NCBI RefSeq assembly: GCF_002900975.1
Contig: NZ_PJON01000003.1
Coordinates: 1-64,000 of the forward strand
Source of the DNA: Tabrizicola aquatica
Lineage (GTDB): Bacteria; Pseudomonadota; Alphaproteobacteria; Rhodobacterales; Rhodobacteraceae
Direction: 5' to 3'
Length of the DNA stretch: 64,000 nt
Program-made: the position numbers and the translations under genes
The notes under the pieces: model-generated
Databases searched by the model: none
What the model saw: only the letters and a program-made list of their open reading frames with translations
What the model was told of the DNA's origin: nothing
Part shown: piece by piece, positions 1-64,000 of the stretch
How the letters are laid out: each line of letters begins with the position of its first letter
Position numbering within the stretch: the stretch's first letter is position 1

Positions 1-176
1 GCGCCGACGACACCGCCGAAACGGTGCGCGAAAGGCTGACCGCCTATCACGCCCAGACGGCACCGCTGATCGCGTATTACGACGAAAAGGCCGTGCTCCA
101 ACGGATCAACGCGATGGGACACATCGCTGACATCCGAAACGCACTCGCAAATATCGTCGAAAACGTGACGGCGTAA
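1..176 (+). CDS. adk: Adenylate kinase, C-terminal fragment
   Basis: The window opens inside this gene; codons are read from base 3. The 57 visible residues contain DDTAETVRERL, then YHAQTAPLIAYY, the end of the LID region and following helix of bacterial adenylate kinases (ATP + AMP to 2 ADP, cytosolic). The reading frame closes with TAA at 174-176. The 71 bases to the next gene hold only a weak 5-bp hairpin (CCCCA 192-196 with TGGGG 201-205), so a terminator is possible but not convincing. The N-terminal P-loop and AMP-binding region lie outside the window. Family assignment is firm despite the short piece. Confidence 0.85.
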   Translation, partial: ADDTAETVRERLTAYHAQTAPLIAYYDEKAVLQRINAMGHIADIRNALANIVENVTA

Positions 177-247
177 AGGGGAGGGCCGCGTCCCCAAGCC
201 TGGGGGAGCGGTCGTGGAGAGAGAAGAAACCTCAGGGAGTAGCACTC

Positions 248-505
248 ATGGCGGACAAGACATCGTCCAACGCCTACTGGGCCGCGAACATCCGGGTGAT
301 CACCATTTCGATGATCATCTGGTTCGCGTGTTCCTTCGGCCTTGGCATCCTACTGCGTCCCGCGCTTTCGGGGATCCATATCGGCGGCGCCGATATCGGG
401 TTCTGGTTCGCGCAGAACGGATCCATCTACGTCTTTCTCGTGCTGATCTTTGCCTATGCCGCAAAGATGAACAAGCTCGACAAAGAGCATGGCGTTGAGG
501 AGTAA
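248..505 (+). CDS. DUF4212 small subunit of a sodium/solute symporter
   Basis: This 85-residue membrane protein has two predicted transmembrane segments (about residues 17-37 and 57-74) joined by a short loop. It matches the DUF4212 family, known as the small partner encoded just upstream of VC_2705/ActP-like sodium:solute symporters. GGGAG lies upstream of the ATG at 248, and the stop is five bases before the symporter ATG, so the two are almost certainly co-translated. Inferred role: stabilising or modulating the large transporter subunit in the inner membrane. A longer overlapping frame starting at 214 has no membrane character and is a shadow. Confidence 0.88.
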   Translation: MADKTSSNAYWAANIRVITISMIIWFACSFGLGILLRPALSGIHIGGADIGFWFAQNGSIYVFLVLIFAYAAKMNKLDKEHGVEE

Positions 506-510
506 GGGAA

Positions 511-2457
511 ATGGATCAGTTTACCCTTAACCTCATCGTCATCGGCGCATCCTTCGCGCTGTACTTCGGTATCGCGTTCTGGGCACGCGCCGGATCGACG
601 TCCGAGTTCTATGCCGCCGGCCAGGGCGTCAGCCCCGTCATGAACGGCATGGCGACGGCGGCGGACTGGATGTCTGCCGCATCCTTCATCTCGATGGCGG
701 GTCTGATCGCCTTCGGGGGCTACAACAACTCGGTCTTCCTGATGGGCTGGACCGGCGGTTACGTGCTTCTGGCGCTGCTGCTGGCCCCGTATCTGCGCAA
801 GTTCGGCAAGTTTACCGTGCCGGAATTCGTGGGCGACCGCTTCTACTCCACCTCGGCGCGCATGGTTGCCGTGGTCTGCCTTCTGGTGATCTCGATCACC
901 TATGTCATCGGGCAGATGGTGGGCGTGGGCGTGACCTTCGCGCGCTTCCTGGAAGTCTCGACGACGACCGGTCTGCTGATCGGCTCGGCCGTGGTGTTCG
1001 CCTATGCGGTGTTCGGCGGCATGAAGGGCATCACCTATACCCAGGTGGCCCAGTATGTCGTTCTGATCACGGCCTATACCATCCCGGCGATCTTCATCTC
1101 GCTGAACCTGACCGGCGCGTTCCTGCCGCAGGTCGGGCTGGTCAGCGGCTATGCCCCGTCGGGCAATGACGTGTACTTCCTGGACAAGCTTGACCAGGTG
1201 GTGACCGACCTGGGCTTCACCGCCTATACTGCCGACACGACGAACATGCTGAACATGTTCCTTGTCACGATGTCGCTGATGATCGGGACCGCGGGCCTGC
1301 CGCACGTGATCATCCGCTTCTTCACCGTGCCCAAGGTGTCGGATGCCCGCGTCTCGGCCGGCTGGGCGCTGGTGTTCATCGCGCTGCTGTACACGGTCGC
1401 CCCGGCGGTCGGGTCGATGGCGCGTCTGAACATCACCACCACCTTCTGGCCCGGTGCCATCGACGGTGACACCTTCTCGAAGCCCGCGCTTTCGATTGCT
1501 GAGATCGACAGCAACCCGGAACTGATCTGGATTCGGAACTGGGAAAAGACCGGCCTGCTGGCGTTTACCGACAAGAACGGCGACGGGCTGATCCAGTACT
1601 TCAACGAGCCGAAGGCGGTTACCGACGCCAACAAGAAAGTGGCTGACGCACAGAAAGCCCTGACCGAAGCTGCCGCCGATGCCGACAAGGCGCCGCTGGA
1701 AGCTGCGGTTGCCGAAGCCACCACCGCACGCGACGCGGCGCTGGAAGCGGCGATGCTGGGTGGCCAGTCGCTGGCCGCACAAGGCATCGTGGGCAACGAA
1801 CTGACCACCGTGAACAACGACATCATGGTGCTTGCCAACCCCGAGATCGCCAAGCTTCCGGGCTGGGTGATCGCGCTTGTCGCCGCCGGTGGTCTTGCCG
1901 CCGCGCTGTCGACGGCTGCGGGCCTTCTCTTGGCCATCTCCTCGGCCATCAGCCACGACCTGATTAAGGGTGCCTTGAACCCGAACATCAGCGAAAAGGG
2001 CGAACTGCTGGCGGCCCGGATTTCGATGGCCTTTGCCATCGTGCTGGCGACCTGGCTTGGCCTTGACCCGCCCGGCTTTGCCGCGCAGGTGGTGGCGCTG
2101 GCCTTCGGTCTGGCGGCAGCGACGATCTTCCCGGTGCTGATGATGGGTATCTTCTCGACCCGCGTCACCAAGGAAGGCGCCATTGCCGGTATGATCGTCG
2201 GCCTGATCTCGACGGCGGTCTACATCTTCCTCTACCTGGGCTGGTTCTTCATCCCGGATACGAACATGCTGCCGAACACGCCCGACGCGCACTTCCTGGG
2301 CATTTCGCCCGCGGCCTTCGGCCCGATCGGTGCGGTGCTGAACTTTGTGGTCGCCTATGTCGTCTCTGGCATGACCAAGGCTCCGCCGCAGGACGTGCAG
2401 GACCTGATCCAGTCGATCCGCGTGCCGAAAGGTGCCGGTGCGGCTCAGGCGCACTGA
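511..2457 (+). CDS. Sodium:solute symporter (SSSF, acetate/carboxylate type)
   Basis: A 648-residue polytopic protein of the SSS family (LeuT-like fold), related to ActP and the VC_2705 family that imports acetate and similar short carboxylates with Na+. Membrane segments run from residue 5 to about 620. A soluble insert at about residues 335-425 separates the core helices. It carries DKNGDGLIQYFN (354-365), which resembles an EF-hand calcium loop except that position 12 is Asn, not Glu, followed by an Ala/Glu/Asp-rich stretch likely to be coiled coil (about 370-415). TAAGGGAA precedes the ATG. It forms a unit with DUF4212 upstream and is followed by a strong hairpin before the DUF294 gene. 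The substrate is inferred, not shown. Confidence 0.88.
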   Translation: MDQFTLNLIVIGASFALYFGIAFWARAGSTSEFYAAGQGVSPVMNGMATAADWMSAASFISMAGLIAFGGYNNSVFLMGWTGGYVLLALLLAPYLRKFGKFTVPEFVGDRFYSTSARMVAVVCLLVISITYVIGQMVGVGVTFARFLEVSTTTGLLIGSAVVFAYAVFGGMKGITYTQVAQYVVLITAYTIPAIFISLNLTGAFLPQVGLVSGYAPSGNDVYFLDKLDQVVTDLGFTAYTADTTNMLNMFLVTMSLMIGTAGLPHVIIRFFTVPKVSDARVSAGWALVFIALLYTVAPAVGSMARLNITTTFWPGAIDGDTFSKPALSIAEIDSNPELIWIRNWEKTGLLAFTDKNGDGLIQYFNEPKAVTDANKKVADAQKALTEAAADADKAPLEAAVAEATTARDAALEAAMLGGQSLAAQGIVGNELTTVNNDIMVLANPEIAKLPGWVIALVAAGGLAAALSTAAGLLLAISSAISHDLIKGALNPNISEKGELLAARISMAFAIVLATWLGLDPPGFAAQVVALAFGLAAATIFPVLMMGIFSTRVTKEGAIAGMIVGLISTAVYIFLYLGWFFIPDTNMLPNTPDAHFLGISPAAFGPIGAVLNFVVAYVVSGMTKAPPQDVQDLIQSIRVPKGAGAAQAH

Positions 2458-2464
2458 CGGAAAT

Positions 2465-2494
2465 GGACGGTCCCGGCTTCGGCCGGGGCCGTCC
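2465..2494 (+). terminator. GC hairpin with cUUCGg tetraloop after the symporter gene
   Basis: A 13-bp stem (2465-2477 with 2482-2494, one G-U pair) is closed by the loop TTCG at 2478-2481, the exceptionally stable cUUCGg tetraloop. It starts eight bases after the symporter stop codon and lies ahead of the DUF294 start. There is no T-tract, so it may protect the 3' end or give partial termination between transporter and downstream genes rather than fully stop transcription. Confidence 0.6.
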
Positions 2495-2518
2495 CCTTAC
2501 CCTTTCCAGGACAGCGCG

Positions 2519-4342
2519 ATGGACGAAGACCTTCAAACCATCATCAGCTTCCTTGAGACGGTGCATCCCTATGACAGCCTGTCACAGGACGAGCGGGCAC
2601 GCGTTGCCCGTTCCTTCGGCTACAGGACTTTCCCTGCCGGCCGGACCATCTACGCGGCGGGATCGACCCTTGACGGTCTGTTCCTGATCCACGAAGGCGC
2701 GGTCGAGATCATTGACACGCTGGGGGACATCGTCTCGCTCCTTGGGCCGCGCAACAGCTTTGGCGAGCGCGGCCTGATGCGTGACGGCCTTGCCGCGACC
2801 ACTGCCCGCGCGACGCAGGACACCGTGGTGCTGCTGCTGCCGGTGACAGAGTTCCGCCGACTATTCGACGAAGAAGCCGCCTTCCGCCGCTTCTTCCAGC
2901 GCGGCCGGGTGGCGGAAGCCCGCGTGGCCGAGATCACCACGCAAAAGGTCGGCGACCTGATGACGCGAGGGCCGATCACTGTTCCGCACGACCTGTCCGT
3001 GCGCGAGGCGGCGCGGCTTATGCGCGACCGGCACGTCTCATGCCTTGGGGTCACCGAGGCGGGGCGGTTCGCCGGGCTGGTGACGACGCGGGACCTCACC
3101 AACCGCGTGCTTGCCGAGGGGCTGTCTGCAGACGTGCCGGTGACCCAGATCATGACCCGGGACCCGGTGACCCTTGCCCCGACGGCGCTGGGGTCCGACG
3201 TGCTGCACCAGATGCTGGAGCGGCGCATCGGCCACCTGCCCGTCATCGAGGGCGGGACACTGGTGGGGATCGTCACCCAGACCGATCTGACCCGATATCA
3301 GGCAGTATCCTCGGCCCAGTTCGTGCGCGATGCCGCGATGGCCGAGACCGTCGGACAACTGGCCGCAATCACCGCCCGGATTCCGCGGCTGGTCGCCCAG
3401 CTTGTCGGGGCCCACCACGCGCATGAGGTGGTGACGCGCCTGACCACGGACATCGCCGATACCGTGACGCGGCGCCTGATTGCCCTGGCAGAACGTGATC
3501 TTGGCCCGGCGCCGGTGCCATATCTGTGGCTGGCCTGCGGGTCGCAGGGCCGACAGGAGCAGTCCAGCGTCTCGGACCAGGACAACTGCATGATCCTGGA
3601 CGATGCCGCCACGCCCGACGACATGACCTATTTCGCAGCCCTCGCGCGGTGCGTGTCGGACGGGCTGGATGCCTGCGGCTATGTCTATTGCCCCGGCGAC
3701 ATGATGGCGACCAACCCGCGCTGGTGCCAGCCGCTGTCGGTCTGGCGCGAGTATTTCACCGGCTGGATCAACCGTCCCGATCCGACGGCGCAGATGTTGG
3801 CCTCGGTCATGTTCGATCTGCGGCCGATCGACGGCGACACCTCTCTGTTTCAGACCTTGCAGCAGGAAACGCTGGAGAAAGCCTCACACAACACGATCTT
3901 CGTCGCGCATATGGTGGCGAATTCGCTGAAGCACGCGCCGCCGTTGGGTCTGCTGCGCGGGATCGCCACCATCCGGTCGGGCGAGCACAAGAACCATATC
4001 GACATGAAGCACAACGGTGTGGTTCCGGTGACAGACCTTGGCCGCGTCTATGCGCTGCTGGGGCGGCTTGGTGCCGTGAACACCCGCGCCCGGCTAGAGG
4101 CTGCGGAAGCCGCAGGCGTCATTTCGCCTTCGGGCGCGCGAGATCTGATCGATGCCTATGACCTGATCGCGCGCACCCGCCTTGAACATCAGGCGCGGCA
4201 AATCCGGCAGGGCCAGAAGCCGAACAACTACCTGTCCCTGTCTGACCTGTCGGATTTCGAACGCTCTCACCTGCGCGATGCCTTTGTCGTCGTGCGCACC
4301 ATGCAATCCTCCGTGGGACATTCCCGCGGGGCCATGTCCTGA
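2519..4342 (+). CDS. cNMP-binding / CBS-pair / DUF294 nucleotidyltransferase-like protein
   Basis: A 607-residue cytosolic protein. Residues 18-135 form a cyclic-nucleotide-binding-like cap, 140-262 a pair of CBS domains (MTR repeats at 148 and 212), about 270-410 a DUF294 putative nucleotidyltransferase domain with GSQGRQEQ (341-348) and DQD (353-355), and the remainder the DUF294 C-terminal substrate-binding domain. Proteins with this order, related to the GlnD nucleotidyltransferase fold, are typically encoded beside acetate-type symporters. The ATG at 2519 is used because the cap domain begins there; the longer frame from 2432 would overlap the symporter and the hairpin. Inferred role: nucleotide-responsive control of the transporter or of a partner protein. 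The modified target is unknown. Confidence 0.85.
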   Translation: MDEDLQTIISFLETVHPYDSLSQDERARVARSFGYRTFPAGRTIYAAGSTLDGLFLIHEGAVEIIDTLGDIVSLLGPRNSFGERGLMRDGLAATTARATQDTVVLLLPVTEFRRLFDEEAAFRRFFQRGRVAEARVAEITTQKVGDLMTRGPITVPHDLSVREAARLMRDRHVSCLGVTEAGRFAGLVTTRDLTNRVLAEGLSADVPVTQIMTRDPVTLAPTALGSDVLHQMLERRIGHLPVIEGGTLVGIVTQTDLTRYQAVSSAQFVRDAAMAETVGQLAAITARIPRLVAQLVGAHHAHEVVTRLTTDIADTVTRRLIALAERDLGPAPVPYLWLACGSQGRQEQSSVSDQDNCMILDDAATPDDMTYFAALARCVSDGLDACGYVYCPGDMMATNPRWCQPLSVWREYFTGWINRPDPTAQMLASVMFDLRPIDGDTSLFQTLQQETLEKASHNTIFVAHMVANSLKHAPPLGLLRGIATIRSGEHKNHIDMKHNGVVPVTDLGRVYALLGRLGAVNTRARLEAAEAAGVISPSGARDLIDAYDLIARTRLEHQARQIRQGQKPNNYLSLSDLSDFERSHLRDAFVVVRTMQSSVGHSRGAMS

Positions 4343-4352
4343 GTAAGTACCG

Positions 4353-4874
4353 ATGGCTCTTGAACTGATCGCCGCCATTGTCGCCGCCATCGCCTTTGCT
4401 GGGATGGCGGCCTTGGCGCGCAGGCTGTCCGGCAACCGTTTGCCGAAGTGGATCACGCCGGCCGCTGCGGGCCTGGGCATGATCGCCTTCACGGTCTGGA
4501 GCGAATATGACTGGTTCAGCCGCATCGAGGCCGGCTTACCCGAAGGTGTGGCGATCGTCTGGAGCGATGACACGCCCAGCCCGCTGCGCCCCTGGACCTT
4601 TGTCGTCCCGCTGACCACCGCGTTCACAGCGATGGATACCCGCAAGCTTGCGCCGCACCCGGACAATGCCGCCCTGGTCCTGGCGCCGGTCTATGCCTTT
4701 GTCCGCTGGCAGGGCGTACAGGACGGGTTCATGGTCGTCGATTGCGCCAATCGGCAGTCAGCCTTGCTGACCGAAACCGTCCGCATCGACGCGGCGGGCC
4801 AGTTGACCGGCGCGGACTGGCTGGCCTTCACGGAAAACGATGCGATCGGCGCCGCCGCCTGCACGGGGAGGTGA
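4353..4874 (+). CDS. Small membrane protein of unknown function in the symporter cluster
   Basis: A 173-residue protein that I do not recognise. It has two hydrophobic helices near the N-terminus (about 2-20 and 36-50) followed by a soluble part of about 120 residues with two cysteines, one in VVDCANRQ and one in the C-terminal AAACTGR. The gene begins 10 bases after the DUF294 stop and ends three bases before the response-regulator ATG, so it belongs to the same transcription unit. Topology suggests an anchored domain, most likely periplasmic or cytoplasmic depending on how the two helices insert. Confidence 0.75.
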   Translation: MALELIAAIVAAIAFAGMAALARRLSGNRLPKWITPAAAGLGMIAFTVWSEYDWFSRIEAGLPEGVAIVWSDDTPSPLRPWTFVVPLTTAFTAMDTRKLAPHPDNAALVLAPVYAFVRWQGVQDGFMVVDCANRQSALLTETVRIDAAGQLTGADWLAFTENDAIGAAACTGR

Positions 4875-4877
4875 GGC

Positions 4878-5270
4878 ATGGTAGAGACAGAGCCTGACAA
4901 ACAGCGCGTCCTGGTGATCGAGGACGAGGACAACGTTGCCCTGGCGCTGGAGTTTCTTCTGACCCGCGAAGGGTATGACGTCGACCGCTGGGCCACCGGC
5001 TCGGGCGCGGTCGAGCATATCCGCGCGACCCGTCCGGGTCTGGTCCTGCTTGACGTGATGCTGCCCGACGTCTCGGGCTATGAAATCTGCCAGGAGACGC
5101 GGCTTGATCCGGCCCTCTCTGACGTCAGGATATTGATCATGACGGCACGCGGATCGATCATGGAACGGCGCAAGAGCATGGCCCTTGGGGCTGACGGCTT
5201 CATCTCCAAACCCTTCGACCCAAAGGAGCTGAGGGCAGAGGTCAGGCATCTTCTGACCAGCGGAGCCTGA
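4878..5270 (+). CDS. Single-domain response regulator (CheY-like receiver)
   Basis: A 130-residue stand-alone receiver domain. The acidic pocket (E15, D16), the phospho-acceptor D59 in LLDVMLPD, the conserved T89 and the K111-P pair are all present, so phosphorylation competence is expected. No output domain follows. It sits one base upstream of the gene for the membrane PAS/exonuclease protein. That neighbour carries a kinase-like core lacking the catalytic histidine, so the phosphodonor must come from elsewhere or the receiver works through protein-protein contact. Role inferred only from context. Confidence 0.9.
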   Translation: MVETEPDKQRVLVIEDEDNVALALEFLLTREGYDVDRWATGSGAVEHIRATRPGLVLLDVMLPDVSGYEICQETRLDPALSDVRILIMTARGSIMERRKSMALGADGFISKPFDPKELRAEVRHLLTSGA

Positions 5271-5271
5271 C

Positions 5272-7356
5272 ATGCTGGCGTCGCTAGGCCTTAGAACCCG
5301 GATCTTCCTGCTGTTCGCGGGCTTGGCCGCGGGCATCCTTGGGGCCGTGACGCTGGGGCTGTTTCTGGCCTATTCGCGGCAGGCCGATCCGCGGGTTCTG
5401 AACGCCTTCCTGCAGGCTGGCATCGTTGCTGGCTTCCTCAGCCTGGGGCTGGTTGCCTGGCTTTGGTATCTGTTCGACGTGAATGTCGCCAAGCCGATCG
5501 ACATCCTTGCCGGGACGCTGCGGGCCCGCGCCCATGCCAGTGTCGACGGCGAGGTTGACGCCGCGATGGCCCGTTATCTGGGCGATCTCGCGCCGTCCGC
5601 GCGGGCCGCGGCCGAAAGCCTGACCGAGACGCGCAGCGCGCTGGCCGAATCCGTCGCGCGCGAAACCTCGCGGCTTTCCGCGGAAAAGCAGCGGCTGGAA
5701 ACGCTGCTGTCTGACGTGCCGGTCGGGGTCCTGCTGTGTTCCGGCGCGCACCAGCTGGTGTTCTACAATGGTCAAGCCTCTGATCTGGTCGGCTCTTCGG
5801 CCGAGGGTCCACGGCTGGATCGCCGGCTCTTCGATTATTTGCGCGAAGGCCCGATCCGCATGGCCCATGACCGCCTGATCGCCACCGAGGACCGCGAAGC
5901 CGCCGTCGACCTGCTTTGCGCCACGGCCAGCGGGGACCGGATTCTGTCGGCCCGGATGCGATTGATCGAACCGCTGGGCAGTGAGCGGCAACGTCCGGGG
6001 TATGTGCTGACCTTGCGCGACGTGACCAGCGATCTGACCGCCAAATCTGCCCGCGACGCCTTCATGCTGGAGGTTTTCGAGCGGATCAGCCGCCCGTCGG
6101 CCAATCTCTCGGTGCTGATCGCGGCCTTGCCCGAAGGCGGGGCCGTTCCCGGGCGCATCGACAAGGCCATTCGCGAAGAGGTCGGTGTTCTGGTCGACAC
6201 GATCACCGACCTGACCCGCCGGGGCGACGCGCTGCGCTCTGATGGCTGGCAGATGTCGACGATCCGGGCCTCTGATCTGATCGACAGCATCAGTGCCCGG
6301 ATCGAGGCGGGTGGCATGACCGTCACCTTGGCCCAGGCGGCACCCTTGCAACTGCAATGCGATGCGTTCGGGCTGGTCTCATTGCTGGCCCGGCTTGCCG
6401 ACCAGATGCGCAATGACGGCTTTTCGCAGGCTTTCGGGATCATCGCGCAAGAAGAAAAAGCCGGTGCCTGCCTCCGCCTGGTCTGGCAAGGTCCGCCGCT
6501 GTCCGTGGCAAAGCTGGAGAAATGGCTGCAGGAACCCCTGGACCGCAACATTCCCGACGTGACCGGCCGGTCGGTCCTGCGGGACAACGGGACCGAGATC
6601 TGGCCCGAACGGTGGGAGGCCGGGCAGTCGCTTTGCCTGCCGCTTCATCAAGTCCGGCGCGAGGTGCGCCGTCCCGCACCCGTCAAGCGGGCTGTGGTCT
6701 ATGACTTTGACCTGCTGGACCGCGAACGGAACGAAGCCGTCGCCGAGACCAGCCTGACCGCCCTGGACTATGTCGTTTTCGACACCGAGACGACCGGGCT
6801 CCTGCCGGAACAGGGCGACGAGATTGTCCAGATTGCCGCCATTCGCATCGTCAACGGGCGCATTGTCGAGAACGAGGTCTTTGATACGCTCGTCAATCCC
6901 GGCCGGCCCATTCCCGCCGCATCCACCGAAGTGCATGGCATCACCGAGGCGATGACCGCGGACGCCCCCAGCGTGGCCGAGGCCCTGCGCAGCTTCCACC
7001 GCTTTGCCGAAGGCGCGGTGCTTATCGCGCACAACGCCCCCTTCGACATGCAGTTCCTGCGCCGACGGGAAGAGGAGCTTGGCCTGCGCTTCGACCACCC
7101 CGTGCTGGACACGGTCCTGCTGTCGGCCGTCGTCTTTGGACAGCATGAGGTTCACAGCCTGGATGCGCTGACCCACCGCCTGGGCGTCACGATCCCGGAA
7201 GAGGCCCGTCACACCGCAATCGGCGACGCCAGGGCGACCGCCGCAGTCTTCGTCCGGCTGGTTCGGATTCTGCAAGGCCGGAACCTGTCCACCTTCGGAA
7301 CCGTGGTGAACGAGGTCCGGCGCCATGCCAGATTGCTCAAGGACTTGAACGCCTGA
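5272..7356 (+). CDS. Membrane-anchored PAS / degenerate histidine-kinase / DnaQ-type 3'-5' exonuclease fusion
   Basis: A 694-residue protein. Two transmembrane helices (about 9-34 and 47-68) lead into a HAMP-like and coiled-coil stretch (70-145) and a PAS-like domain (145-255). Residues 258-460 resemble the dimerisation and ATP-binding core of a sensor kinase, but the helix at 262-285 has ISRPSANL where an H-box histidine would be and no clear N, G1 or G2 boxes remain. Residues 498-665 form a DEDDh exonuclease with all five catalytic residues: D504 and E506 (FDTETT), D592, H647 and D652. The family of the last domain is the DNA polymerase III epsilon/DnaQ proofreading type. The product is best described as a membrane sensor whose output is a nuclease. 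The start directly follows the response-regulator stop. Confidence 0.82.
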   Translation: MLASLGLRTRIFLLFAGLAAGILGAVTLGLFLAYSRQADPRVLNAFLQAGIVAGFLSLGLVAWLWYLFDVNVAKPIDILAGTLRARAHASVDGEVDAAMARYLGDLAPSARAAAESLTETRSALAESVARETSRLSAEKQRLETLLSDVPVGVLLCSGAHQLVFYNGQASDLVGSSAEGPRLDRRLFDYLREGPIRMAHDRLIATEDREAAVDLLCATASGDRILSARMRLIEPLGSERQRPGYVLTLRDVTSDLTAKSARDAFMLEVFERISRPSANLSVLIAALPEGGAVPGRIDKAIREEVGVLVDTITDLTRRGDALRSDGWQMSTIRASDLIDSISARIEAGGMTVTLAQAAPLQLQCDAFGLVSLLARLADQMRNDGFSQAFGIIAQEEKAGACLRLVWQGPPLSVAKLEKWLQEPLDRNIPDVTGRSVLRDNGTEIWPERWEAGQSLCLPLHQVRREVRRPAPVKRAVVYDFDLLDRERNEAVAETSLTALDYVVFDTETTGLLPEQGDEIVQIAAIRIVNGRIVENEVFDTLVNPGRPIPAASTEVHGITEAMTADAPSVAEALRSFHRFAEGAVLIAHNAPFDMQFLRRREEELGLRFDHPVLDTVLLSAVVFGQHEVHSLDALTHRLGVTIPEEARHTAIGDARATAAVFVRLVRILQGRNLSTFGTVVNEVRRHARLLKDLNA

Positions 7357-7401
7357 CGAAGCGGTCAGATGCGCCGGACTTTCGCGACCTTGCCGCCAGG
7401 A

Positions 7402-8460
7402 TCAATCCGGCAGCACGATCGCGTCGGCCGCGGCAAAGCTGATCTCGGTCGGGCTGCCCAGGGGCGGGGGCGGCTGGTCGGGGCGGTTGAACGTGTCCAA
7501 CGCCACGACCGTTCCGGCGACCCGCGCCTTGATCCGGATGACCGAGCCCAGGAAGTTTACCTCGGCCACCGTCGCGGGCAGCACAACCTCGCGTCCCTCG
7601 GCCCGGCCCAGGCGGATCGCCTCGGGCCGCAGGGCCAGCGTCACCGTGGCGCCCTTGGCGGCCGTCACGGGCTTGCCCAGACGCAGCGGCTGGCCGTCGA
7701 CGGTCACCGTGCCGGTGGCTGCATCCTCGACCTTGGCGGTAAGCATGTTCAACGTGCCGACAAAGCCTGCCACAAAACGGGTGTTGGGGTTGTTGTAGAT
7801 CTCGAACGGGGCGCCGACCTGTTCGGCGATGCCGCCGTTCATCACGACGATCCGGTCCGAGATCGACATTGCCTCTTCCTGGTCATGGGTCACGAAGATT
7901 GTCGTGATCCCCAACTCGCGCTGGATATCGCGGATTTCGTTGCGCAACGAGACGCGCACCTTGGCGTCCAGCGCCGACAGGGGTTCGTCCAGAAGCAGGA
8001 CCCGGGGTCGCGGGGCCAGGGCGCGGGCCAGCGCCACACGCTGCTGTTGCCCTCCCGAAAGCTGGAACGGAAAGCGCGTGCCCAGTTCCGGCAGGCCGAT
8101 CAACTCCAGCATCTCCTTGACGCGGGCCTCACGCTCGGCCCGGGGCACGCCCTTGACCTTCAGCCCGAAGGCCACGTTGTCGGCCACCGTCATGTTCGGG
8201 AACAGGGCATAGGCCTGGAACATCATCCCGATGTTGCGCTGGTTCGCGCGTTGGTCGGTCACGTCCTGCCCGTCGATGCTGATCCCGCCCGAGGTCGGCA
8301 TCTCGAACCCCGCGACCATCCGCAGGACCGTGGTCTTGCCGCAGCCGGACGGGCCAAGCAGCGAGACGAACTCGCCCTTTTCGATCCCTAGGCTGAAGTC
8401 CTTGACCACGCGGTTGGTGCCGAAGATCTTTTCCAGGTTGGTCAGGTCAAGAAAGGCCAT
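7402..8460 (-). CDS. ABC transporter ATP-binding protein (PotA/FbpC/PhnT class)
   Basis: A 352-residue ATPase with Walker A GPSGCGKTT (about 37-45), Q-loop in MMFQAYALF, signature LSGGQQQRVALARAL, Walker B VLLLDEPLSALD and the switch His in FVTHDQEEA. A C-terminal TOBE-like extension (about 240-350) is typical of importers for polyamines, ferric iron, thiamine or 2-aminoethylphosphonate. Its ATG shares one base with the stop of the permease upstream, so it is the last gene of a four-gene importer operon. It converges on the exonuclease gene with a 45-base gap that has no obvious terminator. Confidence 0.92.
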   Translation of the reverse strand: MAFLDLTNLEKIFGTNRVVKDFSLGIEKGEFVSLLGPSGCGKTTVLRMVAGFEMPTSGGISIDGQDVTDQRANQRNIGMMFQAYALFPNMTVADNVAFGLKVKGVPRAEREARVKEMLELIGLPELGTRFPFQLSGGQQQRVALARALAPRPRVLLLDEPLSALDAKVRVSLRNEIRDIQRELGITTIFVTHDQEEAMSISDRIVVMNGGIAEQVGAPFEIYNNPNTRFVAGFVGTLNMLTAKVEDAATGTVTVDGQPLRLGKPVTAAKGATVTLALRPEAIRLGRAEGREVVLPATVAEVNFLGSVIRIKARVAGTVVALDTFNRPDQPPPPLGSPTEISFAAADAIVLPD

Positions 8461-9242
8461 CAGGCTTTCGCTCTTTCATGTTTCGAGAAGCGGGTGACAA
8501 GCTGGATCAGCCCCATGCAGCCCCAGGTGATGGCAAAGGCGATCACGGCAAGGGCGGGCGGCTCATAGGCGCGGTTGGCGCCCAGAAGCTGCATGAAGGG
8601 GCCGAAGGCCGGGCGGTTCAAGAGGGCGGCCATGGTGAATTCGCCAATCACGATGGCCAGGGTCAGGAAGGCCCCGGACAGGACCGCGACCAGGACATTC
8701 GGCAGGATGATCCGCGCCAGGATGGTGAACCAGCCCGCGCCCAGGCTTTGTGCAGCCTCGGTCAGGGTGGCAACATCGATGGTCCGCAGCCCGGTATCCA
8801 CGGCCCGGTACATGTAGGGCAGGGCCAGCGTGGCATAGCCCATCGTCAGCAGGATATCCGTCCCCAAGGCCGATCCGGTCAGCGGCAGGAAGGACGAAGT
8901 GTTGTAAAGCCGGATATAGCCGAACACGATCACAATGGCCGGGATCACCAGCGGCAAGAGGGTGATGAACTCGATGATGGGGCGGGCCTGCGGCAGTTTC
9001 AGCCGTACCCAATAGGCCGTCGGCACCACCAGCAGCACGCCAAAGACGATGGTCGCGGCGGCAAGCGTCAGCGAATAGCTGAACGTCTCCCAAAAGCGGG
9101 GGTCCTCAAAGACGCGGGCATAGGCGTCAAAGGAATACTCGCCACGCCGCATCTTCAGGCTGAATTCGGTCATCCCGATCAGCGGCAAGAGGAAGTAAAG
9201 GCAGCCCAGCAGCAGGACTGCCCAAGCGACAAGGCGCTTCAT
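8460..9242 (-). CDS. ABC transporter permease (second)
   Basis: A 260-residue inner-membrane permease with six predicted helices and the cytoplasmic EAA-type loop ATLTEAAQSLGAGWFTI...LPN that docks on the ATPase. The start ATG at 9242 overlaps the TGA of the upstream permease (ATGA), a clear translational coupling signal; the longer in-frame extension to 9560 lies wholly inside that permease and is rejected. Family: BPD transporter inner-membrane component of the PotC/PhnV type. Substrate unknown. Confidence 0.9.
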   Translation of the reverse strand: MKRLVAWAVLLLGCLYFLLPLIGMTEFSLKMRRGEYSFDAYARVFEDPRFWETFSYSLTLAAATIVFGVLLVVPTAYWVRLKLPQARPIIEFITLLPLVIPAIVIVFGYIRLYNTSSFLPLTGSALGTDILLTMGYATLALPYMYRAVDTGLRTIDVATLTEAAQSLGAGWFTILARIILPNVLVAVLSGAFLTLAIVIGEFTMAALLNRPAFGPFMQLLGANRAYEPPALAVIAFAITWGCMGLIQLVTRFSKHERAKA

Positions 9243-10114
9243 TTCAGCCACCTCTCGGACCGCGTGCGCAAGACGATGTAGATCACGTTGGCAAAGCCGG
9301 TGATCACGATCATCCCGAAGGCCAGGGCATAGCCAAGGTTCGGGTTGCCCAGCACATCGCCGCGGATCTGGGCGAACAGCTTGATCGGCACGATGTTCAA
9401 CTGTGGCCCGGTCAGCGCAAAGGCGGTGGCCACCGCGCCGAAGGCATTGGCAAAGAGCAGCGCGAAGGTCCCCAGAAGCGACGGGAACAGGATCGGAAAC
9501 GCCACCATCCGCCAGTATTGCGTGGCGGTGGCACCCAGCACCTCGGCCGCCTCGCGCCATTCGCGCTTCAGCCCGTCAAGGGCCGGGATGATGATCAGGA
9601 TCATCAGCGGGATCTGGAAGAACAGGTAGGTGACGACCAGACCCCAGAAGGACAGAAGGTTAAAGCCAAGGGCGCGCAGGTTGATGCCGACGTCGCGCAG
9701 CTCCAGCGTGATCAGCCCGGCCGGTCCGATGGTCGCGATGAAGGCAAAGGCCAGCGGCACACCGGCAAAGTTCGAGGCGACGCCCGAAAAGGTCAAAAGC
9801 GGCCCGCGCACCCGTTTCGGCAAACCACCAAACACAACGGCGGCGGCCATGGCAAAGCCCACGGCGCAGCCAAGAAGGGCGGTGATCAGCGACAGCTTGA
9901 TCGAGGTCCAATAGGCGTTGCGGATCGAATCGGTGTTCAGGTCGATCAGGTTCTGCAGCGTGAAGCTGCCATCGGCCGACTGGAAGGCGCCGATGACGAT
10001 CTTCATCGTCGGCAGGACCAGGAACAGCACCGCGAAGGCGACGAAAGGCAGGATGCCCAGCCACTCGACGGGCAGGCGCCATTTCGGCCGGTGGCGCGGT
10101 GGGGCTTCTGGCAT
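9239..10114 (-). CDS. ABC transporter permease (first)
   Basis: A 291-residue inner-membrane permease with a short basic N-terminus, six predicted helices and the EAA loop EWREAAEVLGATATQYWRM...FP. Family: PotB/PhnU-type permease. It follows the solute-binding protein gene after a 98-base gap containing a GC hairpin and overlaps the next permease by four bases. The two permeases would form the heterodimeric channel of the importer. Confidence 0.9.
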   Translation of the reverse strand: MPEAPPRHRPKWRLPVEWLGILPFVAFAVLFLVLPTMKIVIGAFQSADGSFTLQNLIDLNTDSIRNAYWTSIKLSLITALLGCAVGFAMAAAVVFGGLPKRVRGPLLTFSGVASNFAGVPLAFAFIATIGPAGLITLELRDVGINLRALGFNLLSFWGLVVTYLFFQIPLMILIIIPALDGLKREWREAAEVLGATATQYWRMVAFPILFPSLLGTFALLFANAFGAVATAFALTGPQLNIVPIKLFAQIRGDVLGNPNLGYALAFGMIVITGFANVIYIVLRTRSERWLK

Positions 10115-10170
10115 GGTCGGTCCCTTGTCGGTCTGGCTTCCGGTGCGTCTGGCGGCCCCGGTAAGTGGTG

Positions 10171-10195
10171 CCCGCCCCGGATGGACCGGGGCGGG
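10171..10195 (-). terminator. Intercistronic GC hairpin between SBP and permease genes
   Basis: A perfect 10-bp inverted repeat (CCCGCCCCGG 10171-10180 with CCGGGGCGGG 10186-10195, loop ATGGA). It lies directly downstream of the binding-protein stop codon on the minus strand. Hairpins here are common in importer operons and are thought to stabilise the SBP message and reduce readthrough to the permeases. No T-tract follows. Confidence 0.5.
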
Positions 10196-10212
10196 GCAGG
10201 TCTCAGGTCAGA

Positions 10213-11313
10213 TCACTCGACGTTGGCGCCGACGGTCGCGTCCCAGCCACCGGTGACGGCGGCCTTGTTCGCGTCCACTTCTTCCAGCGTCGGGAAATAG
10301 GCGGCTTCATAGGATTCGGCCGGGGGCAGCGCGTCCAGCAGCTCTTGCGGGACCTTGCCAGCGGCGACCATCGCGTTGAAGCGGGCCGGGTGGCAGTAGC
10401 CCTTCAGCCAGCCAAGCTGACCTTCGTCGCTGTAGAGGTATTCCATCCACAGCTTCGCGGCATTCGGCTGCGGCGCATAGGCGCTGATCGCCTGGACATA
10501 GACGCCAGCCAGCACGCCCGACTTCGGCACCACGACCTCGACCGGCGGGTTGCCGGCCAGGGTGTCGCGGGCTGCCAGCGCGTTATAGTCCCACATGATG
10601 ACGATGGGCGTCGTGCCCTGCGCCAGCGTGCCGGCCTTGCCGATGACCGGGACGAAGTTGCCCGCCTCGTTCAGCTGCTTGAAGAACTCAAGCCCCGCCT
10701 TGCCGGCCTCTTCGCCGGGGGCAGCCCCGGACGCCATGCCAGCGGCCAGCACCGCCAGGATCGCCTGGTTCGAGGCGCGCGGATCGCCCGCCAGAGCAAC
10801 CTGACCGGCATATTCCGGCTTCAGCAGGTCAGCCCAGTCCTGCGGCACGTTCTCGACCAGGTCCGTGTTCACCATGAAGGACATCACGCCGTAATAGTCG
10901 GCGTACCAGTGACCTTCGGCATCCTTGACCTCGGCCGGGATCTCGTCCCAGGTCGCGACCTTGTAGGGCTGGGTCAGCCCTTCGGCCTTGGCCTGAGGAC
11001 CGAAGGCCAGACCCACGTCCAGCACGTCCGGCGCCTGCGGGCCCTTGTTGTCCTTGTTGGCCTTCACGGCCTCAAGCTCGTCGGCCGAGCCCGCGTCGGG
11101 GTTCAGCTCGTTCACGGTGATCTCGGGGTATTTGGCCTTGAAGCCGGCGATCACGTCGCCATAGCCGCACCAGTCGTGCGGCAGGGCGATGGTCGACAGC
11201 ATCCCTTCGGCCTTGGCGGCGGCTTCCAGGTCCGCAAGCGACTGTGCGGAAGCCACGGTTGCCGACAGCATGGCCACAAGGCTTGCCGTTCCAAGGGCGG
11301 TTTTAAGCATCAT
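10213..11313 (-). CDS. ABC transporter extracellular solute-binding protein
   Basis: A 366-residue periplasmic protein with a Sec signal peptide (hydrophobic core about residues 6-20, cleavage likely after SAQ near 24). Motifs such as [14 protein letters not shown] and [14 protein letters not shown] place it among the family-1-like binding proteins for polyamines, iron or phosphonates. ATG at 11313 is preceded at eight bases by AGGAGG; a second in-frame ATG follows immediately (11310). It is the first gene of the importer operon and is divergent from the 5-oxoprolinase across a 211-base gap. The ligand cannot be read from sequence; a metabolite linked to 5-oxoproline is only a context guess. 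Confidence 0.88.
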
Positions 11314-11524
11314 AGGGTCGTCCTCCTGTGTTGACCGACATCCCGTAGCCCGCGTCTCCGACAGGTTTGTGACAGATCCTGTGGGGCGTGCCGGTATCTG
11401 GCCCAACCTTGTTACGCGCCTGACGAACAGGATTCCAGTGCGACGTTTCCTTTACACGCAGGGGGCGAGCCCTTCACCCGGCCGCAAAGCTTGGCTAGGG
11501 TCGGCGCCAAAGAACGGGGGGGCC

Positions 11525-14500
11525 ATGGCCTGGGAATTCTGGATCGACCGTGGCGGCACCTTCACCGATGTGGTCGGCCGCGCGCCGGATGGACGGCTGG
11601 TGACGGCCAAGCTTCTGTCGGAAAACCCCGAGCGCTATCCCGACGCCGCTGTTCAGGGCATCCGCGATTGCCTGGGCCTGGCCCCCGGTCAGCCGATCCC
11701 TGATGGCGCCATCGCTGCGATCAAGATGGGCACCACGGTAGCCACCAATGCGCTGCTGGAACGGAAGGGCGAACGCGTCCTTCTTCTGATCACCGAGGGC
11801 TTCCGCGACCTGCTGCGCATCGGCACGCAGGCCCGGCCCGACCTTTTCGCGCTGAACATCCGCCGCCCCGATCTTCTGTACGAAACCGTGGCCGAAGTTC
11901 CCGGCCGTCTGGACGCCGAGGGGCAGGAGGTCCGCCCCCTGGACGAAGCCGCCACCCGCGCGGCGCTGGCCCAGGCCCACGCCGAAGGCATCCGTGCGGT
12001 GGCCGTCGCCCTGATGCACGGCCACGTCAACCCGGCGCATGAGGCGCGGGTCGGCCAGCTGGCGGCCAAGGCCGGGTTCACCCAGATCTCGCTGTCGCAC
12101 CAGGTCAGCCGGCTGGCCAAGCTGGTTCCCCGGGGGGATACCACGGCGGTCGATGCCTACCTCTCGCCGATCCTGCGGCGCTATGTGGCCCAGGTCGAAG
12201 GCGCCCTGGACATGGGGCGGGCGACCGGGCGGCTGCTGTTCATGCAATCGAACGGCGGCTTGACCGAGGCGCACCGCTTCCAGGGCAAGGACGCCATCCT
12301 CTCCGGCCCAGCGGGCGGGATCGTCGGCATGGTCGCCACGGCCCAGGCGGCGGGCTTTGACCGGCTGATCGGCTTTGACATGGGCGGCACCTCGACCGAT
12401 GTCAGCCACTATGCCGGCACCTATGAGCGCAGCTTCGAGACCGAGGTGGCGGGCGTCCGCATGCGCGCGCCGATGATGGACATCCACACCGTTGCCGCAG
12501 GGGGCGGGTCGATCTGCTCGTTCCGCGACGGCCGCTTCCAGGTCGGCCCGGACAGCGCCGGGGCCAATCCCGGCCCCGCCAGCTATCGCCGGGGCGGGCC
12601 GCTGACCATCACCGACTGCAACGTAATGCTGGGCCGCCTGTCGCCCGCCCATTTCCCGGCCGTGTTCGGGCCCGACGGCGACCAGCCGCTGGACGCCGAA
12701 ATCGTCCGGCAGAAGTTCCGGGCCCTGGCCCAACAGGTCGCCGAAACAACTGGCCGACTCGACCCGCCCGAGGTGATCGCCGAAGGCTTCCTGCGCATCG
12801 CCATCGACAACATGGCCAACGCGGTGAAGAAGATCAGCGTCCAGCGCGGGCATGACGTGACCGGCTACACGCTGCAATGCTTTGGCGGGGCAGGCGGGCA
12901 ACATGCCTGCGGGGTCGCCGATGCGCTGGGAATGCGGACCGTGTTCCTGAATCCCCAGGCCGGGGTCCTCTCGGCTTTCGGGATGGGCCTTGCCAACCTG
13001 CGCGCTTTGCGTGAGGTGCAGTTCGACGCGTCCCTTGCGCAACTGGACCAGGCCCGCGCCCGGATCGACGCCCTTGCCGCCGAGGCCGCGGCCGAACTTG
13101 CCGCCCAGGGTATCCCACAGCCGCAGGTGACCCGGACTGCCCATCTGCGCTATGACGGCTCGCACCAGTCGCTGCCCGTGCCCTTCGGCCCGGCCGAGGC
13201 TATGTTCCGCGACTTCGCCGCCGCGCATCAGGCCCGCTTCGGCTTTACTTCGCCCGAACGCGCGGTCCTGTTCGAGATGCTGGCGGTTGAGGCCGAGGGC
13301 GGCGGGGCGAACCTGCCCGACCTCTCCCCCGGCCCCGGCGCTGGCCAGCCCGTGGATCACCTGCGGCTGTGGATCGCCGGGGCCTGGTCCAACGTGCCGC
13401 TCTATCGGCGCGCTGACTGCGGGACCGCGACCCGCATCAGCGGCCCCGCCGTGGTCACCGAGGCCACCGCCACCACCATCGTCGAACCCGGCTGGCAAGC
13501 GCAGATGGACGCCCAGGCAAACCTGATCCTGCGCCGCGTGACGGCCATCGCCCGTCCCCCGGCAGCGGGGACCAAGGCCGATCCTGTGCTGCTGGAGGTG
13601 TTCAACAACCTTTTCATGTCGGTCGCCGACCAGATGGGCGCGACACTGGCGAACACCGCATGGTCGGTCAACATCAAGGAAAGGCTGGACTTTTCCTGCG
13701 CCATCTTTGACGCCGCCGGGGATCTGGTGGCCAATGCCCCGCATGTGCCGGTGCATCTTGGTTCCATGTCCCACGCGGTCAAGACGGTGATCTCCGCCGT
13801 CGGGGCCACGGCGCGCGAGGGCGACGCCTGGATGCTGAACTCGCCCTGGAACGGCGGAACGCACCTGCCGGACGTGACCGTGATCACCCCGGTTTTCGTT
13901 GCGGGCCGCCCGGCCTTCTGGCTGGGCTCGCGCGGGCATCACGCCGATATCGGCGGCCGCACCCCCGGCTCTGGCCCGCCCGACAGCCGCACGATCGAAG
14001 AGGAAGGGGTGGTCATCGACCTCTTCCCCTTGGTGGTCCAGAGCCGCCTGCGCGAGGGCGAGACGCGTGATCTGCTCGCTTCGGGGCTTTGGCCGTGCCG
14101 GTCGATCGATCAGAACATGGCCGACCTGAAGGCGCAGATCGCGGCGAATGAAACCGGGCGGCGCGAACTGCTGCGTGTGGTTGCCACCCATGGCGCAGAT
14201 GTGGTCGCGGCCTATATGGGCCATGTCCAGAAGAACGCCGAGGAATGCGTCCGCGCCGTGATCGACCGACTAAGTGACGGATCGTTCACTTATCCAATGG
14301 ATATCGGAACGACCATTCAGGTATCGATCCAGGTCGACCGTCAGGCCCGGTCGGCCACGATCGACTTTACCGGCACCAGCCCGCAGCACCTTGGCAACTA
14401 CAACGCCCCGCAGGCGGTGACGCGGGCGGTGGTTCTGTATGTTTTCCGCACGCTGGTCGGCAAGCCGATCCCGCTGAACGAAGGCTGCCTCGCCCCCCTG

Positions 14501-15100
14501 CGGATCATCGTGCCTGAGGGGTCGCTTCTGAACCCGCGCGCCCCCGCTGCCGTGATCGCGGGGAATACCGAGGTCAGCCAGTCCGCCTGCAACGCGCTCT
14601 ATGGTGCGCTGGGCGTGGTGGCGGCGGCGCAGGGGACGATGAACAACTTCATCTGGGGCAACCACCGCTTCCAGAACTATGAAACCATCGCGGGAGGCAC
14701 CGGGGCGGGGCCGGGGTTTGCAGGCTGCGCGGCGGTGCAAAGCCACATGACCAACACCCGGATGACCGACCCCGAGGTGTTGGAAAAACGCTTCCCCGTC
14801 CGGCTGGAGGGGTTCGGGATCAGGGAAGGCTCCGGCGGGGTGGGGCAGTGGCGCGGCGGCGATGGGGCGGTGCGGCGGCTGCGGTTCCTGGCGCCGGTGA
14901 CGGTCACCACCCTTTGCGGCAGCCGCAAGATCGCACCCTTCGGCGGGGCGGGTGGCGGGCCGGGCGCGGTGGGCGAGAACCTGGTCCACTGGCCCGACGG
15001 CCGGGTAGAGAGGTTGGAGGGCAACGACGAACGTGACCTGCCCGCCGGGGCGGAGTTTGAGATGCGAACTCCTGGCGGGGGCGGCTGGGGCGGATTGTGA
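11525..15100 (+). CDS. 5-oxoprolinase, HyuA-HyuB fused single chain
   Basis: A 1191-residue cytosolic ATP-dependent enzyme family member, 5-oxo-L-proline + ATP to L-glutamate. The hydantoinase A half (about 1-680) begins [13 protein letters not shown] and contains [12 protein letters not shown] and the glycine-rich AAGGGSIC, phosphate-binding segments of the actin-like fold. The hydantoinase B half (about 690-1191) contains [11 protein letters not shown] and ends in the usual GGGGWG tail. Length agrees with full-length eukaryote-like and bacterial 5-oxoprolinases (about 1200-1290). ATG at 11525 matches the family N-terminus; the frame continues upstream to 11189 only across the divergent SBP gene. 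Hydantoinase/acetone-carboxylase-like paralogs are the alternative identity. Confidence 0.85.
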
Positions 15101-15174
15101 CGGGCACAAGACCCCGGTTGAAGCCGCGCGCCGCCCGTGCTGAGACTGCGCCGACCGATGTGGGGGGGGGCAGG

Positions 15175-16149
15175 ATGCGGGTGTTCATCAACGGGTTCGG
15201 CCGGATCGGCCGCTCGGTCTTGCGGGCCTGGCTGCAGGCCCCGGGCAAGTGGCCGGGGCTGGAGATCGTCGGGATCAACGACATCGCCGCGCCCGAGATG
15301 TGCGCCTACCTGTTCGAGTATGACAGCGTCTTCGGACCCTGGCGCGGCGCGGTGGGGCTGGAGGGGGGCGCGCTGGTTGTGGACGGCCGTCGGGTGCCGC
15401 TGCACCGCACGCCGGACCTGTCGGTGCTGGACCTCGCCGGGGTGGACCTGGTGATGGAATGCACCGGCCGGGCCGACGGCCGCGAGGTGGCCGCGCGGGG
15501 GATGCGGGCGGGGGCGGGGCGGGTCCTGGTCTCGGGGCCGTCAGCGGCGGCGGAGGTGACGCTGGTCCTGGGGGCCAACGAGGACCGGCTGGGGAACCAG
15601 CGGATCGTCTCGAACGCCTCTTGCACCACGAATGCCCTGGCCCCGCTGGCGCGGCTGATCCATCAGAACTGGGGGATCGTGACTGGCTCGATGACGACGG
15701 TCCACTGCTACACAGGCAGCCAGCCCACGGTGGATGCCCCGGCAGCCGACTATCCCCGCAGCCGGGCGGCGGCCTTGTCGATGGTGCCGACCACGACCTC
15801 GGCCGCGCGGCTGCTGGACGGGGTGCTGCCGGACCTTGCCGGGCGGATCGTGGCGCAGGCGGTGCGGGTTCCGGTGGCCAGCGTGTCCTGCGTGGACTTC
15901 CACCTGATCACCGAAAAGCGCCCCTCGGTCGAAGAGGTCAACGCGGCCTTCCGCGCGGCCGGGGGGGTGATCGGCGCCACCGACCGGCCGCTGGTTTCGA
16001 CTGACCTGCGGGCCCGGCCCGAGAGCGTGGTCATGGCCTGCCCGGAGACGAAGATCTCGGCCGGGGGGATGCTGCGGGTGTTCGGCTGGTACGACAACGA
16101 ATGGGGATTCTCGAACCGGATGCTGGATGTTGCCCTGCGGATGGGCTGA
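15175..16149 (+). CDS. Glyceraldehyde-3-phosphate dehydrogenase-type enzyme (type I)
   Basis: A 324-residue protein with the Rossmann NGFGRIGR motif (6-13), VGINDI for NAD-type cofactor binding, catalytic C150 in SNASCTTN and H177 in TTVHCYTG, and the C-terminal GWYDNEWGFSNR. The chemistry expected is oxidative phosphorylation of an aldehyde phosphate. It is slightly short for glycolytic GapA (about 333) and several usually conserved positions differ, so a secondary GAPDH or an erythrose-4-phosphate-type paralog is possible. ATG at 15175 has CAGG just upstream; the upstream extension is GC-rich linker. It follows the 5-oxoprolinase by 74 bases. Confidence 0.82.
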   Translation: MRVFINGFGRIGRSVLRAWLQAPGKWPGLEIVGINDIAAPEMCAYLFEYDSVFGPWRGAVGLEGGALVVDGRRVPLHRTPDLSVLDLAGVDLVMECTGRADGREVAARGMRAGAGRVLVSGPSAAAEVTLVLGANEDRLGNQRIVSNASCTTNALAPLARLIHQNWGIVTGSMTTVHCYTGSQPTVDAPAADYPRSRAAALSMVPTTTSAARLLDGVLPDLAGRIVAQAVRVPVASVSCVDFHLITEKRPSVEEVNAAFRAAGGVIGATDRPLVSTDLRARPESVVMACPETKISAGGMLRVFGWYDNEWGFSNRMLDVALRMG

Positions 16150-16239
16150 CCCTGTCCACGGTGGACAAATCCGGGTTGTCACGCAAAAACAATGACTTGA
16201 GCGTGGGCGTTCAGCATTTGTTAAGACCTGTTGGGGCCT

Positions 16240-16870
16240 TGATCCAGCCCCGTCCGGGGTCGTCGGGACTGCCCGGCAGGGCCCTGCAATGCACCGCATC
16301 CGAGGAGTACCTGCGCGGGCTGAGCCCCCCTGACCCAGCCTCAGGTCCGGTTCGCCAGGACTGCGTCCTGGACCCCGCAACACACAGCGTCCGGGCCACG
16401 CCGACGCTGACCACGCGCCCTGGTCCAGCTTGCAGCCCGGTTCGCCAGGACTGTGCCGCAGGCCCGCAACGGACTCCTCGAGGTCATGCCGGCGTTGGTC
16501 GAGCGCCTTGCTCCAGCCCCCGTCCGGGATCGTCGGGACTGCCCGGCGGGCCCTGCAATGCACCGCATCCCTGCGCGGGCTGAGCCCCTTGGTCCAGCCT
16601 TACGTGCGGGTGCGCCGGGGCCGTGTCCCACTCCATGATTCCGCAGCGTCCGGGCGGAGCCGACGCTTACCAAGCGCCTTTCTCCATCCTCCGTCCGGGA
16701 TCGTCTGGAATGCCCGACAGGCCCTGCAATGCACCGAATCCGGGGTGTGCCGGCGCGAGCTGAAAGCCGACGCGGACCACGCGCCCTGGTCCAGTTCCGA
16801 GTTCGGGGTAGCCAATACTGTGCCGCAGGCCCCGCAACGCACCGCGTCAGGGTCGTAGCGGCGCAGGCCG
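16240..16870 (-). repeat. Decayed tandem array of zinc-ribbon-coding units beside the K+ channel gene
   Basis: The 727 bases between the GAPDH-type gene and the K+ channel gene contain no intact gene. Read on the minus strand they hold repeated copies of the sequence that encodes the channel's own C-terminal zinc ribbon. Units of one type carry the signature TGCAATGCAC at 16285, 16554, 16725 and, inside the live gene, 16924. Units of a second type carry a CCAGGACTG/CCAATACTG core at about 16355, 16445 and 16812. Translations in shifting frames give RCGACGTVLATPN and HCRACRAFQTIPD, close to HCKACGIVLAIPD in the channel. Spacing is irregular (171-269 bases) and frames are broken, so this is now non-coding. 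Confidence 0.75.
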
Positions 16871-16876
16871 TGCGCT

Positions 16877-17659
16877 TCACTCCAGCCCTTCGTCCGGGAT
16901 CGCCAGGACGATGCCGCAGGCCTTGCAATGCACGGCGTCCGGGTCGTGGCGGCGCAGGCCGCAGGCCGGGCAGGGAAATTCCACCTTGCGGGGCCGGAAG
17001 ATCACCTGGACCAGCCGCAGGAACAGGCCGATCCCGAAGATCATGATGACCACGGACAGAAGCTTTCCGAAATTCCCGACCAGGGTGATGTCGCCGAACC
17101 CCGTGGTCGAGAGCGTCGTCACGGTGAAATACAGCGCATCGACATAGTTGCCGATCTTTTCGTTCACGCCGGATTGCGTCTGATAGACCAGCGCGGTCAT
17201 GGCGAAGATGAAGATCAACAGGTTCAGCCCGGCCCGCAGCGCAGTCTCGTTGCGGCGAAACCCGGGGATATCGTCGCGCAGTTGCGTCAGCGTCTGCGGC
17301 GAGTGGAACACGCGATACAGCCGCAGCACCCGCAGGAAGGCCAGCCCCTCGCCCCAGATCGGGACCAGAAGCGAGAAGATGACCAGAAGGTCGGCCACGC
17401 CCCAGAAGCTGAAAATCTCGCGCATCGGGCGGCGGGAGATCCACAGCCGGGCCATGAGGTCGGCGAGGAAAACCGCCCCGATGGCAATGTCGATTGTCGT
17501 GGTGTGCAGCCCGCGCGGCAGGAACGAGGTCGCGACCAGCCAGGAAACGGTCGCCAGGTCGAAGGCGAGGAGCGCATAGCGAAACCGGTCCCCGGTGGGA
17601 CCATCGCTTTCATAAAGGACGCGCAGGCGGCGGCGAAGGGGGGAGGCAGTGTCAGTCAT
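16877..17659 (-). CDS. Voltage-gated-type potassium channel (ion transporter) with C-terminal zinc ribbon
   Basis: A 260-residue six-helix channel subunit expected to tetramerise in the inner membrane. S4 carries arginines spaced by three at R110, R113 and R116 (LRVLRLYRVF), and the pore has the filter TTGFGD (185-190), the K+-selective variant with Phe. After S6 a short tail bears two CxxC pairs (C230, C233, C245, C248), a probable zinc ribbon in place of the usual larger RCK or cNMP domain. Start at 17659 gives the complete N-terminus. The 3' end of this gene is the only intact copy of the repeat unit that fills the next 630 bases. No partner gene is evident. Confidence 0.85.
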   Translation of the reverse strand: MTDTASPLRRRLRVLYESDGPTGDRFRYALLAFDLATVSWLVATSFLPRGLHTTTIDIAIGAVFLADLMARLWISRRPMREIFSFWGVADLLVIFSLLVPIWGEGLAFLRVLRLYRVFHSPQTLTQLRDDIPGFRRNETALRAGLNLLIFIFAMTALVYQTQSGVNEKIGNYVDALYFTVTTLSTTGFGDITLVGNFGKLLSVVIMIFGIGLFLRLVQVIFRPRKVEFPCPACGLRRHDPDAVHCKACGIVLAIPDEGLE

Positions 17660-17948
17660 GGGGCCTCGGCTTTTTCGGGGTGACTGTCCGCTGCGGGGCG
17701 CAGCAGGTCAAGGCGCGGGTGGGTGCGAGGCGGGAAAGGATGGCTTGTGTCCGGGGAGGAGTAAGGCCGCACCGACCACGCGAACGGGATGCCAGGCCCT
17801 GCGGCGGAGGGGGCTGGGCGGGGATTTTGGCGGGCGCACCGGAAGCTTGGGGGGCGTGAGAGCCACCTGCCGGGGTGAAACCCGTCCATACTGCGCGGAC
17901 GTGCGACGCCTAGGCGCGGGCATGGGCCTGTGCGGGCTGAAGCTCGGC

Positions 17949-18845
17949 CTACGAGGCGCGGAGCAGGAGAAGGACGCCAACCAGCAGGATGCCGATGCCG
18001 GCCAACTGCCGGGGGCTGGCGCGTTGGCCAAAGGCAAGGCGCGCGAGGATCAGGGCGAACACCACCTCGACCAGGGCCAGGGTGCGGACATTGGCCGCGG
18101 TGGTCAGCGCAAAGCCGGTGAACCACAAGGCCGAGGCCAAGGCGCCAAGAAAGCCCGCGCCGAGTGAAGGGGCAAAGGCGCGGAAGCTGCCGGTCAGGGC
18201 GGCGCGGTCGCGCAGCGCCAGCCAAAGGCCAAGGACCAGGGTTTGCAGCGCCAGCGAGACGGCCAGGATCGTGAGGGCGCGCAGCAGGAAATCCCCCTGC
18301 GGCAGGCTGGTGATCGCGCCGCGAAAGCCGATGGCCGACAGCCCGAAGGCCAGGCCCGCCGTCAGGCCAAGCGCCGCGGGGCCAAGGTCGGAAAGCATGG
18401 CGCGGCCTTGGCCCGGTTTCAGCGTCATCACCAGGACTCCGGCCACCGCGACGGCGATGGCGGCGAGCATGGGCATGGTCAGCGCCTCGCCCAGGACGGC
18501 CCAGCCGACCAGCGCGACGAGGACGGGTTCCACCTTCAGCCAGGCGGTGACGATGCCGAAGCCCTGGGTCCGCATGGCCTGCAGCATCAGCGCGGTGGCG
18601 GCGATCTGGGCAAGGGCGCCAAGCGCGGTGAAGCCAAGGGCGCGGGGGGTCAGGGGGAGCGGGGCGCTGCCCTGGACCCAGAGCGCCAGCGCAAGGAAGG
18701 CGCAGGCGAAGGGCAGGCCGAACAGGAAGCGGACATTGGTCGCGCCAAGGGTGCCAAGACGCGTCGTCAACCCGCGCTGGGCGGCGTTGCGCCCGGTCTG
18801 GGCCAGGGCGGCGGCAAGGGTGACGAATATCCAGAGCTGGGTCAT
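17949..18845 (-). CDS. EamA/DMT-family transporter
   Basis: A 298-residue inner-membrane protein with ten predicted helices in two EamA halves (the second begins near residue 150), the layout of drug/metabolite transporters that export amino acids or other small metabolites. ATG at 18845 is chosen; a TTG six codons upstream (18863) is in frame but lacks a ribosome-binding site. The 289-base gap between this gene and the K+ channel shows no convincing gene or hairpin. Upstream lies the palindromic repeat at 18870-18903. Substrate unknown. Confidence 0.85.
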   Translation of the reverse strand: MTQLWIFVTLAAALAQTGRNAAQRGLTTRLGTLGATNVRFLFGLPFACAFLALALWVQGSAPLPLTPRALGFTALGALAQIAATALMLQAMRTQGFGIVTAWLKVEPVLVALVGWAVLGEALTMPMLAAIAVAVAGVLVMTLKPGQGRAMLSDLGPAALGLTAGLAFGLSAIGFRGAITSLPQGDFLLRALTILAVSLALQTLVLGLWLALRDRAALTGSFRAFAPSLGAGFLGALASALWFTGFALTTAANVRTLALVEVVFALILARLAFGQRASPRQLAGIGILLVGVLLLLRAS

Positions 18846-18869
18846 GCGCGTGGCGGCGGCCAAGGGAAG

Positions 18870-18903
18870 GGCGTAAGGTGGGCAATATTGCCCACCCTAC
18901 GCC
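18870..18903. repeat. Dispersed palindromic repeat, copy 1 (GGTGGGC family)
   Basis: A perfect 20-base palindrome, GGTGGGCAATATTGCCCACC (18877-18896), lies within outer arms GCGTA (18871-18875) and TACGC (18898-18902). A related element with the same flanks (…AAGGTGGGC…GCCCACCCTACGCC) occurs at 39563-39590. The elements look like a short intergenic repeat family. This copy lies between the start of the EamA gene and the end of hemE. Confidence 0.7.
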
Positions 18904-18946
18904 GGGACAGGGGCGGTGCGGTCCGGTCCGGGGGGAACGGGCGGGA

Positions 18947-19975
18947 TCAGGCCCCGCGCACCGTGTCGATCATCAGCTGGACGTTGTCGGGATGCGCGTC
19001 GGGCGTGATGCCGTGGCCAAGGTTGAAGATGTGCGGCCCCTTGGAGAAGGCTTTCACCACATGCCGGGTCGCTGCGATCAGCGCCTGGCCGCCGGTCACC
19101 ATATGCTCGGGCGCAAGGTTGCCCTGGACGCAACCGTCGATCTGGACATTGGCGGCGGCCCATTCGGGGCTGACCGAGTTGTCGATGGCGACGCAGTCCG
19201 CCCCGGTGCGGTGGGCAAAGCCGATGTAGCCCTGGCCGGCCTCACGCGGGAAGGCGATGATCGGGGTGCCGGGGTGGCGGGCTTTCAGCGCGGCGATGAT
19301 CTTCTGGGTGGGCGCTTCGGCGAAGTCCTTGAAATCCTGGCCTTTCAGCGATCCGGCCCAGCTGTCGAAGAGTTTGACCACCTCGGCCCCGGCCTCGATC
19401 TGGGCCGAAAGGTATTCGACAGTCGCCTCGGTGATCCGGTCGATCAGGGCCTGGAAGGTCGGACGGTCCTGGGCTTTCAGCGCGTGGGCGGCGGCCTGGT
19501 CCTTCGATCCTTTGCCGGCGATCATGTAGGTGGCGACAGTCCAGGGGGCACCTGCGAAACCGATCAGCGTGGTTTCCTTCGGCAGTTCGCGCGACAGGAT
19601 GCGGACCGTCTCATAGACCGGCGAGAGGGTCTCATGGATCGCCTCGGTCGGTTTCAGGTTGGCGACCTGGCCGGGGGTGTCGGTCGTCTCCATCCGGGGC
19701 CCTTCGCCGGTTTCGAACCAGAGTTTCGGGCCAAGTGCCTGGGGGAGAAGGAGGATGTCGGCGAACAGGATCGCCGCGTCAAAGCCGTAGCGGCGGATCG
19801 GTTGCAGGGTGACTTCGGCCGCAAGCTCGGGGTTGTAGCAGAGCGAGAGGAAGTCGCCGGCCTTGGCCCGGGTCTCGCGGTATTCCGGCAGATAGCGGCC
19901 GGCCTGGCGCATCATCCAGATCGGGGGGGTGGGCAGCACCTCGCCCTTGAGCGCGCGCAGGATCGTCTTGGTCAT
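18947..19975 (-). CDS. hemE: Uroporphyrinogen decarboxylase
   Basis: A 342-residue cytosolic enzyme that converts uroporphyrinogen III to coproporphyrinogen III in haem and bacteriochlorophyll synthesis. The N-terminal signature [17 protein letters not shown], the second signature [13 protein letters not shown] and the C-terminal FNLGHGI motif are intact. ATG at 19975 is preceded by GATGAGG; an 18-codon upstream extension would run into the shared control region and is rejected. It is divergent from hemC with 93 bases between the starts, which hold an 18-base palindrome. Confidence 0.96.
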
Positions 19976-20033
19976 CTTTGCCTCATCTTTTCGGGAACCA
20001 TGGGTCGGCTGTGGGGCGGGTGTTGTCAAGAGT

Positions 20034-20051
20034 TGTCAGGCGCGCCTGACA
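20034..20051. promoter_or_regulatory. Perfect palindrome of the PpsR/CrtJ type (TGT-N12-ACA) between hemE and hemC
   Basis: TGTCAGGCGCGCCTGACA is an 18-base perfect palindrome centred between the divergent hemE and hemC starts. It fits the TGT-N12-ACA operator recognised by the redox/light repressor PpsR (CrtJ) of purple bacteria, which is known to act on hem genes in Rhodobacter capsulatus. The position, 17 bases before the hemC ATG, suits repression of hemC and possibly of both genes. The regulator gene is not in this window, so function is inferred. Confidence 0.6.
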
Positions 20052-20068
20052 CAGGTAAGCCTTGCCGC

Positions 20069-21007
20069 ATGAGCGATGAAATGCCCACCCCCGCCCGCCC
20101 CCTGAAGATCGGCACCCGTGGTTCGCCCCTGGCCCTGTGGCAGGCGCATGAGACCCGTCGCTGTCTGATGGCGGCCTTTGGCCTGCCGGAAGCGGCGTTC
20201 GAGATCGTGGTGATCAAGGTCACCGGCGACCAGATCCAGGACAAGGCGCTGCGCGAGATCGGCGGTAAGGGGCTTTTCACCCGCGAGATCGAAGAGGCGC
20301 TGCTGGACGGCGGGATCGACATCGCGGTCCATTCGATGAAGGACATGCCGACCTTGCAGCCCGAGGGGCTGGTGCTGGACTGCTATCTGCAGCGGGCCGA
20401 TGTGCGGGATGCGTTCGTCTCGCCGCATTACGGGTCGATTGCAGAACTGCCGCAGGGGGCGACGGTGGGTTCGTCCAGCTTGCGGCGGCGGGCGCAACTG
20501 GCGTTGCGGCGGCCGGACCTGAACCTTGTGGAGTTCCGGGGGAACGTGCAGACCCGGATGCGCAAGCTGGAAGAACGGGTGGCAGATGCCACGTTCCTGG
20601 CGATGGCGGGGCTGACGCGGCTGGGCATGCTGGAGGTCGCGCGCACGGCGATTGCACCGGAAGAGATGCTGCCAGCGGTGGCGCAGGGCGCGATCGGGAT
20701 CGAGCGGCGGTCGGCGGACGCCCGCGTCGCGGCGCTGCTGGCGGCGATCCACCATGGCGAGACGGGCCTGCGGCTGGCGGCGGAACGGTCGTTCCTGGCG
20801 ACGCTGGACGGGTCTTGCGAGACGCCGATTGCCGGCCTTGCGGTGATCGAGGGCGATCAGTTGTGGCTGCGGGGCGAAATCCTGCGGCCGGATGGCACGG
20901 CCTCGATCAGCGGCGAGCGGCGCGGGCCGGTTGCGGCGGGTGCGGCGATTGGCCGGGCGCTGGGCGACGAATTGCTGGGCCGCGCGGGGCCTGGGTTCTT
21001 CGGCTGA
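20069..21007 (+). CDS. hemC: Porphobilinogen deaminase (hydroxymethylbilane synthase)
   Basis: A 312-residue cytosolic enzyme that joins four porphobilinogens into hydroxymethylbilane. Seen: IGTRGSPLALWQA near the N-terminus, catalytic D84 in GGIDIAVHSMKD, the substrate-contacting SSSLRRRAQL, FRGNVQTRMRKL and the cofactor-binding C250 in LDGSCETPIAG, to which dipyrromethane attaches. ATG at 20069 gives the expected length; an open frame extends far upstream only as antisense of hemE. Divergent from hemE, supporting joint control of the tetrapyrrole pathway. Confidence 0.96.
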   Translation: MSDEMPTPARPLKIGTRGSPLALWQAHETRRCLMAAFGLPEAAFEIVVIKVTGDQIQDKALREIGGKGLFTREIEEALLDGGIDIAVHSMKDMPTLQPEGLVLDCYLQRADVRDAFVSPHYGSIAELPQGATVGSSSLRRRAQLALRRPDLNLVEFRGNVQTRMRKLEERVADATFLAMAGLTRLGMLEVARTAIAPEEMLPAVAQGAIGIERRSADARVAALLAAIHHGETGLRLAAERSFLATLDGSCETPIAGLAVIEGDQLWLRGEILRPDGTASISGERRGPVAAGAAIGRALGDELLGRAGPGFFG

Positions 21008-21067
21008 GGCTTACAAAACCGACGTGAAACGGTTACATGGCCCGCACCTGCTGCGGAGCCGTCGCGC

Positions 21068-21793
21068 GTGCCTGAGTCCGACCTGCAATCCCACCTTGCG
21101 GCCGCGCTGGCCGAGCCGTTCCGCCGCGTGCGTCCGGTGGTCCTGCCGGACGGCCGCCGCTTCTGGCTGAAACGGGTCGAGCGGCTGTCAGGCCGCTTGC
21201 GCTGGCAGAAGGGCGATCCGGCGCGGGCCTTTGCCACCGAAAGGGCCGGGCTGCACGCGATGGCCGAGGCAGGGGTGCCGGTGGCCGGCATCGTGGCGGA
21301 AGGGCCGGACTGGCTGCTTATGCCCGACGCAGGCCCGGTGCTGCCCGAGGTCGTGGCGAATCCTGCCCGCAGCCAGGATGAGAAGCTGCGCGCCTTTGGC
21401 GAGGCCGGCCGTGCGCTGGGACTGGTGCATTGGGCCGGGATGGCGCATGGCCGCCCCGCCGTGCGCGATATCTGCTGGGATGGTGTGCAGGCGCGGTTCA
21501 TCGACCTGGAACGCTTTCGGGCCGCGCGGCGCGGCGGGTTGGCGCAGGCGGCCGATGTGGTGATGTTTGCCCAGACCGCCTTTACCCAGTGGCCAGACGA
21601 TCCGCGTTGGCTGGAGGCGGCGCTGGCGGCATATGCCGTGAACGCCCCGCCCGATGCGATGCCACGGGTTACGCGACTGGCGCGCTGGCTGCGGCCGCTG
21701 GGCTGGTTGGCGCGGGGCCTTGGCCGGGTGAAGCCCGACAGCCGCGAGATCCGGGCGGCCGCGCTGACGCTTGAGCGGCTTCGGCGCGGTTAG
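21068..21793 (+). CDS. Protein-kinase-fold phosphotransferase (KdkA/InaA/RIO-like)
   Basis: A 241-residue protein with the compact kinase fold seen in LPS-core kinases and RIO-like proteins. A lysine in FWLKRVERL could be the ATP-binding residue, GMAHGRPAVRDICW resembles a catalytic loop and FIDLERF the metal-binding segment. It may phosphorylate a lipid-sugar or a protein; the substrate is not evident. The start is GTG at 21068, 60 bases after hemC, so it may be co-transcribed with hemC. It is often labelled as a phosphatase or hypothetical protein in related genomes, so the call is structural. Confidence 0.65.
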   Translation: MPESDLQSHLAAALAEPFRRVRPVVLPDGRRFWLKRVERLSGRLRWQKGDPARAFATERAGLHAMAEAGVPVAGIVAEGPDWLLMPDAGPVLPEVVANPARSQDEKLRAFGEAGRALGLVHWAGMAHGRPAVRDICWDGVQARFIDLERFRAARRGGLAQAADVVMFAQTAFTQWPDDPRWLEAALAAYAVNAPPDAMPRVTRLARWLRPLGWLARGLGRVKPDSREIRAAALTLERLRRG

Positions 21794-21795
21794 GG

Positions 21796-21840
21796 CGATT
21801 TCCGAACGGAAATCGGGACGGAAATCGAAGTCGATTTCCG
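21796..21840. terminator. Tandem palindromes between convergent genes
   Basis: Two adjacent hairpins: CGATTTCCG/CGGAAATCG (21796-21804 with 21807-21815) and CGGAAATCGA/TCGATTTCCG (21819-21828 with 21831-21840). The arms are interchangeable, so alternative pairings are possible. They fill the 55-base gap between the convergent kinase-like and ybbP-type genes, and probably act as a bidirectional terminator. Similar tandem AT-rich hairpins occur at 25774, 35088 and 51115. Confidence 0.6.
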
Positions 21841-21848
21841 CTTCCCGG

Positions 21849-24362
21849 TCAGTCCTGTGCGCGCAGGGTGCTGGCCGGACGGGCGGCAAGCGGGCGCAGC
21901 GCGAAGAAGAGGCCGGCGAGCAGGGTGGCCAGCACCCCGCCCGCGACGATGCCCAGGGCCGAGACGGGTTCGAACCGATAGGTCGTTTCCATCACGAAGG
22001 TCATCACCGCCCAGCCGGCGATGCCCCCTGCCACCACCGCGACAATCCCCGCTGCTGCGCCCATGAGGGCGGAGCGCAGCGCGAAGCTGGACAGGATCTT
22101 GCCGCGCGTCGCGCCCAGCGTCTTGAGGATTGCGGATTCGTAGATGCGCGCGCGTTCGCCGGCCGCTGCCGCGCCGATCAGGACGACGAAGCCGGTGATC
22201 AGCGTGCCTGCGGCGGCCCAGGCGGTGGCTGTGGCGATCGCCGATAGCGCCTCGGCCACGCGGTCCACGGCCTCGCGGATGCCGATGGCGGTGATGTTGG
22301 GCCAGGTCTTGGTCACGTCGCGCAGGATCTGGGCCTCGGCCTCGGGCGGGGCGTAGACGGTGGCGATATGGGTGTGCGGTGCCCCGGCCAGGGCGGCGGG
22401 GTTCAGCGTCATCACGAAGCCCATCCCGGCGTTGGAGAAGTCAACCTCGCGGAACGAGGTGATGGTCGCGGTCAGGTCGCGGCCCAGGATGTTGACGGTC
22501 ATCGTGTCGCCGAGGTTGAGGCCGAGTTCCTCGGCCTCTTCGGTGGCGAAGCTGATCTGCGGGTCGCCTTGGTAATCCTCGGGCCAGAATTCGCCTGCCG
22601 TGATGCGGGTCTTTTCGCCGGGGGTGGCGGCATAGGTGATGCCGCGGTCGCCGCGCACGACCCAGTGGTCGCCGGCAACCTCGCGCGCGGGGCGGCCGTT
22701 GATCTGGGTGATGACGCCGCGCAGCATCGGGGCGGTCTCGATTTCCGTCACGGCGGGGTTGGCGTCGACCATGGCGAGGAAGGGGTCGATCTGGTCGGGC
22801 TGGATGTCGATGAAGAAGAAGGCCGGTGCGCGGGTCGGAAGGTCGGTGGCGATGGCCTGGCGCAGGTTCCAGTCGATCTGACCCACGGCGGCCAGGACCG
22901 AGAGGCCGAGGCCCAGCGACAGGATGACCGAGGTGGCGTCGGACCGTGGCGCGCCGATGGAGGCGAGTGCTGCGCGGGTGGCTGGGCGGCCGTGGGTCAG
23001 CCGGGTGCGGGCCAGCCGGCGGGCCAGGCTGCGCAGGCCCAAGGCGGCAAGCGTCAGGATCAAGAGCGACCCGACGATGCCCCCCGCCGCACCAAGGGCC
23101 AGTTCGGGGATGCCGGACAGCCAGGTGGCGCTGCCGATCAGGGCGACGGACAGGAGCGCGAGGGCGGTGAGGTAGCGTTTGCGCGGCCAGGTGCGGGTGC
23201 CGCTGCCGCCACGGTACAGGGCTGCGGGGCGGATACGCTCGGTCCGGGCAAGGGGGAGGAGGGTGAAGATGAGGGCCGAGAGGGTGCCGTAGAAGGCGGC
23301 CTCGGCCAGCGCGCCGGGGTAGAGGCGGATCTCGGCCGGGAAGGGGAGGGAGGCTTCGATCAGGGGGGCGGCAAGGATCGGGGCGATGGCGCCAAGGGCA
23401 AGGCCGATGGCGATGCCGATGGCGGAAAGGATCGCGGTCTGCCAGAGGTAGCTGCGGAAGATGAGGCCGCCTTCGGCACCGAGGGTCTTGAGGGTGGCGA
23501 TGGTCTCGGTCTTGCCGTCAAGGTAGCTGCGGATCGCGGCCGAGATGCCGACGCCGCCTACCGCAAGGCCCGCGAGGCCGACGAGGACGAGGAAGCTGCC
23601 GATGCGGTCGATGAACGCCTCGATCCCGGGGGCGGCGTTGCGGCTGTCGGTCCAGCGCATGCCCTTGTCGCGGAAGGTGGATTCGGCTTCATCCTCAAGT
23701 GTCTGCAGGTCCGCGCCGGGTGGCAGGACCAGGCGGTAGCGGGTCTCGTACATCGAGCCGGACGCAAGGAGGCTGGAGTTGGCCAGCGCGTCGGAGTGGA
23801 CGACGGTGCGCGGGCCGAGGGTGAAGCCGGTGGAGGCGGAGTCAGGCTCGCGGGTCAGGGCGGCGGTCAGGCGGAACTCTTGCGTGCCAAGGCGGAATGT
23901 GTCGCCGATGGAGAGGGCGAGGCGGTCGATCAGGACCGGGTCCATGATCGCGCCGGGGAGGCCATCGGCAACGGCCAAAGCCTCGACCACGGGGATCGGC
24001 GGGTCAAGCTGGGCGGAACCGGTCAGGGGCCAGGCGTTGTCGACGGCCTTGATCTGGGTGAGGGCCTGGTCGTCCTGGACCAGCGCCATGGATCGGAAAT
24101 CGTAGACTTCCGAGACCTGGGTGGCGATCCGGTCCATATAGGCGCGTTCGTCGGCGTCGGCGGGGCGGTAGGTGAAGCGCATCTCGGCGTCGCCGCCCAG
24201 GATCACCGCGCCCTGGTCGGTCAGGCCCTGCTGGATGCCGGTACGAAGGGTGCCGACGGCGGCGATGGCGGCAACGCCAAGCGCAAGGCAGGCGAGAAAC
24301 ACGCGAAAGCCGCGCAGGCCGCCGCGGAGTTCCCGGCGGGCGATGGTGAAGGCGAGGCTCAT
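21849..24362 (-). CDS. FtsX-family ABC transporter permease (YbbP-type)
   Basis: An 837-residue permease with an N-terminal helix (about 18-40), a large periplasmic domain, a block of helices at about 255-460, a second periplasmic domain and three C-terminal helices. This duplicated FtsX layout matches YbbP/LolC-like exporters, which pair with a small ATPase. Its start overlaps the ATPase gene by four bases. The ybbA-ybbP pair next to a divergent TesA-type esterase reproduces the Escherichia coli tesA/ybbA/ybbP neighbourhood. Proposed role is extrusion of hydrophobic compounds or lipids across the envelope; the substrate is unknown. Confidence 0.87.
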   Translation of the reverse strand: MSLAFTIARRELRGGLRGFRVFLACLALGVAAIAAVGTLRTGIQQGLTDQGAVILGGDAEMRFTYRPADADERAYMDRIATQVSEVYDFRSMALVQDDQALTQIKAVDNAWPLTGSAQLDPPIPVVEALAVADGLPGAIMDPVLIDRLALSIGDTFRLGTQEFRLTAALTREPDSASTGFTLGPRTVVHSDALANSSLLASGSMYETRYRLVLPPGADLQTLEDEAESTFRDKGMRWTDSRNAAPGIEAFIDRIGSFLVLVGLAGLAVGGVGISAAIRSYLDGKTETIATLKTLGAEGGLIFRSYLWQTAILSAIGIAIGLALGAIAPILAAPLIEASLPFPAEIRLYPGALAEAAFYGTLSALIFTLLPLARTERIRPAALYRGGSGTRTWPRKRYLTALALLSVALIGSATWLSGIPELALGAAGGIVGSLLILTLAALGLRSLARRLARTRLTHGRPATRAALASIGAPRSDATSVILSLGLGLSVLAAVGQIDWNLRQAIATDLPTRAPAFFFIDIQPDQIDPFLAMVDANPAVTEIETAPMLRGVITQINGRPAREVAGDHWVVRGDRGITYAATPGEKTRITAGEFWPEDYQGDPQISFATEEAEELGLNLGDTMTVNILGRDLTATITSFREVDFSNAGMGFVMTLNPAALAGAPHTHIATVYAPPEAEAQILRDVTKTWPNITAIGIREAVDRVAEALSAIATATAWAAAGTLITGFVVLIGAAAAGERARIYESAILKTLGATRGKILSSFALRSALMGAAAGIVAVVAGGIAGWAVMTFVMETTYRFEPVSALGIVAGGVLATLLAGLFFALRPLAARPASTLRAQD

Positions 24363-25069
24363 TCGGCGGCCTTGGTCATCGAGGCGGGCGCGTGGGCTTC
24401 GGGGGCCAGAAGGCCGTCGGCCAGCCGGATGACCCGGTCGCAGCGGGCGGCAAGTTCGGGGGCGTGGGTCACCAGGACCAGCGTCGCGCCGTGGCGGTCG
24501 CGCAGGCCGAAGAGGAGGTCCATGATCGCCTGGCCGTTGACGCCATCAAGGTTGCCGGTGGGTTCATCCGCCAGCAGGATCGCCGGGCGCGGCACGGCGG
24601 CGCGGGCCAAGGCAACGCGCTGCTGTTCGCCGCCGGACATCTGGCTGGGGTAGTGGTGCATCCGTTTTCCCAATCCCACGGAGTCCAGTTCCGCCTGCGC
24701 GCGGTCGAAGGCGTCCTTCACGCCGGCCAGTTCCAGCGGCAACGCCACGTTCTCCAGCGCGGTCATTGTGGGAATGAGGTGGAAGGATTGGAACACAACC
24801 CCCATATTCCCCCGACGGAAGCGGGCGAGCGCGTCTTCGTTCATCGCGGTCAGGTCTTGCCCCAGGGCAAGCACCTTGCCGCCGGTGGCACGCTCCAACC
24901 CGCCCATGAGCATGAGGAGCGATGACTTGCCCGACCCCGATGGCCCGATCAGCCCGACCGTTTCGCCCTTGTGGACCGAAAGGGTGATGCCCTTCAGGAT
25001 CTCGACCGGGCCGGCATTGCCCGCAAGGGTCAGCCGCGCATCGGTGAGGGCGAGAACGGGATCGGTCAT
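24359..25069 (-). CDS. ABC transporter ATP-binding protein (YbbA/LolD-type)
   Basis: A 236-residue ATPase with Walker A GPSGSGKSS, Q-loop in VVFQSFHLI, signature MSGGEQQRVALARA, Walker B ILLADEPTGNLD and the switch His in LVTHAPELA. The MacB/LolD-like class works with FtsX-type permeases such as the neighbour. ATG at 25069 is chosen as the start of the conserved region; the longer frame to 25183 would overlap the divergent esterase gene. Confidence 0.92.
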   Translation of the reverse strand: MTDPVLALTDARLTLAGNAGPVEILKGITLSVHKGETVGLIGPSGSGKSSLLMLMGGLERATGGKVLALGQDLTAMNEDALARFRRGNMGVVFQSFHLIPTMTALENVALPLELAGVKDAFDRAQAELDSVGLGKRMHHYPSQMSGGEQQRVALARAAVPRPAILLADEPTGNLDGVNGQAIMDLLFGLRDRHGATLVLVTHAPELAARCDRVIRLADGLLAPEAHAPASMTKAAE

Positions 25070-25112
25070 GCAAAGGGTCCTTCGGGTGGGGCTTTCACGG
25101 GGATATGGCGCA

Positions 25113-25784
25113 GTGCGGCGAATGCGCAATGCTGCATTTGCAGTCTTGGCACTGTCAAGTTCTGCGCTGGCCGAGCCGGTCACGATCGTGGCACTGGGGG
25201 ACAGCCTGACGGCCGGCTATGGGCTGGCGGACCAGAGCCAGGGTTTTGTCCCGGTGCTGGAGGGCTGGCTGAAGGCCAAGGGCCATGAGGTGGCGGTGCA
25301 AAATGCGGGGGTTTCGGGCGACACGACGGCGGGGGGGCTTGCCCGGGTTGGCTGGGCGCTGGGGCCAGAGGCGGACGGGCTGATCGTGACGCTGGGCGGC
25401 AACGACCTTTTGCGCGGGATCGACCCGGCCTCGTCCAAGGCAAATCTGGACGGCATCCTGAAAGAGGCCGCAGCGCGCAAGCTGCCGGTCCTGCTGGTGG
25501 CGATGAAGGCGCCGGGGAACTTCGGGCCAGAGTACAAGGCCACTTTCGATGCGATGTATGGTGAGCTTTCGGCGCAATACGGCACGTTGCTGGCCGAGGA
25601 TTTCTTTGCCGGGCTGCGGGCGGCGGGGGCGGACCCGGCCGATCCGGCCTCTCTGGCTGCGTTCATGCAGCCGGATGGCTTGCACCCGAACCCGGAGGGG
25701 GTGAAGCTGATCGTGGAGGGGCTGGGGCCGCAGGTTGAGGCATTGCTGGCGGTGGTTCAGGCGGGGAGCGGGCAAAATCCTTAA
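25113..25784 (+). CDS. TesA-type arylesterase / lysophospholipase (GDSL, SGNH hydrolase)
   Basis: A 223-residue secreted hydrolase. A signal peptide (basic MRRMRN, hydrophobic core to about residue 20) precedes the GDSL block (VALGDSLTAGYG, nucleophile S31), followed by Gly and Asn of blocks II and III (NAGVSGDTT; TLGGNDLL) and the Asp/His pair in PDGLHPN. It should cleave acyl esters or lysophospholipids in the periplasm. The GTG at 25113 is used because GGGGA lies nine bases upstream and it adds positive residues to the signal peptide; ATG at 25122 is the alternative. It is divergent from ybbA, a conserved association. Confidence 0.87.
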   Translation: MRRMRNAAFAVLALSSSALAEPVTIVALGDSLTAGYGLADQSQGFVPVLEGWLKAKGHEVAVQNAGVSGDTTAGGLARVGWALGPEADGLIVTLGGNDLLRGIDPASSKANLDGILKEAAARKLPVLLVAMKAPGNFGPEYKATFDAMYGELSAQYGTLLAEDFFAGLRAAGADPADPASLAAFMQPDGLHPNPEGVKLIVEGLGPQVEALLAVVQAGSGQNP

Positions 25785-25821
25785 GAAAGGATTTTGGCAA
25801 ATTTCTTGAGAAAGAAATTTG
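25774..25821. terminator. Tandem AT-rich hairpins at the end of the esterase gene
   Basis: Two consecutive stems: AAAATCCTT/AAGGATTTT (25774-25782 with 25787-25795) and CAAATTTCTT/AAGAAATTTG (25798-25807 with 25812-25821). The esterase stop codon lies in the loop region of the first. Each arm ends in an A/T run, so the pair can act as an intrinsic terminator. It belongs to the same structural class as the elements at 21796, 35088 and 51115. Confidence 0.6.
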
Positions 25822-25864
25822 GGTCCCCGAACTTGCGTCCCGCAAGCTTGGGTCTGGTGGGGAG

Positions 25865-26665
25865 GTGGCGGTGGAGCATGAGGTTCTGTGGCGGGTCGGG
25901 GTCTTTCTGGGCGTCCTTGGGGCGCTGGCGGGGTTGGAGCGGCTGGCCCCGCGTCGCCCAATGGTGCAGCCGAAGCCGAGGCGCTGGACGGCGAATCTGG
26001 GGCTGGTGCTGATCGACGTGGCGGTGGTCCGGGCGCTGGCCTTTGCCCTGCCGATCCTGGCGGTGGCGGCGGCGGTGGATGCCGGACAACTGGGCTGGGG
26101 CCTCTTCAACGCGCTGGACTGGCCCGCCTGGATCGAGGTGCTGCTGGCCGTCCTGATCCTGGACCTGGCCGTCTGGGCGCAGCATCTGGTGACGCACAAG
26201 GTGCCGCTGTTCTGGCGGTTTCACCGGGTTCACCATGCCGATCGCGATTTCGACGTGACGACCGCACTGCGGTTTCATCCGGTCGAGATTGCCGGGTCGG
26301 CCGGGTTGAAGGTGGGGCTGGTCTATCTGCTTGGCCCCTCGGCCCTGGCGGTGCTGCTGTTCGAGATCCTGTTGAACGCCACGGCGATGTTCAACCATGC
26401 CAACCTGCGCCTGCCGGGGTGGCTGGACCGGGTGGTGCGGCTGCTCCTGGTAACGCCGGACATGCACCGGGTGCATCACTCGGTCCACCGGGCCGAGCAT
26501 GACAGCAATTACGGCTTTGCCCTGTCGCTTTGGGACCGGATTTTCGGCACCTATGTGCCAGAACCGAAGGCAGGGCAGGACGGGATGACAGTGGGGCTGG
26601 AATGGCAGGACGACCGGACGATGCGGCTGGGGTGGATGCTGGGGCTGCCCTTCTTCCGGCGCTAG
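25865..26665 (+). CDS. Sterol desaturase / fatty-acid-hydroxylase family membrane oxidase
   Basis: A 266-residue inner-membrane di-iron protein with about four helices. The histidine clusters of the family are present: HLVTH (about 118-122), HRVHH (about 134-138), a single His in FNHANL and HRVHHSVH (about 208-215). It would hydroxylate or desaturate a lipid, with O2 and an electron donor; the exact substrate cannot be assigned. The start is GTG at 25865 (GTG at 25871 is equally possible). It is followed by an overlapping Fe-S protein gene, perhaps part of the same unit. Confidence 0.85.
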   Translation: MAVEHEVLWRVGVFLGVLGALAGLERLAPRRPMVQPKPRRWTANLGLVLIDVAVVRALAFALPILAVAAAVDAGQLGWGLFNALDWPAWIEVLLAVLILDLAVWAQHLVTHKVPLFWRFHRVHHADRDFDVTTALRFHPVEIAGSAGLKVGLVYLLGPSALAVLLFEILLNATAMFNHANLRLPGWLDRVVRLLLVTPDMHRVHHSVHRAEHDSNYGFALSLWDRIFGTYVPEPKAGQDGMTVGLEWQDDRTMRLGWMLGLPFFRR

Positions 26666-27291
26666 AGGCGCGGCTGGCGGCGGAAAGGTTGTCGGTCCTG
26701 GGCGGCTTTGCCGTGACCGAGGGGGAAGAGGGGTTTCCGCCGGGGACGCGGACGCTGCTTCTTTTGGGGCCGGCCGAGCCGGGGTTCTGGGCGCATCTGA
26801 CGGCCCAGCCGGAATGGGGTGACCCGGACCCGGTGGACCGCTGGTCGCGTCGGGTGATCGGACGGCTGGCCTGTGACCTGGGGGCCAAGGCGCTGTTTCC
26901 CTTTGGCGGGCCGCCCTATCACCCGTTCTACGCTTGGGCGCTGCGGACGGGGCGGGTCTGGGACAGCCCGGTGCGGCTTCTGGTTCACGCGGACCAGGGG
27001 CTGATGGTCAGCTTTCGCGGCGCGCTGGCGCTGAAGGAGGCGGTTCCGGTGCCGCCCCCGCTGGCAAAGCCCTGCGACGGCTGCCCGGCCCCCTGCCTGA
27101 CAGCCTGCCCGGCCGGCGCGCTGACCGGGGCGGGCTATGACCTGCCCGCCTGCCACGGGTTTCTGGACCAGCCCGAGGGGGCCGACTGCATGACAGGCGG
27201 TTGTCTTGTGCGCCGCGCTTGCCCGCTGTCGCAAAGCTATGCAAGACTACCCGAACAGTCGGCCTATCACATGAGGCAGTTCCACAGATGA
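26632..27291 (+). CDS. Ferredoxin-like 4Fe-4S protein
   Basis: A 219-residue protein whose C-terminal half holds two cysteine groups, CDGCPAPCLTACPAGAL and CMTGGCLVRRACP, fitting binding of iron-sulphur clusters in the style of the QueG C-terminus. The N-terminal half (FPFGGPPYHPFYAWAL and neighbours) is conserved in alphaproteobacterial homologues of unknown role. The start is taken as GTG 26632, overlapping the desaturase gene by 34 bases, because the homologous N-terminal helix begins there; TTG at 26686 is a shorter option. The overlap and the ATGA junction with the next gene indicate one operon. Confidence 0.75.
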   Translation: MDAGAALLPALEARLAAERLSVLGGFAVTEGEEGFPPGTRTLLLLGPAEPGFWAHLTAQPEWGDPDPVDRWSRRVIGRLACDLGAKALFPFGGPPYHPFYAWALRTGRVWDSPVRLLVHADQGLMVSFRGALALKEAVPVPPPLAKPCDGCPAPCLTACPAGALTGAGYDLPACHGFLDQPEGADCMTGGCLVRRACPLSQSYARLPEQSAYHMRQFHR

Positions 27292-27791
27292 AGCGGTTGA
27301 TCCTGACGCGGCATGCGAAATCCTCGTGGGATGATCCGCTGACCCCCGACCATGACCGCCCCTTGAACGAGCGGGGCAAGGCGGCGGCGGCGGATCTGGG
27401 GCAATGGCTGGCCAGCCGCGACTATGTGCCGGGCGAGGTCCTGTGTTCGGACGCGGTGCGGACGCGCAAGACATTCTCGGGGATCGCGCCGGCGCTGCCG
27501 GGGGCCCCTGTGCTGGAGCTGAAGCCGGCGCTGTATCATGCCGGGCCGGATGTGATGATGGCGGTGCTGAAACACGCGAAGGCGGATGTGGTGATGATGA
27601 TCGGGCACAACCCCGGCATCGCGGAATTCGCGGCAAGGCTGGTCGCGCATCCGCCCTCGAACGCCGAGTTCGCGCGTTATCCGACCGGGGCGACCCTGGT
27701 CGTCGACTTCGACGCGCCGGACTGGGGCGCGGTGGCCTTTGGGCAGGGCGTGGTCGTCGATTTCATCGTCCCGCGCGAGATCCTGGTCTAG
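27288..27791 (+). CDS. SixA-type histidine phosphatase
   Basis: A 167-residue member of the branch-1 histidine phosphatase superfamily. Catalytic elements seen are the N-terminal RHAKSSW (phospho-acceptor His 9) and the second His in MIGHNPGI. SixA-type proteins dephosphorylate phosphohistidine, for example on histidine phosphotransfer proteins. The ATG overlaps the previous stop (ATGA), so its translation is coupled to the Fe-S protein. Its target here is unknown. Confidence 0.88.
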   Translation: MKRLILTRHAKSSWDDPLTPDHDRPLNERGKAAAADLGQWLASRDYVPGEVLCSDAVRTRKTFSGIAPALPGAPVLELKPALYHAGPDVMMAVLKHAKADVVMMIGHNPGIAEFAARLVAHPPSNAEFARYPTGATLVVDFDAPDWGAVAFGQGVVVDFIVPREILV

Positions 27792-27857
27792 GGCCCTGGC
27801 ATCTGGACCCGGGGTCCGGCTTGCGTCATATCGCTGACGCCGTCCAACCCAAGCGGA

Positions 27858-30098
27858 GTGCCCGTGGACTTTCAGCGCCGCAACCTGTCCGTCCAGCGCC
27901 TGTCTGTGGCCGGGGGCCTGTCGGTCCTGAGCGCATTGCGGTCCGTGGACGGGCTGCGGCTGTTCCTGGACCTGCGCGACAGCGCGGGCCAAGCGGAGTT
28001 GGAGCAGCATTTCGCGGAAGTCACCAAGCTGGGCGAATCGGCGATTGCGCGGCCCTGGCCTGGGGCGGATGCTGGGCTGGGCCTGGTGGAGACGCCGGCC
28101 GAGCCGGGCCTTTTCGCCGGCCTGCGCACCGCCCTGTCGCTGTGGAACGGCGAGAGCGTCGAGACCGTGCGAAGCTGGCTTCTGTGGCTGAACGGGCAGC
28201 ACGGATTGCAGGCCGCGCTGATCCTGGACCGCTCGCCCCCCGACGAGGCGGTGGCGGCGGCTGATCAGCTTGAGGCGGCCTTGCGCGACACGCCGGATCT
28301 GGCGGGCCTGCGACTGGTGCTGGTCAGCGCCGATGTGGCCCTGGGCGATCCCAAGCTTGGCCACGAGGCGCATCCGATGAACTTGCCCGATGCGCCGGGC
28401 AAGGACCGGATGGAAGCGCCCCTGCCCGATCCCTGGCGCGCGCCGATCCAGTTCCACGCCTGGTACGAGCTGGCCCGGTGGCAGTTCCTGACCGGGGCGC
28501 GGTCGGTGCTGGCGCTGGACCCGATCGACCTGCTGCCTGCGCCCGAGGCCGGTGTGCCGACCGTGTTCGAGGCCGCCGAGACCCTGAGGGGCGCCTATCT
28601 GCCGCTGAGCGGGCAGCGCGCCTATCCCTGGACGCTGCGGCCCGACGCGCCGGCCGAGTTCGGCGACCATATCTGCACCCGGTTCGATGCCGGGCCGGAT
28701 CTTGCGCGCTGGTGCGTCGCACCGGCCAAGGGCGGGGCGGGCGGGCTGTGGCGCTGGCGCCGGATCACCGGGATGCGCGCCGCCCCGGTGCCACGCGACT
28801 TTTACCGCTGTGTCGCGCTGCGGACCGCAAGTCAGGCGGACCAGCCGCAAGCGGTGTCGCGGCTGGTGCCGAAATCCAGCCTGGTGGAAAATCCGGTGCT
28901 GGCGGCGATCTCGACCCAGCTTGGCGCGGCACCGCGCCGGATACCGCAAGCGGCCTTGCGCCCGATCGACGGTCCGGGACAGGACGTCACCATCGTCAGC
29001 ACGATGAAGAACGAGGGGCCGTTCATCCTGGAATGGCTGGCTTATCACCGCATCGTCGGGATCGAGAAGTTCCTGATCTATACCAATGACTGCACCGACG
29101 GGACCGATCACTTTCTGAAGCTGCTGGCCCGGAAGGGCCTGATCGAACACCGCGAGAATCCCTATCGCGAATCAGGGCTGAAACCGCAGCACGCAGCACT
29201 GGCCGCTGCCGACCGCGAGGCGCTGGTGACCGGGGCGTCCTGGGTCATCTGCATGGACGTGGACGAATACATCAACGTCAAGACCGGCGACGGCACGCTT
29301 GCCGCGCTGTTTGCGGCGGTACCGGACGCGAACCTGATCAGCATGACCTGGCGGCTGTTCGGCAACGGCGATGTGCAGGGTTTTGATCCCGCGCCGATCA
29401 TCGGCCAATTCGACCGGTGCGCCCCGGAAATGGCGCGCAAGCCGCATCAGGCCTGGGGCTTCAAGACCATGTTCCGCAACCTGGGCCTGTTCCGCAAGCT
29501 TGGGGTCCATCGGCCCAAGGGCCTGGTCGCGGCGCTGAGCGACCGGATCAACTGGGTCAACGGATCGGGCCGGGCGATGCCCGAGTCGGTGTATCGCACC
29601 GCCTGGCGGTCCTCGCTTTCGACGGTGGGCTATGACCTGGTGCAGTTGAACCACTATGCCGTGCGCTCGGCCGAAAGCTTTCTGGTCAAGCGCGACCGGG
29701 GGCGGGTGAACCATGTCGACCGCGACCAGGGCCTGGCCTACTGGTTCAGGATGAACAACAATTCCGAGGTGGAGCGCGGCATCATGCGGATGATCCCGGC
29801 GCTGGAACAGGAAATGGCGCGGCTGCTGGCCGACCCCGAGATCCGCGCCGCGCATGAAGGCTGCATCGCCGCCCATCGGGCGCATATCGCGCGACTGATC
29901 GAGACCGAGCAATACAGCCGCTTCTATGCGGAAATCACCGGCGAGCGGATGCAGCGGCTAAGCCGGATGCACCGGCATTTCGGCACGAACGTGTTTCTTG
30001 CCGGGCCGGAAGTCATCCCGGATGACATCGTGTTCAAGGACCATCCGGCCGACTTCTTCTTCAACGTCCCGCCTGTTGCCGAGGCGGAACACGACTGA
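27858..30098 (+). CDS. Glycosyltransferase family 2/92-like protein with novel N-terminal region
   Basis: A 746-residue cytosolic protein. Residues 376-660 form a GT-A domain of the Glyco_tranf_2_4 type: VTIVSTMKNEGPFILEW, YTNDCTDGTD and a metal-binding CMDVDEY (466-471). Residues 1-370 are not recognisable to me; they include an LILDRSPPDEA segment and a tryptophan-rich stretch. The start is GTG 27858 (GTG 27864 also possible). It ends nine bases from the end of the convergent gene at 30108-32819, whose own C-terminal domain is a close paralog. Likely role: adding a sugar to a surface glycan; donor and acceptor unknown. Confidence 0.78.
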   Translation: MPVDFQRRNLSVQRLSVAGGLSVLSALRSVDGLRLFLDLRDSAGQAELEQHFAEVTKLGESAIARPWPGADAGLGLVETPAEPGLFAGLRTALSLWNGESVETVRSWLLWLNGQHGLQAALILDRSPPDEAVAAADQLEAALRDTPDLAGLRLVLVSADVALGDPKLGHEAHPMNLPDAPGKDRMEAPLPDPWRAPIQFHAWYELARWQFLTGARSVLALDPIDLLPAPEAGVPTVFEAAETLRGAYLPLSGQRAYPWTLRPDAPAEFGDHICTRFDAGPDLARWCVAPAKGGAGGLWRWRRITGMRAAPVPRDFYRCVALRTASQADQPQAVSRLVPKSSLVENPVLAAISTQLGAAPRRIPQAALRPIDGPGQDVTIVSTMKNEGPFILEWLAYHRIVGIEKFLIYTNDCTDGTDHFLKLLARKGLIEHRENPYRESGLKPQHAALAAADREALVTGASWVICMDVDEYINVKTGDGTLAALFAAVPDANLISMTWRLFGNGDVQGFDPAPIIGQFDRCAPEMARKPHQAWGFKTMFRNLGLFRKLGVHRPKGLVAALSDRINWVNGSGRAMPESVYRTAWRSSLSTVGYDLVQLNHYAVRSAESFLVKRDRGRVNHVDRDQGLAYWFRMNNNSEVERGIMRMIPALEQEMARLLADPEIRAAHEGCIAAHRAHIARLIETEQYSRFYAEITGERMQRLSRMHRHFGTNVFLAGPEVIPDDIVFKDHPADFFFNVPPVAEAEHD

Positions 30099-30107
30099 CG
30101 GCCCGGT

Positions 30108-32819
30108 CTAGTCCTCGACCTCGGGCCCGGTCCCGTCCCAGGCGTTGGCCATGATCCAGTCGCGGCGCATGACGAACTCCGGTTCGGCGGCGATGCTGTC
30201 GATCTTCGCGCGGTGCCAGGCGCAGGCGTCGGCCTGCAGGGCCATGAGCTTGGCGTCGGATTGATATGTCTGGTCGTAATAGGCGCGGGCCGCAGCCTCC
30301 AGCGCCGGGTTGTAGGTCGAGCTGGTCGCGTCGTTGCGGTTACGCTCGCGCCAATAGCGCAGCGAAACCGACTTGTTCGCCACGACGACATCGCCGCGCA
30401 GGGTCTTCATGAAGAAGCTTTCCAGCGATCTGAGGGCATAGTGGTCAAGCGAGACAAGGTCATAGCTGCCACGCACGTCCATGCCGTTCTGGCTGGCGTC
30501 CTGGTGAAACCAGTCGGTCGGCCGGCCCGAGCCATCCAGCCAGCGCGGTGCGCTGTCGGCCTGGAAATCGGGCCGGTGGTTGCGCAGCTTGGCCAAGAGA
30601 GGGGACAGCCGGGTGATCGTCTTGACCCCACGGCGCGCGCGTCGTTTGCCGGGCGCCTCGATCTGGTGGGCGGGAAACTGCGGGCGGATCCAGCCGGGCG
30701 TGAAGTGGGCCCGCCCGTTCGCGCCGTGGTTCAACTCGCTGATCGACAGCGCGTCGAACGGTCCGGTGGCCTGGAAAAGATCGGTCAGCTGACCCGCGCC
30801 GCACCGGATGTTCAGGAATTCGTCGACATCCATCGAGATGACGAAATCGGATCGCCGAAAGACCGGCAGCATCTGGGTATAGGCCAGGGCAAGCGGCTGG
30901 AACGCGGGCGAGCCGGCCACGAGCGCGGGGTTCGGCAGGTGCTGCACCTCGCCCCGGGCGGCGAGGTGGTCGAGGATCCGGTCGGTGCCGTCGCTGCAAT
31001 CATTGGTGAAGACGACGAAATCGGTGACCCCCACTGCCCGGTGCCAGGCCAGCCATTCCAGGATGAAGGGGCCTTCGTCCTTCATGCAGGTGGTGATCAG
31101 AACGCGCGGGTTCTGTGGCGGCCAGGGGCGGGCGGATTGCGCGGGCATCGGGGTGCCATCGGGTTGGGCGGGCGCCGCGTCCTGGCGCAGGAAGCGTTGG
31201 ACCGGGCTGCCGGGCGCTGTGTCGCGGGCGGGGTGCAGGCCCTTGGACTTCAGGACCGCGGCGATCCGCTTCTGCCCTTCGGGACCGTAGACGACCGGGT
31301 GTTGGGTCAGGATGAGATGGCGCAGGCTGGACAGGTCGACCGCGTCGAACAGCCCAAGTTCGCTGCCAGCGATGTCGCAGACCAGGACCGTGGGGCGCAG
31401 GTCCTGCATCAACTGGGCCAGCCCCACGGCGGGCACCTGCGCGACCCGTGAGAAGGGGCGCGAGGGCCCGTCCAGCGAGGAGGCCCGGAAATCGGCGCGG
31501 ATATAGAAGGGTGGGTTGGCGTCTGGCTGGTCCACGACCACCGCGTTTCGCAACTCCACCCGGTCCTGCAGGCCATTCAGGCGACAGGTTTCCCGGATGA
31601 TCGGGATCAGGTCGGGATTGGCTTCCACGGCGACCACCCGGTCCACCCCGGGCGTTGCGGCGGCAAGGGCAGAGCAAAGGCCAAGGCCGGCACCCAGATC
31701 AAGGACCCGGTCGCCAGGCCGCAGGACCAGGCGCAGGGCCGCGCAGGCGTCGCCGCTATAGCGGCCCCGGCGCAGCGGCTTTTCGATCCGGGGCCGGATG
31801 ATCCGCGGGTCGAAGGGAACCTGCAGCCCGTGGCAGAGGATCACATCGGCTGTGGCCATGGCGACGGGTGCGGCAGCGGGCTTGGCGAGGGGGGCGGCAG
31901 CGGGCTTGGCGGGCTTTTGCGCTGTCGGCGGGGCCCCCGCTGGCAGGGCATGCGCATCATCGTCGTCATCGTCGGTCACGGGTGCCGAAGTCTTCTTGGC
32001 CGGGATCGGCGCCAGGCGCGGGTCGATCCCGTGCTTCAGGACCGCGCGGTAGAGGAAGCTGCCTGGCCGGGGGCGGTTGCCCTCGGCCTCTTGCAGGCGG
32101 GGTTTCATGCGGCGCGCCCAAAGGTGGACGGCACGGGTGTCGGCGTCCAGAAACTCGGTCTCGATCTGGTGGCGCGGCAGCAGCATCTTGTTGCGGTCAC
32201 GGAACGACACCGGGTAGAAGGCCGCCTGCGGCAGGGCATGGGCCCATTCGCCGCTTTGCTTCAGAAAATGGGTAAAGGCGGCAGGGCCGGTCAGGCCCCA
32301 ATCCTGGTCGCAGAAATGCACCGGTGTGCCGGCGTCCTTGGCCGCTTGCAGCACCGCCCGCTTCTCGGCGCTGAGCCAGGGGCCGATGGCATGGACATCG
32401 GCCACGAAGTCAAGCAGTTGCGCCAGGGTCTGCGACCCGGTGGGCAGGCGCATCACGGCATTGCAGACCAGATCCTTCTTCTCCAGCCCGAAGACATAGC
32501 CATCGCGGAAATCGAAGGGTTTCACGCACAGGACATCGGCATCCACCCAGATGCAATCCGTCTTGGCCATGAGGTGCAGCCGCCAGATATCCGCGTGGAT
32601 CGCGGGGCTGCCGGTCCGGCGATGCCGAATGATGTTGTCGCCGGGAAAGATGTCGTTGGCATCGCAAAGCGTCACGCCCTGTGGGACATTGGCAACCTTG
32701 TCGTAGGTGTAAAGCCGCATCTCGTGCCCGGCGTCCACGAAGGACCTCAAGCAAAGCTGCTCCAGCCAGGACAGTTCGGGTCCGATCCACAGCGTGGCGA
32801 TCGTCGGCAAGGTCGGCAT
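30108..32819 (-). CDS. Trifunctional fusion: GT32-like transferase, FkbM methyltransferase, GT2-like transferase
   Basis: A 903-residue protein of three enzyme domains. Residues 1-265 resemble a DXD-type glycosyltransferase (HADIWRLHLM, then WVDADVLCVKP with DAD at 93-95). A low-complexity linker (about 272-325) has an aspartate run and Ala/Pro/Lys repeats. Residues 330-550 carry an FkbM-type SAM methyltransferase (VLDLGAGLGLCSALAA, VAVEANPDL). Residues 572-900 are a Glyco_tranf_2_4 domain (TTCMKDEGPFILEWL, FTNDCSDGTD, MDVDEFLN). Such an assembly suggests sequential sugar transfer and O-methylation of one glycan. The acceptor is unknown. The gene is convergent with its paralog. Confidence 0.78.
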   Translation of the reverse strand: MPTLPTIATLWIGPELSWLEQLCLRSFVDAGHEMRLYTYDKVANVPQGVTLCDANDIFPGDNIIRHRRTGSPAIHADIWRLHLMAKTDCIWVDADVLCVKPFDFRDGYVFGLEKKDLVCNAVMRLPTGSQTLAQLLDFVADVHAIGPWLSAEKRAVLQAAKDAGTPVHFCDQDWGLTGPAAFTHFLKQSGEWAHALPQAAFYPVSFRDRNKMLLPRHQIETEFLDADTRAVHLWARRMKPRLQEAEGNRPRPGSFLYRAVLKHGIDPRLAPIPAKKTSAPVTDDDDDDAHALPAGAPPTAQKPAKPAAAPLAKPAAAPVAMATADVILCHGLQVPFDPRIIRPRIEKPLRRGRYSGDACAALRLVLRPGDRVLDLGAGLGLCSALAAATPGVDRVVAVEANPDLIPIIRETCRLNGLQDRVELRNAVVVDQPDANPPFYIRADFRASSLDGPSRPFSRVAQVPAVGLAQLMQDLRPTVLVCDIAGSELGLFDAVDLSSLRHLILTQHPVVYGPEGQKRIAAVLKSKGLHPARDTAPGSPVQRFLRQDAAPAQPDGTPMPAQSARPWPPQNPRVLITTCMKDEGPFILEWLAWHRAVGVTDFVVFTNDCSDGTDRILDHLAARGEVQHLPNPALVAGSPAFQPLALAYTQMLPVFRRSDFVISMDVDEFLNIRCGAGQLTDLFQATGPFDALSISELNHGANGRAHFTPGWIRPQFPAHQIEAPGKRRARRGVKTITRLSPLLAKLRNHRPDFQADSAPRWLDGSGRPTDWFHQDASQNGMDVRGSYDLVSLDHYALRSLESFFMKTLRGDVVVANKSVSLRYWRERNRNDATSSTYNPALEAAARAYYDQTYQSDAKLMALQADACAWHRAKIDSIAAEPEFVMRRDWIMANAWDGTGPEVED

Positions 32820-32996
32820 GATACGCTCGGATGCGGCGGCTTAGGCTGTCTATGTGATGCGGTCTTGGCCTGTCAATGACGACCGCCGCTGCAGCACAGG
32901 GCATCGGGGGACTGTGGCCCGGCCGGGCGAATTGCCGTGGAACAGCGTGTTTTGTGGAGCGTGATCCAGAACGCGGGCCCGTTCCGGGCAAGGGGT

Positions 32997-33020
32997 GGCC
33001 GGGGGCGCTGACCCCCGGCC
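32997..33020 (-). terminator. GC hairpin after the purine permease gene
   Basis: A perfect 9-bp stem (GGCCGGGGG 32997-33005 with CCCCCGGCC 33012-33020, six-base loop) begins seven bases past the permease stop on the minus strand. The absence of a T-tract leaves termination efficiency open. The remaining sequence to the trifunctional transferase start (32820-32996) shows no gene. Confidence 0.5.
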
Positions 33021-33026
33021 GGTTGC

Positions 33027-34502
33027 TTAGTGGTCGGCCATGGCCGCAGCGGCCTTCGCCTCGGCCTGCGAGCCGCGCGCGCCGTTGAAGAAGGCGTTCA
33101 GGATCACGGCGGTCAGCGAGGCCAGGAGGATGCCCGACTCGATCAGCGGGTGAAGCTCGTGCGGCATCCACTGCTTGAAGTTGGGCGCGACCAGCGGGAT
33201 CATCCCCATGCCGATCGAGACCGCGACGACGAACAGGTTGTTGCGGTTCTTCGCGAAGTCCACGCCCGCAAGGATGCGGATGCCGGTTGCGGCGACCATG
33301 CCGAACATGACAAGGCCCGCGCCGCCCAGGACCATGGTCGGGACGGATTCCACCAGGGCGCCCATCTTCGGCACCAGGCCGAGGACAATCAGGATGATCC
33401 CGCCCGCAACGCAGACAAAGCGGCTGCGCACCCCTGTCACGCCGACAAGGCCCACGTTCTGGCTGAACGAGGTATAGGGGAAGGTGTTGAAGATGCCGCC
33501 GATCAGGGTGCCGACGCCATCCGTGCGCAGGCCCGCCGAAAGCATCGGTTGGGTCACCGGCTTGCCGGTCATGTCGCCCAAGGCAAGGAACATGCCCGTC
33601 GATTCGATCATCACGACGATCATCACCAGGGTCATGGTCACGATCATCACCAGATCGAAGGTCGGCATCCCGAAGTGGAACGGCGTGATCAGGCCGAACC
33701 ACGACGCGTCGGCCACCTTGGCGAAGGTCATCTTGCCCAGGGCCACGGCAATCACCGCGCCGATGATGATGCCCAACAGCACCGAGATATTGGCGACAAA
33801 GCCCTTGGCGTAGCGGGCGATGAGCAGGATCGACGCAAGCACGATGGCCGAGATGGCGATGTTGCCCATCGGCGCATAAGCCTCGTTCATCATCGTGGGG
33901 GCGGGGGCGAACTTGGGCGGCAGTTCCGGCAGGCCGGCGGCGGCGGCGCCCTCGGTCACGGCTTTAAGCCATTCGGCATGGGCCGGGTCCACGATCATCG
34001 GCGCGGTCGGGCCGACCGGGTTGCCGAAGATCCAGTTGATGCCGATCCGCATCAGGCTGACGCCGATCACCAGGATGATCGTGCCGGTGACCACCGGCGG
34101 GAAGAAGCGCAGCATTCGGCTGACGAAGGGGGCGATGATGATCGAGATCACCCCGGCCGCGATGATCGCGCCGAAGATCGCGCGGGCACCCTCGGACCCG
34201 CCTTGCGCGTTGGCCATGGCCACCATCGGGCCGACGGCGGCGAAGGTCACGCCCATCATCACCGGCAGCTTGATGCCGAACCACTGGGTCGCGCCCAGGG
34301 ACTGGATCAGAGTGACAAGACCGCAGACGAAGAGGTCGGCCGAGATCAGGAAGGCAACATCGGCGGGCTCAAGCTTCAGCGCGCGGCCGACGATCAGGGG
34401 GACGGCGACGGCGCCGGCGTACATGACAAGGACGTGCTGCAGGCCAAGCGTGAAGAGCTTTGGCGGTGGCAGCATCTCGTCCACGGGATGCGTGGTGGTC
34501 AT
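33027..34502 (-). CDS. Nucleobase:cation symporter-2 (xanthine/urate permease)
   Basis: A 491-residue inner-membrane permease of the NCS2/NAT family with 12-14 helices. The NAT signature appears as QNVGLVGVTGVRSR after FNTFPYTSFS, and the substrate-site segment is VMIESTGMFLALGD. Members near urate-degradation genes usually import uric acid or xanthine, which matches the neighbours. ATG at 34502 follows AAGGAAACCACA; an upstream extension is rejected. It is the last gene of the minus-strand purine operon, 89 bases after allA. Confidence 0.9.
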   Translation of the reverse strand: MTTTHPVDEMLPPPKLFTLGLQHVLVMYAGAVAVPLIVGRALKLEPADVAFLISADLFVCGLVTLIQSLGATQWFGIKLPVMMGVTFAAVGPMVAMANAQGGSEGARAIFGAIIAAGVISIIIAPFVSRMLRFFPPVVTGTIILVIGVSLMRIGINWIFGNPVGPTAPMIVDPAHAEWLKAVTEGAAAAGLPELPPKFAPAPTMMNEAYAPMGNIAISAIVLASILLIARYAKGFVANISVLLGIIIGAVIAVALGKMTFAKVADASWFGLITPFHFGMPTFDLVMIVTMTLVMIVVMIESTGMFLALGDMTGKPVTQPMLSAGLRTDGVGTLIGGIFNTFPYTSFSQNVGLVGVTGVRSRFVCVAGGIILIVLGLVPKMGALVESVPTMVLGGAGLVMFGMVAATGIRILAGVDFAKNRNNLFVVAVSIGMGMIPLVAPNFKQWMPHELHPLIESGILLASLTAVILNAFFNGARGSQAEAKAAAAMADH

Positions 34503-34591
34503 TGTGGTTTCCTTTTCCCTTGGGGCTTGTTGGTATTCTCGCCGTCTGCGCATTGCCCCTGCATGCGCTCCGGTTAGGACGCCCCCGATGG

Positions 34592-35068
34592 TCAGGGGGC
34601 GAGGACCGTCCAGGGTTGGGTGTAACGGTGTTCTTCAAGGTTCGGGGTCGGGCCGATGCGGTCGACCACAGCAAAGAGGCCGGGGGCGAAAAGGGGGGTC
34701 AAGACGCCATGCCAGGTGCCACGGTGCAGGTTGATGCCCTGCGCGCCATTGGTGAGGAAGGCCTGTGGCTGGGCGTCGGGGCCGGTGGCGACGATGACGA
34801 GGAACGGATGCTCCGTCATGGGGATGAAGGCCTGGGATCCCTCGGGGTGGCGTTCGATCAGGTCGAACTCATAGGGCAGGGCGCGGGGTTCGGCCTGGAA
34901 GATCGAGATCCCGGCGCGGGCGTCCTGCCCGAAGTCGAGCGCGGCGCGGTCGTGATGGCGGCGGCAGAGGCCGGCGTTGATCAGGCGATGCTCGCCGGTC
35001 GCGTCAAGGACGTCGCCGAAGGGGGCGAAGGCCGTTGCGGTCAGGGGGACGGGGCGGATCAGGCGCAT
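34592..35068 (-). CDS. allA: Ureidoglycolate lyase
   Basis: A 158-residue cupin-like enzyme, ureidoglycolate to glyoxylate + urea. Family hallmarks seen are FAPFGDVLDA near the N-terminus, SIFQAEPRALPYEFDLIERHPEGSQ with its metal or substrate His/Glu, and LHRGTWHGVLTPL. ATG at 35068 is the first after the hairpin element; the longer frame runs through the palindrome and the allE end. Downstream of allE by 64 bases in the same orientation. Confidence 0.9.
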   Translation of the reverse strand: MRLIRPVPLTATAFAPFGDVLDATGEHRLINAGLCRRHHDRAALDFGQDARAGISIFQAEPRALPYEFDLIERHPEGSQAFIPMTEHPFLVIVATGPDAQPQAFLTNGAQGINLHRGTWHGVLTPLFAPGLFAVVDRIGPTPNLEEHRYTQPWTVLAP

Positions 35069-35087
35069 GGCTGGTATCCTTGCGAAC

Positions 35088-35129
35088 TTTCGCAGAAAAT
35101 TCCTGGAACGAGTTTTCTGCGAAAACTCG
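35088..35129. repeat. Overlapping AT-rich palindromes inside the allE-allA junction
   Basis: Stem one pairs TTTCGCAGAAAA (35088-35099) with TTTTCTGCGAAA (35113-35124). Stem two pairs CGAGTTTT (35109-35116) with AAAACTCG (35122-35129). The stems share bases and are mutually exclusive. The element sits in the 64-base gap within an operon, so it may modulate rather than end transcription. Similar tandem elements are at 21796, 25774 and 51115. Confidence 0.55.
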
Positions 35130-35132
35130 GGG

Positions 35133-35975
35133 TCATCGAGCGGGACCAAAGGCGCCGGGGCCGCGCAGCTTGGCGTGGCGGTTGACGTCCTTGTACAGAA
35201 GATAGCGGAACGGCCCCGGTCCGGCGGCATAGCAAGCCTGCGGGCAATAGGCGCGCAGCCACATGAAATCGCCGGCCTCGACCTCGACCCAGTCCTGGTT
35301 CAGCTTGTAGACGGCCTTGCCTTCCAGGACATAGAGGCCGTGTTCCATCACGTGGGTTTCCTCGAACGGGATCACGCCTCCGGGCTGGAAGGTCACGACG
35401 TTGACATGCGCGTCGTGGCGCAGGTCGTCGGGCTCGACAAAGCGGGTGGTGCCCCAACGCTCGTTCGTTTCGGGCATCCAGCGGACCGGGACGTCGCGTT
35501 CGTTGATGACAAAGGCCTCGGGCGCAGGGACGCCGGGGGCGGGTTCGTAGATCTTGCGCAGCCAGTGGAAACGGGCAGGGGTCTGGCCTTCGGCAAGAAG
35601 CGTCCAGCGGCTGCCGGCGGGGATATAGGCGTAGGATCCATCCTCCATCTCATAGCCGGTGCCGTCGATGGTCAGGGTGGCAAGGCCGCCGGTGAAGAAC
35701 AGCCAGTGCTCGGCGCCGGTTTCGGCGTCGGGCGCGTCCGAGCCGCCGCCGGGGGCGACCTCCATCACATATTGGCTGAAGGTCTCGGCAAAGCCGGACA
35801 TGGGCCGCGCGATGAGCCAAAGCTTCGTCTGGGTCCAGCCGGGCAGGAAGCTGGTGACGATGTCGGAAAAGCAGCCCCTGGGGATGAAGGCGTAGGCGTT
35901 GGTGAAAACCGCGCGCTGGGTCATCAGGGCGGTTTGCGGCGGCAGGCCGCCGGGCGGGGTGTAATAGCTGCTCAT
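35133..35975 (-). CDS. allE: (S)-ureidoglycine aminohydrolase
   Basis: A 280-residue bicupin that converts (S)-ureidoglycine to (S)-ureidoglycolate with ammonia release, Mn-dependent in characterised members. The N-terminal cupin spans about residues 70-130 (EHWLFFTGGLATLTIDG, YAYIPAG) and the C-terminal about 190-260 (FEETHVMEHGLYVLEGKAVY, with the metal-binding His/Glu cluster, then WLRAYCPQACYAAG). The start overlaps the stop of the allantoinase-decarboxylase fusion by three bases, so translation is coupled. Confidence 0.9.
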   Translation of the reverse strand: MSSYYTPPGGLPPQTALMTQRAVFTNAYAFIPRGCFSDIVTSFLPGWTQTKLWLIARPMSGFAETFSQYVMEVAPGGGSDAPDAETGAEHWLFFTGGLATLTIDGTGYEMEDGSYAYIPAGSRWTLLAEGQTPARFHWLRKIYEPAPGVPAPEAFVINERDVPVRWMPETNERWGTTRFVEPDDLRHDAHVNVVTFQPGGVIPFEETHVMEHGLYVLEGKAVYKLNQDWVEVEAGDFMWLRAYCPQACYAAGPGPFRYLLYKDVNRHAKLRGPGAFGPAR

Positions 35976-37387
35976 GGCAGTTGGTCCTTCAGGCGCAGTT
36001 CGGCGATGCGCTCGACCTGAGCGCAGGCGGTGGCGAATTCGGTGGCGGTGTCGTTGGCGATGCGGGTCTGGAAGGCGTCCAGGATCGTCGCCTTGGTGTT
36101 GTCGCGGACGGCGATGATGAAGGGGAAGCCGTGCTTTGCGACATACTCCTCGTTCAGCCGCTGGAAGCGGCTTCGCTCCTCGTCAGTCAGCGCATCGAGG
36201 GCGGCGGAGGCTTGCTCGGCGGTCGACTCGGGCGTCAGGCGTTTCGCGGCGGCCAGTTTCCCGGCAAGGTCGGGGTGGGCCTTCAGGACGGCCAGGCGTT
36301 CGTCGGGCGAGGCCGAGCGGAACATCCGGGTCAGCGCGTTGTGGAGGCCCGTGGCGCTGTCATGGGCGGGGCCAAGCTCCAGGTCGAAGGCACGTTCGGC
36401 GATCCAGGGAGAATGTTCGAAGATCGAGCCGAAGCGGGCGACAAAGCGGTCGCGCGTCATCTGGGAGGGCCGCTCGAACCGGTTATGCGGGTGGGTCGCG
36501 GCCCAATGCCGGGCGATGTCGATGCGACGCGGGAACCAGACGCCGGCATGGCCTCGGGCGTAGTCGAGGAAGCGTTTCAGGCCCGCGATCTTGCCGGGGC
36601 GGCCGATCAGGCGGCAATGGAGGCCGATGGAAAACATCTTGGCGGCACCCGCCTGACCTTCGGCGTAAAGCGTGTCGAAGCTGTCCTTGAGGTACTGGTA
36701 GAACTGCTCACCGGTGATGTAGCCGGGGGCCGTGGCGAAGCGCATGTCGTTGGCTTCCAGCGTGTAGGGGATCACCAACTGGTCGTGGTCGCCATATTCG
36801 CGCCAGTAGGGCAGGTCGTCATCATAGGTGTCGGAAATCCAGGCGAGTTTCCGGGTCTCGGCCGTCAGGCGCACGGTGTTCATGCTGCAGCGGCCGGTGT
36901 ACCAGCCTTGCGGCGGGGAACCGACGACTTCTTCATGCAGGCGGAAGCTTTCGGCGATCTGGCGGGCCTCTTCCTCGGGGGCCATGTCGCGGTGGTCGAC
37001 CCATTTCAGGCCGTGGCTGGCGATTTCCCAACCGGCAGCTTTCATCGCGGCGACCTGTTCGGGGTTGCGGGCCAGGGCCGAGGTGACGCCGTAGATCGTG
37101 ACCGGAATGTCCATCCCGGTGAACAGGCGATGGAGCCGCCAGAACCCGGCCCGCGCGCCGTAGTCGTAGATCGATTCCATGTTCCAGTGCCGCTGGCCCG
37201 GCCAGGGGGCGGCACCGGCAATGTCGGAGAGAAACGCCTCGGACTGAGCGTCGCCGTGCAGGACGTTGTTCTCGCCGCCCTCTTCATAGTTCAGGACGAT
37301 GGACACGGCGATCTTAGCGCCGCCGGGCCAGCGGGCGTCGGGGGGAGTGGGGCCGTGGCCACGGAAATCACGGGGGTAACGGTTCAC
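35972..37387 (-). CDS. puuE: PuuE allantoinase fused to OHCU decarboxylase (UraD)
   Basis: A 471-residue bifunctional protein. Residues 1-300 form a metal-independent, polysaccharide-deacetylase-like allantoinase (PuuE): VLNYEEGGE, GWEIASHGLKWVDH, HGLK, RPGKIAGLKRFLDY. Residues 306-468 form 2-oxo-4-hydroxy-4-carboxy-5-ureidoimidazoline decarboxylase (UraD): FEHSPWIAERA with H325, KAHPDLAGKL with H371, and FPFIIAVR. Two consecutive steps (OHCU to allantoin, allantoin to allantoate) are thus on one chain. It is the first gene of the minus-strand operon and divergent from uraH across 142 bases. Confidence 0.92.
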   Translation of the reverse strand: MNRYPRDFRGHGPTPPDARWPGGAKIAVSIVLNYEEGGENNVLHGDAQSEAFLSDIAGAAPWPGQRHWNMESIYDYGARAGFWRLHRLFTGMDIPVTIYGVTSALARNPEQVAAMKAAGWEIASHGLKWVDHRDMAPEEEARQIAESFRLHEEVVGSPPQGWYTGRCSMNTVRLTAETRKLAWISDTYDDDLPYWREYGDHDQLVIPYTLEANDMRFATAPGYITGEQFYQYLKDSFDTLYAEGQAGAAKMFSIGLHCRLIGRPGKIAGLKRFLDYARGHAGVWFPRRIDIARHWAATHPHNRFERPSQMTRDRFVARFGSIFEHSPWIAERAFDLELGPAHDSATGLHNALTRMFRSASPDERLAVLKAHPDLAGKLAAAKRLTPESTAEQASAALDALTDEERSRFQRLNEEYVAKHGFPFIIAVRDNTKATILDAFQTRIANDTATEFATACAQVERIAELRLKDQLP

Positions 37388-37529
37388 GGGGGGTCTCCTT
37401 CTTGGCGGCGAGACTAGCGAGAAATGCGGAAGGTATTTTCAGGATTTCACGGAAAGTCATATGCGCGCAACGCCGGGTCGCGCGGTCGCTGGTTTCGTGT
37501 TCAGATGCCCGAAATGACGGAGGACAAGA

Positions 37530-37883
37530 ATGGGACGGCTGTCGACGCATGTGCTGGATACCGCCAAGGGCAAGCCCGCAGCGGGGGTGAAGATCATGCT
37601 GTACCGGATTACCGGGCAAAGCCACCGCAAGATCAAGGAAGTGGTCACGAACGCGGACGGACGGACGGATGGCCCGCTTCTGGAAGGCGACCAGCTGGAG
37701 GCCGGCAGCTATGAGCTGGTCTTTGCGGCAGGCGACTATCTGCGGGCCAGCGGACAGGCGGGCGAGGGCACGCTGTTCCTGGACGAGATCCCGATCCGCT
37801 TTGGCGTGCCGGATGCCGGGCAGCACTATCATGTGCCGCTGCTGATCTCGCCCTTTGCCTATTCGACATACCGCGGCTCCTGA
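37530..37883 (+). CDS. uraH: 5-hydroxyisourate hydrolase (transthyretin-like)
   Basis: A 117-residue member that hydrolyses 5-hydroxyisourate to OHCU. The N-terminal LSTHVLDTAKGKPAAGV and the diagnostic C-terminal tetrapeptide YRGS are intact, with RFGVPDAGQHYHVPLLISP between. ATG at 37530 follows GGAGGACAAGA. It is divergent from puuE-uraD, whose substrate it produces. The C-terminus at the end of the chain fits an active enzyme. Confidence 0.95.
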   Translation: MGRLSTHVLDTAKGKPAAGVKIMLYRITGQSHRKIKEVVTNADGRTDGPLLEGDQLEAGSYELVFAAGDYLRASGQAGEGTLFLDEIPIRFGVPDAGQHYHVPLLISPFAYSTYRGS

Positions 37884-38006
37884 CCGGGCAGTATCGTGAC
37901 GCAGGCGTGATCGGCGCCACCCGCAGGGTCGTGAAAGCGTCACTTGCGGTTGACGGCGTATGGGTATCTTGTATTGCGGTCGATTATTCGGGTTAAGGAG
38001 AACCGC

Positions 38007-39503
38007 ATGTTTCGGATGACGTCGTATTTGGCCGCTCCGGCCGTTGTTTTCTTGATGGGTAGCACTGCTTCGTTCGCGTTGACCGCGGATCAGGTCTGGC
38101 AGTCGTGGAAAGATGCAGGCGCGTCGGTCGGGCTGGAAGTCACCGCCGCGACCGAGAACAACGCGGGCGGCGTGCTGACGCTGAACGGCGTGTCGATCGC
38201 GCCGGCCGGGATGGCAGGTGTCACCATTTCCGACATGACCCTGACCGAAGGCTCGGACGGCACGGTCACCATCGCGCCGGGTGCCGATATCGGCGTGGCA
38301 ATGTCGGGCGAGACCAAGGGCTCGGTCAAGCTGACGCATGAGGGGCTGACGCTGGTCGCGCGTGAGGCGGACGGCGGCGTGGCCTATGATTACAGCGCCG
38401 ACAAGCTGGACGTGGTCTATGACACCACCGCGCCGGGCGTGTCTTTCGATGGCTCGCCCGCGCCGGAAGTGAAGAACGCCGGGACCATTGGCTTTGCGGG
38501 CCTGGTCGGCACCTATTCCGACACCCCCGGCACCAACCGCACCTTCGGGCTGGACCTGACGGCGGACGCGCTGGCCTACAACACCACCTTGGACGACCCG
38601 TCGCTGGAGCTGAAGCAGACCACGACCAGCACCACGGCCGGGGTCGAGATGTCCTTTGACATGGTGATGCCGACCAGCATTTCGGCGGGCGGCGAGATGC
38701 CGGCAGACTTTGGCGTGGCGCTGCAGGAAGGCCTGGCGTTCACCTTCAGCTCGAAGCAGGGCGAATCCAACGGCACGATGGCGCAGGAAAGCCCCTACAT
38801 GCCGATGGACATGACGATCAAGGCCGGCGGTGGCGAGGCGACGGGCGTGTTCAACAAGGACACGTTCCAGATCATGTCCACCGGCAGCGGGCTGGAGGTT
38901 GACGTGACCTCGGGGATGATGCCGGCGCCGGTCAAGGTGACGGCAGGCCCGGTGGAGTTCGGCATCACCTCGCCGGTGATGGCGACCGAAACGGCGGGCG
39001 ACTATGGCCTGACGATGAAGCTGAGCCAGCTGGCCGTGAACGAAGAGACCTGGGCGATGTTCGACCCGCAGGGCGCGCTGCCGCGCGATGCGGCGGATAT
39101 TGCGATCGACGTCTCGGGCAAGGCCAAGATCGACTTCCCCGCGCTGATCGCGGCCGAGGAAACCGGGGCCATGCCGCCGGTTCCGCAGCCGGAAACGCTG
39201 GACATCACCGAACTGGCTGTCAGCGTCGCCGGTGCCGCGCTGAACGCGACCGGGGCCTTCACCTTCGACAACTCGATGGGCACCCCGATGCCGCTGGGCG
39301 AGGCGAATGTCTCGGTGACCGGTGCGAATGCGCTGATCGACGGGCTGATTGCCACCGGCCTGCTGGCCGAGGAAGACGCGATGGGCGCGCGGATGATGAT
39401 GGGCGCCTTCATGACGCCCGGCGCGAACCCGGACGAACTGACCACCAAGATCGAAGCCAAGGAAGGCTTTGCGATCTTCGTGAACGGCCAGCAGATCCAG
39501 TAA
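38007..39503 (+). CDS. Secreted DUF2125-family protein
   Basis: A 498-residue protein with a signal peptide (FRMTSYLAAPAVVFLMG, cleavage likely after FAL/ALT near 24), then a long beta-rich, Asp/Thr/Gly-rich domain without membrane segments. It resembles the DUF2125 family found in alphaproteobacteria, whose function is not known. The start ATG at 38007 is preceded by TAAGGAGAACC. It lies between uraH and the LysR gene, but there is no clear link to purine degradation. A strong intrinsic terminator follows. Confidence 0.78.
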   Translation: MFRMTSYLAAPAVVFLMGSTASFALTADQVWQSWKDAGASVGLEVTAATENNAGGVLTLNGVSIAPAGMAGVTISDMTLTEGSDGTVTIAPGADIGVAMSGETKGSVKLTHEGLTLVAREADGGVAYDYSADKLDVVYDTTAPGVSFDGSPAPEVKNAGTIGFAGLVGTYSDTPGTNRTFGLDLTADALAYNTTLDDPSLELKQTTTSTTAGVEMSFDMVMPTSISAGGEMPADFGVALQEGLAFTFSSKQGESNGTMAQESPYMPMDMTIKAGGGEATGVFNKDTFQIMSTGSGLEVDVTSGMMPAPVKVTAGPVEFGITSPVMATETAGDYGLTMKLSQLAVNEETWAMFDPQGALPRDAADIAIDVSGKAKIDFPALIAAEETGAMPPVPQPETLDITELAVSVAGAALNATGAFTFDNSMGTPMPLGEANVSVTGANALIDGLIATGLLAEEDAMGARMMMGAFMTPGANPDELTTKIEAKEGFAIFVNGQQIQ

Positions 39504-39522
39504 CCGGATCGCAGGATCAAGG

Positions 39523-39557
39523 AAGGGCGGGGCCGCGCGGTCCCGCCCTTTTCTTTT
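39523..39557 (+). terminator. Intrinsic terminator after the DUF2125 gene
   Basis: The stem AAGGGCGGG (39523-39531) pairs with CCCGCCCTT (39542-39550), extended by an inner CCGCGCGG, and is followed by TTCTTTT. It is the clearest rho-independent terminator in the window. The tail T's lie just before the palindromic repeat that ends the LysR gene, and because the stem is preceded by AA it could also work in the other direction for that gene. Confidence 0.82.
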
Positions 39558-39562
39558 GCCGC

Positions 39563-39590
39563 AAGGTGGGCGAATCGCCCACCCTACGCC
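39563..39590. repeat. Dispersed palindromic repeat, copy 2, supplying the LysR stop codon
   Basis: AAGGTGGGCGAATCGCCCAC with the flank CCTACGCC is the second copy of the family at 18870-18903. Arms GGTGGGCGA (39565-39573) and TCGCCCACC (39575-39583) are perfect. The stop codon TAG of the LysR gene (39584-39586, read on the minus strand) lies within the conserved CCCTACGCC flank, so the repeat sits at the very end of that reading frame. Confidence 0.68.
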
Positions 39591-40504
39591 AGCGCGGTCA
39601 TCCGGCGCAGGTCCTCGCGGATCTGGGTGGCCACGAATTCGGTGAAAAGCTGGATCTTGGGGTCCTTCAAACGCCGGTGCTGGCTGAGCGCGGACAACTG
39701 CACCGGCAGCGGCGGGGTGGCGGTTGCGACCGGGACCAGGCGACCCTCTCGCAGATGCTCTGCCACCTCGAACAGCGGTTTCAGGACGATGCCGTGGCCA
39801 TCCAGCGCCCAGCCTGTCAGAACGTCGCCGTCATCGCTTTCGAAGGGACCGGTGATCTCGAACCGGCGGGGGCCTTCGGCGGTGAGGAGCGTCCACTGGA
39901 ACTCTTTCGCGCCGGGAAAGCGCAGGTTCAGGCAATCGTGCCTGTCGCGGACCAGGGCGGTGCCGTCCTGCGGCATCCCGCGCCGCGCCACATAGGCGGG
40001 CGAGGCGCAAAGGAGGCGCGGGCAGTCGGCGATGGTGCGGACCTTGAGCGTGGAATCCTCCAGCAGGCCAAGGTGGAAGGACACGTCGATGCCTTCGGCC
40101 ACCACGTCGATGCCGCGGTCCGACAGGCGCAGGCGGACGTCGATCTGGGGGTAAAGTTGCTTGAAGGCCGGCACCTTTGGCGCAATCAGCCGGCGCCCGA
40201 TCCCCAATGGGGCCGCGACGAAGATCGTGCCGCGCGGGTTCTGCGTCACGTCCATCACCGCGGCCTCGGCGTCGTCGATCGCCTCAAGAATCCGGCGGGC
40301 GCCGTCATAGAAGATGCGGCCGTTCTCGGTCGCCTGCAGGCTGCGGGTGGTGCGGCTGAAGAGGCGCACGCCGAGGTGCTTTTCCAACTCTGATATGCGG
40401 GCCGAGGCGACGGCGGGCGAGGTGCGCTGATCGCGGGCGGCAGCGGACATGCTGCCCAATTCATAGACGCGGACGAACATGCGGATATTGTTTACATAGG
40501 ACAT
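39584..40504 (-). CDS. LysR-family transcriptional regulator
   Basis: A 306-residue LTTR. The N-terminal helix-turn-helix covers about residues 5-62 (FVRVYELGSMSAAARDQRTSPAVASARISELEKHLG), and the substrate-binding domain follows from about 90. It is divergent from puuD over 106 bases, so it most likely controls urate oxidation, with urate or a product as ligand. A dyad CTTTCT-N10-AGAAAG in the shared gap is a candidate binding site. The last codons lie beside a palindromic repeat that carries the stop. Confidence 0.87.
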   Translation of the reverse strand: MSYVNNIRMFVRVYELGSMSAAARDQRTSPAVASARISELEKHLGVRLFSRTTRSLQATENGRIFYDGARRILEAIDDAEAAVMDVTQNPRGTIFVAAPLGIGRRLIAPKVPAFKQLYPQIDVRLRLSDRGIDVVAEGIDVSFHLGLLEDSTLKVRTIADCPRLLCASPAYVARRGMPQDGTALVRDRHDCLNLRFPGAKEFQWTLLTAEGPRRFEITGPFESDDGDVLTGWALDGHGIVLKPLFEVAEHLREGRLVPVATATPPLPVQLSALSQHRRLKDPKIQLFTEFVATQIREDLRRMTALA

Positions 40505-40544
40505 CTGGGGGCCATTCTTCGGCGCGACTTGAAAGTGATGCGGG

Positions 40545-40566
40545 CTTTCTATGGATTAACAGAAAG
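40545..40566. promoter_or_regulatory. Candidate LysR operator between the regulator and puuD
   Basis: CTTTCT (40545-40550) and AGAAAG (40561-40566) form an interrupted dyad with a ten-base AT-rich spacer, in the 106-base divergent gap. LTTR sites usually have a T-N11-A core in an imperfect dyad; this is close in form (T-N10-A). Binding is inferred from position and symmetry only. Confidence 0.4.
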
Positions 40567-40610
40567 GTGCCACGCGCGATAGCGTTTCGACAAAGCCGGG
40601 AGGGGTCACG

Positions 40611-41840
40611 ATGTACGACTGGGTGGTTCTGTGGGAATGGGTCGAGATCGCGGCACGCTGGCTGCACGTGATCACGGCCATCGCCTGGATCGGGTCAAGT
40701 TTCTATTTCATCGCGCTGGACCTGGGCCTGCACCGGGATCGCAACCTGGCCAGCGGGGCCGATGGTGAGGAATGGCAGGTCCACGGCGGCGGGTTCTACC
40801 ATATCCAGAAGTATCTGGTCGCCCCGGCCTCGATGCCGGATCACCTGGTCTGGTTCAAATGGGAAAGCTATGCGACCTGGCTGTCGGGCTTTGCCATGCT
40901 GGTCCTGGTCTATTACCTGGGGGCCGAGCTTTACCTGATTGACCCCACGGTGATGGAGTTGTCGACCTGGCAGGCCGTGGCGATCTCGCTTGCCTCGCTG
41001 GCCTTCGGCTGGGTGGCTTATAATACGCTGTGCAAGGTCTTTGTGAACGCCAACCAGACGGTGCTGATGGTGGCGCTGTTCGTGGTGCTGGTGGGCATGG
41101 CCTGGTTCTACACCCAGGTCTTCAGCGGACGGGCAGCCCTGCTGCATCTGGGGGCCTTCACCGCCAGCATCATGTCCGGCAACGTGTTCTTCATCATCAT
41201 GCCGAACCAGCGGATCGTGGTGGCCGACCTGAAGGCGGGGCGGAAGCCGGACCCGAAATACGGCAAGATCGCCAAGCAGCGGTCCACCCATAACAACTAT
41301 CTGACACTCCCGGTCGTATTCCTGATGCTGTCGAACCATTACCCGCTGGTCTTTGCGACCGAGTGGAACTGGGTGATCGCCAGCCTTGTCTTCCTGATGG
41401 GCGTGACGATCCGGCACTGGTTCAACACCAGCCACGCCCGCAAGGGCAACCCGCACTGGACCTGGGGCGTGACGGTGATCCTGTTCCTGATCATCGCCTG
41501 GCTTTCTACCTCGCCGATGCGGGCGGTCGAGGATCAGGCGATGAACGGCGCGGCGCTGACCTATGCTTCGGCCGAGGGTTTCGAGGACGTCGTCGGCATC
41601 GTCCAGGGCCGTTGCAGTATGTGCCACGCCGCGGAACCGGGCTGGGAGGGCGTCCACTGGGCGCCGAAGGGCGTGGTGCTGGAGACCGAGGCACAGATCG
41701 CGCAAGAGGCACGGCGCATCTACCTGCAGTCCGGGATCAGCCATGCGATGCCCCCCGGCAACCTGAGCTACATGGAACCCGAAGAACGCGCCGCCATCGT
41801 GCGCTGGTTCCGCGCGGCGGGGATCAGCGACCCGATCTGA
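40611..41840 (+). CDS. puuD: Urate hydroxylase PuuD with C-terminal cytochrome c domain
   Basis: A 409-residue inner-membrane urate oxidase that converts urate to 5-hydroxyisourate. Eight helices fill residues 8-300 and carry conserved HVITAIAWIGSSFYFI, HNNYLTLPVVFLML and RHWFNTSHAR. The periplasmic C-terminal part is a class I cytochrome c with CSMCH (335-339) and an axial-ligand candidate Met in SHAMPPGN, so electrons likely pass to the respiratory chain, not to free peroxide. ATG at 40611 follows GGGAGGGG. The divergent LysR gene is the likely regulator. Confidence 0.93.
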   Translation: MYDWVVLWEWVEIAARWLHVITAIAWIGSSFYFIALDLGLHRDRNLASGADGEEWQVHGGGFYHIQKYLVAPASMPDHLVWFKWESYATWLSGFAMLVLVYYLGAELYLIDPTVMELSTWQAVAISLASLAFGWVAYNTLCKVFVNANQTVLMVALFVVLVGMAWFYTQVFSGRAALLHLGAFTASIMSGNVFFIIMPNQRIVVADLKAGRKPDPKYGKIAKQRSTHNNYLTLPVVFLMLSNHYPLVFATEWNWVIASLVFLMGVTIRHWFNTSHARKGNPHWTWGVTVILFLIIAWLSTSPMRAVEDQAMNGAALTYASAEGFEDVVGIVQGRCSMCHAAEPGWEGVHWAPKGVVLETEAQIAQEARRIYLQSGISHAMPPGNLSYMEPEERAAIVRWFRAAGISDPI

Positions 41841-41974
41841 CCGGTTCCGGCACGATCCTGCGCGTGCCGTCGCGGCAGCGGGAACAAGGTCACCGCCTTT
41901 TGGTTGAGGGCCCCGAGCCTGGGATGAACCGCGCAAGCGTGTCGTCCCCGGTGCCACCAACCTGGAGACTGACA

Positions 41975-42418
41975 ATGAAACTTTATGCTCCCCTTCTTGC
42001 CCTGGCCCTTGCCGCTCCGGCTTTTGCCCAGACCGCGACCACCGAAGGCACTGCCGATGTTGGCGTGGCTGCCGATGTCGGCGTCAACGCCGAGGTGGAT
42101 ACCGGCCTGTCGACCCGCGTCGGCACGGTCTTTTACAGCGACACCGAGATGACCACCCTGCGGACGCCGACCGAAATCACGGCGCAGTGGTCGACGCTGA
42201 GCCCCGAGGACCAGACCGCGCTGCGCACCCGTTGCGAAACGCTGATGAACGCGGCCTCGGAGATGGAGCCGTCGAAAGGCGCGGATGCCGTTGAAGCCGA
42301 CGCCGAGGGGTCGGCTGCCGTGACCACGGATTCGGGCTCGACCACGTCGGAAGACCTGGGCTTTGTCTATGACGACACCCGGATGCGTCCGGTTTGCGAA
42401 GCGATCCAGGGTCTGTAA
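41975..42418 (+). CDS. Small secreted protein of unknown function
   Basis: A 147-residue protein with a signal peptide (KLYAPLLALALAAPAFA, cleavage after about residue 19). The mature chain starts with a low-complexity region of alternating V, G, A and D/E (DVGVAADVGVNAEVD), is acidic and contains two Cys (RTRCETL and RPVCEAI) that may pair in the periplasm. GGAG lies just upstream of the ATG. I do not recognise a family. It is followed by a GC hairpin and polA. Confidence 0.78.
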   Translation: MKLYAPLLALALAAPAFAQTATTEGTADVGVAADVGVNAEVDTGLSTRVGTVFYSDTEMTTLRTPTEITAQWSTLSPEDQTALRTRCETLMNAASEMEPSKGADAVEADAEGSAAVTTDSGSTTSEDLGFVYDDTRMRPVCEAIQGL

Positions 42419-42429
42419 TCCCGATCAGC

Positions 42430-42455
42430 GGGCGGGGCCATTCCAGGCCCCGCCC
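42430..42455 (+). terminator. GC hairpin after the small secreted protein gene
   Basis: A perfect 10-bp stem (GGGCGGGGCC 42430-42439 with GGCCCCGCCC 42446-42455, loop ATTCCA) 12 bases beyond the stop codon. No T-run follows. It likely terminates or stabilises the secreted-protein message ahead of polA. Confidence 0.55.
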
Positions 42456-42529
42456 TGCCGCCAAAGGGTGGCACCCTGACCGGCTTCGTGGCAATACTGG
42501 CCCCAGCCAAGAAGAAGGGGTCGCGGACC

Positions 42530-45361
42530 ATGACATTCGGCAAGGGCCACCACCTGCATCTGATCGACGGCTCGGCCTATATCTTCCGCGCCTATCACGC
42601 GCTGCCGCCCCTGACGCGCAAGTCCGACGGGATGCCGGTGGGTGCGGTCGCGGGGTTCTGCAACATCCTGTGGAATGAGATGTCGCGCGCCAATGGCGCC
42701 AAGGCCGCTACCCATCTGGCGGTGGTGTTCGACCATTCCTCGACCACCTTCCGCAATGCGATCTACTCTGACTACAAGGCCAACCGGCCCGAACCGCCCG
42801 AGGACCTGCGCCCGCAGTTCCCCCTGACGCGTGAGGCGACACGCGCCTTCAACGTCGCCTGCCTGGAGACCGAGGGGTTCGAGGCCGACGACATCATCGC
42901 CACGCTGGCCCGCCGTGCGGTGGCGGCGGGGGGAAGCTGCACCATCATCTCGTCCGACAAGGACCTGATGCAGCTGGTCGGGCCGGGGATCGACATGTTC
43001 GACCCGATGAAGACCCGCACCATCGGCCCCGACGAGGTGATGGAAAAGTTCGGTGTGCCCCCGAACCGGGTGATCGACGTGCAGTCTCTGGCCGGCGACA
43101 GCGTGGACAACGTGCCGGGCGCGCCGGGGATCGGCCTCAAGACCGCCGCGCTTCTGATCCAGGAATACGGCGACCTGGATACGCTTCTGGCCCGCGCGGG
43201 CGAGATCAAGCAGCCCAAGCGGCGCGAGGCCCTCATCGAGAACGCCGACCGCATCCGTATCAGCCGCGAGCTGGTTACGCTGCAGGACGACACCCCGGTC
43301 GACGCGACGCTGGAAGACCTGGAGATCCGGCTGCCGGAACCCGACAAGATCATGGAATTCCTCACGAAGATGGAATTCCGCACCCTGACCAAGCGGGTGG
43401 CCGACAAGCTGGGCATCGCGCCGCCCGCGCTGCCCGAGGTGTCGCAACTCCAGGTCGCCCCCCGCGACGAGGAGACGAAGTCGAACGAGGAGCAGCTGCC
43501 CTTCGACCACGCCGGCTATGTCTGCATCCGCGACCTGGAGACGCTGACCCGCTGGACCCAGCGTATCCGCGAGGTCGGCCATGTCGCGGTGGATACCGAG
43601 ACCACCAGCCTGGACGAGATGCGGGCAGAGCTGGTCGGCATCTCGCTGGCCGTCGATGCGGGGCAGGCGGCCTATATCCCGGTCGGCCATACCACGGGCG
43701 GCGGTGATCTCTTCGGTGCCACGGCGCTGGCCCCGGACCAGCTGCCGCTGGACCAGGTCCTGGCCACGCTGAAACCGGTGCTGGAGGACCCGGCGGTCCT
43801 GAAGATCGGCCAGAACATGAAATACGACTGGAAGATCTTCGCCCGCCTTGGCATCCGCATCACGCCTTTCGACGACACGATGCTGATGAGCTATGCCATG
43901 CAGGCCGGCCTGAACGGCCACGGGATGGACGAACTTGCGGACCGCTACCTGGGCCACCAGTGCATCCCGATCAAGTCGCTTCTGGGCAGCGGCAAGGCGC
44001 AGATCACCTTCGACAAGGTCGCCATCGACGACGCCGTGAAATACGCGGCCGAGGATGCCGACGTGACCCTGCGCCTGTGGCAGAAGTTCAAGCCGCAGCT
44101 GCACCGCGCCCGCGTGACGACGGTCTATGAGACGCTGGAGCGCCCGCTGGTCCCGGTCCTGGCGGAAATGGAGATGGCCGGGATCAAGGTCGACCGCGAG
44201 GTCCTGCGCGGCATGTCCAATGTCTTTGCGCAAAAGCTGGTGCAGCTGGAGGAAGAGATCCAGTCCATCGCCGGCGAAAAGTTCAACGTCGGCTCGCCCA
44301 AACAGCTGGGCGAGATCCTCTTTGACCGGATGCAGGTGCCCGGCGGCGAGAAGGGCAAGACCGGGGCCTATGGCACCGGCGCCGACGTGCTGGAGGATAT
44401 CACCACGCTGGAGGACAGCCACCCCCAGGGCGCGCAACTCGCCGCCCGGGTGCTGGACTGGCGCCAGATCGCCAAGCTGAAATCTACCTATACCGACGCC
44501 CTGCAAGAGGCGATCAACCCCGAGACCGGCCGGGTCCACACTTGCTATTCCATCGCCGGGGCGAACACCGGCCGCCTTGCCTCGACCGACCCGAACCTGC
44601 AGAACATCCCCGTCCGCACCGAGGAAGGCCGCCGCATCCGCGAGGCCTTCGTGGCCCCCGAAGGCCGGGTGCTGGTCAGCCTTGACTACAGCCAGATCGA
44701 ACTGCGCATCCTGGCGCATATCGCCGAAATCCCGGAACTGCGCCGCGCCTTCGAGGAAGGCATCGACATCCACGCCCTGACCGCGTCCGAGATGTTCAAC
44801 GTGCCCCTGGACCAGATGACCAGCGACATTCGGCGCAAGGCCAAGGCGATCAACTTCGGCGTGATCTACGGCATCTCGGGCTTTGGCCTGGCGCGAAACC
44901 TGCGCATCCCACGGGCCGAGGCGCAGGGCTTCATCGACCGCTATTTCGAGCGGTTTCCGGGAATCCGGACCTACATGTCCGATACTGTCAAATTTGCCCA
45001 GGCAAACGGCTTTGTTCAGACCCTGTTCGGTCGGAAAATCAACACGCCCGAGATCAACGCCAAGGGGCCGGGGGCCGGGTTCGCCAAGCGCGCGGCAATC
45101 AACGCGCCGATCCAGGGCACTGCGGCGGACGTGATCCGCCGGGCGATGATCCGGATGCCCCGGGCCATCGCCGGGCTGGAGGCGCGGATGCTCCTGCAGG
45201 TCCACGACGAACTTCTGTTCGAGGTAAGCGAGGCCGACGCCCCCCGCCTGATCCCGATCGCGAAAGAGGTGATGGAGACCGCCGGCCATCCCGCCGTCGC
45301 GCTGAACGTGCATCTGGCGGTCGAGGCGGGCCAGGGCCAGACCTGGGCAGCGGCGCATTGA
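42530..45361 (+). CDS. polA: DNA polymerase I
   Basis: A 943-residue repair and primer-processing polymerase. The N-terminal 5'-3' exonuclease begins LIDGSAYIFRAYHA. The middle 3'-5' exonuclease retains its acidic residues (VAVDTETTSL, NMKYDWKI, YAAEDADVTL), so proofreading is expected, unlike Taq-type enzymes. The C-terminal polymerase has motif A LDYSQIELRILAH, motif B RRKAKAINFGVIYG and motif C QVHDELLFEV. ATG at 42530 with AAGAAGGGG upstream is chosen; the earlier GTG at 42488 adds a poorly conserved leader. Its stop overlaps the next gene. Confidence 0.96.
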   Translation: MTFGKGHHLHLIDGSAYIFRAYHALPPLTRKSDGMPVGAVAGFCNILWNEMSRANGAKAATHLAVVFDHSSTTFRNAIYSDYKANRPEPPEDLRPQFPLTREATRAFNVACLETEGFEADDIIATLARRAVAAGGSCTIISSDKDLMQLVGPGIDMFDPMKTRTIGPDEVMEKFGVPPNRVIDVQSLAGDSVDNVPGAPGIGLKTAALLIQEYGDLDTLLARAGEIKQPKRREALIENADRIRISRELVTLQDDTPVDATLEDLEIRLPEPDKIMEFLTKMEFRTLTKRVADKLGIAPPALPEVSQLQVAPRDEETKSNEEQLPFDHAGYVCIRDLETLTRWTQRIREVGHVAVDTETTSLDEMRAELVGISLAVDAGQAAYIPVGHTTGGGDLFGATALAPDQLPLDQVLATLKPVLEDPAVLKIGQNMKYDWKIFARLGIRITPFDDTMLMSYAMQAGLNGHGMDELADRYLGHQCIPIKSLLGSGKAQITFDKVAIDDAVKYAAEDADVTLRLWQKFKPQLHRARVTTVYETLERPLVPVLAEMEMAGIKVDREVLRGMSNVFAQKLVQLEEEIQSIAGEKFNVGSPKQLGEILFDRMQVPGGEKGKTGAYGTGADVLEDITTLEDSHPQGAQLAARVLDWRQIAKLKSTYTDALQEAINPETGRVHTCYSIAGANTGRLASTDPNLQNIPVRTEEGRRIREAFVAPEGRVLVSLDYSQIELRILAHIAEIPELRRAFEEGIDIHALTASEMFNVPLDQMTSDIRRKAKAINFGVIYGISGFGLARNLRIPRAEAQGFIDRYFERFPGIRTYMSDTVKFAQANGFVQTLFGRKINTPEINAKGPGAGFAKRAAINAPIQGTAADVIRRAMIRMPRAIAGLEARMLLQVHDELLFEVSEADAPRLIPIAKEVMETAGHPAVALNVHLAVEAGQGQTWAAAH

Positions 45362-45717
45362 TCCGGGACTGGCCCGAGATGAAGGCATTCGCCCAGTCAC
45401 TGGGCCTGCCGGAAATCACCATCGACCATCCCTGGGGCAACGAATGCCTGAAAGCGCACGGCAAGATGTGGTGCTGGTGGTCGCCCTATGCCGATGCCGC
45501 CGTCTTCAAGGCCTCCCGCGAGGAACGCGAGATGCTGCTGGCCGCCGATCCCGAGACCTTTGCGCTTCACCCGCACTATGCCCCGCACAATCTGGTCCTG
45601 GTCCGCGCCGGGCGGATTGATGAAGGCTGGGCCCGCGCCCGGCTGATCCAGCAATGGCGCGACGCTGCCCCAAAACGCTGGCTGAAAGCCTGGGACGCAG
45701 CGAACCCACCAATCTGA
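45358..45717 (+). CDS. MmcQ/YjbR family DNA-binding-like protein
   Basis: A 119-residue protein of the CyaY-like MmcQ/YjbR family: PEITIDHPWGNECLKAHGKMWCWW, then HPHYAPHNLVLVRAGRI and a helix ending WRDAAPKRWLKAWD. The role is not well established; a DNA-binding function is proposed. The start TTG at 45358 overlaps the polA stop (TTGA), suggesting coupling; ATG at 45379 is the alternative. It is followed by an intergenic repeat and a strong hairpin. Confidence 0.8.
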   Translation: MIRDWPEMKAFAQSLGLPEITIDHPWGNECLKAHGKMWCWWSPYADAAVFKASREEREMLLAADPETFALHPHYAPHNLVLVRAGRIDEGWARARLIQQWRDAAPKRWLKAWDAANPPI

Positions 45718-45765
45718 TCATTTTCTGTCCCCAAGTATCCCGGGGGTTTGGGGCAGCGCCCCCAT
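45718..45765 (-). repeat. Dispersed GGATAYTTG repeat, copy 1 (minus orientation)
   Basis: Read on the minus strand this element has a G/C-rich dyad (GGGGGCGCTGCCCC), then CCCCCGGGATACTTG and the tail GGACAGAAAATGA. It aligns with the copies at 58033 and 61629. It abuts the stop codon of the MmcQ/YjbR gene. It is probably a short intergenic repeat family specific to this lineage. Confidence 0.6.
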
Positions 45766-45769
45766 CAGC

Positions 45770-45800
45770 CTCGGCTCCGCGCCCTTCGCGCGGAGCCGAG
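45770..45800. terminator. Strong hairpin between convergent genes
   Basis: A perfect 13-bp stem pairs 45770-45782 with 45788-45800 around a CCTTC loop. It lies in the 130-base gap between the convergent MmcQ/YjbR and DUF1203 genes and can serve either transcript. Confidence 0.65.
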
Positions 45801-45847
45801 AGAAAAGCCATGCGGCGCAAGCCGCTCAATTTGAAACACGTCCCGAC

Positions 45848-46303
45848 CTAGCGGTCGATCCGGCATTGGAAGCAGTTGTTCCGGGCCGAGCGCACATGGA
45901 CATAGGCCACCCGCTGGTCTGCCAACAGCTCATCCGCCCGCGCGGCTATGCGCTCTGTCGCGGTCACGCCGCCGGTGCCATAGACAATCCTGTCGTCCGC
46001 CCCATAGCCCCGGACGATATAGTCCGGTGCGGCCAGCACTTCGGGCAGCGCCGCGCCTCCCCCCGCCGCGCAAGGGTCGGCGCAAAGGAAAATCGGCCCG
46101 ATCTCGGCATAGGGCTGCGGGGCGGGGAAGGGGCGGTGGGCCAGGACCAGCATCCCGGCACCTTCCGGGATCAGCTTCAGACAGTGCCGGCAGGGATTGC
46201 CCCCACCGTCCGAAACTCGTCGCTCGGGCGTCTGGCCGTTTGCGTCCGGCCCCCCGGCCTGATAGGCCCGCACAACATCGGTTGGTATCGGTTGAAATCG
46301 CAT
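45848..46303 (-). CDS. DUF1203-family protein
   Basis: A 151-residue soluble protein. Cysteine pairs CRHC (NPCRHCLKLIPEG) and C-terminal CFQC, and a single Cys in LCADPC, suggest metal binding. The arrangement with MLVLAHRPFPAPQPYAEIGPIFLC is that of the DUF1203 family of unknown function. ATG at 46303 has AGGAGGGATGC just upstream, so the 14-codon upstream extension is rejected. It is transcribed toward the hairpin at 45770. Confidence 0.82.
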   Translation of the reverse strand: MRFQPIPTDVVRAYQAGGPDANGQTPERRVSDGGGNPCRHCLKLIPEGAGMLVLAHRPFPAPQPYAEIGPIFLCADPCAAGGGAALPEVLAAPDYIVRGYGADDRIVYGTGGVTATERIAARADELLADQRVAYVHVRSARNNCFQCRIDR

Positions 46304-46372
46304 CGCATCCCTCCTGTTTGCACGGACAGGATGCCGGGCCGCCACAGCCTGGGCGACCCGAAGCTTGCGGGT

Positions 46373-46741
46373 TCAGCCGGGGTCGACCATCCGCCCCATC
46401 GCCCGCCCGCCCAGGATGTGCAGGTGGTAATGCGGCACTTCCTGATGGCCGTTCTCGCCGGTGTTGGCGATGGCGCGGAAACCCTCGCCGGTCAGGCCCA
46501 GGATCGCGCAGGTCTTGGCGACGGTGCGGTGGAAATCGGCGATCTCGGCCTCGGACGCCTCGGCCGAGAAATGGTCCAGGCTGACATAGGCGCCCTTGGG
46601 GATCACCAGCACATGCACCGGGGCCTGCGGGCGGATGTCATGGAACACCAGCGTGTGCGGCGTTTCCATCACCGTCTTGTTCGGAATCTCGCCACGCAGG
46701 ATGCGGGCGAAAATGTTGGTGGGGTCATAGGTCCAGCCCAT
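46373..46741 (-). CDS. HIT-family nucleotide hydrolase/transferase
   Basis: A 122-residue histidine-triad protein of the HinT branch. The motif HYHLHIL (about 105-111) gives the His-x-His-x-His triad, and IFARILRGEIPNKTV is the typical N-terminus. HinT-type proteins hydrolyse adenosine phosphoramidates. It follows the GT14 gene by 15 bases in the same orientation. Confidence 0.9.
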   Translation of the reverse strand: MGWTYDPTNIFARILRGEIPNKTVMETPHTLVFHDIRPQAPVHVLVIPKGAYVSLDHFSAEASEAEIADFHRTVAKTCAILGLTGEGFRAIANTGENGHQEVPHYHLHILGGRAMGRMVDPG

Positions 46742-46756
46742 GGCAAAGCCCTTTCT

Positions 46757-48334
46757 TCAATCGACGAACAGATAGTCGGTGGCCGCAATCTCGCGTGCCT
46801 GTGCGACCGGGATATCCAGAAACGCGGCAAGGGGTAAGGCGTTTTCCTCGGGCCCGGCGGATTGCCGGATCCGGTGGTGGCCAGAGAGGTTCATGTCGCG
46901 CAGCCGGTCGCTTTCAAAGCGCACGTCATAGCGGATCGTCGGCAACAGCCGCTCCATCGCGGCGGCCGAGGTATTAGGGCTGGCCAGTCCCACGCGGCGG
47001 GCATGGCCGATCAGATAGTCGTCGCTGAAGGCGCAGTCGATTTCCAGCAGCCGCACCTTGGCACGGTCGTTGTAGAAATCCTGGATCAGGTCGGTTGCCG
47101 AAGGGTCCAGGCACAGGATCAGCCGGTCGGTCCCCCAATAGTCGAACAGCATCCGCACCAACGCGCGACGGTGGCGCATCCGCTTTTCCAGCCGGGTCTG
47201 AATCCCGCCCAGGTCGGGCAGGGGGGTCGATTCCTCGTTGAAGAGATAATCGACCGCCGGCAGGTTGGTGGCCTGCCGCACCCGTTCCACCAGGCGCTTG
47301 GCGACGTGCCATTTCTTGCAGGTCACCAGCATCAACGTGCGCGAGGCGCCCAGCGTGGTCTCGGTCTCCCAGAACCGGGGCGCGAAGCGGCGGCCGATGC
47401 GGCCGCGGGCGGTCAGGAATTCGAACTGCCGCTTGCCGTCCCCGGTGGTGTCGAAGCGGCGGCCCGTTTCGGCATAAAGCGCGCCCAGCTTTTCGCGCAA
47501 TTCCCTGGCGTCCGGGCTGATCTTGCGGGCGAACAGGAAATCCTGGCTGAGCAGAAGGTCGTGATGGTCGTCGTAGAACGTGACCGGCATCCCGTAGTCG
47601 GTGAACATCAGGAAGGTCAGCGTGCGCGAGCGGACCTGCTGCGGCGGCACCAGATGGGCGACGATGGTCTGGAAGAAGGTCTCGTCCGGGATCCAGGTGG
47701 TGCGGAAGAAGCGCATCACGTCGCGGCGGCGGTCGATGAACTCCAGCACCGCCTCGATCGTGCGGCGGCGCAGGCACCACCACTGGCTGCCGATGCGGAT
47801 CTTCAGGTCCTCGGGCACCTTGCGCTGCAGGCCCAGCCGCTTTTGCAGGTTCATCGAGGCATAGAACAGCCGCTTGCGTTGGCGTTCGTTGAACCAGTGC
47901 CGGTAATGCAGCCGCTCTTCCTTGATCCCGGTCTTGATCCAGTCCGAGGTGAAGAAGTCGAAGCTTTCGATGTAATCGACATCCTCGGCCTCCAGCCAGT
48001 GATGCGCGTATTCCGCCGACTTGATCGGCATGCAGTCGCCCGAAAGCATGTAGAAATGCGTGGCGGCGGGGAAGGCGGCCTCGGCCGCGCGGACGGCTTC
48101 CAGCGTGGCGGCGACCAGGCTCCATTCGCCCCAGCCGCATTTCACGCGGCGGCGGGCGAAGGCGACGCGCGGGTTGTCGCCCAGGGCCGCACGGATACGG
48201 GCATGATCGGCGGGATTTGCGCGGGCGTCGAAGTGGATGGCGATGCAGTCACCCGTCGCGGTCAGCCGCAAGGCCTGGGCGATGATGCCCTCGGGGTCCT
48301 TGTGGCACAGCAGGATGAAGGCGATCTGCGTCAT
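46757..48334 (-). CDS. GT14 beta-1,6-N-acetylglucosaminyltransferase-like protein with DUF5928 C-terminus
   Basis: A 525-residue protein. Residues 1-260 resemble core-2/I-branching enzymes (GT14): FILLCHKDPEG, HFYMLSGDCMPIKS, GSQWWCLRRRTIEAV and TWIPDETFFQTIV. The C-terminal part (about 320-525) matches DUF5928, common in Rhodobacteraceae, with no known activity. It probably builds a branched surface polysaccharide. It is divergent from a sulfotransferase gene over 147 bases, so glycan sulfation is a natural partner activity. No signal peptide or membrane segment is visible. Confidence 0.82.
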   Translation of the reverse strand: MTQIAFILLCHKDPEGIIAQALRLTATGDCIAIHFDARANPADHARIRAALGDNPRVAFARRRVKCGWGEWSLVAATLEAVRAAEAAFPAATHFYMLSGDCMPIKSAEYAHHWLEAEDVDYIESFDFFTSDWIKTGIKEERLHYRHWFNERQRKRLFYASMNLQKRLGLQRKVPEDLKIRIGSQWWCLRRRTIEAVLEFIDRRRDVMRFFRTTWIPDETFFQTIVAHLVPPQQVRSRTLTFLMFTDYGMPVTFYDDHHDLLLSQDFLFARKISPDARELREKLGALYAETGRRFDTTGDGKRQFEFLTARGRIGRRFAPRFWETETTLGASRTLMLVTCKKWHVAKRLVERVRQATNLPAVDYLFNEESTPLPDLGGIQTRLEKRMRHRRALVRMLFDYWGTDRLILCLDPSATDLIQDFYNDRAKVRLLEIDCAFSDDYLIGHARRVGLASPNTSAAAMERLLPTIRYDVRFESDRLRDMNLSGHHRIRQSAGPEENALPLAAFLDIPVAQAREIAATDYLFVD

Positions 48335-48481
48335 GCGGCTTTGGTTGGGGCAGGGGGTGTCATCGGCGCTTCCCTAAACCGGGGCAAGCTTCCTTGAAAA
48401 GCCCGAAGTTGTCTGCTTGATTGCCGCAATGTTCGTGCAGCTGTTGCATTTGTGCAGATTGTCCTTGGAAGGGAGTTTGGC

Positions 48482-49300
48482 ATGGGTTTTCCCGGAACCT
48501 GGATGACCGAAAGCGAAAGCGTCGTCTACCGGGTGGTGCCGAAATGCGCCTGCTCGACCATCGGGCAGATCATGTACTTCTCGGACCATGGGCAGTTCTT
48601 CGATGGCGACATTCATGACGCCACGAAGGGCCTGCACAAATGGGCGCTGGATGGCAGCCAGCAGAAGATCGAGCGCGTGGTGCGCGGCCACCAGGCCTAT
48701 GCTTTCACCTGCGTGCGCAACCCCTATACCCGGGTGCTGTCGTCGTTCTTCGACAAGATCTGCGGCATCCAGCGCAACGGCAAACGCTATCGCGGCAACC
48801 TGGTGCCGCTTCTGATCCAGAAATACGGGATCGAGGTCGGCGGCGACGATGGCAAGCAAGAGTTCGACCAGATCGCCAGCTTCCGGCGCTTCCTGCTGTT
48901 CGTGCGCGACACCATCCGCTGGAAAAAGCCGATGGAGCCGGACATCCACTGGTCGGCGATGGCGGGCCATGTCTCGACCTTCATCGTCAATGGTGGGCGC
49001 TATGACCACATCTTCTTCACCGAGGATTTCAATCCGGGGATGCAGGTGGTGCTGGACAATATCCAGACGAAGCATGCGGTGGACCTGAAAACCATCCCGC
49101 GCTTCAACGAAAGCGAAGGTCACGGGCCCAAGCGCGCCCATCCGGTCGAGGCCTATTTCGACGACCTCTCGATGCATCTGATGTGGGAGATCTACAAGCG
49201 GGACTTCCAGCTGTTCCGCTATGACTTCGACAATCCCGCCAACAAGATGCCGATAGGCCCGGTGGACCTGGACGAGGTGCACGCCAAGCTGGGCGACTAA
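48482..49300 (+). CDS. Sulfotransferase family 2-type protein
   Basis: A 272-residue protein with a P-loop-like PAPS-binding segment RVVPKCACSTIG near the N-terminus and CVRNPYTRVLSSFFDK, the 3'-phosphate-binding element of carbohydrate sulfotransferases. It would move sulfate from PAPS to a glycan hydroxyl. ATG at 48482 follows GGAAGGGAG; the upstream start at 48452 is less favourable. It is divergent from the GT14-like gene, suggesting both act on the same surface glycan. Confidence 0.82.
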   Translation: MGFPGTWMTESESVVYRVVPKCACSTIGQIMYFSDHGQFFDGDIHDATKGLHKWALDGSQQKIERVVRGHQAYAFTCVRNPYTRVLSSFFDKICGIQRNGKRYRGNLVPLLIQKYGIEVGGDDGKQEFDQIASFRRFLLFVRDTIRWKKPMEPDIHWSAMAGHVSTFIVNGGRYDHIFFTEDFNPGMQVVLDNIQTKHAVDLKTIPRFNESEGHGPKRAHPVEAYFDDLSMHLMWEIYKRDFQLFRYDFDNPANKMPIGPVDLDEVHAKLGD

Positions 49301-49330
49301 GGCCGCCCGGCAGGGCCAGTGGTCGCCCCG

Positions 49331-49516
49331 TCAGTGGTCGTCGTGCGCATGCTCGCGATCGATGACATAGCGCTTGTCGCAGTAGCCGCATTCGACCCAG
49401 CCGATATCGGCCGGGATCGTCAGCCAGACGCGGGGATGGCCAAGCGCACCCTCGCCGCCATCGCAGGCCACTTTCCAGGTGGTGACGATCTGGGTTTCCG
49501 GGGCGTCGTTGGTCAT
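49331..49516 (-). CDS. Small zinc-finger protein (zf-CHCC type)
   Basis: A 61-residue protein with C18, H27 ([10 protein letters not shown]), C43 and C46 (CGYC), the CHCC arrangement shared with the NDUFS6-type zinc-binding subunit of complex I. In alphaproteobacteria such proteins are encoded apart from the nuo operon and may bind complex I. AGGA precedes the ATG by 9 bases. It is convergent with the sulfotransferase gene. Upstream 170 bases to the isomerase-like gene show no gene. Confidence 0.85.
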
Positions 49517-49686
49517 GGTGGTGATCCTGTCTGGTACGCAGCCCGCTTTTAGCGGCCCATGGCCCCCGGGCACAAGAGCGTCGCAACGCCCCGCTGCGGA
49601 AAGCCTGCGGTGAAAGCCCCGCGATCGGCCGCGGCTGTCCATGGCAATGGGCGCGTCCCCCCTCGATGGGGGGCAAGCCCGCACCC

Positions 49687-50463
49687 CTATCCGCCGATCA
49701 GCGCCCCGCGCGATTTCAGCGCGGTCAGCCAGCCCAGACCCTGCGCGGTGCCCTTGGCCGGCCGGTATTCGCCCGAAATCCAGACCTCGGGGCAATGGGC
49801 GTCGATGGCATCGCACAGGTCGGGCAGCGAGAAGCCCCCGCCGCCGGGTTCGGTCCGGGCCGGGAAACCGGCGATCTGGACGTGGTTGATCCGGTGGCGA
49901 TGCTCGTCCCAGACGGCCCCCGCATCGCCGTGCAGCCGCGCCGCGTGCCACAGGTCGAACTGGATGCCGACCCGCGGATTGGCGATGTCGTCCAGGATGC
50001 GGGCGGCCTGGTCGTAGTCGTTCAGGAAGTAGCCGGGCATGTCGTCGGGGTTCAAAGGCTCGATCGACAGGGTCAGGGCGGGCGCCTCGGCCAGGGCCCA
50101 GGCCAGGTTTTCGGTGTAGCACAGTTCGGCCTGCGGGCCCTTGGCGACGCCCGCCATCACATGCACTCGCCCCGCCTGCAGCCGCGTGGCATAGTCCGCC
50201 GCCCGCAGAAAGCTGTCGCGAAAGCGCAACTCCATCCCCGGCACGGCGGCAAAGCCCCGGTCGCCGCTGGCCCAGTCGCCGGGTGGCGTGTTGATCAGCG
50301 CCAGGGGCGCCCCGTTCAGTGCGCGTTCCCACTCGGCCATCGGCTGGTCATAGGGGAACAGCACCTCGACCCCGTCGAATCCGCAGCGCGCCGCCCAGTC
50401 GGGGCGGTCGAGCATCGGGACTTCGGTGAAGAGGTACGTCAGGTTGGCGGCAAAACGGGGCAT
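49687..50463 (-). CDS. Hydroxypyruvate isomerase-like TIM-barrel protein
   Basis: A 258-residue xylose-isomerase-like protein of the Hyi/OtnI group. Metal-binding acidic residues lie in LSIEPLN (about 133-139), QFDLWHA, and VWISGEYRP, and the barrel begins [17 protein letters not shown]. Hyi interconverts hydroxypyruvate and tartronate semialdehyde in glyoxylate utilisation, which fits the nearby glyoxylate-producing purine and glycolate genes. It lies six bases after the DUF1285 gene, suggesting one unit. OtnI-type 2-oxotetronate isomerase is an alternative activity. Confidence 0.82.
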
Positions 50464-50469
50464 GTCTGT

Positions 50470-51042
50470 TCAGGGCAATTCCGACGAAGGGATGACCGGG
50501 AAGAACTGCCCCGAGGACCAAAGCCCGAACCACTTATGCCCGTCACGCGCCTCATGGCAACCCAGATCAACCAGCCGGTAGAAGGATTTCCGGTCGATCA
50601 GTGCCCAGAGATTGCTGCGGATCAGGATATAAGGCGAGGGCTCACCCGTCTTTGGGTCACGTTCGACGCGCAGGGGATGGTCCGGGCCAAGGGTCGCGGT
50701 GTCCTCGGTTTTCGTGGTGAAGGTCAGGACCTGGTCGCGGCCCGCGCCCTGAATGTCGAAGTCGGTGGCCAGAAGCGGGGCGTCGTCCACCTTGATCCCC
50801 ACCTTCTCGACCGGAGTGACAAGGAAGTAGTCGTCCCCTTCGCGCTTCAGGATCGATGAGAAGAGCTTGACCAGCGGCGCGCGGCCGATGGGGGTGCCCA
50901 GGTAGAACCAGGTTCCGTCCCGGGCGATACGCATGTCGATGTCGCCGCAGAAGGGCGGGTTCCACAGATGGACCGGGGGCGGGCCCTTCTGTCCGGCGGC
51001 CTTGGCGGCTGCGGCAAGCGTATCGGCGTTCGGTGTCGTCAT
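50470..51042 (-). CDS. DUF1285-family protein
   Basis: A 190-residue soluble protein. Features include NPPFCGDIDMRIARDGTWFYLGTPIGR and EKVGIKVDDAPLLATDFD, hallmarks of DUF1285, with a beta-rich fold whose structures are known but whose role is not. It is the first gene of a short unit with the isomerase-like gene and divergent from moxR over 231 bases. Confidence 0.83.
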   Translation of the reverse strand: MTTPNADTLAAAAKAAGQKGPPPVHLWNPPFCGDIDMRIARDGTWFYLGTPIGRAPLVKLFSSILKREGDDYFLVTPVEKVGIKVDDAPLLATDFDIQGAGRDQVLTFTTKTEDTATLGPDHPLRVERDPKTGEPSPYILIRSNLWALIDRKSFYRLVDLGCHEARDGHKWFGLWSSGQFFPVIPSSELP

Positions 51043-51114
51043 GGGCGCAATCTAATCGCGTTGGGTGCAGGTGCAACGGGGTGTCTGCCGGGAGGTTCCG
51101 CCGCGGCTGGGCGG

Positions 51115-51159
51115 GCAAATCTTTTCGAAAAGATTTGCAAAAGCCTTCGAAGGCTTTTG
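51115..51159. repeat. Two adjoining perfect palindromes upstream of moxR
   Basis: A 24-base perfect palindrome (51115-51138, core TTTTCGAAAA) is joined to a 22-base perfect palindrome (51138-51159, core CCTTCGAAGG), sharing one base. They lie in the 231-base divergent gap between DUF1285 and moxR, 115 bases before the moxR start. They have the same tandem layout as the elements at 21796, 25774 and 35088. Confidence 0.6.
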
Positions 51160-51273
51160 GGCCCGGTTGACGCCGCTCTCACGATCATTTGTGTCAAGTC
51201 GCCTTTTGCCATTTGTGCCCGGCGGGATACTTCGCTTTACTGACCGGGTACCACCCTGAAGGGAGCATGAGGC

Positions 51274-52278
51274 ATGGCCGACACCAAGGCGCTTGTGGCG
51301 GAAATCGAGGCGCTGGGCGCGGTGCTTGGCCAGGCCAAGACCTCGATCAACCGCCGGTTCATCGGGCAGGAAAAGGTCGTCGACCTGGTCCTGGCCAGCA
51401 TGCTTTGCGGCGGCCATGCACTGCTGGTCGGCCTGCCGGGCCTGGGCAAGACGCGGCTGGTCGACACTTTGGGCACGGTGATGGGCCTGAAGGCCAACCG
51501 CATCCAGTTCACGCCCGACCTGATGCCGGCGGATATCCTGGGGTCCGAAGTGCTGGAGACCAGCGGCGACGGTGGCCGTGCCTTCCGCTTTGTCGAAGGG
51601 CCGATCTTCTGCCAACTCCTGATGGCGGACGAGATCAACCGCGCCTCGCCCCGGACGCAGTCGGCGCTTCTGCAGGCGATGCAGGAGAAAGAGGTGACCA
51701 TCGCCGGCCAGCATCGGCCCCTGGGCAAGCCGTTTCATGTCCTTGCCACCCAAAACCCGATCGAGCAGGAAGGCACCTATCCCCTGCCCGAGGCGCAGCT
51801 TGACCGCTTCCTGGTGCAGGTGGACGTCGAATATCCGACCCGCCAGACCGAACGGGATATCCTGATCGCCACCACCGGGGCCGAAGAGGCCGAGGCGCAT
51901 CAGGTCTTTACCGCCGAGGAACTGATCAAGGCGCAGGGCGTGATCCGCCGGATGCCGGTCGGCGAGCAGGTGGTCGAGGCGATCCTTGACCTTGTCCGCG
52001 CCTGCCGTCCGGGAGAGCCGGAGGGCCGCGATCTGGCCGACAGCCTGTCCTGGGGGCCGGGGCCGCGCGCGGCGCAGGCGTTGATGCTGACGGTGCGGGC
52101 GCGGGCGCTGCTGGACGGGCGGCTGGCGCCGTCGATCTCGGACGTGGCAGAACTGGCGCAGGCGGTGCTGGTTCACCGGATGGCCCTGTCCTTTGCCGCG
52201 CGCGCGCGGGGCGAGACGCTGGCGGGCATCATCGCGCGCGTCACCGCCCGCACTCTGCGGCTTGAGGCGGCGGCGTGA
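51274..52278 (+). CDS. MoxR-type AAA+ ATPase
   Basis: A 334-residue cytosolic AAA+ ATPase. Walker A GLPGLGKT (53-60), Walker B LLMADEINRASPRTQSALLQA, and sensor ATQNPIEQEGTYPLPEAQLDRF are intact. MoxR proteins are thought to act as chaperones that insert cofactors or remodel partners with von Willebrand A domains. ATG at 51274 follows GAAGGGAGCATGAGG. The stop overlaps the DUF58 start (GTGA), and the gene heads a four-gene operon. Confidence 0.92.
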   Translation: MADTKALVAEIEALGAVLGQAKTSINRRFIGQEKVVDLVLASMLCGGHALLVGLPGLGKTRLVDTLGTVMGLKANRIQFTPDLMPADILGSEVLETSGDGGRAFRFVEGPIFCQLLMADEINRASPRTQSALLQAMQEKEVTIAGQHRPLGKPFHVLATQNPIEQEGTYPLPEAQLDRFLVQVDVEYPTRQTERDILIATTGAEEAEAHQVFTAEELIKAQGVIRRMPVGEQVVEAILDLVRACRPGEPEGRDLADSLSWGPGPRAAQALMLTVRARALLDGRLAPSISDVAELAQAVLVHRMALSFAARARGETLAGIIARVTARTLRLEAAA

Positions 52279-53162
52279 GCGTAGCCCCCCAGGCACCGAA
52301 CGGCGATCTGCGCTCACGCGCAGAGGCGCTGGGCCAGTCCCTGCCGCCCCTGCTGGCCGAGGCCGAGATGCTGGCCGCGACCGTGATGATGGGCGAACAC
52401 GGGCGGCGGCGCGCGGGGCTGGGGGATGAGTTCTGGCAATACCGGCCGGCGCACCAGGGCGATTCGGCGCGGATGATCGATTGGCGCCGCAGCGCGCGGT
52501 CGGATGCGCATTTCGTGCGCGAACGCGAATGGCAGGCGGCGCAGTCGGTGACGCTGTGGGTCGATCCGTCGCGCTCGATGTCCTTTACCGGGGACAAGGG
52601 GCGGGCGCCGAAGGCGGACCGGGCCAAGCTGTTGGCGTTGGCACTGGCCGTCCTGCTGTTGCGCGGGGGGGAACGGGTCGGGCTGGCCGGGCTGGCCCAT
52701 CCGCGCGCGGGGCGGACGCAGCTTCTGCGCCTTGCCGCGCGTCTGGCGGGTGAGGAGACGGCCGACGATTATGGCGCGCCTGAAACCGAAGGCATGGTCA
52801 GCCATGGCCGCGCGGTGTTTCTGTCGGATTTCCTGGGCGACGTGACGGCGGTCGAGGCGGGGTTGGCGCGGGCGGCGGACCGGGGGGTCAAGGGTATCCT
52901 GATCCAGATCCTTGACCCGGCCGAGGAAGAGTTTCCCTTCGACGGCCGCACGATCTTTGAATCGATGGGCGGCGGCTTGCGGCACGAGACGCAACAGGCC
53001 GGAGAGTTGCGGGCCCGCTACCTGGCGCGGCTGGCGGAACGCAAGGACCGGCTGGCGGCCCTTGCCCGCGCCGTCGGCTGGCATTTCACCACGCATCACA
53101 CCGGCCACCCGGCGCAATCGGCGCTGCTTTGGGCCTATGCCGCGCTGCAGGGGGGGCGGTAG
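52275..53162 (+). CDS. DUF58 (vWA-like) protein
   Basis: A 295-residue protein of the DUF58/YeaD2 family, MoxR partners with a von Willebrand A-like fold. The hallmark YRPAHQGDSARMIDWRRSARSD, plus LWVDPSRSMSF, the metal-ion-dependent-adhesion-site-like loop, are visible. The start GTG shares bases with the moxR stop. No membrane segment. It is expected to bind MoxR. Confidence 0.9.
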   Translation: MSVAPQAPNGDLRSRAEALGQSLPPLLAEAEMLAATVMMGEHGRRRAGLGDEFWQYRPAHQGDSARMIDWRRSARSDAHFVREREWQAAQSVTLWVDPSRSMSFTGDKGRAPKADRAKLLALALAVLLLRGGERVGLAGLAHPRAGRTQLLRLAARLAGEETADDYGAPETEGMVSHGRAVFLSDFLGDVTAVEAGLARAADRGVKGILIQILDPAEEEFPFDGRTIFESMGGGLRHETQQAGELRARYLARLAERKDRLAALARAVGWHFTTHHTGHPAQSALLWAYAALQGGR

Positions 53163-55940
53163 ATGTTCATGCTTGGCCCTGTCGGGTTCGCGGTTCCCTG
53201 GCTGCTGCTGGGCCTGATCGCGCTGCCGATCCTGTGGTTCCTGCTGCGTGCCGTGCCGCCCGCGCCGATCCGGCGGCGGTTTCCCGGCGTGGCGCTGCTG
53301 CTGGGCCTGAAGGATGACGAGGCCGAGACCGACAAGACGCCATGGTGGCTGCTTTTGTTGCGGATGCTGGCGGTGGCGGCGGCGATCATCGCGTTTGCCG
53401 GCCCGATCCTGAACCCCGACGAACGTGTCGCCGGCTCGGGTCCGATGCTGATCCTGGTCGATGGGTCATGGGCCGATGCGCGCGATTGGCCCCGCCGTGT
53501 GGAAAAGGCCGAGGCGCTGGTCGCGGAAGCTGGCGCTCAGGGGCGGCCGATGGCGTTGTTGCGGCTGAGCGATGCGCCCGAGGCGGTACAGTTCCAGACC
53601 GCCGAGGCCTGGGCCGGCCGGGTCGCCGGGCTGCAACCGCAGGCCTGGGCACCGGCGCTGGCCGATTGGGCCGGGGTCCTGCCCGAGGGGCGGTTCGAAA
53701 CGGTCTGGCTGTCGGACGGGCTGGACCATCCGGGCCGCGATGTGCTGCTGGACGAATTGCAGGACCGGGGCACGGTACGGGTGATCGAAAGCCCGCGCCC
53801 GGTGCTGGCCCTGCATCCGGCAAGGTTCGAAGAAGGTGCCGTCGTGGTCGCAGCCAGCCGGATGCCGGTCGCCGATGCGGTGGAGGTTGAAGTGATCGCG
53901 CGTGGACCCGACCCGTCGGGCATCGAGCGCGAACTGGCGCGGGTCACGCTGGCCTTCCCGGCTGGCGAGGCGCGCGCCGAGGCGGAACTGGACCTGCCGC
54001 CCGAACTGCGTAACCGCATCACCCGCTTCGAAATGGAGGCCGCGCGCACGGCCGGGGCGGTCAGTCTGGCCGACGACAGCCTGAAGCGCCGCAAGATCGC
54101 GCTGATCGGCGCGGGACCGGACCAGGAGGGGCTGCAGCTCCTCTCGCCGCTGCACTATCTGCGCCAGGCGCTGGAGCCGGTGGCGGAACTGATCGAGGGC
54201 AGTCTGTCCGACGTGATCCTGGCGAATCCCGACGTGGTGATCCTGGCCGATGTGGCCCGGCTGACCCAGACCGAATCCGACGCCCTGGTGGAATGGGTCG
54301 AGGAGGGGGGGCTTCTGTTGCGCTTCGCCGGGCCGCGTCTGGCCGCCAGCGATGTCAGCCGGTTCGAGGAGGACCCGCTGCTGCCGGTGCGCCTGCGCGA
54401 AGGTGGCCGCACGGTCGGCGGCGCGATGAGCTGGGGGGAACCGAAGGCGCTGGCGCCGTTTGCCGAGGGTTCGCCCTTCTATGGCCTTGTCGCGCCCGGT
54501 GACGTGGTGGTGCGGGCGCAGGTGCTGGCCCAGCCCGACCCGCAACTGGCCGAGCGCACCATTGCGGCACTGGATGACGGCACGCCTCTGGTCACGCGCA
54601 AGGGGCTGGGGGACGGCCAGGTTGTGCTGGTGCATGTGACGGCGAACGCCGAGTGGTCCTCGCTGCCGCTGTCGGGCCTTTTCGTGCAAATGCTGGAGCG
54701 GCTGGCGGTGTCGACCCGTCCCGTGCTGCCCGAGGCGGCGGATCTGGCGGGTCAGACCTGGGTGCCGCAGGACCTGCTTGATGCCTATGGTCAGACCCAG
54801 GACGCCGGCGAGATGGGCGGAGTCGAGGGCGAGGCGCTGGCCGTGGCCATCGCCGCCGGTCCGACGCAGGCCCTGCCGCCCGGCCTTTATGCCGGAGAGG
54901 AACGGCGCGTGGCGCTGAACGTGATGGGGCCCGAGACGACGCTTCTGCCGGCCGCCTGGCCCCCCTCGGTCCCGGTCGAGGGGCTGGAGGGGCGCGAGGC
55001 GCAGGCGTTGAAGGGGGCCTTCCTGACGGGGGCGCTGGGGCTTCTCTTGCTGGACGTGCTGGCGGCGCTGTGGGTCGCGGGGCGGCTATCGGGCCTGCGG
55101 CGCGGGGTGGCGGTTCTGGCTGTGGCGCTGGTGCCCCTGGCCCCACAGGGCGCACGGGCGCAGGACACGTCGCTGCCCGACGACGCGCTGGCGCTGGAGG
55201 CGACGACGGCGGTGGTGATGGCGCATGTCCTGACCGGCAACGCCGAGATCGACGAGATCGCAGCCGCCGGCCTGTTGGGCCTTGGCGACAAGCTGTGGCA
55301 GCGCACCTCGGTCGAGCCGCAACTGCCGATCGGCGTGGATATTGAACGCGACGAGTTGGCGTTCTTCCCCTTCCTGTACTGGCCGATCACGGCGGATCAG
55401 CCGACCCCCTCGGCCGCGGCCTATGAAAAGCTGAACGAATACCTGCGCACCGGGGGGATGATCCTGTTCGATACCCGCGACGCGGATGTCGCCAGTTTCG
55501 GCGGCGCCACGCCCGAGGGCCAGGCCTTGCAACGGATCGCCGCGGGCCTGGACGTGCCGCCTCTGGAACAGATGCCGCCCGACCATGTGCTGACCCGGAC
55601 CTTCTACCTTCTGCAGGACTTTCCCGGCCGCCACCCGCGCGGCCCGATCTGGGTCGAGGCCGCGCCCTTGGCCGAGGATGAGGCGCCCGAGGGGATGCCC
55701 TTCCGCAACCTGAACGATGGGGTGACCCCGGTCGTGATCGGCGGCAACGACTGGGCTGCCGCCTGGGCGGTGGATGACATCGGGGTGCCGCTTTTGCCGG
55801 TGGGCCGGGGCTTTGCCGGCGAACAACAGCGCGAGATCGCCTATCGCTTCGGGATCAACCTGATGATGTATGTGCTGACCGGCAACTACAAATCCGACCA
55901 GGTCCATGTGCCCGCTTTGCTGGAAAGGCTGGGGCAATGA
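53163..55940 (+). CDS. BatA-like / DUF4159 membrane protein
   Basis: A 925-residue protein starting directly after the DUF58 stop. Residues 1-80 carry two helices of the aerotolerance-regulator N-terminal (BatA) type. Residues 90-600 are a large periplasmic or soluble vWA/GATase-like region (LILVDGSWADARDW). A helix pair near 620-660 leads to the DUF4159 domain (about 675-925, with MILFDTRDADVASFGG and the C-terminal FGINLMMYVLTGNYKSDQVH). Alphaproteobacterial moxR operons commonly include it. Mechanism unknown. Its stop overlaps the next start (ATGA). Confidence 0.85.
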   Translation: MFMLGPVGFAVPWLLLGLIALPILWFLLRAVPPAPIRRRFPGVALLLGLKDDEAETDKTPWWLLLLRMLAVAAAIIAFAGPILNPDERVAGSGPMLILVDGSWADARDWPRRVEKAEALVAEAGAQGRPMALLRLSDAPEAVQFQTAEAWAGRVAGLQPQAWAPALADWAGVLPEGRFETVWLSDGLDHPGRDVLLDELQDRGTVRVIESPRPVLALHPARFEEGAVVVAASRMPVADAVEVEVIARGPDPSGIERELARVTLAFPAGEARAEAELDLPPELRNRITRFEMEAARTAGAVSLADDSLKRRKIALIGAGPDQEGLQLLSPLHYLRQALEPVAELIEGSLSDVILANPDVVILADVARLTQTESDALVEWVEEGGLLLRFAGPRLAASDVSRFEEDPLLPVRLREGGRTVGGAMSWGEPKALAPFAEGSPFYGLVAPGDVVVRAQVLAQPDPQLAERTIAALDDGTPLVTRKGLGDGQVVLVHVTANAEWSSLPLSGLFVQMLERLAVSTRPVLPEAADLAGQTWVPQDLLDAYGQTQDAGEMGGVEGEALAVAIAAGPTQALPPGLYAGEERRVALNVMGPETTLLPAAWPPSVPVEGLEGREAQALKGAFLTGALGLLLLDVLAALWVAGRLSGLRRGVAVLAVALVPLAPQGARAQDTSLPDDALALEATTAVVMAHVLTGNAEIDEIAAAGLLGLGDKLWQRTSVEPQLPIGVDIERDELAFFPFLYWPITADQPTPSAAAYEKLNEYLRTGGMILFDTRDADVASFGGATPEGQALQRIAAGLDVPPLEQMPPDHVLTRTFYLLQDFPGRHPRGPIWVEAAPLAEDEAPEGMPFRNLNDGVTPVVIGGNDWAAAWAVDDIGVPLLPVGRGFAGEQQREIAYRFGINLMMYVLTGNYKSDQVHVPALLERLGQ

Positions 55941-58006
55941 GCGCTTCGCTGGTCTATGCGCCGCTGGTCGGCTGGTGGGTGATCGGGGCGCTTGCCGCCG
56001 TGGCCGTCGCGCTGGTTGCGCTGGCACTGTGGCGGGGCCTGTCGGGTTGGTGGATCCGGGCGCTGGGCTTTGCCGCGCTTCTGGCGGCGCTGGTCAACCC
56101 CGCCTTGCAGGAAGAGGACCGCGCCGGCCTGTCGGATATCGTGGTGCTGGTGGTCGACGAAAGCTCCAGCCAGGCCTTGGGCGACCGGCAGGCGCAGACC
56201 GAGGCGGCGGTGGCGGCGGTAGAGGCCGAGGTCGCGGCGCTGCCGAACACCGAACTGCGCATCCACCGGCTGGGCGACGGGGAAGAGGATGCCGGCACTC
56301 TGGCCCTGACCGCGCTGGCCGAGGCGCTGGCCGAGGAACCCCGCGCCCGGGTGGCAGGGGCGATCGTGATCACCGACGGTCGCACGCATGACCTGGGTCT
56401 TGTGCCGAACCTGCCCGCGCCGCTGCAAGTGCTGCTGACCGGCCGTGAGGCGGATTGGGACCGCCGTCTGGTCATCAAGAACGCCCCCGCCTTTGCCATC
56501 ATCGGCGAGGAATTCGTCCTGGACCTGCGGATCGAGGATATCGGCGCGCCCCCACCAGGCGCGGGGAATGAGGTCGCGCTGACGATCAGCGTCGATGCCG
56601 AGGAACCGGCGACCTATACCGTGCCCCTGAACACCGACCTGGAACTGCCGGTGACCTTGCCGCATGGCGGGGCGAACGTGCTGCAGTTCAGCGTGGCTCC
56701 GGTTGAGGGCGAGTTGACCGACCGCAACAATGCCACAGCGATCCAGGTCAACGGCGTGCGCGACCGGCTGCGCGTCCTGCTGGTGTCCGGTGAGCCGCAC
56801 GCCGGCGAACGGGTCTGGCGCAACCTGCTGAAGTCGGACGCCAGCGTGGACCTGGTCCATTTCACCATCCTGCGCCCGCCGGAAAAACAGGACGGGGTGC
56901 CGGTGGATGAACTGTCCCTCATCGCCTTCCCTACCCGGGAGCTGTTCGTCGAGAAGATCGAGGAATTCGACCTGATCATCTTCGACCGCTACCGGATGCG
57001 GGGCATCCTGCCGATGTCCTACATCGAGAACGTGGTGAACTATGTCCGCAATGGCGGCACGGTGCTGGTCGCGGCGGGGCCCGAATATGGCGCGGTGGAC
57101 AGCCTCTACCGCTCGCCCCTGGCCGAGATCCTGCCAGTCGCCCCCACGGCACAGGTGGTGGAGGAAGGCTTCCGCCCCGCGTTGACCGACCTTGGCCGCC
57201 GCCATCCGGTGACCGAGGGGCTGGAAGAAGACGCGCCCGAGGGGGGATGGGGCCGCTGGTTCCGCGCGATCGAGGTGGAGTATCTGGACGGCCAGATCCT
57301 GATGACCGGCCCCCGCGACTTGCCGCTTCTGGTCCTGAACCGGGTCGATCAGGGGCGGGTGGCCGTGCTGGCTTCGGACCACGCCTGGCTTTGGGGCCGG
57401 GGGTATGAGGGCGGCGGGCCGCAGCTGGAACTGCTGCGCCGCCTGGCGCACTGGATGCTGAAAGAGCCCGAGCTTGAGGAAGAGACCCTGACCGCCACGG
57501 TGCAGGGCGAGGCGATGACGATCACCCGCCGCTCGATGCTGGAAGAGGCACCGGGGCCGGTGACGGTCACCGGACCGGACGGCGCAGAGACCGTGCTGGA
57601 CATGCCGCAGGCCAGCCCCGGCAAGTATGAGACCGTCTGGCAAGCGCCAATGCTGGGCCTTTACCGGCTGGAGCAGGGCGATCTGGTGCGCGTGATCGCC
57701 GTCGGCCCCGCCGCGCCGCGCGAATTCATCGAGACCATCGCCTCAAGCACAGAGCTTGCGCCGCTGGCCGAGGGAACGCTGGGCGGCGTGACGCGGATCG
57801 AGGACGGGCTGCCCGACATCCGCAGCGTGGCCGAGGGCCGCCCCGCCATCGGCCGTGGCTGGATCGGCGTGACCCCGCGCGAGGCCTATGTGACCACCGA
57901 TGTGAACGTCGTCGCCCTGCTGCCGCCCTGGGCATGGCTTCTGCTGGCGGCTGGCTTTGCCCTGCTCGCCTGGCTGGTCGAGGGGCGCAAGGGCGCAAAG
58001 GCCTGA
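55937..58006 (+). CDS. Glutamine-amidotransferase-fold / vWA-like membrane protein of the moxR operon
   Basis: A 689-residue protein with two N-terminal helices (about 8-58), a vWA-like part (DIVVLVVDESSSQAL, near 65-80), a beta-sandwich segment, then a class I glutamine-amidotransferase-like domain (about 270-500, LIIFDRYRMRGILP...GGTVLVAAGPEYG) without an evident catalytic Cys, and one C-terminal helix (LLPPWAWLLLAAGFALLAWL). It overlaps the preceding gene by four bases and closes the operon. Probably a structural or signalling partner of the MoxR/DUF58 pair. Confidence 0.83.
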   Translation: MSASLVYAPLVGWWVIGALAAVAVALVALALWRGLSGWWIRALGFAALLAALVNPALQEEDRAGLSDIVVLVVDESSSQALGDRQAQTEAAVAAVEAEVAALPNTELRIHRLGDGEEDAGTLALTALAEALAEEPRARVAGAIVITDGRTHDLGLVPNLPAPLQVLLTGREADWDRRLVIKNAPAFAIIGEEFVLDLRIEDIGAPPPGAGNEVALTISVDAEEPATYTVPLNTDLELPVTLPHGGANVLQFSVAPVEGELTDRNNATAIQVNGVRDRLRVLLVSGEPHAGERVWRNLLKSDASVDLVHFTILRPPEKQDGVPVDELSLIAFPTRELFVEKIEEFDLIIFDRYRMRGILPMSYIENVVNYVRNGGTVLVAAGPEYGAVDSLYRSPLAEILPVAPTAQVVEEGFRPALTDLGRRHPVTEGLEEDAPEGGWGRWFRAIEVEYLDGQILMTGPRDLPLLVLNRVDQGRVAVLASDHAWLWGRGYEGGGPQLELLRRLAHWMLKEPELEEETLTATVQGEAMTITRRSMLEEAPGPVTVTGPDGAETVLDMPQASPGKYETVWQAPMLGLYRLEQGDLVRVIAVGPAAPREFIETIASSTELAPLAEGTLGGVTRIEDGLPDIRSVAEGRPAIGRGWIGVTPREAYVTTDVNVVALLPPWAWLLLAAGFALLAWLVEGRKGAKA

Positions 58007-58032
58007 CGGCTGCGCCTGCGGCCGGCCTCGGA

Positions 58033-58086
58033 CCGGGGGTTTCACACCCCCGGACCCCAGTGGGATATTTGAGCAAAGATGAAAGC
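58033..58086 (+). repeat. Dispersed GGATAYTTG repeat, copy 2
   Basis: The hairpin CCGGGGGT/ACCCCCGG (58033-58040 with 58046-58053) is followed by GACCCCAGTGGGATATTTG and AGCAAAGATGAAAG. The copy at 61629-61683 has the same hairpin and spacing; the one at 45718 is inverted. It lies 27 bases after the GATase-like gene and may terminate the moxR operon. Confidence 0.65.
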
Positions 58087-58165
58087 CAGGCGTCGTAGCA
58101 CCATGCTTGGCGCGAATCGGCCTGACCGTCATGCTGCCGGCATTTGAAATGCGGGGGATTGGGTC

Positions 58166-59416
58166 ATGGCGGATGTTGATGTGGTGGTTGTCGGCGCGGG
58201 TTGCGCCGGGTTGGCGGCGGCGAAGCGGTTGCTGGCGCAGGGCGTGACGGTGACCGTGCTGGAAGCGATGGACCGGATCGGCGGTCGGGCGTTGACGACG
58301 ACCTCGGACTTCGGCGTGCCCTTCGACATCGGTTGCGCCTGGCTGCACGCCGCCGACCGAAATCCGTTCTTCCCCGAGGCCGTTGCGGCGGGCTGGACCT
58401 TGCAGCATCACGACATGGGCCTGGACCATCTTTGGTTCGGCAAGCGCAAGGCTACGGCGGCCGAGATGGCGGCCGAGGCCCGCGCCGCGGGGGAACTGGC
58501 CGCGTGCATCGAGCGGCACAGGGGCGAGAGCGACCGCCTGTCCACCCTGGTCGAGGCCTGCCATGGCCTGCGCGCCAGCGCCACTTTTGCCGGGCCGATG
58601 GACTATGGCGCGGATGATGACGAGATCAGCGTGACCGACTTTCGCAGCGCGGCGGACCTGGACCCGAACTATTTCACCCGCGAGGGGTTTGGTGCCCTGA
58701 TCCACCACTGGGGCGCGGATGTGCCGGTGACGCTGTCCACGCCCGTCCGCCGCATCCGCTGGGACGGGCCGGGGGTTCAGGTCGAGACCGACAAGGGCAC
58801 AATCCGTGCCCGGGCAGTGATCGTCACCGTATCGACCGGCGTTCTGGCCTTTGAGGATATCGCCTTTACCCCCGACCTGCCCGACGACCACCTTGAGGCG
58901 ATCTGCGACCTGCCGATGGGCCTTCTGACCAAGATCCCGGTCAGGATCGAGGGAACCCGGCTGGGACTGCAACCCTTTGACGACGTGCTGATCGAACGCC
59001 ATGCACGGCACGATCTGTATTTCCTTGCCTTCCCCTTCGACACCGACCTGATGGTCGGCTTTGTCGGTGGCGATTTCGCCTGGGAGATGGAGGCGGCAGG
59101 GCGCGATGCGGCGGTGGATTTCGTCACCGACCGGTTGGTGGAGATCTTCGGCTCGGACGTTCATCGCGCGGTGACCGGCGGCACCATGACCAACTGGTCG
59201 GCCGAGCGTCACGTGCGCGGTGCCTACGCTGCCGCCCGGCCGGGCAAGGCCCATGCCCGCGAAATCCTGTCGCGCCCGGTGGGCGAGCGGATCTGGTTCG
59301 CCGGCGAGGCTTTGGCAGGCGGGTTGAAACAGACAGCCGGCGGGGCGCGGCTGTCGGGCGAGGCGGTGGCGGGCAAGGTGGCGCTATGGCTCTCGCATCA
59401 GGATGACGCGGCGTGA
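58166..59416 (+). CDS. FAD-dependent amine oxidase-type oxidoreductase
   Basis: A 416-residue flavin monoamine oxidase-like protein. The N-terminal Rossmann motif VVVVGAGCAGLAAAKRL, the following EAMDRIGGRALT, and the C-terminal FAD loop WFAGEALAGGLKQTAGGA are intact. No signal peptide is seen. Possible substrates are polyamines or primary amines; none can be assigned. Its last 33 bases overlap the convergent DUF599 gene. Confidence 0.87.
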   Translation: MADVDVVVVGAGCAGLAAAKRLLAQGVTVTVLEAMDRIGGRALTTTSDFGVPFDIGCAWLHAADRNPFFPEAVAAGWTLQHHDMGLDHLWFGKRKATAAEMAAEARAAGELAACIERHRGESDRLSTLVEACHGLRASATFAGPMDYGADDDEISVTDFRSAADLDPNYFTREGFGALIHHWGADVPVTLSTPVRRIRWDGPGVQVETDKGTIRARAVIVTVSTGVLAFEDIAFTPDLPDDHLEAICDLPMGLLTKIPVRIEGTRLGLQPFDDVLIERHARHDLYFLAFPFDTDLMVGFVGGDFAWEMEAAGRDAAVDFVTDRLVEIFGSDVHRAVTGGTMTNWSAERHVRGAYAAARPGKAHAREILSRPVGERIWFAGEALAGGLKQTAGGARLSGEAVAGKVALWLSHQDDAA

Positions 59417-60073
59417 GTGGCTGGCAAACTCGCGCCGCAAGAGGACGGCGGTGGCCAGCGTCGTGCCGGCGACAAGGCCCCAGGGACCCAGCAGCCAGCC
59501 CAGCGCGGCCAGCGCGAAATAGATCGACCGCAGGCCCCGGTTAAAGCTTTTCGCGGCGGTGATGTTGATCTCGGCTGCCTGTCCGGCGCGGTGAAAGGCC
59601 AGCGGGTCCTGCGGATCATTCGGGACGGCGGCCATCAGGATCGAGCAGTAGCCGAACAGCCGGTGCGCCCAGACGAACTTCAGCAGCGCATTGGCCAGGA
59701 AACCGATCACCGGCAGCATCCGCAGCGCCATGTCGGGGCCAGAGCCGGCCAGCGGCAAATCCTCGGCCAGACGCTGCACCGCGCCGGCATTGCCGATCAG
59801 GGCCACCCCGCCGCCAATCGCGATCATGCAGGCGCTGGCAAAGAAAGCGGTGCCCTGCCGCAGGCTGTCGATCAGGGTGGCATCGAAAATCCGCGGCTGC
59901 CGGGTGACAAAGGTTCGCATCCAGTCGCGCCGATAGTCCTGCATGATCAGCGAGACGGAAGGGCGGCGCGCTGGCGGGTTCTCGATCAGCCAACTGCCCA
60001 GAAGCCAGGCAAGGACCAGATAGCCAAGGACGGCGGCGTCAAGCGGGGCGAGGGGACCGATGGGAAGTGTCAT
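59384..60073 (-). CDS. DUF599-family membrane protein
   Basis: A 229-residue inner-membrane protein with about four helices. It shows the DUF599 pattern: YLVLAWLLGSWLIEN, then MQDYRRDWMRTFVTRQPRIFDATLIDSLRQGTAFFAS, and a repeated hydrophobic block near the C-terminus. The function of the family is unknown. It overlaps the amine-oxidase gene tail-to-tail and is divergent from glcD. Confidence 0.84.
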   Translation of the reverse strand: MTLPIGPLAPLDAAVLGYLVLAWLLGSWLIENPPARRPSVSLIMQDYRRDWMRTFVTRQPRIFDATLIDSLRQGTAFFASACMIAIGGGVALIGNAGAVQRLAEDLPLAGSGPDMALRMLPVIGFLANALLKFVWAHRLFGYCSILMAAVPNDPQDPLAFHRAGQAAEINITAAKSFNRGLRSIYFALAALGWLLGPWGLVAGTTLATAVLLRREFASHSRRVILMREP

Positions 60074-60148
60074 GGCCGCAGGTTAAAGCGCGGGCGGCGG
60101 CGGCGGAAGGGGAATGTCCATTTGGGGTTTTCGCTTGCGGTTTGGGAA

Positions 60149-60171
60149 ATTGGTTATATTATCTTACCAAT
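60149..60171. promoter_or_regulatory. Candidate operator/promoter upstream of glcD
   Basis: ATTGGT (60149-60154) and ACCAAT (60166-60171) are inverted, separated by exactly 11 bases (TATATTATCTT), in an AT-rich patch unusual for this genome. The T-N11-A core fits a LysR-type box; the half-sites also resemble GntR-family TGGT/ACCA pairs. TATATT at 60155-60160 may be a -10 element inside the site, implying repression. It ends six bases before the glcD ribosome-binding site (AGGAGGGG). Confidence 0.5.
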
Positions 60172-60189
60172 CAGCAGGAGGGGCCGCCG

Positions 60190-61623
60190 ATGCAGATGCC
60201 AAAGCCGGATCAGGGCGTCCTTGCCCGCAAGTCCCGCATCGTGACCCGCCTGCGTGCCGTCCTGCCCGCCGATGCGGTGATCGACGCGGTTGAGGAATTG
60301 CGCGTCTATGAATGCGACGCGCTGACCGCCTACCGCTGCCCGCCGCTTGCCGCAGTGCTGCCCCGCACGACGGATGAAGTCGCGGCCGTGCTGCGCGTCT
60401 GTTGGGAGGAGGGGGTGCCGGTGGTCCCGCGCGGCTCGGGGACCAGCCTGGCCGGGGGCGCGATGCCGACGGCGGACAGCGTGATCCTGGGTGTGGCGCG
60501 GATGAACCGGGTGCTGGCGGCCGATTATGACAACCGCTTTGTCCATGTCGAGGCCGGGCGGACCAACCTGAGCGTCACCGGCGCGGTCGAGGCGGAGGGG
60601 TTCTTCTATGCGCCCGATCCCTCCAGCCAGCTGGCCTGCGCGATTGCCGGGAACATCGCGATGAACTCGGGCGGGGCGCACTGCCTGAAGTATGGCGTGA
60701 CGACGAACAACCTTCTGGGCGTGCGGCTGGTGCAAATGGACGGGACCATCGTGACGCTGGGCGGACCTTGGGGCGAGCCGTCGGGCCTGGACCTTCTGGG
60801 CGTGGTCTGCGGGTCCGAGGGGCAGTTGGGCGTTGTGACCGAGGCCTGGCTGCGCATCCTGCCAAAGCCCGAAGGCGCGCGGCCGGTGCTGGTCGGCTTC
60901 AACTCGAACGAGGTCGCGGGGGCTTGCGTCAGCGACATCATCAAGGCCGGCATCCTGCCCGTCGCGATCGAATTCATGGACCGCCCCTGCATCCGCGCGA
61001 CCGAGGCTTTTGCCAAGGCCGGCTACCCGGATTGCGAGGCCTTGCTGATCATCGAGGTCGAGGGGTCCGAGGCCGAGATTGCCGAACAGCTTGGCCGGAT
61101 CAAGGACATCGCGCTGGCCCACGACCCGGTGGAATTCCGCGAGGCGGCAGACGAGGATCAGGCCAAGCGCATCTGGCTGGGGCGGAAGTCGGCCTTCGGC
61201 GCGATGGGGCAGATCAACGATTACATGTGCCTGGACGGGACGATCCCGGTCTCCAGCCTGCCGCATGTGCTGAAGCGGATCGGCGAGATGAGCCAGGAGT
61301 TCGGCTTGGACGTCGGCAACGTCTTTCACGCGGGCGACGGCAACATGCATCCGTTGATCCTGTTCAACGCCAACACCCCCGGCGATCTTGAGAAATGCGA
61401 AGCCTTCGGTGCGGAAATCCTGAAGCTTTGCGTGGAGGTGGGGGGATGCCTGACCGGTGAGCATGGCGTCGGGATCGAGAAGCGCGATCTGATGGCGGTG
61501 CAGTTCGCTCCTGCCGATATGGAGGCGCAGATGCGGGTGAAGGATGTGTTCGACCCGAAATGGCTTTTGAACCCGGCGAAAGTGTTTCCCCTGGCAACCA
61601 GCGCCGAGCGGCGCGCGGGTTGA
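60190..61623 (+). CDS. glcD: Glycolate oxidase subunit GlcD (FAD-linked)
   Basis: A 477-residue FAD-binding subunit that oxidises glycolate to glyoxylate. The FAD_binding_4 (PCMH) motif is PRGSGTSLAGGAMPTADSVI near residue 78-97, with SGGAHCLKYGVTTNN further on; the C-terminal FAD-oxidase domain carries NVFHAGDGNMHPLIL and CLTGEHGVGIEK. ATG at 60190 follows AGGAGGGGCCGCC; the upstream frame to 60067 contains the promoter and is rejected. First gene of glcDEF. D-lactate dehydrogenase-like activity is a possible alternative. Confidence 0.93.
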   Translation: MQMPKPDQGVLARKSRIVTRLRAVLPADAVIDAVEELRVYECDALTAYRCPPLAAVLPRTTDEVAAVLRVCWEEGVPVVPRGSGTSLAGGAMPTADSVILGVARMNRVLAADYDNRFVHVEAGRTNLSVTGAVEAEGFFYAPDPSSQLACAIAGNIAMNSGGAHCLKYGVTTNNLLGVRLVQMDGTIVTLGGPWGEPSGLDLLGVVCGSEGQLGVVTEAWLRILPKPEGARPVLVGFNSNEVAGACVSDIIKAGILPVAIEFMDRPCIRATEAFAKAGYPDCEALLIIEVEGSEAEIAEQLGRIKDIALAHDPVEFREAADEDQAKRIWLGRKSAFGAMGQINDYMCLDGTIPVSSLPHVLKRIGEMSQEFGLDVGNVFHAGDGNMHPLILFNANTPGDLEKCEAFGAEILKLCVEVGGCLTGEHGVGIEKRDLMAVQFAPADMEAQMRVKDVFDPKWLLNPAKVFPLATSAERRAG

Positions 61624-61628
61624 AAGCG

Positions 61629-61683
61629 CCGGGGGTTTTGCACCCCCGGACCCCCGCAGGATACTTGCAGACAGAAAATGAGA
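61629..61683 (+). repeat. Dispersed GGATAYTTG repeat, copy 3, inside glcD-glcE
   Basis: The hairpin CCGGGGGT/ACCCCCGG (61629-61636 with 61642-61649) is followed by GACCCCCGCAGGATACTTG and CAGACAGAAAATGA. It lies in the 65-base gap between glcD and glcE, immediately before the glcE start, so an intra-operon hairpin may alter the glcD to glcE expression ratio. Confidence 0.65.
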
Positions 61684-61688
61684 GCGTG

Positions 61689-62771
61689 ATGCGGCCTGTG
61701 ACAGAAGCGGAACTGGCGGAAGCCGTGGCGGGGGCGTCGGGGCCGCTTCTGGTGCGCGGCGGGGGCACGCGGACCTTGGGCCATGCGGTGGGCGAGGTGC
61801 TGGAAACCGGCGGCCTGTCGGGGGTGGAACTTTACGAGCCGGGCGCGCTGACGCTGGTGGTGCGCGCGGGGACGCCGGTCGCTGAGGTGGAAGAGGTGCT
61901 GGCAAGCGAACGCCAGCGGCTGGCCTTCGAGGTGCCGGATCTGCGGGGCCTTCTGGGACGTGAGGGCCTGTCGACCATCGGGGGTGTGCTGGCGGCCAAC
62001 GCTTCGGGTCCGCGTCGGGTGCAGGTGGGGGCCGCCCGGGACGCGGCGCTTGGCGTGCGGTTCGTCGATGGGACCGGCGCGGTAGTCAAGAACGGCGGGC
62101 GCGTGATGAAGAACGTCACCGGCTATGACCTGGTGAAGCTGATGGCCGGCAGCCGGGGCGCGCTTGGCGTGCTGAGCGAGGTCAGCTTCAAGGTGCAGGC
62201 CCAGCCCGAAGCCGAGGCAACGCTCATCGTCGAAGGCCTGGGCGACGAAGCGGGGCTTGCCGCCCTGCGCGTGGCGCTGGGGTCGCCCTTCGATGTGTCG
62301 GGTGCCGCGCGGCATTCGGGGCGCAGCCTGATCCGGGTCGAGGGGATGGCGGGGTCGGTGGCCTACCGCGTGCGCGAGTTGACCGCGCGGGTTGGCGGCG
62401 AGGTTTCGGTGGTCGAGGCCGAAGCCTCAACCCGGCTTTGGCGCGAGGTGCGGGATGTGGCGCCGTTCCATGGCCGCCCCGGCGAGGTCTGGCGCATCGC
62501 CACGCTGCCCACGGTGGCGGCCGAGATCGTCGCCGGGCTGGAGGGTCAGGCGCTGTGGGACTGGGGTGGTGGGCTGATCTGGCTGCTTCTGGATCACGGG
62601 CGCGGGGCCGAGGTCGCGGCGGCAGTCGCGGGCCGTGGCCACGCGACGTTGGTGCGGGGCGAAGGCGGGCCGGTCTTTCCGCCCGAGGCGCCCGAGGTGG
62701 CGGCACTGGTCGCGGGGGTTAAGGCGAAGTTCGACCCCAGGGGAATTCTCAATCGCGGGATGATGGGCTGA
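61689..62771 (+). CDS. glcE: Glycolate oxidase subunit GlcE
   Basis: A 360-residue FAD-binding subunit with a degenerate PCMH domain: LLVRGGGTRTLGHAVG, LGVRFVDGTGAVVKNGGRVMKNVTGYDLVKLMAGS. It forms GlcDEF with the subunits either side. ATG at 61689 is the first in-frame start after the repeat. The stop overlaps the glcF start (TGATG). Confidence 0.92.
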   Translation: MRPVTEAELAEAVAGASGPLLVRGGGTRTLGHAVGEVLETGGLSGVELYEPGALTLVVRAGTPVAEVEEVLASERQRLAFEVPDLRGLLGREGLSTIGGVLAANASGPRRVQVGAARDAALGVRFVDGTGAVVKNGGRVMKNVTGYDLVKLMAGSRGALGVLSEVSFKVQAQPEAEATLIVEGLGDEAGLAALRVALGSPFDVSGAARHSGRSLIRVEGMAGSVAYRVRELTARVGGEVSVVEAEASTRLWREVRDVAPFHGRPGEVWRIATLPTVAAEIVAGLEGQALWDWGGGLIWLLLDHGRGAEVAAAVAGRGHATLVRGEGGPVFPPEAPEVAALVAGVKAKFDPRGILNRGMMG

Positions 62772-64000
62772 TGCAGACGACGTTCACGCCAGAGCAACTG
62801 GCCGATCCCGGCATCGCCCGCGCCAACGAGATCCTGCGCTCCTGCGTGCATTGCGGGTTCTGCACGGCGACCTGCCCGACCTATCAGGTGCTGGGGGATG
62901 AGTTGGACAGCCCCAGGGGCCGGATCTACCTGATCAAGGACATGCTGGAGGCGGGTCGGCCGGCGGATGAAAAGACGGTCAAGCACATCGACCGGTGTCT
63001 GTCCTGCCTGGCCTGCATGACCACCTGTCCCAGTGGCGTGCATTACATGCATCTGGTCGACCATGCCCGCGCCCATATTGAAAAGACCTACAAGCGGCCC
63101 TTCACGGACCGGGTGCTGCGCGCCGTGCTGGCGCGGGTGATCCCCTATCCCGGCCGCTTCCGTCTGGCGCTGCTGGCGGCCAAGATCGGCCGGCCCTTCG
63201 CCTGGCTGATCCCCGACGCGCGGGTGCAGGCGATGCTGAAGATGGCGCCCAAGACGATCCCGCCGGTCAGCCGCAATGACGACCCCCAGGTCTTTCCGGC
63301 CGAAGGTCAGCGGCGGATGCGGGTCGCGCTGATGACCGGCTGCGCGCAGAAGGCGCTGAACACCGACATCAATGACGCCACGATCCGCCTGCTGCGCCGT
63401 CTGGGCTGCGAGGTAGTCGTGGCCAAGGGCCAGGGCTGCTGCGGGGCGCTGACGCATCACATGGGGAAAGAGGACCTCTCCCATGCCAGCGCCGCCGCCA
63501 ATATCCGGGCCTGGATGGCCGAAAAGCAGGCCGGGGGCCTGGATGCAATCGTCATCAACACCTCGGGCTGCGGGACGACGGTGAAGGACTATGGCCACAT
63601 GTTCCGCACCGACCCGTTGGCGGGGGATGCGGCGACTGTGGCGGGATTGGCCAAGGATATCAGCGAGGTGCTGGTCACGCTGGGCCTGCCGCAGGGCGCG
63701 CCCAAGGGGCTGCGGGTCGCCTATCACGCCGCTTGCAGCTTGCAGCACGGCCAGCAGATCAAGACCGCGCCCAAGGATCTGCTGAAACGCGCGGGGTTCG
63801 AGGTGGTGGAGCCCGCCGACAGCCACCTGTGCTGCGGCAGCGCCGGCACCTACAACCTGCTGCAACCCGAGATCAGCGCAGAACTGAAACGTCGCAAGGT
63901 GCAGACGCTGGAGGCAAAGGCCCCCCAGGTGATCGCGGCGGGAAATATCGGCTGCATGATGCAGATCGGGTCGGGCACCGGAATTCCGGTGGTGCATACG
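62771..64000 (+). CDS. glcF: Glycolate oxidase iron-sulphur subunit GlcF (3' end outside the window)
   Basis: The frame stays open for 410 codons to the window edge without a stop. Two 4Fe-4S motifs are present near the N-terminus, CVHCGFCTATCP and CLSCLACMTTCP, then two CCG domains with GCGTT...and HAACSLQHGQQI, and CCGSAGTYN, typical of GlcF, which passes electrons from GlcD/E to quinones. ATG at 62771 overlaps the glcE stop by one base. Family length is about 410-440, so only a short C-terminal part is missing. Confidence 0.93.
   Translation, partial: MQTTFTPEQLADPGIARANEILRSCVHCGFCTATCPTYQVLGDELDSPRGRIYLIKDMLEAGRPADEKTVKHIDRCLSCLACMTTCPSGVHYMHLVDHARAHIEKTYKRPFTDRVLRAVLARVIPYPGRFRLALLAAKIGRPFAWLIPDARVQAMLKMAPKTIPPVSRNDDPQVFPAEGQRRMRVALMTGCAQKALNTDINDATIRLLRRLGCEVVVAKGQGCCGALTHHMGKEDLSHASAAANIRAWMAEKQAGGLDAIVINTSGCGTTVKDYGHMFRTDPLAGDAATVAGLAKDISEVLVTLGLPQGAPKGLRVAYHAACSLQHGQQIKTAPKDLLKRAGFEVVEPADSHLCCGSAGTYNLLQPEISAELKRRKVQTLEAKAPQVIAAGNIGCMMQIGSGTGIPVVHT

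Follow-up and report, generated by a model that had tools for sequence, protein, structure and literature searches.

The window analysed here, a 64,000-nucleotide stretch of DNA from Tabrizicola aquatica, raises the question of what a kinase-like protein ending in an exonuclease might do in an acetate operon. The gene concerned (5272..7356, on the plus strand like all features given below) was delimited by its open reading frame, Pfam matches, alignment and an AlphaFold2 model, and encodes 694 residues. A single base (5271) separates its start from the stop of a gene for a 130-residue single-domain receiver (4878..5270; Pfam Response_reg, E 3.4e-26), which has Glu15/Asp16, Asp59, Thr89 and Lys111, the last three conserved in 25/25 rows; the original prediction had already recognised this neighbour and its intact phosphorylation site. 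Further upstream lie the 3' end of an adenylate kinase gene truncated at the contig start (3..173) and a DUF4212 small membrane subunit (match extent 275..502), both located by tblastn with the corresponding L063 proteins (Pfam ADK and PF13937), followed by a sodium/solute symporter of the VC_2705 family (511..2457; Pfam SSF, E 2.8e-50; TIGR03648, E 2e-239, 795.6 bits against a cut-off of 320.75). Next come a cNMP-binding/CBS-CBS/DUF294 nucleotidyltransferase/DUF294_C protein (2516..4342; the frame opens at 2432 and 2516 is the chosen start codon), assigned by Pfam and by an intact GSxGRxE...DxD motif, and U173 (4353..4874), a 173-residue protein of no known family that is conserved in position and has no match in Pfam or NCBIfam. 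The operon starts beyond the window's contig. Its head, seen in relatives, consists of acetyl-CoA synthetase (Acs) and adenylate kinase genes, giving the order Acs, adenylate kinase, DUF4212, VC_2705-type symporter, cNMP/CBS/DUF294 nucleotidyltransferase, U173, receiver and, last, exonuclease. This composition strengthens the carboxylate link suggested earlier; nothing was found pointing to the redox cue proposed with it. The same gene is present in 31 relatives, with matching neighbours to the limits of their contigs, and is therefore not due to chance; these relatives and six deep alphaproteobacterial genomes also rule out a fusion created by misassembly of one genome.

The encoded protein is proposed to be a membrane-anchored, PAS-containing effector. 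Its AlphaFold2 model (mean pLDDT 77.2, pTM 0.37) begins with the two anticipated N-terminal helices, residues 7-37 and 40-88, and a coil at 97-146 (5290..5709), the transmembrane nature of the helices being predicted from sequence. A PAS-like fold spans residues 152-250 (5725..6021) in the model; Pfam PAS_8 matches below threshold (E 0.0055, 17.0 bits against a cut-off of 21.8), and PAS-containing kinases appear among the Foldseek matches. A DHp-like hairpin follows at residues 252-322 (6025..6237; helices 252-284 and 294-322), with Glu270 at the histidine position, Ser273 at H+3 and Pro275 at H+5, and leads into a CA-like domain at residues 330-463 (6259..6660) that, by model and motif alignment, lacks the N, G1 and G2 boxes. 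The DEDDh exonuclease domain occupies residues 499-669 (6766..7278). No HAMP, HisKA or HATPase_c domain is among the Pfam matches of the 694-residue protein at E <= 1, and the HAMP segment of the original prediction was accordingly not recovered.

Structure prediction of the kinase-like region, proposed earlier as a check, gave a DHp/CA-like core. Modelled alone, the core reached pLDDT 85.8 and pTM 0.67, and its top Foldseek matches are HK853 kinase-receiver complexes (3dge, E 6.6e-10); the pseudokinase DivL ranks 13th. Two-domain matches have TM scores of about 0.44 and rmsd values of 11-20 A because the hinge differs; model and matches together identify a DHp/CA fold. The structural comparison set beforehand as the refuting test for a dead core found neither an intact H box nor an ATP site: Glu270 stands at the acceptor position, and the N-box Asn and G1 DxGxG are both absent. 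The same holds across the family. An acceptor His is present in 0/46 hairpin-bearing cores and 0/12 Rhizobiaceae-type cores, versus 9/9 SLC5-type kinases, and the position is Asp or Glu in 43 of the 46. Of the 46, 42 retain Arg at H+3 and 42 retain Pro at H+5; the window core, with Ser273, is an exception at the former. Among all 58 cores, the N-box Asn and the first G2 Gly each occur once, and the G1 Asp never does (Trp in 57/58), a pattern that excludes an intact kinase masked by divergence.

Profile-profile comparison suggests where this core came from. It matches the core of the SLC5-type (CrbS-like) kinase with probability 97.8 and E 8.5e-13, and that kinase is the best genuine kinase match of the dead core in five of six testable genomes and second in the sixth; in G079 another kinase scores above it, and in G087 the margin is narrow. 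By sequence the pseudo-core most resembles, as a member of the same family, the SLC5-type (CrbS/RpuS-like) kinase core, and it is probably an old copy of it. The SLC5/STAC kinases CrbS and RpuS, reported in an acetate and pyruvate context (PMC9100948), are thus the nearest kinase cores and, in deep relatives, also gene neighbours; unlike the pseudo-core, kinases of this type still have the HELRTP and ATP boxes, and their symporter is part of the same polypeptide. In deep alphaproteobacteria, the receiver-exonuclease pair adjoins an SLC5-type kinase whose HELRTP box is intact: the kinase lies near the exonuclease in 8/8 deep loci examined that carry a full or PAS-containing form of the exonuclease protein, in the order receiver-exonuclease-kinase in five. 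In the window's genome it is encoded elsewhere (G000:C1:612216-614849) and does not neighbour the exonuclease gene. The receiver, originally described as an orphan, is more than that, since the kinase adjoins the pair in deep relatives and is present in the same genome.

The exonuclease half is well preserved. Pfam RNase_T (PF00929) matches residues 501-660 (E 1.1e-39, 137.1 bits against a cut-off of 24), the domain was modelled as an exonuclease, and it matches structures of PolC, epsilon, ExoX, DinG and RNase T. The window and its 31 relatives make up 32 rows, and all five predicted catalytic residues, D504, E506, D592, H647 and D652, are kept in 30 of them; L027, at a contig end, and L031, with a frameshift, were not scorable and were dropped, leaving a 30-row alignment. 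Judged from these residues, the DEDDh active site is complete. A replicative epsilon subunit is less likely, since a lone DnaQ-type gene (a 255-residue frame) sits elsewhere in the genome (G000:C5). Taken as a whole, the original reading is partly supported: it holds for the dead core joined to an intact exonuclease site and for the carboxylate link, it needs qualifying for the orphan receiver, the redox cue gained no support, and the DUF294 neighbour did not figure in it.

Genomic context points to a partner for this enzyme. An exonuclease lies within 10 kb of 50/55 sampled DUF294 genes, a count that includes a DNA-level check of 11 loci lacking one among the matches listed (six with, five without); as a rough estimate, chance alone would give linkage at 1-2% of loci if a 4-Mb genome holds two or three genes of this kind. 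The two are fused in a single chain in 10 cases, excluding one equal-length pair of frames (G135, 500 residues) judged a coincidence. The transferase motif is intact in 101/102 DUF294 proteins by a relaxed pattern, picked after a strict one had given 65/102. Linkage and fusion make the neighbouring DUF294 nucleotidyltransferase the predicted closest functional partner of the exonuclease. Like GlnD, the PII uridylyltransferase, the DUF294 protein is a GlnD-like transferase with its motif intact, and DUF294_C has been grouped with GlnD/GlnE (PMC3710099). Unlike GlnD, whose removing domain is of the HD type, its companion is a DEDDh exonuclease, and no HD domain is among the Pfam matches of the window's DUF294 protein.

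A related pair is described in P. putida, where an operon made up of a DUF294-type gene (PP_0354, for a CBS-domain protein) and, after it, a DEDDh exonuclease gene (PP_0353) is reported as a target of MxtR/ErdR (CrbS/CrbR), lies beside actP in some pseudomonads and is tied to acetate and pyruvate use (PMC9927547). In that report a delay on pyruvate is seen in the exonuclease mutant and not in the DUF294 mutant. In the window, too, genes for a cNMP/CBS/DUF294 protein and a DEDDh exonuclease share a neighbourhood with an SSF symporter gene. Unlike PP_0353 as described in PMC9927547, where RNase_T is the sole match reported, the window protein adds a sensor, a pseudo-core and a receiver neighbour; other proteobacterial DUF294 partners sampled are lone exonucleases of about 220-300 residues. 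A literature search found nothing joining a degenerate kinase, a PAS domain and a DnaQ exonuclease domain, and a search on sensor kinases and response regulators fused with an exonuclease returned only papers that seem unrelated, judged by title and abstract.

These features suggest a mechanism that, as a whole, we consider somewhat probable: a phosphorylated receiver would dock on the pseudo-DHp and gate an exonuclease partnering the DUF294 nucleotidyltransferase, tuning acetate use. The kinase core, its catalysis lost, would now be a docking and gating module. We infer that the receiver is phosphorylated either by the SLC5-type kinase encoded elsewhere in the genome or by acetyl phosphate, and that the DHp-like hairpin then serves as its docking site, as the pseudokinase DivL does for phospho-DivK. 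The docked receiver would switch the C-terminal DEDDh exonuclease, which would work with, and perhaps reverse, the same-operon cNMP/CBS/DUF294 nucleotidyltransferase; the outcome would be to tune how acetate or related monocarboxylates are taken up and activated. DivL/DivK of Caulobacter resembles this arrangement in combining PAS and a kinase fold, a replaced acceptor His and a single-domain receiver. It differs in having Tyr at the His position, where the family studied here has Asp or Glu, and in lacking the fused nuclease; DivL acts on another kinase, CckA, and not on a fused enzyme. DivL is reported to dock DivK through the canonical interface (PMC4211667). Since Tyr550 of DivL stands at the His position (PMC4211667), its docking residue R553 would correspond to the H+3 Arg found in 42/46 of the family and replaced by Ser273 in the window. 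Such a mechanism would be testable for the widespread, mechanistically uncharacterised pairing of DUF294 and DEDDh exonuclease tied to acetate and pyruvate use in Proteobacteria, and would add to two-component signalling a pseudokinase whose output is a nuclease.

A rather doubtful alternative is that the receiver gates an RNA exonuclease, which trims or degrades RNA 3' ends (mRNA, tRNA ends, nanoRNA) at the membrane, DUF294 acting on the same ends or as an independent regulator. The structural matches of the domain, from PolC to RNase T, would suit this activity, and mRNA decay is the speculation offered for PP_0353 by its authors (PMC9927547). Pfam, however, found no RNA-binding domain apart from the nuclease, and a near-constant GlnD-like transferase partner is not needed for mRNA decay.

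The preferred reading, a receiver-gated partner of DUF294, has a special form in which the substrate is named: DUF294 would nucleotidylate a protein belonging to the uptake or activation machinery, the DEDDh enzyme would strip the nucleotide, and the receiver gate would set the balance. We regard this form as unlikely; to our knowledge no modified protein is known, which counts against it. Linkage and fusion of the two enzymes favour it, as does the predicted nucleotidylating mode of action of a DUF294 homologue (PMC5715377). The pyruvate delay confined to the P. putida exonuclease mutant (PMC9927547) would be expected if an inhibitory mark persists, yet the asymmetry also fits independent functions. 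A DEDDh oligoribonuclease cleaves the aryl ester pNP-TMP, chemically akin to tyrosyl-NMP (PMC6390093), but pNP-TMP is called a dinucleotide mimic in that paper, which means that its cleavage is no proof of a protein substrate. In its complete form the chain would start at the SLC5-type transporter-kinase, pass through the lone receiver and reach a pseudokinase that is probably descended, by decay, from a paralogue of the kinase's own core, with the phospho-His position now Asp or Glu; the pseudokinase would gate a DEDDh eraser of the nucleotide marks left by DUF294 on the carboxylate uptake or activation machinery. Such a chain would be a new type of two-component output; in full it is quite improbable. 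If true, a nuclease-fold eraser would replace GlnD's HD domain in a writer/eraser cycle, a further solution to reversible nucleotidylation besides GlnD and GlnE.

For the gating step of the preferred reading, the relevant evidence is the joint occurrence of receiver and hairpin. Among 53 Rhodobacteraceae loci, some possibly from the same species, the receiver is adjacent in 21/21 with a DHp-like hairpin and 0/32 without, a concordance of 53/53. On a tree of the three linked domains, which leaves out L164, L167 and the deep loci, the two traits were coded as a single label because no discordant row remained, and at least four joint changes were counted (sign test p 0.125). An exonuclease-only tree, with L064 and L065 coded receiver-negative despite a receiver about 2 kb away, forces just one change on strongly supported branches. 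Because 16 of the 17 rows behind the hairpin model carry a receiver, the model's scores are biased towards loci that have one, and these scores overlap at the edge (24.9 bits for L020, a Neorhizobium locus with no receiver; 24.4 bits for L183, with one); outright core deletions are independent of the model. Pro at H+5 is absent in 4/46 hairpin-bearing cores, of which at least L164, L167 and L183 have a receiver. L057 has a hairpin and no receiver within the 16 kb examined. At 28 of the 53 loci the exonuclease is kept with neither a core nor a nearby receiver, so the partner function can do without the gate. That the pseudo-core is vestigial or no more than a spacer for dimerisation, with the receiver serving only the SLC5-type kinase as phosphate sink or shuttle and the exonuclease untouched, would fit these whole-core losses and the retention of receiver and kinase without a core in L064 and L065, but is decidedly improbable against the full concordance of receiver and hairpin, an acceptor position that is acidic rather than scattered, and docking-region Arg and Pro residues that are mostly kept.

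The gene at 5272-7356 encodes a 694-residue product and follows, after a 1-base gap, a gene for a 130-residue receiver (4878-5270). Within the protein, Pfam matched RNase_T at residues 501-660 (E 1.1e-39) and PAS only below threshold, and listed none of HisKA, HATPase_c or HAMP. Read against nine SLC5-type kinases as anchors, the kinase-like core lacks the acceptor His in all 46 hairpin-bearing pseudo-cores (Asp in 32, Glu in 11, another residue in 3) and in all 12 Rhizobiaceae-type cores, which mostly have Leu there. The N-box Asn is present in just one of the 58 cores, and the G1 Asp is replaced by Trp in 57. Arg at H+3 and Pro at H+5, counted from the acceptor position, each occur in 42 of the 46 hairpin-bearing pseudo-cores; the window reads Glu270-Arg-Ile-Ser273-Arg-Pro275, so that the H+3 Arg itself is absent. 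All five DEDDh residues are kept in 30 of 32 rows, namely those with the domain, as are the receiver Asp, Thr and Lys in 25 of 25. These counts bear out the original prediction of a dead kinase core joined to a complete DEDDh exonuclease site, one spare base downstream of a receiver that retains its phosphorylation site.

An AlphaFold2 model, from an alignment of the window protein with 29 relatives, begins with two long helices and a coil; after these come a PAS-like fold, a hairpin of two helices, a CA-like domain and, last, the exonuclease (mean pLDDT 77.2 and pTM 0.37 at full length; 85.8 and 0.67 for the core by itself). Foldseek matched the full model to PAS-containing kinases and DnaQ/PolC/RNase T exonucleases, and the core to histidine kinases, with HK853-RR468 complexes on top and DivL, the pseudokinase of Caulobacter, ranking 13th. 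Core TM-scores are modest, at about 0.44, and two-domain matches have high rmsd (11-20 A), which we attribute to the inter-domain hinge.

A whole-protein profile matches 267 of 289 class genomes at E <= 1e-20, mostly in the nuclease domain only; among the matches listed, those spanning much of the length, besides the window, are in genomes G051, G079, G064, G087, G233 and G131, and G184 and G007 hold a PAS form in which the core is absent. All eight have an SLC5-type kinase gene close to the exonuclease, ordered receiver - exonuclease - kinase at five of these deep loci. The motif HELRTP is found in each of the six kinases whose stretch extends to it; the gene is truncated by a contig end in locus L058, and in L057, L064 and L065 by the limit of the fetched stretch. 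Both SLC5-type kinases tested in Pfam carry HisKA and HATPase_c, one with a weak SSF match (E 9e-4). We take the kinase near the exonuclease to be CrbS/RpuS-like, CrbS and RpuS being names used for SLC5-type kinases in PMC9100948. Such a relative is present in all four family genomes queried; the one in the window's genome (G000:C1:612216-614849) shows 42% identity across 884 residues. The pseudo-core profile matches SLC5-type kinase cores with probability 97.8, and when seven genomes were searched with it, this kinase scored above every other genuine kinase in five, though narrowly in G087, and took second place in G079; G064, where the gene is cut, falls outside the ranking. Shared descent of the two cores is the simplest explanation, although not a proven one.

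One Rhodobacteraceae genome per genus was searched, 100 in all, and 53 carry the gene at E <= 1e-50; all 53 loci were inspected on the DNA. The whole core is absent in 28 (helices-PAS-exonuclease form), four have a shortened or missing hairpin with the CA-like part retained, and 21 have both parts. All of these 21 have a receiver immediately upstream, and none was found in the 5-6 kb fetched for each of the remaining 32. On a 61-row tree built from three linked domains the labels change five times, and strongly supported branches force four of these changes (sign test p 0.125, from few events); an exonuclease-only tree (70 rows) forces only one. Exceptions occur outside this sample: L057 has a hairpin with no receiver nearby, L064 and L065 have a receiver beside the kinase and no core, and in Rhizobiaceae-type loci the hairpin is decayed and the receiver absent. 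In this family the receiver is best read as acting through the hairpin, by analogy with DivK~P on DivL. DivL requires R553, +3 from its acceptor position Tyr550, for DivK~P binding (PMC4211667); the window has Ser273 at H+3.

A scan of named genomes gave 33 loci, 31 with similarity outside the nuclease domain too. Nineteen are Rhodobacteraceae-type, all with a receiver (two broken by contig ends), and, as far as each contig extends, read Acs - adenylate kinase - DUF4212 - SSF symporter - cNMP/CBS/DUF294 - U173 - receiver - exonuclease; Acs is visible at 10 and adenylate kinase at 13 of the 19, and the window's contig starts inside the adenylate kinase gene. An adenylate kinase is sensible here because Acs (acetyl-CoA synthetase) converts ATP to AMP. 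The other 12, Rhizobiaceae-type loci (L018-L026, L030, L032, L033), read DUF4212 - SSF - DUF294 - U173 - exonuclease, with no adjoining receiver and no match to Acs or adenylate kinase in the flanks examined (Acs, adenylate kinase and DUF4212 were called by Pfam on representatives). Five sampled copies nest within Rhodobacteraceae copies in a clade of full SH-aLRT support, which suggests horizontal transfer and later receiver loss. U173, a 173-residue protein (4353-4874 in the window) without a Pfam or NCBIfam match, has DUF294 on one side and the receiver or exonuclease on the other in loci of both families that extend to it. In L062, a phosphate acetyltransferase gene (3293-4273, reverse strand; PTA_PTB) lies shortly 3' of a coreless exonuclease form.

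DUF294 proteins at E below 1e-33 occupy 55 loci in 52 of the 289 class genomes; an exonuclease lies no more than 10 kb away at 50 of the loci and no more than 3 kb away at 47. Ten loci (L087, L089, L093-L099, L075) encode both in a single ORF of 712-753 residues, reading RNase_T - CBS - CBS - DUF294 - DUF294_C by Pfam in the six tested. Across a phylum sample of 200 genomes, 19 of the best 30 DUF294 loci have an exonuclease within about 1.5 kb; in at least four of the other 11 (L103, L105, L111, L114) it lies just past U173. Under a relaxed pattern, 101 of 102 proteins have an intact nucleotidyltransferase motif (65 under the first, strict one). Linkage, fusions and intact motif thus point to transferase and exonuclease as the constant unit; the membrane helices, PAS, pseudo-core and receiver seem to be control elements specific to certain lineages.

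In the best supported scheme, the SLC5-type kinase, or acetyl phosphate as a possible phosphodonor, would phosphorylate the receiver, which would act on the pseudo-DHp hairpin and through it on the exonuclease, working together with DUF294 in carboxylate use. The parts are known: PMC9927547 and PMC8402216 describe a transferase-exonuclease operon under MxtR/ErdR control, adjoining actP in some pseudomonads, and PMC3710099 groups DUF294_C with GlnD/GlnE. Searches of the open-access literature, judged from their listings, gave no paper on the pseudokinase-exonuclease fusion or its receiver; for the output and wiring we know of no earlier description.

RNA is the conservative choice of substrate, and was proposed speculatively for the P. 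putida exonuclease PP_0353 by the authors of PMC9927547. More boldly, the exonuclease may strip a nucleotide placed on a protein by DUF294. Consistent with nucleotide removal, the aryl ester pNP-TMP is a substrate of a DEDDh oligoribonuclease (PMC6390093), and growth of P. putida on pyruvate is delayed in an exonuclease mutant and not in a transferase mutant, the effect expected of an inhibitory mark no longer removable; neither mutation affects growth on 20 mM acetate (both from PMC9927547). According to PMC5715377, nucleotidylation is the predicted mode of action of Pflu5625, a DUF294 homologue whose mutant had no phenotype.

Other exonuclease forms were also seen. L048 (616-2121) encodes a many-helix EamA transporter fused to a DEDDh exonuclease (Pfam EamA and RNase_T), which L050 (1456-2964) resembles by sequence similarity; in both, a DUF294 gene lies close by on the other strand. 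L047 and L049 hold short forms with N-terminal hydrophobic helices. In L031 (8001-10063, Rhodobacter maris), two frames overlap near the core/exonuclease border, possibly through a frameshift or sequencing error.
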